Shown here: positions 1 through 37,387 of the stretch, one piece after another
Position numbering within the stretch: the first letter of the stretch is position 1
Layout: each line of letters begins with the position of its first letter
From: Podaxis mareebaensis
Taxonomy: Eukaryota > Basidiomycota > Agaricomycetes > Agaricales > Agaricaceae
Assembly (NCBI GenBank): GCA_018524725.1
Contig: JAEUWP010000165.1
Location: forward strand, 1-37,387
Reading direction: 5' to 3'
Length of the DNA: 37,387 bases
Made by a program: the position numbers and the translations under genes
Notes under the pieces: model-generated
The model's database searches: none
Seen by the model: only the letters and a program-made list of their open reading frames with translations
What the model was told of the DNA's origin: nothing

Positions 1-1877
1 TACAGTTCTCGAAGCAAGAAATATGCTTCGAACCTGCTGTGGATGTTGACGTGGTGGTTGTTCATGAACCGCCATAATCGAATTACTTGTCTCGGGGTTG
101 TAGGTAGACCCCGGCCTGCGATGTGGTGGACAGTGCCCTTCTTGTTGCTGTGGATGAACTCCCTACCTTGGAGTTCACTGTTTGCAGCAATTCGGGCATT
201 TGTACCAGTGAACACAGTGTTTATTCACTGGCAGTAGTAGACGTCATGCGACAACATTCTGTGCATGAAGTTGTCGTGTTCTCGAATGCCGGGTTCGGTT
301 CCCCAGAGTCCCCAAAAGTTGGGGACTCTACCTCCGTGGCCGATGCAGTCTGATACATCGGCACAGTCGTCATTATTTGATGATGACACCTTTGATTTGT
401 TCTTGTTCTTCTTACGACGATTCTTTGTGGAATCGTTGTCATCGCTCGAGTATTCCAGGCCTGATAGTCGTTCATCTGGGTCGTCTGGACTGTACCGGAC
501 GAACTCATGATGTAGTCGGATTTCAGACTCTGGGAGGAGAGTTCCTGGTGGGTGTACCAGGATTGGTTGGCCAAAGGAGAGTCCCTCAAATAGGGACTCC
601 GATGGGACGATGCCGCTTGAGGTCTGTTTTACTGACCTCAATGGGGTTGTTTGAGGAGGTTCTGTCATGGGGACATCGATGTCCCCAGACGGTACCTCCT
701 TGATGTATGGTAAGGTGATGTCAGCCGGTGGTGGTGGTGGCTGATGTGAGGTTGAAATGGTCGGTGGAGGCGAAGGTTGACGACGTTGGCGAGGTAATGG
801 TTTTACCTCGTTACCAGTGCATGGTGTCGGGGTCGTCGGAGTCTGTGGGGTGCTATGCACCCCCTGTTGAGACGACGTTGTCAATTGAGACATCGCGCGT
901 CGTTTTGCGGGCCATTCTTCTTCGTGGTCCGACTTTTCGTTTAGTTGTCGTTGCAGGTTTGAGACCTGCCTCTGTAGTAAACTGTTTCGTCCTTCGAGCA
1001 TGACGAAATGATCTTGCAGACTACGGAGCTTCGTGAGAAGCTCCTCGATAATTGCGTTACAAGCACCATGTTGGGAGCTGGTGCTTACTTCTGATATCAG
1101 GTCTATAGGTAGACCTGCTTTGTTGAGTTGGTTCATTAGCTCTTGGACATACTGGTTGTCCTCGAGCTCTATATCTACAGCTCTTTGCTTTCCTCAGGCT
1201 TTTGAGGAAAGGGCAGGCTGTGCTGACTCGGTTGATTTCTGTTTGCCCTTGTCCTTAGAGGACGAGGGCGCTGGGGAGTTTTTTGTTCTACTCCTTCCTT
1301 GAGTCGAGGTGACCAAGGATGATCAAGATGGAGGAGCGTTGTTCCTCCCTATGTTGGTTGCCAATGATGATGTTGGGGCCAGCGTTGTTGGTCGTGGTGT
1401 TGTGGCTGGCTGATCTTGGGTCGGCAGTGACAGCTGCGGTTGCGGTGGAAGTGGCAGCATTTGTTGGATTGGTGCAGTGGTGGGTTGTTGGTATGGTGGG
1501 TATGGCGCCAATGGAGGAGGGTAGGGTCCATATGGTTGAGTGAAACCGTACATGTGTGGAGGAGGTGGGTAGAATGCAGGGTATGGGTAACCCTGCGTGA
1601 AAGGTTGGGGTGGCAGAGGCATCGCATGTAAATGCGATGGATCCATTTGACTTGGACCTTGTGGTATCGAGCCCACAAGGTTAGATAGTAGTGCTTGCTG
1701 GGCAGCGAGTTGCTGCCCATTGTGGTGAGGAACTGGGATTGGGTCAGGTGATACGTCCATTGCCCTCCCCCCTTCGAGGCCCGTTGGAGGGCCTCCAGGA
1801 TGTGCAGGGTGATTTGCGTCACCCTGCGCTGATGCGTATTGTTGATTTTGGGTGTGTTGGGGTTGTTGCGCGTCCAT
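1..1877 (-). pseudogene. Third ORF downstream of pol, Pro/Gln-rich with coiled coil, function unknown
   Basis: The ORF starts at an ATG (1875-1877) in a strong context (ACCACCATGG) after a spacer behind the chromodomain. It stays open to the window edge except for TGA codons at 1323, 1194 and 225. The first 180 residues or so are rich in Pro, Gln and Tyr. A Ser/Lys-rich linker follows, then a heptad-like segment with Leu and Gln repeats (about 1000-1090), an acidic Ser/Asp stretch followed by a Lys/Asn-rich basic tract (about 370-450), and a more conserved-looking end with Trp, His and Arg. I do not recognise the family. It resembles the N-terminal part of gag in composition, so it could be a second structural protein. 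No signal peptide or membrane segment is evident, which argues against an env-like protein. Confidence 0.6.
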
Positions 1878-2003
1878 GGTGGTGGTGTTGAAGTGAGGAT
1901 GAATTAAAGTTATTTGTCCTGTCTTTGTGTTCCCAAACATTGGGAACGTGATCCTCAGGGTCAAGTGTCCAAATTTGGACACTATCAATTTTTCCACGGA
2001 TAG

Positions 2004-3725
2004 TCATTGACTGATCCGTGGTAATTGTTGAATTGAGTTAGCACCTTTCAGCTCTAGATACCGATCTAGAGCTGCTAGGTCTTTACAATGGCGATACGGC
2101 TCCCATGTCATATCGCCTAGACTCCAGCATACCTGGAATTCTGCCTTGCCATTGTTTGTGAAATGATGACCAATGATTTCGTCAATGAACCATTCATGTT
2201 TGTCGTCTACGCCAAAGTCGTAGGGTTCCGGTTTATTTCGGCTAGGGAATAGTGTATTGTCCAATGCATTATAGGGCCGAAGCAATGATATGTGGAACAT
2301 CGGGTGTATTCGACATTCCTGCAGGGCTGGTGGTAGCTCGAGACAGTAGTTAGACGTCTCAGGTTTGGCTTCCAGGACCTTAAAGGGTCCAATGAACTTT
2401 GGACAGAGCTTTCGAGCTCTGCCTTTCAGCAAGTTCAGGTTCTTGGTGGAGAGGAATACCAGATCCCCGACTTTAATGTCGGGTTCGGGCCCTCTCTTTT
2501 TGTTCACCTGGCGGGTTTGGAAAACCCATGCTTCTATGATGGCATCATGAGCGGACGCCAAGTTTATCAGGGCGGCTTCGGCAAATAGTCTAACACCCTT
2601 AGGGGGTGTTAGGTTGCCCCGTATTTCTCGGATCATGCTGGGCATGTATCCACTGTTCAATTCGAACGGTGCATACCCAGTAGTGGCCGATATACTTGAG
2701 TTTATAGCAAACTTGGTCATGGGTACCTTGTCTACCCAGTTTTTCTGGTCATGGCTGACCGTTGCTCGGAATATCTGTCCGATATTCTGGTTCATGCGTT
2801 CAGTCTGTCCGTCCATTTGTGGGTGGAATGATGTGGACATTAGGAGCTTGGCTCCTAAAATTTTATGGAGTTCTATCCACCAAATGGAGGTGAACTTTGA
2901 ATCTTGATCGCTTACAATTGAGCTAGGGAGGCCATGTAGCCTCACGATCTCTTGTAGGTAGATCCAAGATAACTCAGATGCTTTCATCCGCGTATGTACT
3001 GGGATCAGGTGTACCATACTCGTCATTCTACAAATGACGACCCAAAGGTAGTCAAAGCCTTTGGATTCAGGGAATGGGCCAACGAAGTCCATTCCAATGG
3101 AATCCCAAGGCTTGGTTGGGACTGGTAGTGAGTGCAGTGTCCCGGAAGGTTTCGTATTTGAGACCTTCGAGCATTGACATATTTCACATGTTCTGCAGAA
3201 CATGCATGCGTCTTTGGCTAATTTTGGCCACCAGTACCACCTTCAGAGGTACTCTGCTGTCCGTTGATCACCGAAGTGACCAACGATCTCGTGAGCTTTA
3301 TTCAAAAGCTCTGTAATTAAGGTTCGATTGTTGGGGACACATACTACCTCCCGTCCTTGGGGGGTAGTTCTTCTAATAATACCGTCATTGTTGATGGTAA
3401 AACCACTGTATTTCTCAGGTGCTTCAAGCACCGCTGAAAATATGGGGTCGGATGTGTATCCCGATGTGATTGTATTCATCACGTCGCTTGGGAGCTCCAT
3501 TGGAGCTTTGGTGGTGACATTACCCGTTAACATGTCTCCCAGTGTTGGGGACTTGGCAAGTCGTCCTTGTGGCTCCTGTTGAGCAACCTGTCTCTGGGCT
3601 GCTTCTTGGAGCTCACAAGCTTCGACCTCTCGTTCTTCCTGCCGTTCACACAGGCAGTCACTTTGCCACAATGGTCGCTCGGCCATTGCCTTGACTCTGT
3701 CGAGGAGATGCTCGATTTCCTCGGT
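2004..3725 (-). pseudogene. Gypsy integrase and chromodomain part of pol
   Basis: Integrase joins the cDNA to host DNA. The zinc-binding His residues lie before the TGA at 3243 and the Cys pair (CRTCEIC) just after it. The catalytic core has the first Asp in GMDFVGPFP, the second in VSDQD and the Glu in GQTERMNQ, so the DDE triad is intact. A C-terminal domain follows (GRARKLCPKFIGPFKVLE). A chromodomain-like segment (FIDEIIGH, later MTWEPY) then lies about 60 residues before the end. The TGA at 3243 falls in EYL-stop-RWYWWP, where homologs have Arg. The TGA at 2004 follows the chromodomain and may be the genuine pol stop. Several Gln residues sit where homologs carry Arg, as expected from CGA to CAA change. 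Confidence 0.92.
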
Positions 3726-5336
3726 TCATTGTAAGGGTAGATCCTCGCAGTGAGGATCGATTTTGTAGTTGACTTGGACGTAGTCTCCAGGGGAGTGTTC
3801 CTCTCCTGGGGTATCACTTTCGAAGTAGTGAGACAAGCAGTCCGCTACCTTGTTTCGTTCCCCTTTGACATAAGTGATGTCAAAGTTGAAGCATGACAGG
3901 TAGTCCATCCATCGTTGTTGTCGACTGGACAATCGCATTTGGGTTTTGAAAAACTCAAGCACTTTGTGGTCCATGATTACATGGATCCGATAACCAACAA
4001 GTTTATCTTCCCACTTCATTAGCGCTTCCAATATTGCTAGTGTCTCGAGTTCGTGCATGGCATAGTTTTGCTGTGCTGGGGTGAACTTCTTGGACATGAA
4101 CCCTGCTGGGCGGCAGTCTGCCCAGGTGGGTCCTTGTCCGTACATAGCTCCGACACCTGTCTTAGAGGCGTTGCAGATGATCCATATAGGTTCCCCAGTT
4201 CTGGGGTCTATCGGTTTGACGATGGGGGTCTTCTCGCAGATCCTCTTCACCATGTCAAAACATCGTTGGTGAAGGGGCCTCCAATGGAATGGAGTCCTGT
4301 TCTGAGTGATTGCGAGCAGTGGCCCGGTGTATGCAGATACATCTGGCAAAAAGTTTGCCAGGTAGTTGACAAGTCCAACGAATCGTTGGACGTTGGTATA
4401 GTTTCTGGGAGTGCGCCACTCCCAGATGCAGGTCAATTTGTCTTCGTCTGGGTGTATCCCTTGGTCATCGATAATATGACCAAGGCAGTCGACGCGATCT
4501 GCATACAGATCGCATTTGGATTGTTTGACATATAGCTTGTGTTTGCGCAGTCGCTCGAACACAAGCCGTAGATGATCTTCATGCTCATCTATCAAGTCAG
4601 AGAATATGAAGATGTCATCAAGGTATACGTGTACACATATACCTATGACGTTGCGAAATATAGCAGTCATCAACCACTGAAAGGTTGCAGGGGCATTGCA
4701 ATCCCCTTGCTGCATTATGTTGCTAACATACGTGCCAGCAATTGTGGCAAATCCCGTTTTGTCTACGTCTTCCAGATGTATTTGGACTTGTTCGTAGGCG
4801 TCAGCGAGATCGATTTTGGATCGATATTGCGCTCGAGCAACGTCTTCTCGAATGACGTCTTGGTCTGGCAAGGGCGTGGCGTCCTTGACAGTGTTTTCAT
4901 TTCATTGTCATGCATCTATGACTGTTTGTAGTCAACCATCTTTCTTTGGAATGCACAGTAACGGCGCTGCTTGGGAGACATGTCATGGCTCCCACCATCT
5001 TGCGTTCACATAACGGTTGAGTTTCTGGTGAAACTCCCTGCATAGAGATTGAGGGCATCGAGGAGTGAAGTAATTGTACTTCTTGTTCTCATCAATGAGG
5101 TTTATTTCATGATTTACTTCACGAAATGGTGGTAATTCATCGGGAGGACCTTGCATGATGTCCTCGAATTCGCTGAACCACTGCTGGCACAGAGTCGGTA
5201 TGTTTTTCTTGGAATACCGACCTTGTCACTCAGGGTGGCAATTCCTCTTTTCAGCATTAATACGAGTGTTTCGTATTTGTGTTTCTGAATCGTCTTCCAG
5301 TGGAAGACGAGTGACGATCATACTGCGGAGTTGATC
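3726..5336 (-). pseudogene. Gypsy reverse transcriptase and RNase H part of pol
   Basis: RT motifs are clear: PKKDG, then VIDA, TPLPDQD, KIDLADAY, and the catalytic box YLDDIFIFS with both Asp residues intact. The RNase H domain follows, but its first catalytic Asp has become Asn (ICNASKTGVGA, where the family has DAS), and FDF has become FNF. Both fit G-to-A change at a CpG spanning two codons. TGA codons at 5226, 4983, 4932, 4908 and 4902 interrupt the N-terminal part; the last three fall where homologs have Arg in the conserved VIDARQR region. The frame is otherwise uninterrupted. This copy cannot encode working RT/RNase H without those stops and substitutions being absent. Confidence 0.93.
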
Positions 5337-6635
5337 TCACACCATTTTATCAGGGTAATGTACCCTGGTAAACTCCTGGGTTTCGACTACATCGTTGAAG
5401 TTGGGTTGTGTGAACCCAGTTGAAGTTGGTAGTTCGTCCCCAGGATGACGCATTTCCCATATGCCGCAGACCATGGCGTTCCATTCTGCAGGCATTCGGG
5501 GGTCATAATACCACTCGAACATTGGGTTCTGAGCTGGTCTGTCTATCAAACGAGACTTGTATCTTGTTTTTTGTGGTCCATGAGGGGCATTTTGTCCCTC
5601 TTGATTTGGTGAAGGGGGCGCTTTCTCCTTTGGTTTGTGTCTCTTGGAAGAGACCTTGTGTTCTTCTTGATCCACGTCCCCCCTTCGAGAGTTCATGGAA
5701 CTCTCGACCTTTTCTAGGAGGTGATGGCTATCATGGGGTAATGTTTCCCCTCGGGGACTTTGTTCGTCATCTCGAACTTCTTCTATGGATGTTCAATGAA
5801 TATTATCTCGTCGAACATCCTCCACAAGTCAACTTGACTTGTTTTTGTTGGTTGCACGGTGGTGACGCAGGCGAGTATCTGATTCGCCAGCAAAATTCAC
5901 CACCGCTATGGTTTCGTTCCTGATTCTGACTTCATTCTTGATGAAGTCGAGGATGATGTTATTTGTATGCATGAATGGCATACTGATTATCATGTCGTAG
6001 CGATCGAAGTTCACTACATCTACATACATAGAGGTACATATGTTTCCAATGGCGACATTTACTGTTGCTCCATACTTGACAGTGGATCGACTGCCCACTG
6101 TCCCCAGCTGCAGTGTGTGAGGGTCTAATAGTTCGTTGACCCTGATGCCAGCCACTTGTGCAAACGTGGGGGTTATGCTGGTAGTCGTACTACCGGAGTC
6201 CCACAGTGTCCAAGCGTCAATACTGTTGATGCTGACAAGAGTGGTGAGACATTGTTTCTCACTGGGGGATGCTTGGGGCTGAAGGATCTTATCCTTCTCT
6301 TTATGGAGGGTGATGCGACGTACCCTCACTTCGTGGTCTGGTTTCTCGCTGGGCTCGACAGTAAGAGTGTCGACGACATCGAAGTCATCGCAGTCTTTGT
6401 CGTTGACATCTTCTGCATCGCCAATCATGGCAGCGAAATCATATTCGTCGTCAACATCAGATCCGTAGTCTGACTCGATGACTTCGACTTGTACTAGTTC
6501 ATCTCCGTTTGACAAACTAGACTCTGGTTCTTCTTGGACCTCAGTGTTGTCATCTGAGGTCAAGACCTGTTCGATTTCTTCAACTTCTTGTTGAAGAACT
6601 TCTTCATCGTTCGCTGGAATGACTGTGTGTGCGGC
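5337..6635 (-). pseudogene. Gypsy aspartic protease part of pol
   Basis: The retroviral-type protease motif LWDSGSTTTSI holds the catalytic Asp. The fold continues through LGTVGSRSTVKYGA to the second hydrophobic turn near MIISMPFM. An acidic N-terminal linker (Glu/Asp-rich, 6300-6600) separates it from the zinc knuckle. The segment shares one frame with gag and RT and is interrupted by TGA at 6636, 5829, 5793 and 5337. After the protease, residues from about 5700 to 5340 form a charged connector leading toward RT. Confidence 0.88.
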
Positions 6636-9593
6636 TCATACATAGCTGCGTCGTTTCCCCTTCTCTGGGCATTCTTGTGCCCAGTGGCCATGTTTTCTGC
6701 ATTCATAACAAAGCCCTTTCTCCGTGGCCTTGTTGCCTTGGATCAGCTTCACAGGTGCTCTGTTTTGCACTTGAGGTTTAAATTGGGCCTTGGGTTTATG
6801 CTGTCAAGGTGGAGGTCTCGATGGTCGCTTTGGTGGAAAGGCATTCGAGGGTCGCCTTAGCTCGTGAGCAGGAATGCGATCCCGTCCTGCGGATATGTGT
6901 CGAGGAACCCATGTGGTCCTCATTCTTGGTTCTGCCGTGGCAGGTTTCTTTGGGAAGCCTGCCGATGGTTCGTGTGATCAAGAGGGTTTCAAAACCCTTT
7001 CGAAGAAGGTGCTGCTTTGCATCCAATTCTCGTAATCGGCCGTGTGCACTACGAAGTCTTTGAGTTGGTTCATTTCAGGTGACAGTCCTCTGTCGAACAT
7101 AAGGAAGTGTCTCATAGTTTGCGGTAGACCTTCTAAGAAGGTCTCGATGAGAGAATAATTGTCGGGATGGACTGCCATATCTTGCGAGTAGCCCAAGATG
7201 GCGTCGTAATAGTGTTGAATCCCTTCCTTGGGATTGTATTTGACTCCCTTGAGGCTTTCACGAGCCTCATGCATCGATGTCGGTCTGATAAATCTGTCAT
7301 AGAGCGCCGTTATGACACTTTTGAAAGTCCAATCATATTTACTACGATCTATGCTAAGTACATGGTGAACGAACATCTCTTTTGCCTCTCCAATGAGATA
7401 GTATTGGAGGGTCAGGATGCGTAAATGGTCCATGGCAGGGTTTTGTCCCCCTAGTCCCTTCATGGCGAAGTCAGCACAGAGACTTGTCACAAATGACAAC
7501 AAGTCTCTGAATCGGTGACTTCCACTGTATGGCTCCAAGCTCTTTTCTGTGGGGAGCTTGTTCAACGAAGGTTTATAACCTTCAGGATATTCGATTGGTT
7601 GTGTGAGGTATTGGTCGATCGTTCTATGTAGACGATCATACATCAGATTATTGTAGCTCTGGACGGATTGTACGATCCCCAGAGTTACGGACTCGTCACA
7701 TGCTTCTCTAACTAGGGAGTAATGACAAGTCCCTCGACTTGGTGTTGGGAGTCGTGAGGTGTTATGCACCTCTCATTCCTCCTCTTCTTCATCCTCTTCT
7801 TCTTCCTCCCGTACTGGAGGGAGGTTTCGGAGAGGGTTTAGGTTACATAGCGGGGGCAAGCTTTGTCCCCGCGAAGGCGGTAGTACTGGTTGTTGGGGTG
7901 GGGAGGCCACCCTAACTGTTTTGCAGGGGTTGGATGTTTGAGGCATCTTAAGGGGGCCTCCGAAGAATACACGAGTAGCGAGTTTTTGCTCCTTGTGTTC
8001 CGACATAGTCGCTTCAACAGGTATATGTCCGTTGAACCTAACGTACTGGTCGTCTATCATAGACAACCCACGAGTGTGGATATCTTCGTTACGCATTCGT
8101 TGTAGAGCGATACGGTCACTCCATTTGTCGGCATGAGGGGTTCATTTAGCCGTGGGTAGTGCGAATGGCATGCTCGATGCTTGGATTGTATTAGCATTCA
8201 CCCAAATGCTAGTAGCTGAGGGCTGTTTGGCTTTGACATTTGATGTCGAAGCCACTGGAGATTTACTGCCGACCAATGGTTCGGCTGTTGGCAGGGGTGG
8301 AGCGGTTTGTTTTATCATTCCTGAGTTTGGTTTAGCAAGATTCATTGCAAGGTAGTTGCTACCTTGCATCATCGTCCTCGGTGATGGTGCACCCATTAGT
8401 CCTTTCCCCTTAGGAGAGGGGATAGGGGGTAGTCATGGTGACCATCGTGAGTTTGAGATGGTAATCTGACTTTGGTGGTCAGGCTGCATTAACAGTGAGG
8501 GTGGTTGTATTTGCGATGCCCCACCAGTTGGGGCATAGCGTTGTTGATGGTTTGCGAAGGTGTTGTTTCCCAGGACAGTTTCGCTGTCCATGACGGTGGA
8601 CTCTTCGATAGTAAAGTGGGCAGCTCTAAGGCTGTACCCTTGTGCGTGTCATTGTTGTGTGCTAAGGCATTCATTGTACACCTGGTCTGTCTCCCCAGGT
8701 TGCCGGGGTGCATGCAAGTGCACCACAGCTTGGGCAGTGTTCGATAGAGTGGCAGGCGATGGTGGTGCAATGCCAAGTTGTGGTTGGGGCATTGCTGGCG
8801 GTCTGTCATTATTGCATTGATGATTGTGTTCGTGCACTGGGTGTTGTTCGGCCCTCTTGATTGCCTCATCAATTTTGGCATTGAGGGGATCAAAGGTGAT
8901 CCCATCATTAGTGGAGTTGAGAACGTGCTCGAGGTATGGTTGTGTGGGTTGTATCTTGTACATGCTGTGCATGGGCGTAAGGTCAGTTCATTTGACCTTC
9001 GTGGCCCAAGCCTTTTGGTAGGCCATGCAAAGCTTTGTTAAAGCTTTGATATAAGTGGTGCGGAATCGATTGGAACTGACTTCTACTGGCAAGTCGGTTT
9101 CCCTGTACAACTCCGCTACGATTGTTTCGGCATATACCAACATCTGGTGTTGGCGTTGGCGTTTGATAATGCCATAGTCTGTAAATATTGAGTTGACTTG
9201 GTCTTCTAGGGAGACCACGTCGGTAAGGGTTGGTGGTGAGAATTCTGGTGTCGATGGTTCAGACTGTGAACCATCAGACCGGTGTGCTGTGTTGGGCGAC
9301 ATGGGTTGTGCTGCGAGGGGATGTCTCACTTCAAGTTTGGGGAAAAGAGGAAGCTCCTCTGGAGCTTCCTCACTGGTAGTGGATGAGTCGTGATTCGATG
9401 CGTCCGTTGGAGGGATGGTGATGGGAATTGGTGACGTTGGGTCGTTGTGTGGTGAGGGGATGGATGGGGGATGGGGTGTAGGTGGGGTGTGTGCGTCTTG
9501 TGCACTTGCATCGTGCGTCGTCACATCGAATTGTGGTTGCATGTCTTCGGACACGTCGTAGTGCCTGGGGGGGTGGTTGTACTGTGAGGTCAT
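6636..9593 (-). pseudogene. Gypsy Gag with CCHC zinc knuckle
   Basis: Gag forms the virus-like particle. The start is taken at the ATG at 9593, the first in the long frame after the leader. The N-terminal third is Pro/Ser/Thr-rich and low complexity. An acidic Glu run lies near 7775-7800. The conserved capsid-like domain spans 7770-6980, with Trp and aromatic positions and the PEMNQLKDFVVH region. A basic linker leads to a zinc knuckle at 6669-6710 with perfect spacing (CYECRKHGHWAQEC, CX2CX4HX4C). In-frame stops at 8988, 8649, 8433, 8142, 7773, 6978, 6804 and 6636 are all TGA. The upstream frame is open enough that a single gag-pol polyprotein, as in Tf1-like elements, was probably ancestral. 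Confidence 0.88.
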
Positions 9594-9970
9594 TTGTGTG
9601 AGTGGTGACGAGAGGTTTTTGCTTTAGGCTTTTAAGTGCAATAATTGCGTTTAATGGATTCGCTTAGTACATGCCCAAGTGTGGGGTACAGTAAAAAAGT
9701 GTAAACCCGTTGGGTTTACTTAGAGCGTATGACCTTACATTCACACCGAAGTACTGTAAGCCTGATGTATTGGGTGTACTTATGGTATGGTATAAGGTCA
9801 GCTGTCCTAATGACAGCTGACAACAAGATTTATAAGGAGTGCATTTTGATGGATTGAGTAATCCATCAAGGTCCAAGACAAACAATAAAAACAAATGATT
9901 AATTATTAATGAGCGACTCAAAATAATCCGGAACAATTGATGATACGACTGTAAGGGCCCAGCCCTTACA
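9594..9970 (-). repeat. 5' LTR and leader of the gypsy element
   Basis: Read on the minus strand it begins TGTAAGGGC at 9970 and contains a TATA-like TTATAAAT near 9829-9836, so transcription would run leftward into gag. The 3' boundary of the LTR and the primer binding site cannot be fixed without the second LTR; I see no clear tRNA-complementary PBS. Four near-contiguous perfect hairpins lie here: 9701-9719 (8-bp stem), 9797-9821 (10), 9846-9869 (10) and 9949-9971 (10). The element terminus is itself inside the last stem. Confidence 0.6.
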
Positions 9971-11660
9971 GAGGGTGTACCAATCTCATGGATCGAAGAA
10001 TGTGCAAAGTGGTTTTCGTCCCTACTGACGGCATTGCGGAATCGAGGATCTGTACTTGATGGCGAGTGAGTGTTAACATATTTAGCACATACCTGTCATA
10101 TACTGATATTCTGCTAGTACGGGCTTAGTAGTTCATAAAATTGAAGTGGTGACTACAGAAAGAACGGGTCAGCGAGGCCGCCCAAAGAAAGTCATTGATC
10201 CCAGGGTCATTCGCAAGATGATCCTTGGTGTAGGAGCTATGTCAATCAATAGAGTTGCCCGGCTTCTTGGGGTTTCAAGTCAAACTGTCCGCTGCTCAAT
10301 GACACGATACAGGATTCAGAGAAAGCCGTATCTTCCGATGTCAAATATGGATCTTGACACTGTGCTTTCAGTACTCAAAGAGCAGCGACCCAACATGGGG
10401 CAACGATATGTGTTTGGATTTTTGCAGAGGAACAACATTCGCATTCAGAGGAGGCGTATCGTAGAATCAATGATGCGAGTCATGGGGCTCAGAATCGCAC
10501 TGCGCAAGCATATGGTGAAGAAAATTCACCAGCAACCATACCATGTTTCACATCCTCATGCTCTTTGGCATATTGACGGACACCATAAACTGATTAGTTG
10601 GGGCATTGTCATTCATGGTGTGGCTGATGGTTACACACAGTTGGTGAGTAATTCATAAGAGTGCTTGACTCAAGTAACTGAAAATATGTTTCTAGATCAC
10701 TGGTATCAAAGCCAGCACCAATAATACGTCCGTGACCATGTTGAAGATGTTCATGGAGGTGGTTGGAAGGTATGGCCTTCCTTCGAGGGTCAGAGGAGAT
10801 AGAGGTGGTGAGAACAAGGAGGTTTCGATAGTGATGATCCTCTTACGAGGGTTCAATCGAGCAAGTTTCATCTGGGGGTCATCCACTCACAACACCTGCA
10901 TTGAGCGACTCTGGGTCAAAGTTGGGACTCAATTTGCACGAGAATGGAAAGCCTTCTTCCTGTGGCTTGAGCAACTCCATTTTCTTGACTGAACAGATGC
11001 AGCCCACCTCTGGCTCCTCCACCACCTCTTCCTGGATTCTATAAACCACAATTGTGCTGAGTTCCAAGGGAATTGGAACCATCATCCCATACGAGGGGAA
11101 GGTCACAACATGTCACCTGTGGTATGTATCATATTACTTATCCCACCTGAAGGTAATTGACATATCACCAGCAACTAGAAGCTGAAGGCCAATTATTACA
11201 TGGGTTCTATGGAGATGAATGTGAAGGCCTTCCGGTTGACCTCATTGAGCGATACTATGGTGTTGAAAGCCATACATTGAAGCATAATCCCCGTCAGGGA
11301 GGTGCTGGGTCTTTACAAGACGAAGAAATTGGGGTCGACGCAGCAATTGAACAGGTTGAGTCCAATGCACATCCTGAGGCTGTTCCTGTCCCACAAAGGA
11401 ACTGCCCATTTGATGAAGCTGAGATGATCGCATTCCAACATCAGCTGGCAGAATTCTGGCAGTCTGGATATGTGCCAGCAGGATACACTGTATGACCCAA
11501 TGAATGGGATGGCACATACCCATCTTATGAAGATATTCAAGTCGGGAGACGGGGAACTGCCCTGCATATTGGTCTTTCCCTTTCTGTCTGGTTGCCATGT
11601 GCAGAGGATTGGTCACGTGGACTCTATCTGCTGGAGAGTATCCTTAGTTTACGAACTTGA
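9971..11660 (+). pseudogene. Integrase-core (DDE) transposase-like gene, 5' truncated and with stops
   Basis: Four exons can be joined in frame: 9971-10065, 10118-10643, 10696-11121 and 11172-11660, with introns of 52, 52 and 50 nt. The product has a basic GQRGRPKK patch and an HTH-like segment (INRVARLLGVSSQTVRC). The integrase core follows with Asp in ALWHIDGHHK, Asp in RGDRGGEN and Glu in THNTCIERLW, then YYGVE and GRRG stretches known from a large Agaricomycete family. Homologs have upstream exons; here the first visible exon begins exactly where the gypsy LTR ends. TGA at 10990 (HFLD-stop-TDA) and at 11493 (GYTV-stop-PNEW) fall on Arg positions of the family. The gene is dead, but its splice sites survive. 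Confidence 0.85.
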
Positions 11661-11694
11661 GCATCTGCTAGAGTATCCTTAGTCCACAAACTTG
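11627..11694 (+). repeat. Imperfect tandem duplication, unit about 37 bp
   Basis: The string GAGTATCCTTAGT with flanks occurs twice (11627-11659 and 11664-11694), preceded each time by TCTGCT and followed by an AACTTG end. The copies differ by a 2-nt indel and transitions. It lies at the 3' end of the transposase pseudogene, and the pseudogene's last codons fall inside the first copy. Confidence 0.7.
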
Positions 11695-11698
11695 TATG

Positions 11699-11805
11699 GT
11701 ATATATTCCTCGATTGTGGTAGCTCTCATAACCTAGTTTTTTTTCCCCCCTTCCCCCTTTTCTCTACTCACACCCAGTCAATTGTTTGACATTACTCGTC
11801 TTATC
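11699..11805 (+). promoter_or_regulatory. Probable core promoter and 5' UTR of the next gene
   Basis: A TATATA motif at about 11700-11705 is followed by a pyrimidine tract (T and C runs, about 11736-11770) directly upstream of the ATG at 11806. A TATA-like box followed by a CT-rich stretch before the start is common in fungal promoters. The transcription start itself is not shown by the sequence. Confidence 0.5.
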
Positions 11806-13645
11806 ATGCCACCTCGCACCCCCACCAAGCCAGCAGAGACCTTGACTATCTCTGAGAATGCTGACGTCTCAGACATTGAGACAGTAAGTACAGAGCATCA
11901 ACTCCTCACAGACTTGTACTCATGCCAAGCAGGTATCCGAGTTGCCTCCACATCGTTGTCAGGCTTCAAAAGCGAAAACTGTGTACATCGAGCCTTCCGA
12001 CATTGAGGAAGAGGTAATGTTTTATTTGTTTGCAAATTAGCTCTGACAAACCATGACGATTTGCCAGGTTGACTTTGACTTTGACAATGAATCCAACAAG
12101 TCGGCCAACTCCTCCCCTCCTCCTCCGAGTCAGATCCACACTGAGGTGCACCGAAGAGCTCAACAGATCCTTGATGCACTTGGGTCATGTTCCTTCAATG
12201 CACATTCTGTTACAACAGGTGACAACCTGGAACGTGCTCAGAAGGAAACCAATGCTGGTTTGAAGTGCTATGGAAAGCAACCTGGAAAGAGGGCTGCATT
12301 GTTGTCGAAGCCCAAGCCCAAGTCAAAGTCAAAGTCGAAGCTGGCTGTGAATCACCCGATTGCCCCCTTACCCTCAAGGTCAAGAAACGTTTTGAGGGCC
12401 TCTCAGGCAGAAAATCCAGAGCACTGCATCAGGGCAATTGTTCTACTTCCATATGGCATTGATTGGGTAAGTATATACCATCACTATTCCTTCTACTTTC
12501 TGATGCGTTTCTGTTCAGACCACCAATGATAACACATTTTTGTACCCAGACGGAAAGGAATATGTCCTGCAAGATTACGATGATCCAAGGTCCCTTCTCA
12601 ATCAGCTCAAGAGCACTCGGAGCTGGAGTGAGGAGTTGTTTATTGACCACCTTGTTGATTGCAAGTTGGCCGTTAGAGACGGTCCTCCAGACAACATGGA
12701 CCTCGTCATCAACAAGTCCTGGTCAAATGTGGAGTTGACCAAGAGGTTCGCTCAACTGTTTCCTGACGTGTTCACGTGGTATGAACAGTGCATTGATCTT
12801 CATATCAATACCACCAAGCCATCCGACAACAGGTTATTCCAGGGTTGCCCATGGCATCTTATTGGCAAGGTTGGATGTGGGAAATTCTGGGTCCTTCATT
12901 TCAAGGACATGGATATGCCAACTGGTGACCATATAATCCGATATGTGCTGAAGGAGAAAATGGGTGAAAGAAAGCAAAAACTGTTCCTGAGTAAGTATTT
13001 GAATAATATTGATGGGTCGTTACTGATCATCATCCTTCAAGCACTTGCTGTACAGATCCCTGAGCCCCTTGTCCTCCAGTGGAAGGGTATTGATATACTT
13101 GAGAAATTCCCATTGCTCGATGATGACGAATATTCCGATGACTCCGATAAAGCTGATACCTTGCCAGTGGGACCAAATGCCCACACAGGTACTAAACGGG
13201 AGATAATTGAGCTAAGCTCCGATCCGGAGGATGAAGGTAAGCCGTTTTCTTACTCTTTATCTCCACCCTAGTAATATCAGTATTCAGGCAAAACCTCTGC
13301 TGATCATACGTCGACATCAAATGAGAAAGAGCCAATCAGTCCTCCTCACAAGCAGCTGAAAGTCATAAAGGGTAAGTACTTTTCTTTAGCTCAACTTTAT
13401 TATAAGCTAATGACCATTCTACTTTCCAATTTGTGGCAGGATTGGGTAATATCGCACCTGCCACTGCTCCATCAACTCCCACATGTAGCACCTGTACTAT
13501 GGCTCCTCTCTGCGCAACTGGCAGAGACTTATCAGAGTCGTTCTCATCATCGCTGATCATCCAGGATGCACCTGCAAGCCCCACATTCCTAACTACCACT
13601 ACCCAATGGCCCTTGGTTGATGACGATATCAATTTCTTGGCTTGA
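11806..13645 (+). CDS. Hypothetical protein, seven exons, intact
   Basis: Exons 11806-11883, 11933-12013, 12068-12466, 12519-12990, 13042-13236, 13288-13371 and 13440-13645 join to 504 codons plus TGA, with GT-AG introns of 49 to 68 nt and consistent phase. I do not recognise the family. The N-terminus starts MPPRTPTKPAE and is acidic and Ser/Thr-rich. A Lys/Ser repeat (KPKPKSKSKSK, about residue 135) looks like a nuclear localisation signal. A compact, possibly folded region spans about residues 186-365 with Trp, Cys and aromatic positions (CPWHLIGKVGCGKFWVLHF). The C-terminal quarter is Ser/Asp/Pro-rich and disordered-looking. The intron at 12991-13041 is 51 nt and readable in frame, so its retention would insert 17 residues. 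It sits between mobile-element debris, so it may be lineage-specific or transposon-associated. Confidence 0.8.
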
Positions 13646-13824
13646 TTGACCATATCCACAGCATATACCCCGTTCTCTTACTCTCTCCTTTAATCATGCT
13701 ACCTTACTCTTCAGATCTTGTAATGTCCCTGTCGTTACACATACTACCCATAATACAGTCATTTGTGCCCCCAACCCATTTTCACATACCATCGACTCAC
13801 TGGAGTTTGGATATGACCCCAAGT

Positions 13825-14069
13825 CACATCAATTTTGTGCAGGCAAACAAGTCACATCGATTTCGTGCAGGCAAACAAGTTACATCAATTTTACGCGCGC
13901 AAACAAGTTACATCAATTTTACATGCGCAAACAAGTTACACCAATTTCGCACGCGCAAACAAGTCACATCAATTTCGTGTGCGCAAACAAGTCACATCAA
14001 TTTCATGCGGGGTTACATCAGTTTTGCGCACGCAAACAAGTTACATCAATTTCGCGCGTGCAAACAAGT
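13825..14069 (+). repeat. 28-bp tandem repeat (minisatellite), eight full units and one truncated
   Basis: Units begin at 13825, 13853, 13881, 13909, 13937, 13965, 13993 (21 nt only), 14014 and 14042. Each has the frame TACATCAATTT, a variable CG-rich core, then GCAAACAAGT. The variable core reads from CGCGCGTGC to TGTGCAGG and ACATGCGC; differences between units are mostly CG versus TG or CA. Units abut without spacers, so this is not a CRISPR array. It lies 180 bp past the stop of the hypothetical gene. Confidence 0.93.
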
Positions 14070-14588
14070 CATTTGCTTTGAAACTAGAGTGTTCTATGCT
14101 ACATTACGGTATGGTTAGAGTAGATAAACTTCGCGCGCAGCTACATCTTGCACGCGGGGGTCTTTGAATTTTGTCAACGTTGGTGCACCATAACCGAACA
14201 CCTCACATTAATCGACACCGTCCTTCATCGGGCCTCTCTTATGCCCCGACTCTTTGTCCATATTATCAACACTATCCCATCTCTTTCTTCTCTTATCAGA
14301 GAAGATCGTGAAAGGTTTCACGATTCGCTCATCTTGCTCTGCTGGAGGCACTGAGAGCCCTCTTCAACCTGCTTTCAACACTTCCTAAGTCGGCAGTGGG
14401 CTCCACCCCAACGAGACCCGTGCTCTGCTTCGCGCAGAACCCACTTTGTGGGCGCGCAACCCATACCTTGAATTGGAGACCCTTTTAGGGAGGGGACAAA
14501 TGCCAGTATATATCGTTCTATTTATGCGGGGTATCTATCATAAGAGAAAAAATAGTAATGCATATATAATAGTAGCACTCCATCCACC
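14070..14588. other. Intergenic, hairpin-rich, no gene seen
   Basis: No coding region is supported. Short hairpins resemble those of the gypsy element, for example the 9-bp ATCGTGAAA / TTTCACGAT pair around 14307-14326 and CCCAC TTT GTGGG near 14441-14451. A further CG-rich string related to the minisatellite core lies near 14130-14155. The last 60 bp before 14589 are AT-rich and would hold the 3' UTR of the leftward channel gene. Confidence 0.5.
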
Positions 14589-17500
14589 TCAGCGACCAGG
14601 GAACGCACCCGGAATAGTCTGCCTTCGCCTCTCCGGGTGATGGAAATATGTTCCATACCTCGACGTCCTCGATGGTCCCACCGCACCCATCCCAGGTGTC
14701 GGAGCCGTCGAATCCGTACTTGCAAGCGACGCAATACTCTGTTCCAACCCCCCACCCGTCTGCGCCTCATACTGTTCATGATGTTGCGGATCTTCATCGC
14801 TATCTTCGTCGTCATCCAAGTCGAGCCAATCCCCATCATCTGGCAACATGATTACTCCGGACCCATGATCAAAGCTTAGTCGATGATGTAGTGTTGCTGA
14901 AGAATGTGTATGTGACCGTCGAGGAGTCGCTCGGGCATCTCCCCATGGATTTGGCACCGCAGCCGCGTCTGTTGGTATCTCTTGTACTCCGTTACTTGTG
15001 GGGGGTGGCGAGGATGGCCCCGGTTCTTGGTTTCCTCTATTACGGTTTCGTAACGAGCTGTATCGCTTCCGCAGGGTGAGCACAACAGTCTGGCCGTTGT
15101 CTTTGGTTCGCTGGCTATTATTATTATGGTTCACCAATGTCTGACCCTTCTTCAGCGGAAGCCATGGTTCTGGAAGGACTCCATTTAGGGCTGGGTGCCC
15201 GTATCGCCTCTTCCCAGTACTACACACTGGCGTTAATCATATTTAAATCACTTCAGATCAACTACTCACTTCAGGACACCACTGTACCAATTGGCCATAG
15301 GCGGTTGCGACTGCGAACATCGTCAGCATACACCCAGAGTCAAAATATGTCTGGCTCACATAATCAGTGCGCTCATCCTCTGGCGCGACGTACAACGTAT
15401 CGTCATTCTGCGCATACCTTCTCCGATTCAGATTACTACAAAACCATCAATTAACCATTCTATTCCTCGATGGAGTTAGAACCACAGCTCACCTCTGCGA
15501 CCAAGTAACAGGATGCCCAGCTCTCAGCCTCAACACTTCCGCCGTCTCTTCTCCCCTCTGCACTTCAAACACGGAACTCAAACTCACATATTTACTCAGA
15601 GGCTTCAGCTTCTTATCAATATACCATGACCACGCCACCGTTCCCACCAACAGTGGGATCAATAACGAGGAAAGTATCCATGACTTTCTCAAACTAAAGA
15701 TACCGGTCATGAACAGCAGGAAGATGACAACACCCCAGATAAGTCGGACGAATGTAATAGGCCAGGCTTGGCCCTGTGATTCGTACGGCTTGTAGAAGAC
15801 TAGGCGACGGTCAGCTTATAGTTACAAACAAGTTGGGGGACTTACCGAACAAGAGTTTATACTTGTAAACAACGTACCCAACTCCGAAATAGATAGCACC
15901 GAAGATGACGATCAACGGTTGTTGCACGCTATACAGCATCGTAATCACAAACATCAAAATAGCTTGCGGATACACCACGCCGTAGTTGATCATGGGCGGT
16001 GCATTCAGTTCCGCAAAGTCTGCAAACGATCAGTCAAGATAGGCACATGAGGGCGAAGATTCGGTTCACCTCGAGGCGTCCTCGTCCAGAACAAGCGGAA
16101 AAAGAATCGAGGGATAAGCACACCAAGATTCAGCAATTGCAAAGGCATGATGCCAAGACCTTGCAGAATGACGTATGATAAGAAAAAGTGCCGAGCTCTA
16201 CCAGCTTGTAATGCCAATGCCAACTTTTCTGGGACTTTGGCAGGCGAATTGGCCAGATCGCGAACGAGTTGCCAGTACGTCGTCGCCAAGAGGAAGATGA
16301 ACACGACGTTGATCAAGAGGAACAAAAAATACCTAATCGGAACGATCAATTAAATTAGACGCTAATCTAGATGAACGTACTTCTTCAGCAGTGAGTATTC
16401 AACCCAGCTGCGAGCCCTATATCCCTGGACATATGTCAAAGCTATTGCAACATCAAACATCAACCACTAAGTGAACATTTGAGGATACTCACCCTCAAGC
16501 ATGAACGGCAACAAGGCATTCAACGTGATCATTGCAACAGAAGGCAACGAGTTCTGCACGATGGCCCGCACTTGTTCGTTCGAGTCGATAAGGTTTCCAA
16601 GCCATGGCATGGTCTTCTTGATCTCTTTATAACTCAACAGCCCAGCCAGTGCGGTAATGGGGATAAACCAGAAGAAGAGCAGAAGAACCATGAGGACCAG
16701 GACAATGACATCCCGTGTACGAATAGCAGACGTTGAAGGAGCCATATTTGCCCAGACAATATCGCGGGGCTCGGGCGCAGGGTAAGTTGTGATTTGGAAG
16801 GGATTGGGGGCATGGGCCACCTGAACAGCGATTTGCTGACCAGGCGTTCAGTGTTAAAGAAAAACAAATTACGAACACACTCACAGTACTCGACATTTTC
16901 TCGAACGTCACAAATGCCGACCCGGTTGTCCTGAATTTCCCAGTCCTCCGCTTTTTCTTGACCAACTCATCCGCCTCTTTGAATTTGGTCTCCAGGAAAT
17001 CCAATGCATCTACTTTCGGCTTGAACCAACCAGGGCGTAATGTGGGCCGAGGCTTATGAGGAACGACAAACTTGGGCGAAGTACCGCCCTCGACGTCGGC
17101 ATCAACAAGTGGCATGGCACTGGTCTCTGGATCATATTCTTCGACTGTGCTTGGATTTCCGACATAGTCTACCCAGGCCCTTTCCAAAGCCAGTAATGCC
17201 TTGGTTCTCTGATCTAGTAACCTCTTCAGACTTCCAACCTCTCGGCATACAGTCACACTCTCCACCGCTAGTCCCATATTTTCAAAGTACTCTGCAAGGG
17301 GTCGTTCGCCTTGGAGGTGCTTGGGAAGATCGGTCACGAGGACAGTACGAGCGGGAATAGAATGCACAAGTTCGAGGGAGAAGAGTTGGCGCGAGCGGAT
17401 GAATCGACGATAGTTTTTGTAAATGAAGTGGAGAGCGAGGATAGTAAACAAGTAGGTGAAGACGAGGTGAATAGAAAGGTACGAATCGGCATCGCTGATG

Positions 17501-18305
17501 AGATCGAGCCAGTCGCGACTAGGAAAGGGAAAGGTTGTATTGGGACCAGGAGACGTTTCATCAAGAATTCTCGGGCGGGCGTAGACGGAAGGACGTAGGA
17601 AGAAAGAGGGCCAGTCGTCTCCATCATTCGGCCAATCGTCATCTTCATCCATGTTTTTGTTGTGCTACCACGCGAGAGTCAACGTTAGCCGACGGCATCA
17701 ATGATCGACTCACCTTCCAATTAAGCGGCATAAGAATGGTAATAGCAAATAGTGAGCATACCGAGAAGAGTTGGAATGCAGTCTTGAAGAAATTGAGAAG
17801 CTGGGTGGCGGTAAATAGGGAGCGATTGTTCTAGGGTGATCGAGTACAAACCACGGCAGCGTCTAGGCCGACGATTTGCAATACGGTGAATTCAGACGTC
17901 CTTATGGTTGGCATTATCCATCCGAAGAAGGCTTGGTGAGCGTGGGCCTCATGTGGCGAAAAGCCTAGAGCCAAGGTGAGTGTGAGCAAATGACATATGC
18001 CAGTGAGAACACTCGCCCTTTAGCTTGGTCCTTGGTGCAAACAGGAGAGGCCATCGGGTGCGACAGTATGAGAAGAGCATAAAGGATACGAACCCGATTG
18101 TTGCAGAGATGGTCAGCTGGGTTGTGAACCACGGGCCCTCGAACTTTTCTGCACATACGGTTAGGAGAATTATGAGTGCAGTGGATAAATACGGGGACAT
18201 ACGCATTGGAGGAGAGCCCGGAGGGAGGTTGTGTTCATCCCCGCCGCTGTCATCTGCAGCAAAGACTGCACGGAGCAAGGCGAGGAGATGGTCCGCAGTG
18301 GTCAT
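14589..18305 (-). CDS. CSC1/OSCA-like calcium-permeable stress-gated cation channel
   Basis: Thirteen exons join in phase: 18305-18203, 18148-18017, 17964-17852, 17800-17714, 17664-16885, 16835-16493, 16441-16381, 16332-16070, 16019-15846, 15799-15493, 15435-15360, 15310-15270 and 15219-14589, giving 1036 codons plus stop. The order matches the DUF221/RSN1-7TM family. There are three N-terminal membrane segments (about residues 45-63, 117-140, 207-228), a cytosolic region of roughly 200 residues with the LVTDLPKHLQ motif, a seven-helix membrane block (about 445-770), and the QPPMANWYSGVLN and GHPALNGVLPEPWLPL motifs. The tail is long, Ser/Asp-rich and disordered. The family forms osmotically or mechanically gated cation channels in the plasma membrane. 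The start ATG at 18305 is the only one giving an in-phase first exon. One intron (17965-18016) has a GC-AG boundary. No stops or frameshifts are seen. Confidence 0.9.
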
Positions 18306-18571
18306 TGGCGGGTGCAAAGAGCGGGAGCGGCGCGAGGAGGGAACGTGATGTTTGGTGGAAGCGTCTATATCAAATAGAGGTGGAGGGGGGACTAGAATAA
18401 ATAAGAAATAAGAAGGGGGGTTGGTGGGGTTTAAATGGAAATGGAACGAGATCGGGAATGAATGGACGGGAAGCCCTGAGAGAAGCTGCGCGTCGCCCAA
18501 ACAGTTCCAAAGCTGACGCGAGAATATTTAAAATACTCCATTTCTCGCCCTTCCTCTCAACTCCCCCCGTC
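18306..18571. promoter_or_regulatory. Shared divergent promoter of the channel and methyltransferase genes
   Basis: The two start codons face away from each other across 266 bp, so both promoters must lie here or inside the genes. A TATA-like ATATTTAAAATA at about 18523-18534 lies some 40 bp upstream of the methyltransferase ATG, followed by a CT-rich stretch. On the channel side the sequence is purine-rich on the plus strand, that is, CT-rich on the channel's sense strand. Confidence 0.6.
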
Positions 18572-20348
18572 ATGTCTCCTGCCTCCGCTGTCCGAGTCAC
18601 CAGCTACCCAGCCATTAAGAACGCTCCTCTCGTCGGTCTTGCAGAGGGGAATGGCTCCTTCAACAACCTCCATCTAGCTGGTCTCGTCCTCACCGTTCCT
18701 TACTTCCTCAAATGGTTCTTGCCCATTGTCAACCGGGGGGGCTTCAAGACTTACCTCTTCTTCCTTGTCATCTCTGGTGTCCCTACAACAATTGCCTATT
18801 GGACATTTATGAGCCATTTCGGCGCTCGTCGCAATGAAAAGGTCATTCTCCCAGGCAAGGACATTGAGGAGTATATCACTATCAAAGACGAGGACCTCAA
18901 ACGCGTCTACAAGGGCAAGGACAAGATCCCCATGCAGATATTCCATGACGCATATTTCGAAGGCAAAATCGACTTCAACGGTCAGCGACGCGTCCCAGTC
19001 TACCCAACGCGCCTAATTGACATTTCGTGGCATGGTTAGGTGACGTCCTGGATATCATGGAGCAGCGACATGATTGGGCCAAGTTCAACTTTACCATGGA
19101 GTTGTTCAAATATGTCCTCACTGTTCTCATCCCCGTGGTCATTTCCCACTCCCAGCTACAGGATGAGGAGCAAGTCCGTGACCACTACGACCGTGCGTTG
19201 CAGCCCAATATTTTTTTCTTCCAACTACGATAATTAACTCTTCTTCAGGGGGTGATGACTTCTACTCCTGGTTCCTCGGCCCTCGCATGATCTACACCTC
19301 TGGTATCATTAACAATCCCGACATTGAAGAGTCCCTCGAAACTCTCCAGGATAACAAGCTTGCTATCGTCTGTAGCAAACTTGACCTGAAACCCGAGGAC
19401 CGCCTTCTTGATATTGGTTGTGGTTGGGGTACCCTCGTTGCTTATGCCGCCAAAAACTACGAATGTGACGCGACTGGTGTTACTCTTGCGAGGAACCAAG
19501 CCAAATTCGGAACCGAACGTATTGAAAAGAATGGCGTACGTACCTTTTATCACCGATTTAACGTAAACACGCCAAGATTTACTCTCTTTCCCGTGCTAGA
19601 TCCCTTCAAGTCGCGCTCGCATTCTCTGTTCGGATTACCGCGACATTCCCGCCGGCACCACCTACACAAAAATTGTCAGCCTGGAAATGGCCGAGGTATG
19701 CTAATCCATGCATAACCGCAATAGTTCCTAAAAATGACCCTGTTTCTAGCATGTCGGTGTCCGCCGCTACTCGCAGTTCCTGAGCCAAGTTTATGACCTT
19801 CTTGACGATGACGGTATCTTTGTCTTCCAAGTCGCCGGAATTCGGCCCTCATGGCAGTACGAGGACCTCATCTGGTAGGCTAATCAACATTGCCAGTAGA
19901 CCATGAATTAACACACCCGCAGGGGTCTCTTCATGAACAAGTATATCTTCCCTGGTGCTGATGCTTCTTGCTCTCTCGGCTGGGTGATTAATAAAGTGCG
20001 TTACACATTGACAGTGCTTCCCACATCAATTGATTCACTCGACTATAGCTTGAGGGCGCTGGTTTCGAGGTTAAGAATATTGACGTCCTTGGCGTCCACT
20101 ACTCCGCCACTATCTACCGGTGGTACAAGAACTGGGTTAGCAATAAGGAGGACGTCATCAAGGCCTACGGCGAGAAGTGGTACCGGATTTGGGTCTTCTT
20201 CCTCGCCTACAGCATCATCATCAGTCGCCAAGGTAGTGCCTCCGTCTTCCAAATCACGCTTCACAAGAACTTGAACGCGTACCATCGTGTCGAGGGCGTC
20301 AAGAACCACGCTTCGATCCATGTTAAGCTCGACAAGCAACCTATGTAA
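18572..20348 (+). CDS. Sphingolipid C9-methyltransferase
   Basis: Seven exons join in phase: 18572-18980, 19040-19192, 19249-19535, 19600-19695, 19750-19874, 19923-19995 and 20049-20348, giving 480 codons plus TAA, a usual length for the fungal family. Two membrane segments near the N-terminus (about residues 34-53 and 63-80) fit ER anchoring. The SAM-binding motif is LLDIGCGWG at about 240-248, within a CFA-synthase-like domain. MAEHVGVRRY, LIWGLFMNKY and the end region (ISRQGSASVFQITLHKN) match fungal enzymes. The enzyme adds a methyl group from S-adenosylmethionine to C9 of the sphingoid base of glucosylceramide; this role is known from Fusarium and Candida homologs. The alternative reading, a plain cyclopropane-fatty-acid synthase, is less likely given the N-terminal membrane segments. 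No disruption is seen. Confidence 0.92.
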
Positions 20349-20908
20349 GCACAACCATTCCTCTTATCATTCCAGCACCTGATCGCACATCCTTGGACAG
20401 ACTAATCGAGTAAATGTTTTCTCAATATCATCATCACTCCATGGATTTCGTTCAAAGTCAACGGGGAAAATTAACTTATACTGATGCCTAAAACCACCAT
20501 ATTGTGGCCCATGGACATGTTAATGCATCATCTATACCCACATACGCCTTTACCTCTCCACTCGTTAGAGTTCTCTCCTTTTCTTCGTGATGATGTACTG
20601 GATACGCTGTATTTTGTGTGTCATCAATGACTATACCCTCAAAAGTCAATCCAACTAGGCGCGCATGAGTACTTGGCTGGGTCCGCGCAACCAATTGTAG
20701 ACCTTAGTATTTATCACGTTGAGGCCGGAGGTCGAGAGAAATTGGCAAAGCTTATAAGGGTTCACGATATACCATGCAGACTGGGAGAGTACCGTTGTGG
20801 CATAGACCATACGAAACAAATTTCCTCGACTCATTCACCTCTGGCTCTTCTAATGGACAACTTCACCTGGACCTGGACTTGTAGTACATGCCTTATGTCT
20901 ATCAATCG
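20349..20908. other. Intergenic, 3' of the methyltransferase gene
   Basis: No gene is supported. It should hold the 3' UTR and polyadenylation site of the methyltransferase. CpG dinucleotides are still frequent here; the last before the desert is at 20907. Confidence 0.6.
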
Positions 20909-20977
20909 GGATGTATGGACATATCTCTTAGTATTACTCCTTGTCTCTCTCTCCCTCTCCCTCTGACTCTGATGACT

Positions 20978-21015
20978 CATCTTGAACTATTTCTGGACTT
21001 GAACTATTTCTGTAT
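20978..21015 (+). repeat. Short tandem duplication
   Basis: CTTGAACTATTTCTG occurs twice in tandem, separated by two bases. It sits at the left end of the CpG-poor region. Confidence 0.7.
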
Positions 21016-21335
21016 TTTAGCTCAATTCTATTCCTGTCCTATCTCTGCTCTGTAGTTACATGTCTCTGATTAACTTTTGGATTTAGTACTACATCATCAT
21101 AGCTTCCCAATTAGGACCTTAGATGTAGCACTTAAATAGCCACTCATGTACTGGAAGTGCAAGCTTCCAATATTCTTAAATCTCAAATCACTTCTGTGCT
21201 CTTTGTGATTGATGTTAGTCAACAATCAGCATGGTAATAAACTCTCTATTGGTCATACTCTTGACTAATAGAAGTTCAACCTCTAAGTGTGCTTAATTGG
21301 ACACTTGTCTTGCCACCTACTTACCATCTTCCTTC

Positions 21336-23130
21336 TTAGTAGATTCTAGTGCTTGTAAACCATCTACTGAGATAGCCACCCTGATTCAGTTGAGGAAACT
21401 GGTGTTCCATCTGTTTCTTCAGATTTTTTGAATATTTGGCACCAGATGTCACAACTGAGCATGATCCATCATTGATGTAACACTTCAGGCCCAAGGGCAC
21501 TGGCAAGAGTGAAGTCTGTGTGTACATATCTTGAATGTGAAGTATATTAGATGTACTCCAATACTGGTGTATCAATGAATGTATGATTCTCCTCAGACAA
21601 GATCAATGATACCTTGCAGTTGATAAAACCCATGTTGAGCATACTGAACAGCTACCACACCACTGTATACAGTGTTTGTGAATTTGATCATCTCTTGTTG
21701 ATGCACTGCTTTGAGCTTTGAGCAGGTTGATTCCTACAGTATGTCATTAGTGGAAGTCACCAGTATGATATTTAGTGCTCACATGAGTGCCCACTTTATT
21801 GAAGCACTCCAGGAACTGTTGAAACTTGTTGGTATTGACAAAATACATGTTCTCCTCATTCAGGGGAATGTTGTCCAGATCATTATTTTTGTTCTTTTGG
21901 TGTAAGTGAAAATTACCATCAAGGGCTAGGTACAGGGTTAGCATGTGCCTGCCCAACTGTTAGCAATGGATCAACTGAATGGCTATGGATCACTTACATG
22001 TCACATTCCAAAGCCTTCACCAATTTTCAAAAGGAACATTAAAGCCTATCTCAGGACAAGCAGGACATCAAATAGCAAGGGATTTCAGTTGTTGGTATGG
22101 GAATTCACTGTCAATCTTGTGTTCCTGGCCTGAGTGATGAAGTTCAGCCAAGTGATGCCAAATGTGCATAACTGCCATAAGCTCTTTATATCAATCCTAT
22201 CATGGTTTCAGTTAGGACCCAAGCACTGGACACAATTGAAGTGCTCACCTCAACATCCTATGGGGAAGTCAGATCTGTGAGCTTCTTGAGTGCATTGAAG
22301 AAGTCATAGGACATTATCTTTGAGCTGAGTGAGTGTTGGTGGAAAGTCTTGAGGAGTTGAAATGTAAATGTGGTTGATAGACTTTTGATAGAAGCCAGGA
22401 ACAGTCATGCAAGCATCAGCTGTAAATAATTGGGGGGAGTATTCTACAGTCATAGAACTGTACATATCATCTATGAATCCCATTAACATGAATAATCACC
22501 ACTTCCTTGTTTAGACTAGATGCCAGACAAGGGCTGCCACCATGGCTGAGATATATTACCAGGCCAAGGTTGTGAAGTGTTGCCTGAGTAAAGTGGGTGC
22601 CAGTCCATCACTGAATGTGATGGAATGGTTGTGATTGATGCTAGTGCACAATGCAAATCTGGTAGAAAGTTGATGAGTTGAAACATTTAGTGCATTGGTA
22701 TTTGGAGGAATTCAGTATATTGCAGGATGGACATGTGCTGTTGACAATAGAACTTGTCTTGAGCTGCATGAAGCACTGTTGAAACTTGTTGAGATGGGGC
22801 AAGAATGTCTCAATCTTTGAGTATGCAGTCTACCAGTGATAATGAGTGTTCTGAAGTCATAGAGAAGAAATGGATGCACCTGTTTTTTTTGCTGGATGTT
22901 ACTCTCACTGAGATTGTCTTTATCATCCCCTTCATCCTCTATAGGAATGGCTTCAGCCTCAGGTTCCACCAGCTGAGCATTGCTAGCTACCTTTGGGCTG
23001 AACAGTGGCATTTGTAACCTTGTATGCTTGAACAATCATCTGAGAGCTCATAGCAATAGTATAGACAACATGAACAGCCTGTTGCTTTGTCTCAGGTGGT
23101 TTGAAAAACACAGCCTTGCATTTGCTCATT
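21336..23130 (-). pseudogene. KDZ (Kyakuja-Dileera-Zisupton) transposase relic with CxC2 domain
   Basis: Reading the minus strand from high to low, the fragments appear in family order. A CxC2-like zinc domain at about 22780-22500 has CPSC, later CTKC, and continues with LGLVIYLSHGG. Then come SYDFFNALKKLTD near 22310, the CPACPEIGFN motif near 22050, TLYLALDGNFHL near 21950, STCSKLKAVH and YAQHGFY near 21720-21620, and LSCDIWCQ near 21465. The C-terminal part is missing. TGA replaces Arg at AI-stop-CPACP and HIQ-stop-WTG. Other stops and frame changes are present, so this is an old relic. The family is a cut-and-paste-type DNA transposase common in Agaricomycetes. Confidence 0.85.
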
Positions 23131-24240
23131 GCTTGAGTGAGGTGGAGGGGAGAGTTTAGGAGAGAGCTTAGGATAGAGGGACATGTTAGTGAGCCTATAT
23201 CCCCATCTCTGTACTGTCTCAATAAGATTTTGTGTTTGTAGACCTGAGGCTCAACATGAGATTGTGATTTTGAGCTCCTGAATCAATATTAAATTGGCCC
23301 TGATTTAGATCTCAATGTTCTTGCATTTGTAGATTCTGGAAATAGCACTGAGTCTAGCTTCCAGTAGCCTCTGTGTATTCCAAAAATAAATGATGTCAAA
23401 AATAAACTGATGTATTGGCTACACAAAAAATTGAATACAAATTATAAGTCAATGAGAAGCAGTGCAATAGAAAGGTGATGAAGGACAGTGAATCAAGAGA
23501 AAGCAACTAGTTTACAGGTCCATAATCTTTTCTTGACCCTGTACTTAGCTGGTCCAGAACCCCTAACCCTGCAGAAGTTGGGAGCATACTCAATGAGGTA
23601 GTACTTGTCCTTGAAATGTGGACTGTCTTCAATGTTGATACAATTATGCCAAAGGATCTCCTTGCTCAGCAGAAGATTCTCAACATAGATGTAGGGCACT
23701 TTTACATGGCTGTGGCCATGGTCCTTGAGCACTATTTCACAAAGGGCCTCCCCTCAATGTTGGTCAATGCACCAATTGCATTAACATAATGCCCCCCCCT
23801 TGAAATGAGTGGTGTCAGTAATTCTTAGCCAAATGTGGGTACAGCTACCCGGGAGCTTGAGAACTCTTGGGATCCAGTGGGTAGGAGCTAATATAGATAT
23901 GAGAATGACAGTCACATTTTTGAATCCCCCAAAATACTCATGTATTTCCAGTCCTAAGTCAGTGAGATCCTGCTCATCAGGGACCCATGGAGTTCCCACA
24001 GGGCTAACATTGACAGTGCTGTCAGGCAGGGGTGCCTGGCTACATGGCACCTCTGGAGGTCTTGAAAAACCAGGAATGCAAACAGGGCTGGGGATGAGCT
24101 CAATTCCTTTGATTTCTTTACAGTACATCACAGCTGTGTATCACTGGTCAGAGCACTCATTGGTACAAGTCAGTATATTTCTAGTAGTGGCAAGGGGCTG
24201 CTCTCACTACCTTCAGTTCTTTGGTACTTGTGTATTATAG
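23131..24240 (-). pseudogene. Two collinear ORF remnants, unrecognised
   Basis: Two open segments on the minus strand (24131-23781 and 23732-23493) share one direction and look like pieces of one protein. The first is Pro-rich and then has GLEIHEYFGGFKNVTV and a THWIPRVLKLPG stretch. The second has VKVPYIYVENLLLSKE, INIEDSPHFKDKYYLIEY and a basic end. The residue mix looks like real protein, but I cannot name a family. They precede the KDZ relic on the same strand, so they may belong to the same transposon or to a captured gene. Confidence 0.45.
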
Positions 24241-24246
24241 TGATGT

Positions 24247-24875
24247 ATGTCAGAAACTTGTCAATTTAAGAACTAACAGTCTAGTTCAGTCTTGAACTAG
24301 GAAATCACTAAGACCATCTCATGACAGCATCCAGAAGTCCTCATGTCAAGCAAAGATAACACCAAGCACATGCACATTCCCTCACTCCTTCACAACTCTT
24401 ATTTCTTCTTTAACATTCCTAGCAAGCATTTAGATCTTGTGTCACTTTATTATCTCCTTCACTTCTGAATCAGAGTCCCCTACAAACTTGCTAGGGTGTG
24501 GCTTTTAGTAATACTATTTTATATTCTGTTTCACACTACCCCTATTATCTGTTATATTATATAGTATTCCATTTGCTGCCCCATCACTGTGGTTATCAGT
24601 TCATATGTTTCTAGTATTCTCCTTTGAGTAGTTACTATTGTTTCTTGCTTAACTACTACTCTCTGGACTTTATCCTGACTACTAGTATATAAGTAGAATT
24701 ACTACTGTTTGTACTCCTCAGTCAGAATATCAACTTAGATCTTCCTCCTCTCTCCTGCCTGTCTACTATAAGTCTGCTCCTCAGTCTGGGCTTGTCTTGT
24801 CTTTGTCCAATCTCTGTCCATCCATCCACTCAAGTCCATAGTTGGTCAAGTGAGGCCACCATGATATCAGAGGGG
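24247..24875 (+). repeat. Possible LTR remnant with PBS-like site
   Basis: A TG-start candidate near 24247, a TATA-like GTATATAAG near 24686-24694 and the string TGATATCAGAGG at about 24861-24872 are arranged like an LTR followed by a primer binding site. The string has two mismatches to TGGTATCAGAGC, the PBS complementary to initiator Met tRNA in many copia elements. No second LTR and no coding sequence were found downstream, so the call is weak. Confidence 0.3.
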
Positions 24876-26794
24876 CACAACACATAAGTTGAAGCCAAGG
24901 CCTCAACCCCATGTCTATGTGCACCTGCCCTTGGCCACCCATGGTCCACCCCTGTCCAGAGTCAGTTCTTAACATCTGAGTTGAATTAATTGGCTTTCAG
25001 CTGACATTAATTCTTTGCCATCAGTGATTACTCAAGTCCTGTGTGACAGCCAACCTGGGAATAGTGATCCTGTTTCAAATCAGAGGTATGTCACACATAT
25101 TGTAGATTATTCGCATGGAATAGCCATTTCACCCTTGTGATAATTAGACTTAATCTACATTATGTTATTGACCATTCCTGACAATGAAGAGCTCACAAAT
25201 CCTCAAATATCTGTCTGAATCTACTGTCTTGCTCTCAGACTTGACACTAATTCTATAAGTCCTGAACATACACACTACATTGAAAACCTCAGGAAAAACT
25301 TGTTGCTTATCATGTCTAGACTCTAACACTATCAACAGAGCTATCTAGAATGATAATGTTTTTCCAGATCCCTATTGCTGCACACTCAACATATTTTTCA
25401 GAATACAAGGTCAGTGCAACCTTGAACTGGAACCAGTAGAAGCATTTTTAGAACCTGCTTCAAATCAAATCCCTAATTCTTTCTACAATTCATGCCTAGA
25501 AGGATGTATCAGATCATCCATGCTTGATTTCACATGTTGCATTCATACATTCATAGAAATACATAGGAATGTGAGTATATATGACATTTTGTGACTGTAT
25601 TGCAGGAAAAATAGGTTTTGTCTTATTTAATTTTGTATTATGTTTTAAAATATTGAAGTCCATCAAAGGTACCTAGGGATCACCAAGATTACCCAGGACT
25701 ATGTGCCAGCTCCTGTCATATTATGGATATAAAAAGTTTTACTTGTATTTATTTGTAGCTATCAATTAAATAGTAACAAACTCATATACCTTTAACTCAC
25801 TACTCTGATTTTACTTGCTTCATAACATGAGGGGTTGGTTAAAGAGCCTGAATTTTATCAAGAGTTGCTCTTTGCCTCAGTTTTAATCTGATACAATATA
25901 GGATCCTGTTATTATAAATAATTAATTTCACATCTATTGATTAACTGTGACTCTATAGTAGTCTATATGGTATTGCATAGGTCCTAACTTGTTTAGTCTA
26001 ATACTGTCTTGACATTATCATTCTAATTTATTAATTATATAACCTTGAACATTCATTTCATGCTCAGTTAAATATCTTAACTTTTAGCACTGGCTTCAAG
26101 TTGAAGCAAGCCAGGTCAGAATTGACTGTCACTGATTCAAACCTATTTACTATCTGCATCATACATCATCCATAGTAGCTTCATGATAAGATCTTAGAAT
26201 AATGTACTATAGTAAGTTATATATTATATATTAGTATTTATTTTAATATGCCCATATCTAAAAAAGATCTATAGAAGTTTACTACCTTTGTCTTTCTAAT
26301 GTTTTCATAGCAACTATTTAAACATATCCCAGCTGTGACACAGGAATTTAGATATGATTTGCATGTTCAACAGAACTAGGCTGACAAGATTTTCTAGGGA
26401 TACATCTACAAATATGTTGGTAATGTGTTATTTCCATAGATGATAGAGTGAAAGGATATTCCAGCTCAAGACAAGGCTAATTTCAAATTATAAGTTCTAA
26501 ATAAATAAGGATACTAGGCAACTGATCATCTCTAGTACTATGATGGGATTTTTTGCCTTTATCAGTTCAAGTAAGATTGGGCAACAGAAAAACTCAGTTG
26601 TCAATACTACAGTACCAAGGACAAGTATATCTATAAAATTAGATCTTAACTGTGAGTAATAAGCACAAGTATTGCAAGATTAACTCATGTAAATATACTA
26701 GTACTAGTTCTTATTGTAAAAAGACTTTCTCTATAGTAGCTGAAGCTGTGAAAGTTGCCATGAAGAGAGTCAATGTTACTTCTAGAAGACTAGT
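24876..26794. other. AT-rich stretch, nothing recognisable
   Basis: No ORF of note, no RNA gene and no repeat structure that I could identify. The sequence is AT-rich with a single CpG (25112). Confidence 0.6.
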
Positions 26795-26926
26795 AAGAAA
26801 GCACACAGTGTTACTAAGGTAGTTGAGGAGCAATGCAAATTCACCAATGATTCTGGTAGTGAATCTGCTAGCAACAAGTCTGACAGGTCTGACAATAATG
26901 AGGATGATGCTGATGATACTGAGTAA
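26795..26926 (+). pseudogene. Possible exon remnant with acidic tail
   Basis: Forty-three codons open to a TAA at 26924: a basic start (KKAHSV) followed by a Ser/Asn/Asp/Glu-rich acidic end. Such tails are common at the C-terminus of nuclear proteins. No domain can be seen and the call rests on composition only. Confidence 0.3.
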
Positions 26927-27217
26927 GTAGAGGGATTAGACAAAGAGGTGGTCTATGAGGAAGAGTAGATGGTGATAGTAATAGTCAGGTCCAACATTTT
27001 TAAATGCTAGCACCAAGGACATGCTGATTTCTCTTATCTTTTATGCCACCCTTTCCCTTCTAGACAAAATACATCATTTCTCATTGCTCAATAGATGGTT
27101 TTGAGTATATGACAAATACACATGTACTCATCAAAGCAACCAGTGAGCAGAGGCAAATCAACCTATGTTTTGTTGATCTGTCCCTTAGTGAGCTCTGAAT
27201 GATGTTGACCATGTTTT

Positions 27218-27282
27218 GGTTGACCTCAACCCATCTTGGTTGATAATTCAACCATGTTGAAAGTGTTGGTTGAGAATCAACC
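27218..27282. repeat. Three consecutive GGTTGA/TCAACC hairpins
   Basis: Perfect 6-bp stems GGTTGA...TCAACC occur at 27218-27231 (2-nt loop), 27238-27253 (4-nt loop) and 27268-27282 (3-nt loop), with more GTTGA half-sites just outside. The spacing is about 20 and 30 bp. Confidence 0.75.
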
Positions 27283-27378
27283 TGAGAACAACCCTCCAGA
27301 GCAATGGGGCCTGGAGCCTCCTGAGTGAAAAAAGTCATGTGATCTCTGAGTGAGTGTAAAAGGTGTCAACAGTAGTGA

Positions 27379-27460
27379 CCATGGCAGAACTGTTTTAGGA
27401 CAGTCCTGCTAGCAGATCAGCAGATTGGCAACTGCCAGGGGTGGCAGAACATGGCAAAAT
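27379..27460. repeat. Cluster of TGGCA/TGCCA motifs
   Basis: At least five TGGCA or TGCCA words fall within 80 bp, several as TGGCAGAA. A similar cluster lies at 34569-34685 on the other side of the copia element. Such clusters can be subterminal repeats of DNA transposons. Confidence 0.45.
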
Positions 27461-27529
27461 GCTCAATGAGACATTTCATGATTCTTATCTACCTATAGTT
27501 GTAGTATGCACTCTTTGACATTATGTTCC

Positions 27530-29016
27530 TTCACAGTCCAACACCACCTTCAGAAAGAAGGCTATCAATGCTCCATGCTTCACTACCACCCCCCTCACCC
27601 ACAAACAAATTGCCACTCTCCCTCTCAATGACTGGTTCTACTCCCTTGGTAATTGGATTAGGATTTTGTTATTAGACAAGAACACCTGATCTGCCTCTCA
27701 CTGAAACATTTTGATATTTGCACTAAGTTGCTGGCCTTCCATGAGTGCCATGTCAATGTATCCCATTAGTCCCTCAGCCTTGCACTTCTTTGATCCATCA
27801 ATTACAATGGAATCATTGGCAATTGGTTGTGAAGCAGTGTCCCCTTGTGTCAAAACCATGATAGAGCTTGAGTTTGCATCTCCTTTTGCTGCAAGAAGTG
27901 TATGGGCTGTCCTTTGAACTTCCAGGGGTGTATTTGGACAGAGTTTGGTGTTGATTACTATCCTTCACCCACATTTCAACATCCCCCTCCATTTCAACAC
28001 ATTCCTTATATCTCAAGCCCCATTCAGTATCTCCCCCTCATATTTTGTAATTTGTGCTGGAATGCCATTCCACACATCTTCCAGCTGGTTTAAAGTCTGT
28101 AGTATGTGTATAAGAAAAGTTGGTTTTTACAGCAGTTGTCATGCTTTGCCAGGAGATGCTGTGTCAGAGTGCAAAATACAATTGATTGCCATCACATCTT
28201 TTTTCACCTATTTGTCTTTTGACCAAGGTATCCAACATTCCTGTGCTTCCCATTCTGCTTGTCCCTCTACTGACTTATGCCTGCTCAGTGTCAGAAGTCA
28301 TGCACTGATGAAGATCCTGAGTATGAGGACTACGTTCAGGAGGCTATCCAGTCCCTGAATAATGATACCCAGAAGACTGTAACTGTAGCTGCATGCAAGT
28401 TTAAAGTGAATGAGCATTATCAGTTTGCAAGGGGTCAAGCTAGCTGACTATCATTAAGGTAGCATGGACAACCCTCATTGGCCAATACACAGGAAAACAT
28501 ATATCTTATAAAGAAGCAGTGACAATTTCACATCCCATTTCCACAAGAGTTTCTTTCCCAATTCCAGGCCCTTCATATCTGGTGTCCCCTCAAACTTTCA
28601 CTTAACCATACCCATCAGGACTTCACTTTTTCACCCAACTACTACACTGCCTTTCTTTCTCAGCCAAACCATGTAGGTCTTCAGCAGTTCAGCACCAGAC
28701 CATTTGCAGGTGGTTGGTTGGGCTATTTCCCACCTTGACAAGTTGCATCATACTATTCTCATACACTGTGATTTGTGATATCCTATTGCTCTCATATTCT
28801 AGCTAGTTACCTCAAATTACTTAGTCTACATATTTGGTTACTTGGTTTCATCACTCATCAATTGAGTGGATCATTGGAGTTCAGAATAGCAAGTCTTGAC
28901 CATTGTGACAATTGTGTGACCTGTCAAAATGGGGGGGATGTTGAAAGGTAGGTGAAGGATAGTATGTGATTGTAAAGACAGTTGTCATAACCCTTGATGC
29001 AAGATCCCAGACCATT
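27530..29016. pseudogene. Unassigned debris with a possible HTH fragment
   Basis: The best segment is 28303-28446 on the plus strand: an acidic start (DEDPEYEDYV), then a stretch where residues such as AIQSL and KTVTVAACKF recall the N-terminal helix-turn-helix of fungal pogo-like transposases, then Arg-rich positions lost. No DDE core follows. The rest of the interval has only short open frames. The copia element is inserted at its right end. Confidence 0.3.
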
Positions 29017-29419
29017 TGTTGGAGTCAACAAAGTAGTGTTGAGTATATTGAGCAGCTGCCAAAATGCATACCTGAAGCAGTCAGGAGGTGCATACCTGAA
29101 GTAGTCAGGAGGTGCATAGGCTGGAAGGAGGACTAGTGAATTTCATTTTCTACTTTCCATATGACTTATATTGTTCCTGTTGTTTTTCTGTACATTCTCC
29201 CATAATGACAGCCTTTATTATAAAAGCTATATACCATGTATACTTCTGCTTCAGTACTTGTGCATATTTTGAGTGACTGAAGTGAGTATTATGTATCTTA
29301 CCCAAGTTGGACTTATACTAATTGTGTTGGTACTTAGTTTACTTGTATATCTTTCAGGTATTGAATATATGAGTACTCATGCATATTTCAAGTGACTGAA
29401 TTTACTTGTATATCTTTCA
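29017..29419 (+). repeat. 5' LTR of the copia element
   Basis: 403 bp, TG to CA. It is longer than the 3' LTR by 24 bp because of a tandem duplication (unit containing CCTGAAG and GTCAGGAGGT) near 29070-29117. It differs from the 3' LTR mainly where one has TG and the other CA. Confidence 0.95.
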
Positions 29420-29433
29420 GGTTATGGGCCCCA
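29420..29433 (+). promoter_or_regulatory. Primer binding site, internal initiator-tRNA type
   Basis: GGTTATGGGCCCCA directly follows the LTR terminal CA. It matches the Drosophila copia primer site GGTTATGGGCCCA, which pairs with the anticodon-loop end of a half-length initiator Met tRNA rather than with the tRNA 3' end. This implies priming by a cleaved tRNA. Confidence 0.75.
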
Positions 29434-29462
29434 CCCCATTGCATTGCTGAAAAGACAAGCCA

Positions 29463-30645
29463 ATGCTCAAAGTAAATCCTATGATGTCTACTGTGAACAA
29501 TGTTCTGCCTGCTTCAGTCTTGAAGTTGGATGTGTCCAGTGGTAACTGGGTGATATTCTCACTGCATTTCCAGATGGTAATCCAGGGAAAGGGACTGTGG
29601 GGACACTTCAATGGAAGTGTGCCACATCTGACTGTGTCATCTTCAAATCCCCCCACTGCACCCTCACCCTCAGCTGCCATTCTGAGTACTGCTGGAGGAG
29701 CACCCCAAACTCCAGCCTGACCTACAACTCCCACAGGTGCAAAAGGATCACCTGCACCATCCCCAGCTGTTGCTCTTACAACTACACTGACTGCCACTAC
29801 AGAATTGACAGCACCTACCATTACCCCTGAAATGGTTGAGGCATGGGACAGGGATGAAAGTGTCACTGTTCTCTCCTCACTCAGTGACTCCCTGATTCAA
29901 CCTTGATTGTTGTCTCAACCTACAACAATGTCAAGGCCATGTGGGATGCCATTGTATGGGAGTACACATACAAAAGCACCTTCTCACAAGCTAGGTTTCA
30001 ACAAGAGTTCATGACACCTTGTTGCCCTGACAAAGGCAATGTTCAACTTTTCTTGAGTGAGTTGCATGCTCAGAAAGCTGAACTTGGTGCTATTGGTGTG
30101 GTCATCAATGATGATGAATACAGGAGCACAATCATTCAATCCTTACCTCACTGGCTTGCAACATACACTTTAAATCAGCTTTCAGCCACCCAACTCCACA
30201 GTTCCCTCCAACATACAATTGACCCTGAGATCCTGATCTTTCTGATCAGTGATGAATGGGACCATACCCACCCAGACTGATCCCAAGGTGGTGGAAAGCA
30301 GACAGATGATGCTATGAGTGTTGAAGTGGGTGGAAAAGGGAAGGATAAGGGGAAAGGGAAAGGGAAAGGAAAGAAAAAGGGGCTGTGCTGGATTTGTGAA
30401 GGTGAACATTGGAAGAGGGAGTGTCCTGACAAGGACAAGGTAAAGAAGGGGGAGGGAAGGGGTAGAAGTGTACCTGCCAAACCCAATGTCAGTACAAATG
30501 CAGTAGAGGAAGATGAAGATTATACCTTCATGGTTGAAGAAATGTCAGATGATGAGATGGAATTGAGTCAGACTAAACCCAGGGTCAGTGATGAGTCTGA
30601 CAGGCTATTGGTTGAGGGGGAGTATGCTGTTGAGTCAGCAGACTA
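29463..30645 (+). pseudogene. Copia Gag
   Basis: The reading begins MLKVNPMMST and reaches the copia gag core (KLDVSSGNWV, GKGLWGHFNG, then AMWDAIVWEY and FLSELHAQKAELGAIG). A Gly/Lys-rich basic stretch precedes a zinc knuckle at 30386-30424, CWICEGEHWKREC. Here the spacing is CX2CX3HX4C, one residue shorter than the usual CX4H. TGA stops and a frame change near 29720-29900 break the frame. The tail is acidic. Confidence 0.85.
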
Positions 30646-30699
30646 GTCAGATTTTGAGGAAACAGAAAGCATTGATGAAGAACCTATGAACACATGCTT

Positions 30700-32150
30700 G
30701 ATCAACACTGAAGACACAAATATTGTTAACAAACCTGCTCTCCAGACACAAGTTGAGATCTTCAATTCTGGTGTGACCACTCACATCTCCCCTTACAGGA
30801 GTGACTTTACCTCACTTGAACTGCTTCCTCCCAAGCCACTATGAGCCACCAACAAACAAGCCTTCAATGCCATCAGAAGGGGCAAGGTCATCCTTACCCT
30901 GCCCAACAGCACTACCTTGTCACAGTTACACCTGACAGAGGTATTCTACTCCCTGCAAGCTGGTTACACCCTCATTTCTGTCAGACAGCTAGACAATGCT
31001 AGTTTCTCTACAACCTTCATGAATGGGAAGTGCATTATTCAGGATGTCAATGGCACTTGCATAGCAGAGATTCCCAGAAATGGGAAGGGACTGTACAAAG
31101 TTGTCAGAGAGGAGGAGGAGGAGATAAACACAGTCAACAAACCACTCACTTTAGATGTTCTTCATTGTCAACTTGGCCACATCACTCCTGAGGCAGCAAG
31201 GAAACTCCTTTATGATGGACTTGTTACTGGTTTGAGGTTGGAGGATGGTATGGACACAGATTTTTTCTGTGAGTCCTGTGCATATGGGAAAGCAATCTGA
31301 TCACTGATCTCCAAGGTCCAAGAGGGCAAGAGGGCAAAGGCATTCAGTGAAGAGATACATTCCAATGTGTGGGGACCTGCTAGGGTAGAGATGAAGAAAG
31401 GGTGATGATACTACATTACCTTCATAGATGATTACTCATGTTGGATGCACATCAACTTCCTCACTGCAAAATCAGAGGTCCTATGCTCATACAAAGACTT
31501 TGAAGCATGGTGTGAAACTCAGTTCAACATGCACATCAAGTTACTACACTCAGACTGCAGGGGAGAATACACATCAACAGAGTTCCAAGTACATTTAAAA
31601 TTGTGTGGAACTGAAATCAAACTCACTGTACATGATACACTGCAATACAATGGCATTGCTGAGCATTGAAATTGAACCATAGTCAAATGTGCCCATGCTC
31701 TGTTCCACACTAGTCAATTGCCTAAGTTCTTATGGGCAGATGCAGTTGCACATGTTGTGTGGTTGATGAACTGAATGGGTACAAAAGTGGTTGCAGATAG
31801 GACACCTTTTGAGGTATTATATGGGCAGAAGCCAGATCTCCAGTCAGTCAGAGAGTGGGAAGAGGAGGTTTGGGTACACCAGACAGGAGGGAATAAGTTG
31901 AGCAGGTGAGTGAAAAAGGGGCAATGAATAGGCTATGACACAGAGAGCAATGGATCACACATCTACTTCCCAGACTCTAGCACTGTCAAGATCAAACAAA
32001 ATTTCCATTTCTTTAATGTTAGTTGTTCCAGTCTCAAGGGGGAGAACTTACCTGCAAACAAGCCTTGTAATGACCCATCACCACCACCTGACCTGAAGTC
32101 AACCTGATCCAATGCACCACCCACCCCAAGTGATGCCACTCTACACAACA
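30700..32150 (+). pseudogene. Copia protease and integrase
   Basis: The protease motif reads FNSGVTTHIS where the family has DSG, so its catalytic Asp is lost to Asn. The integrase zinc domain follows (HCQLGHITPEAARKL, then CESCAYGKA), then the core with FIDDYS, HSDCRGEY and NGIAEH. The DDE residues are visible. Stops at KG-stop-stop-YYI, EH-stop-N-stop-T and LMN-stop-MG are TGA, on Arg positions of the family. The region after 32040 is a Pro/Ser/Thr linker. Confidence 0.88.
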
Positions 32151-32398
32151 ACAAGCCACCCCCACTTGCCCCTTATCCCTGCAATTGCAATGAGCTCAAT
32201 AATGATATCATCAATACACATAATGATGGAGAACCCACCACAAACACATCTAAACCTGCTGATGACAGAGAATCCACTGTGAAAACATCTAAACCCAACA
32301 CAACTGAGGAACACCCTCAACATACTTGAAACCCAAGCCAGAAAGCCCAGGCCATCCTTAAAGGAGAAGCAGTCACCCTGGCTGAAGAACTGGACTGG

Positions 32399-34012
32399 TT
32401 GGAAGTCCAAATGTTCATGGCAGATATGGGAGACATCAAAGCACTGAAACCAGGGAGTCTGAGAGAGGTGAAAGACAGAGGGGATTGGGAGCTGTGGAAG
32501 GCAGCTATGGAAGAAGAACTCACCATGTTGGACGAATCTGGAACATGGGAACTAGTTGACCCACTAGCTGATGCCAACATCATTGGATCAAAGTGGGTGT
32601 TCAAGGCCAAGAAAGATGTGTTGGGAAATGTAGTCCATTACAAGGTGCACCTCATAGCACAGGGGTTCTCCCAAGTGCCAGGTATTGACTATTTCAACAC
32701 CTTCACTCCCATAGCCAAGCTTGCCTCCATCTGCACAGTTCTCACAATTGCTGCAGCCTGAAATTGGGAAATACACCAGATTGACATAAAGGGGGCATAC
32801 CTCAATGGTCAACTCAATGATGATGAAATGATATACATGCATCAACCCCCCAGTTTCATCAATCCATCCCATCTGCACAAAGTGTGCCATTTAAAAAGGA
32901 TGCTCTATGGACTCAAACAATCCAGTAGGTAGTGGTACCAACATTTGTGCAAAATCCTGGTGGATCATCTGGGATTCATGCACTGCAATGTGGACCACAG
33001 CATTTTCTTCAAGGTGGCAGACCTAGGCCTCATAGTTATCCTTGTACACATTGATGACTGCACAATTGTGGCTACAATTATTTTGCTAGTAGATTGGGTG
33101 AAGGGTGGAATAAAGAAGTTCATGGAGATAATGGATCTGGGAGAGATCCACTGGTTGCTGGGCATTGAGTTGAAGAGGGACCAGGAAGCAGGCAAGATTT
33201 TCTTGTCTCAAAGATCTTACATTGATGCATCCCTTCATTGTTTTGGGCTTGAGGATGCAAAACCCATCAGTATGCCAATGGATCCTTCCACATGCCTCTC
33301 ATCTGACATGTCCCCCAAGTCCATAGTTAATATCACTCATATGGCCAAAATCCCCTATTAGGAAGCAGTCAGCATGCTCATGTATGCAGCACTTGGAACA
33401 TACCCAGACATCACTTATGCTGTTCAAGTTCTCTCAAGATTCTCAAAGAACCCTGGTGACACTCATTGGGAAGCTGTCAAAAGAGTTTTTTATTACCTGA
33501 AGGATATGCATGAACTCTGGTTGACATATGGGGGCTCTGGAGAAGAATTGGAAGGCTTCACAGACACAGACAGAAACATGGCAGAAGACTGTTGTGCCAC
33601 ATCCAGGTATGCATTCATGGTCAACAGTGGTGCTGTATCATGGAGCACAAAATGGCAGGAGATTGTGACTCTGTTGATGATGGAGTCAGAATATGTCAGT
33701 GCAACACATGCAGTGAAAGAGGCCTTGTGGCTCCATTCACTCATGTCACAGGTCTTTGACTCAATTCTTCCCACTACCACCATCTTCTCTGACAACCAGT
33801 CTGCAATAGCACTCATGAAAGACCATTGGTACCATGCTCATACAAAGCATATTGATATCCAGTATCATTTTATTTGCTGGGTTATTGAAGAGGGCAAGAT
33901 TCATCTAATCTACTACCCCACTATGGATATGGTAGCTGATGTCTTCACCAAAGTGCTTCCATCCCCCAAAGTCAAACATTTCACCCATGAGTTCAGCCTT
34001 GCCACACTTTGA
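32399..34012 (+). pseudogene. Copia reverse transcriptase and RNase H
   Basis: RT begins around WELWKAAMEEEL and has the copia landmarks GSKWVFKAKKD, the IDIKGAYLNG motif, LYGLKQSS and the catalytic box VHIDDCTIV with both Asp present. LGIELKRD and YAALGTYPDI follow, then RNase H with GFTDTD, SWSTKWQE and the TKHIDIQYHF end. Stops at 32759 (TGA) and near 32929 and 33359 (TAG) and several Arg to His or Gln changes make it non-functional. The last codons run into the polypurine tract. Confidence 0.92.
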
Positions 34013-34019
34013 GGGGGAG
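34011..34019 (+). promoter_or_regulatory. Polypurine tract of the copia element
   Basis: GAGGGGGAG lies immediately before the 3' LTR, the position where plus-strand DNA synthesis is primed in LTR elements. The pol stop codon overlaps its first bases. Confidence 0.9.
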
Positions 34020-34398
34020 TGTTGGAGTCAGCAAAGCAGTGTCAAGTATATCAAGCAGCCACCAAGATGCATACCTGAAGTGGTCAGGAGGTGTGTAGGC
34101 TGGAAGGAAGACTAGCAAATTTCATTTTCTACTTTCCATATGACTTATATCATTCCCATTGTTTTTCCATACATTCTCCCATAATGACAGCCTTTATTAT
34201 AAAAGCTATATATCATGTATGCTTCTGCTTCAGTACTCATGTGTATTTTGAGTGACTGAAGTGAGTATTATGTATCTTACCTGAGTTGGACTTATACTAA
34301 TTGTGCTGGTACTTAGTTTACTTGTATATCTTTCAGGTATTGAATATATGAGTACTCACATGTATTTCAAGTGACTGAATTTACTTGCATATCTTTCA
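34020..34398 (+). repeat. 3' LTR of the copia element
   Basis: 379 bp, TG to CA, followed by the CCATT target duplication. It lacks the 24-bp duplication of the 5' LTR. Confidence 0.95.
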
Positions 34399-34568
34399 CC
34401 ATTCTCATCTGTACAGTGTTTACACTTCCAGAAGTAATGGCTGGACTTGTTTCCAAGAGCCTTGAGGTGCATGAAATTATGAGTGATAAAGGATGGAGAT
34501 CTTCCACCCAGCATTGGAATAGGTCATGATATACAGTACAAATTTTTTATTCATGAGTACATAACCCA

Positions 34569-34685
34569 AGGGACAGTTTGGCAGAATTCCTGTAGTTTTG
34601 CCAGTTTTGCTGGCAATGCCACTGACCTGCCTAGCATTTGCCATTCTGCCAGCCAGCCATGGCAGAATGGCAGAGCTCTGCCATC
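34569..34685. repeat. Second TGGCA/TGCCA cluster
   Basis: Roughly ten TGGCA or TGCCA words fall within about 115 bp (TTTGGCAGAA, TTTTGCCAG, GCTGGCAATGCCA, ATTCTGCCAGCC, ATGGCAGAATGGCAGAG, CTCTGCCATC). It lies just upstream of the FunK1 relic. It resembles the cluster at 27379-27460. Confidence 0.6.
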
Positions 34686-34726
34686 AACACTAGTCAACAG
34701 ATGCTCAGAGTCAAAGCACAAGCAGC

Positions 34727-36716
34727 ATGGCCACACCTAGCAGCCCCCACCAGCAGAAGAGCATGTCTGTCAACATAGGCCCAATCTGAGATACTCCATA
34801 CAATTATGGTACTAGCAGTCATGTCTCTCGTGATATCCAGACCATCCAGGTCAACTATGTGCCATATCTCCAACATGATGTTGAACACACAAAGCACATG
34901 CCCTTCAAAGACTTTCTGTGTATAGTCTGTGGGTGCAACAAGAAGTGGAAAGACATCCAAAAAGATCTTTGGAATGAGATAACCCAAGATCCTCATTTCA
35001 TACTGATGGTGTAACAATATGAAGTGGCCTTCACCAGTGAGGTGAGCCATTATGCTCCATTCATTGCCCTCATGAATGTGGTCTGGGATTGCCTTGGCCA
35101 CAAGGAATTTTGCTTCTGTCATAACAACAACTCAATTGTATCTGGCTCTCATGCATTCAGGAAGTCAGACTTTGCAGTCCTTGATGCAATGCACTTCTCT
35201 GAGAACCTCACTGTTGAATCCTGCAATGCAAAGGGCTCCAGCACACCCTTTTGGTGGAATCAGATTTTGGGTTTCAATGAGTTCAAGCACCGAGGCACCA
35301 CTACTGGTTTGTCCTGCTTCCCATTTCTTGTCTATTTAAGGATAACTTTTCATTTCAGGCATGACTCCTCAATCTTCCTCAGCTGGCAAGAAATGATCCT
35401 TTGACCACCCTCCTGAATCAACACACCTTACCAAGAATCCAAGAACAGGCACTGACAAGGATGTGCATGGGACTCCTAGTGTGTCTTATTCCCCATGTTC
35501 TATGAAGGCAATATTCAGCCATCATTTTAGAGGCCTCCACCATGGGTCAATTGCTCCTGTCTCCTATGCTGCTTGACTCAAAGGGCAAATGGAAGACAGG
35601 GGATGGAGACCAGGTTCAGTGTGCAAGCTATTCTCTGGAGATATGTGCCTACAGTAGGATTTGTGACTTTGTCCTGGGCATGTATACCAAGAATGTGGAG
35701 ATTCAGCTCATTTACTATGATTATTTGATGGTCATTGTCTTGTCCTTCATTCATATTGTCAACAACTCCAGGGATTTCATTTGTCTTCTGGATGCTGCCA
35801 CCTACATGAAGTAGGGCCGCTCTGAAATCATCATCCTATCTCCCCAACTCCTGGAGCACAGACACCACCAAAAGCCAGCTCTCAATCTCTTCAAGGGCAG
35901 CACACTGTCTCTTCCCAGGGATTATTCCTGTTTGACCCTAGGAAAGACTCTGTTCTACTAGCATGGGATTATTGGTAGAGGCACCTTTGTCATCTGGACC
36001 ACAGTCAGCAAAGCTAGCCCCAAGTCAGATCTTGCCCAACAAGGTGCTGCATATGTAGTCAAGCTCTCCCAACCAGCACAATCTTGGCTGTCTGAGCCAA
36101 ACTTGATCAAAACCATTCATGAGGAGGCATCTCATGACAATGTGCACTGGGTGTTATGACATCTCCCCAATGTATGGTTTTCTGCCAATCTGCCATTTAC
36201 AGCAATTCAACAACATTTGGCTGCTTTTTACCCAGAGGACTACAAGCTCCATGTCTTTCATCTTGCTGTCATTGAGGAGCTCAGCCTGACCATGACTCTC
36301 ACTGAACCTAGCAACTATGAGTTGGTCTTTAGGGACATCTTTAACTGTGAGTGTATTCATCTTACATGCCATGTCCCTTTCTTATGCCTTTAGGCTATTG
36401 ATGGCTAGTCAAAGACGCCCACATACTTCATTGTGATCTGAGCAAGACAAACATCATGGTTCATTGTAGCAGCCCTTGTCCATATGAAGTCCTCAATGAC
36501 TACAACCTTGCTATTCAGACAGATGTGAAATGGGATGGCCTGAGTTCTTGTCAGCACACAGAGATGGTGCCATATATAGCCATTGATCTCCTGGAACTAT
36601 CACCTCCAGCCCACCTCTACCACCATGATCTCAAATCTCTGTACTATATTCTCATCTGTGCTGTTTGTGATCAAATAGACTCCATTATTCAGAAATGGTT
36701 TTACCCTGAGAGGTGA
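34727..36716 (+). pseudogene. FunK1-type protein kinase relic
   Basis: From a possible ATG at 34727 the plus strand shows pieces of the FunK1 fungal kinase family in order. These are an N-terminal region (SSHVSRDIQT, then HYAPFIALMN), QCASYSLEI, IQLIYYDYLMVI, GIIGRGTFVIW, VVKLSQP, the catalytic loop (LHCDLSKTNIM, where Arg of the HRD motif is Cys and Asp is present), the DFG-like position (NDYNLAI), and MVPYIAIDLLELSPPAHLYHHDLKS. TGA stops such as GPI-stop-DTP and frame changes show that it is dead. FunK1 kinases are expanded in Agaricomycetes; their substrates are largely unknown. Confidence 0.8.
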
Positions 36717-37310
36717 TGCCTTGCATGATGCAAAGATGACTTTCTTTCACAAAAGACCATTGCATCCATGCACTGGTTTTGAAGCTTTCTCAAAGTAGCT
36801 TATTCCCATTCACACTGCATTTGTACTTGGTTTCTCATATCAGGCAATAAACCTAGTGAAGAATCTTGACACTAGGGCTCAGTCTGCAGCACCATTTGAT
36901 GATGTGACACTAGGTGACCAAGTCTCATTCATTGCTCTTTCTTGTGTATTTGACATGCATTTGTTTGTATCAGAGGGCTCTGAGTCATCAACTTGAGATG
37001 TGCATCAGTTGCTCTAGTCTATATCATTAGAATGGACACAATTAATCTGAAGGATTTATGTAGCCCTGCAGTGACCCTTGTGTGTGATGCTCAATGCCCC
37101 TCACAAAAAATCACATGGCCAATCAACTTTGTATAAAGGACTTAGGGAATCTACACTGCCTATGATGAGATGATGTCTATGCTTCTACCAGAAAACTCCA
37201 CAAATTCCTCTGAACCTTAATGACTGTGGACTACATCCCAATGTTCTGGGCTCTGGCCTGACTGCATCTTAGCAGTTGGTTTGCTTGTAGCAGTATAGAA
37301 ATAAAGAGTT
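36717..37310. other. No gene seen
   Basis: CpG-free sequence with only short open frames and no recognisable motif. Confidence 0.6.
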
Positions 37311-37311
37311 C

Positions 37312-37387
<76 letters not shown>
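37311..37387 (+). repeat. (CAA)n microsatellite at the window edge
   Basis: Seventy-seven bases of perfect CAA repeat, about 25.7 copies, run to the last base. The true length is unknown because the window ends inside it. Confidence 0.98.

Follow-up and report, generated by a model that had tools for sequence, protein, structure and literature searches.

A Ty3/Gypsy retrotransposon at the start of a contig of Podaxis mareebaensis is filled with short perfect hairpins, and a comparison of its sequence with that of its copies indicates that its RNA probably carries a lengthwise array of such hairpins, selected for plus-strand base pairing while the element was mobile. Such selection would keep the pairing in the plus (coding) strand RNA and the hairpins would act in the full-length molecule, while after insertion the stems decay neutrally through copy-private changes. 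Since the pairing itself appears to be protected by evolution, the transposon would seem to need its RNA folded in advance. A preliminary description of the stretch analysed (37,387 nucleotides, hereafter the window) had offered selected RNA structure as one reading, with which both the codon shuffles and the stem conservation in copies agree.

The order of Pfam domains on the minus strand (RVP_2, RVT_1, RT_RNaseH, rve, SH3_Tf2-1) is the Gypsy pol order (PR, RT-RNase H, IN), and the LTRs are of the TG...CA type (TGTAAGG...TTTACA or CTTACA), which places the element in the Metaviridae. The window copy starts inside the element, lacks the last ~1.7 kb relative to copy C279, and retains only the 5' LTR, which starts at 9970. 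Copy C279 has two direct LTRs (L039 3326-3588 and L040 1069-1331) that are 91% identical, as well as an open third ORF of 744 amino acids (L040:1502-3736), matched in the window at 3-977. Neither the ORFs of region 1..2003 nor the ORF that we take to be gag-like, from its position and likeness to Ty3 Gag, had a Pfam match. Pfam reported no chromodomain at the integrase C-terminus at E<=0.001, but by eye this terminus looks like one. Related elements in other fungi, compared as proteins, reach an RT identity of up to 75% among the named ones (Hypsizygus marmoreus, 75% across 86% of the query; Pleurotus cornucopiae, 59%), and these fungal names, with the host gene matches, suggest an agaricomycete host; searches of viral contigs or genome contigs found no related loci elsewhere, and an Rfam search returned nothing at gathering thresholds.

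Table 1. Features of the element and its hairpins in the window.
Feature	Position	Strand	Remarks
Ty3/Gypsy element	1..9970	(-)	truncated at contig start; carries 45 perfect hairpins in all, with stems of 8-11 and loops of 0-10
5' LTR	9700..9970	(-)	271 bp, TG...CA; four hairpins, one at each LTR end
LTR 5'-end hairpin TGTAAGGGC / GCCCTTACA	9949..9970	(-)	
LTR hairpin TTGATGGATT/AATCCATCAA	9846..9869	(-)	
LTR hairpin GTCAGCTGTC/GACAGCTGAC	9797..9821	(-)	across 41 LTRs loop varies, stem little changed
LTR 3'-end hairpin	9701..9719	(-)	
gag-like ORF	6978..7769	(-)	assigned from position and resemblance to Ty3 Gag
CCHC zinc-knuckle motif CYECRKHGHWAQEC	6669..6710	(-)	pattern match alone
aspartic protease ORF	5829..6563	(-)	3 hairpins inside
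RT hairpin CCTTGGTCAT/ATGACCAAGG	4459..4485	(-)	codes LGHIIDDQG; perfect in 26/27 family A loci, 0/7 family B
RT hairpin	4404..4426	(-)	spans EWRTP
RT hairpin	4373..4391	(-)	spans VQRFVGL; perfect in 9/27 family A loci
RT hairpin	4343..4361	(-)	spans LANFLPD; perfect in 21/27 family A loci
two further RT hairpins	3863-3885 and 4494-4513		same perfect-repeat count
reverse transcriptase-RNase H ORF	3729..4871	(-)	6 hairpins inside
integrase ORF (rve, SH3_Tf2-1)	2004..3203	(-)	5 hairpins inside
region downstream of integrase	1..2003	(-)	shorter ORF, then start of long extra ORF

Counting perfect inverted repeats with a stem of at least 8 and a loop of 0-10, we found 45 hairpins in 1-9971, so that the earlier figure of more than 25 was true but too low. 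Its chance expectation of 1.5 was roughly correct, as 60 dinucleotide shuffles gave a mean of 1.2 (sd 1.0, maximum 4). The remaining 27.4 kb of the window holds 8 hairpins against 5.4 in 20 shuffles (maximum 9) and is thus near chance. Pairing in the element is local (loops up to ~15 nt) and the hairpins avoid overlapping (1 overlap vs 11.2); both LTR and coding regions are involved, and density outside the LTR is highest in region 1..2003 (8-9/kb). Each of the six ORFs counted contains hairpins, 26 in total, a number that protein-preserving synonymous-codon shuffles did not reproduce (mean 3.4, maximum 8 in 300), which bears out the proposal that the pairing is built by codon choice. The folding-energy difference relative to dinucleotide shuffles averages 29.9% over the element (range 7-60%, 28 windows of 350 nt) and 3.2% over the rest of the window (20 windows), and by our own arithmetic 82% of the element's excess sits in perfect local hairpins. 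Tabulation of loop composition, tetraloops and stem 4-mers disclosed no common loop or tetraloop that would hint at a binding protein.

The four hairpins first described in the reverse transcriptase are real, and our count adds two more there (Table 1). Family A differences in the hairpin spanning VQRFVGL fall mostly at CpG sites. All 13 recurrent hairpins of the reverse transcriptase, the sole ORF in which register was checked, pair third codon positions with first or second positions across the stem, an arrangement that would lock third positions along with the protein. Codons in stems are as family-typical in their residue as those elsewhere (0.631 vs 0.612, p=0.60).

The excess is shared by the element's relatives in the same genome. 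All 34 RT-region loci of family A (27, with the window's locus included among the 34) and its sister family B (7) are hairpin-rich, at 2.8-6.4/kb, as are 20/20 third-ORF sequences (19 fetched of 61 matches, plus L040). Nine loci of other Gypsy elements hold 4 hairpins in 28.6 kb. Most hairpins differ between families A and B. The copies are heavily CpG-mutated, and CpG columns were excluded from the counts of stem conservation, A-B covariation, private changes, two-sided alpha/beta changes and tolerated changes, and from the LTR variability means. As a poorly aligned locus, L025 was left out of the family comparisons (stem conservation, A-B covariation, arm balance); L017 was also dropped from the copy-conservation comparisons. 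The G.U/A.C counts in RT omit L007, L017 and L025, and the private and shared changes omit L007, L023, L025, L026 and L029.

To compare stems with their surroundings, hairpins were taken from a third lineage, separate from the pair under comparison, and non-CpG columns were counted; this design replaced direct source-to-copy and CpG-inclusive comparisons, in which ascertainment or CpG sites in the two arms introduce a bias. At third codon positions, stems had at least 2-fold fewer differences than other sequence in 8/9 comparisons, with loops near background in 6/9. Between groups alpha and beta, stems defined in L060 differed at 2/103 positions vs 286/1588 elsewhere (third positions 0/33 vs 187/511), and between beta and L058 at 10/288 vs 155/1337 (third positions 5/96 vs 112/444); a comparison within family B gave 12/183 vs 251/1457. 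The effect was weak for beta against L061 (27/288 vs 188/1329), where loops were as low as stems (7/73), and null for L064-defined stems in family B (4/124 vs 72/1476, p=0.51) and L039-defined stems in the 5' region (11/261 vs 170/2766, p=0.27). With hairpins taken from one of the compared groups, alpha-defined hairpins show sharp edges (stems 3.1%, loops 19.2%, flanks 18-23%), and alpha/beta stem divergence in beta-defined hairpins is 8.9%, about half of background. In raw proportions, stems make up 9.0% of bases and receive 5.6% of shared changes (281 sites) and 10.0% of private ones (236). Private changes thus enter stems at the neutral rate, indicating that stems are no mutation cold spots after insertion.

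Conservation of stems is mostly an absence of change, so compensation at coding pairs is scarce. Across alpha/beta stem pairs, two-sided changes number 0/130 and 2/139 in overlapping sets. Between families A and B, 9/14 two-sided changes still pair in one direction, vs 33.6% (p=0.02), and 3/9 in the other, vs 38.6% (p=1); early covariation candidates were mostly CpG and were discarded. Compensation is found mainly in the LTR, with a few coding pairs. The LTR 3'-end hairpin has one pair that is A-T in 23/41 LTRs and G-C in 18/41, with zero mismatch, and the outer T-A pair of the 9846..9869 hairpin is C-G in both C279 LTRs and T.G in two others (LTR alignment columns 117/142). Among these 41 LTRs (39 used of 40 matches, plus the two of C279), mean variability is 0.060 in stems, 0.185 in loops and 0.167 elsewhere. 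The preliminary description had set related copies as a check, looking for compensatory changes and for stems that break without them; stems did prove more conserved than their surroundings and not freely broken, the two null comparisons aside, but compensation is mostly confined to the LTR and families A and B mostly have different hairpins.

The changes that stems tolerate bear on which strand is selected. Of these, 69 were GU, 58 AC and 18 other, against 5186, 7918 and 4036 in control pairs (GU:AC odds ratio 1.8, p=0.001; the de-duplicated count omits mixed-kind pairs), so that, relative to the controls, the coding strand accepts G.U more readily than A.C, which points to plus RNA. Raw mismatches in imperfect family A stems have A.C exceeding G.U, on a coding strand rich in A and C and with CpG decay included, and LTR stem mismatches with CpG columns kept number 52 A.C and 38 G.U. 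The raw counts in imperfect stems had been considered a sign against RNA; they lacked correction for base composition and CpG and were superseded by the controlled counts. Selection at the DNA level instead, for cruciforms or for hairpins in single-stranded cDNA that serve, for example, integration, replication or control of LTR transcription, would fit the perfectly Watson-Crick stems and the hairpin at each LTR end. Folding energy likewise has no strand preference beyond the hairpins themselves, although the two strands differ in composition, which makes this comparison uninformative as to strand. Given the G.U tolerance and the spread of hairpins through all six ORFs counted, well beyond the ends, we regard selection on DNA as improbable.

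A second alternative, also raised in the preliminary description, invokes mutation rather than selection: cDNA would fold back during reverse transcription so that one arm serves as template for its partner, and hairpins would be made and mended in this way (template switching, quasi-palindrome correction). We consider this unlikely to a similar degree. Perfect, local stems that hold most of the excess folding energy (28% in MS2), with no strand preference, are what such copying could leave, PMC8794818 describes this process in RNA genes, and private-change pairs within 6 nt do exceed expectation (19 vs 5.7). However, the 269 private changes recorded over 22 copies include zero clusters of three or more, and private and random changes make stems at the same rate (1.5% each). 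Arm copying should spread new changes to both arms, but stems are mostly unchanged, with almost no two-sided alpha/beta changes. A-B differences are spread more evenly over the arms in family A hairpins than in matched controls (35 vs 49 and 54; the controls were used because a binomial null was unsuitable and made the balance look extreme), with no difference in family B (24 vs 23). Moreover, residues in stems are no less family-typical than others, and overlapping hairpins are avoided. That base composition, repeats, assembly or local mutation rate created the hairpins is hardly credible: nothing of weight favours it beyond the altered composition of CpG-mutated copies, dinucleotide and codon shuffles fall far below the observed counts, the excess is shared by 34 loci, whereas the nine loci from other Gypsy elements in this assembly lack it, and private changes reach stems at the neutral rate.

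Selected pairing in the element's RNA has partial parallels. RNA viruses are known to have pervasive selected RNA structure, the purpose of which is under debate. The element resembles GORS in having structure genome-wide, coding regions included, in its less variable paired sites, in most pairings differing between sister families, and in folding energies well below dinucleotide shuffles throughout; its difference of 29.9% compares with 7.5-10.7% in HCV, around 15% in SARS-CoV-2 and a vertebrate RNA virus maximum of 23.4%, obtained with a similar, not identical, shuffle (PMC7642675). Here, however, the carrier is a fungal LTR retrotransposon, its hairpins are isolated and perfect, unlike general stem-loops, and single stems outlast their surroundings within a family, whereas pairings in GORS are poorly conserved even among close relatives, according to the GORS paper. 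With MS2 and its dispersed coat-protein-binding stem-loops the element shares many stem-loops spread over a packaged coding RNA (45 in 9.97 kb) and an identical folding excess (29.9% each). MS2, on the other hand, has perfect stems of at least 8 at 0.84/kb vs 4.5-6.3/kb in seven element copies, a far smaller share of its excess in perfect local hairpins (28% vs 82%), and a common apical-loop motif, as given in PMC6281560, of a kind not seen in the element's loops. SHAPE-probed yeast Ty3 and Ty1 RNAs also have structured regions dispersed across the genome, but the picture in the available text of PMC11381356 is of cis elements and a well-folded core instead of perfect conserved hairpins throughout the genome. 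Finally, template-switch RNA hairpins are likewise perfect and short, with compensatory evolution (PMC8794818); the element's stems are mostly unchanged and lack the footprint of clustered replacement in one arm.

As to function, there is nearly an even chance that the whole RNA is a string of ~50-70 small, perfect, individually conserved hairpins (the observed density extrapolated to an element of ~11.7 kb), in codon registers that tie synonymous sites to the opposite arm, and that these hairpins form a system acting in cis at many sites to package, compact or protect the RNA. Our literature search for LTR retrotransposons did not turn up such a system, and it is distinct from GORS as well as from folding of the MS2 type. 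A zinc knuckle is part of Ty3 Gag, and a zinc-knuckle motif is present here; as the likeliest role, though tentatively, the hairpins could be many redundant points of Gag binding or compaction in packaging and reverse transcription. A shield against host RNA surveillance or degradation is conceivable but more doubtful. Synonymous sites in such elements would not be neutral, which affects transposon dating and dN/dS. Because a single genome holds dozens of copies that have diverged and are for the most part broken, selection (while mobile) can be told apart from mutation (once inserted), and the purpose of pervasive RNA structure and its evolution within genes become testable.

The part of the window with the channel and methyltransferase genes, between 14,325 and 22,603, contains zero such hairpins, just as had been described. 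Among the 120 matches listed in the host gene search, three were named sphingolipid C9-methyltransferase and one was from Termitomyces.

The Ty3/Gypsy element holds 45 perfect inverted repeats (stem at least 8, loop at most 10; hereafter hairpins, unless another threshold is given) versus 1.2 in shuffles, while the remainder of the window holds 8 versus 5.4. The six ORFs contain 26 hairpins, against 3.4 under codon shuffles that keep the protein. Both the excess within the element and its construction through codon choice, as put forward in the preliminary description, are thus borne out. All 34 RT-region loci examined from the element's own family A (27) and its sister family B (7) are hairpin-rich (2.8–6.4 per kb), as are 20 sequences of the third ORF, the long frame downstream of integrase (2.7–7.1 per kb), whereas other Gypsy elements in the same genome (34–38% RT identity), sampled at nine RT-region loci, show 4 hairpins in 28.6 kb. 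The excess is therefore real and specific to this Gypsy lineage; the genome, the assembly or Gypsy elements in general do not account for it.

To follow the stems through related copies, non-CpG stem pairs were defined in one copy group and differences scored between two others. Within families, one-sided differences were about half as frequent in stems as in matched Watson-Crick control pairs (4.3 vs 9.0%, 5.1 vs 10.7%, 5.0 vs 10.9%, 8.1 vs 15.2%, 4.6 vs 10.6% and 12.7 vs 23.7%); across families they were slightly rarer (33.2 vs 38.2%, 30.3 vs 39.4%). Stems, which make up 9.0% of bases, took 5.6% of shared changes and 10.0% of changes private to one copy, the latter taken as post-insertion (proportions compared without a significance test). 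Since private changes strike stems freely, stems are no mutation cold spots after insertion. Stem conservation, together with this neutral rate of private change, supports selection on local RNA pairing during the mobile phase of the element, the selected RNA structure proposed earlier.

Deeper branches are supplied by the fast-evolving third ORF, where the families share 39% identity at best and 14 homologues were found, including in Agaricus bisporus and Panaeolus cyanescens. Between two groups of copies, alpha and beta, alpha-defined stems diverge by 3.1% (loops 19.2%, outside 18–23%) and beta-defined stems by 8.9% (loops 20.5%, outside 16–26%), figures that carry a bias, one of the compared groups being itself the source of the hairpins. 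With stems taken from another lineage and the hairpin present in at least one copy, eight of nine tests gave fewer changes in stems, and one family B test was null.

Third-lineage tests in the third ORF (changed/total columns; L058, L060 and L061 are third-ORF loci; p values approximate, as independence from the source branch does not hold for every lineage)
Comparison	Stem source	Stems	Other columns	p	Third positions, stems	Third positions, other
beta vs L061		27/288	188/1329	0.035	8/96	109/440
beta vs L058		10/288	155/1337	8e-6	5/96	112/444
beta vs L060		26/273	210/1252	0.002	7/92	136/416
alpha vs beta	L058/L061	12/180	269/1474	3e-5	6/60	181/484
alpha vs beta	L060	2/103	286/1588	1e-6	0/33	187/511
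alpha vs L060	beta	36/310	231/1177	0.0009	17/100	145/408
family B, first		19/268	215/1286	2e-5	9/90	138/450
family B, second		12/183	251/1457	7e-5	5/61	147/491
family B, third		4/124	72/1476	0.51	3/41	46/501

Loops were near background in six of the nine and low in the L061, L060-source and L064-source (third family B) tests, where loop columns are few (73, 22 and 37). The 5' region behaved alike in two tests (15/215 vs 383/2789, p=0.003; 21/237 vs 381/2757, p=0.03), the third being null (11/261 vs 170/2766, p=0.27). Among 41 LTRs, the mean pairwise difference at non-CpG columns was 0.060 in stems defined from the window LTR, 0.185 in loops and 0.167 elsewhere, with a similar outcome for three other source LTRs; a rotation test over an almost identical column set (mean 0.051) gave a value as low in 1 of 270 rotations.

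Compensatory changes, also anticipated earlier, occur chiefly in the LTR and are faint between families. One pair of the LTR-end hairpin is A-T in 23 LTRs and G-C in 18 without a mismatch, and a second stem pair is T-A in 37, T.G in 2 and C-G in 2, the C-G variant occupying both LTRs of one insertion. A coding pair (alignment columns 1951/1982) also covaries (A-T 17, G-C 8, G.T 1), an Arg third position and a Leu first position changing jointly and both synonymously, with codons read by eye. Between families A and B covariation is weak, with two-sided changes pairing in 9 of 14 cases in one direction (33.6% in controls, p=0.02) and in 3 of 9 in the other (38.6%, p=1). Residues coded by RT stems are as family-typical as others (0.631 vs 0.612, p=0.60; 69 homologues). 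None of the 13 recurrent RT hairpins (found in at least 5 copies) sets third codon positions opposite each other; all 13 pair them with first or second positions. A synonymous change in one arm would thus rarely be compensable without a protein change in the other, and this register would account for the mostly frozen state of coding stems.

As to the strand that pairs, single stem changes, counted once per pair on the coding strand, were G.U 69, A.C 58 and other 18, against 5186, 7918 and 4036 in control pairs. Relative to controls, G.U is favoured over A.C (odds ratio 1.8, p=0.001) and other mismatches are depleted (0.46, p=0.001), p values being approximate because control pairs overlap one another; counts without correction lean the opposite way, A.C over G.U. 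By group, G.U:A.C was 28:19, 21:19, 14:10 and, for the family B third ORF, 6:10. Coding-strand A.C is the wobble tolerable to an antisense or cDNA hairpin; the G.U preference, modest in size, points to pairing of plus-strand RNA.

In geometry, the element RNA is less a general fold than a series of simple hairpins. Stems of at least 6 in the window copy are enriched at loops of 0–15 nt and near chance past about 16–20 nt, some other copies having a weaker excess farther out (e.g. L013 and L033, at 31–45 and 61–100 nt). Stem length is 8–11 bp in the window and up to 15 in other copies. The hairpins avoid one another, with one overlapping pair among 76 (stem at least 7) versus 11.2 under random placement. 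Over 350-nt windows, the folding-energy difference comes to 29.9% for the element and 3.2% for the remainder of the window; RNA phage MS2 gives the element's value with the same script, but when only perfect hairpins (stem at least 6) are spared from shuffling, 82% of the excess energy is left in the element, by our own arithmetic, and 28% in MS2.

Only 9 of 51 hairpin positions (in at least 4 copies) are common to families A and B, which are about 65% identical; as stems are conserved within families, hairpins are long-held, not permanent. Functionally, they may act as redundant Gag-binding or compaction points in packaging, which fits many exchangeable hairpins, isolated stems and the zinc-knuckle motif, although tabulation of loop composition, tetraloops and stem 4-mers showed no shared loop motif. 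Shielding of the RNA from host RNA defence is the poorer fit, since hairpins (stem at least 6, loops counted) take up only about 28% of bases. The nearest known kind is the genome-scale ordered RNA structure of RNA viruses, from which, as described in PMC7642675, the element differs mainly in that its pairings are individually conserved. Among the titles listed in searches of the non-subscription literature, no retrotransposon of such kind was found.

Family A has at least 26 close copies in the 36.95-Mb genome (429 contigs), the window copy counted, at 81–100% RT identity over the full query, and family B at least 17 (65–76%, some partial). Most differences among family A copies (5876 of 9630 minority letters) lie at CpG sites, chiefly as CpG to TpG/CpA, and in-frame RT stops of family A and B copies (L001–L034) are nearly all TGA, which we read as methylation- or RIP-like decay of family A. 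In the RT region of 22 family A copies, private non-CpG changes are paired within 6 nt 19 times, versus 5.7 expected. In the window copy the 3' LTR is missing along with internal sequence of about 1.4 kb, to judge from C279, a related insertion with both LTRs. The two C279 LTRs carry different end-hairpin alleles, both paired. Together with blocks of alleles reshuffled from copy to copy, this suggests that co-packaged RNAs recombine.

Features of the element, its copies and the surrounding window
Feature	Position	Strand	Remark
Ty3/Gypsy element	window 1–9970	-	truncated by contig start
5' LTR	window 9700–9970	-	
gag-like ORF and CCHC motif		-	ahead of protease, RT-RNase H, integrase
protease, RT-RNase H, integrase		-	Pfam matches
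third ORF	window 3–977; L040 1502–3736		open over 744 aa in one copy; no Pfam match
C279 LTRs	L039 3326–3588; L040 1069–1331		
ORF adjoining element	window 10146–10658		rva_4 integrase-core match (PF24764); probably another mobile element
PHM7-type 10TM protein	window 16627–17652		host gene
sphingolipid C9-methyltransferase-like gene start	window 18458–19039		host; from names of few matches only
A/T-rich stretch	window 25001–27000		33–34% GC vs 39–52% in remaining 1-kb windows
TGCCAT/ATGGCA repeats	window 34639–34684		compact cluster outside element; three overlapping hairpins
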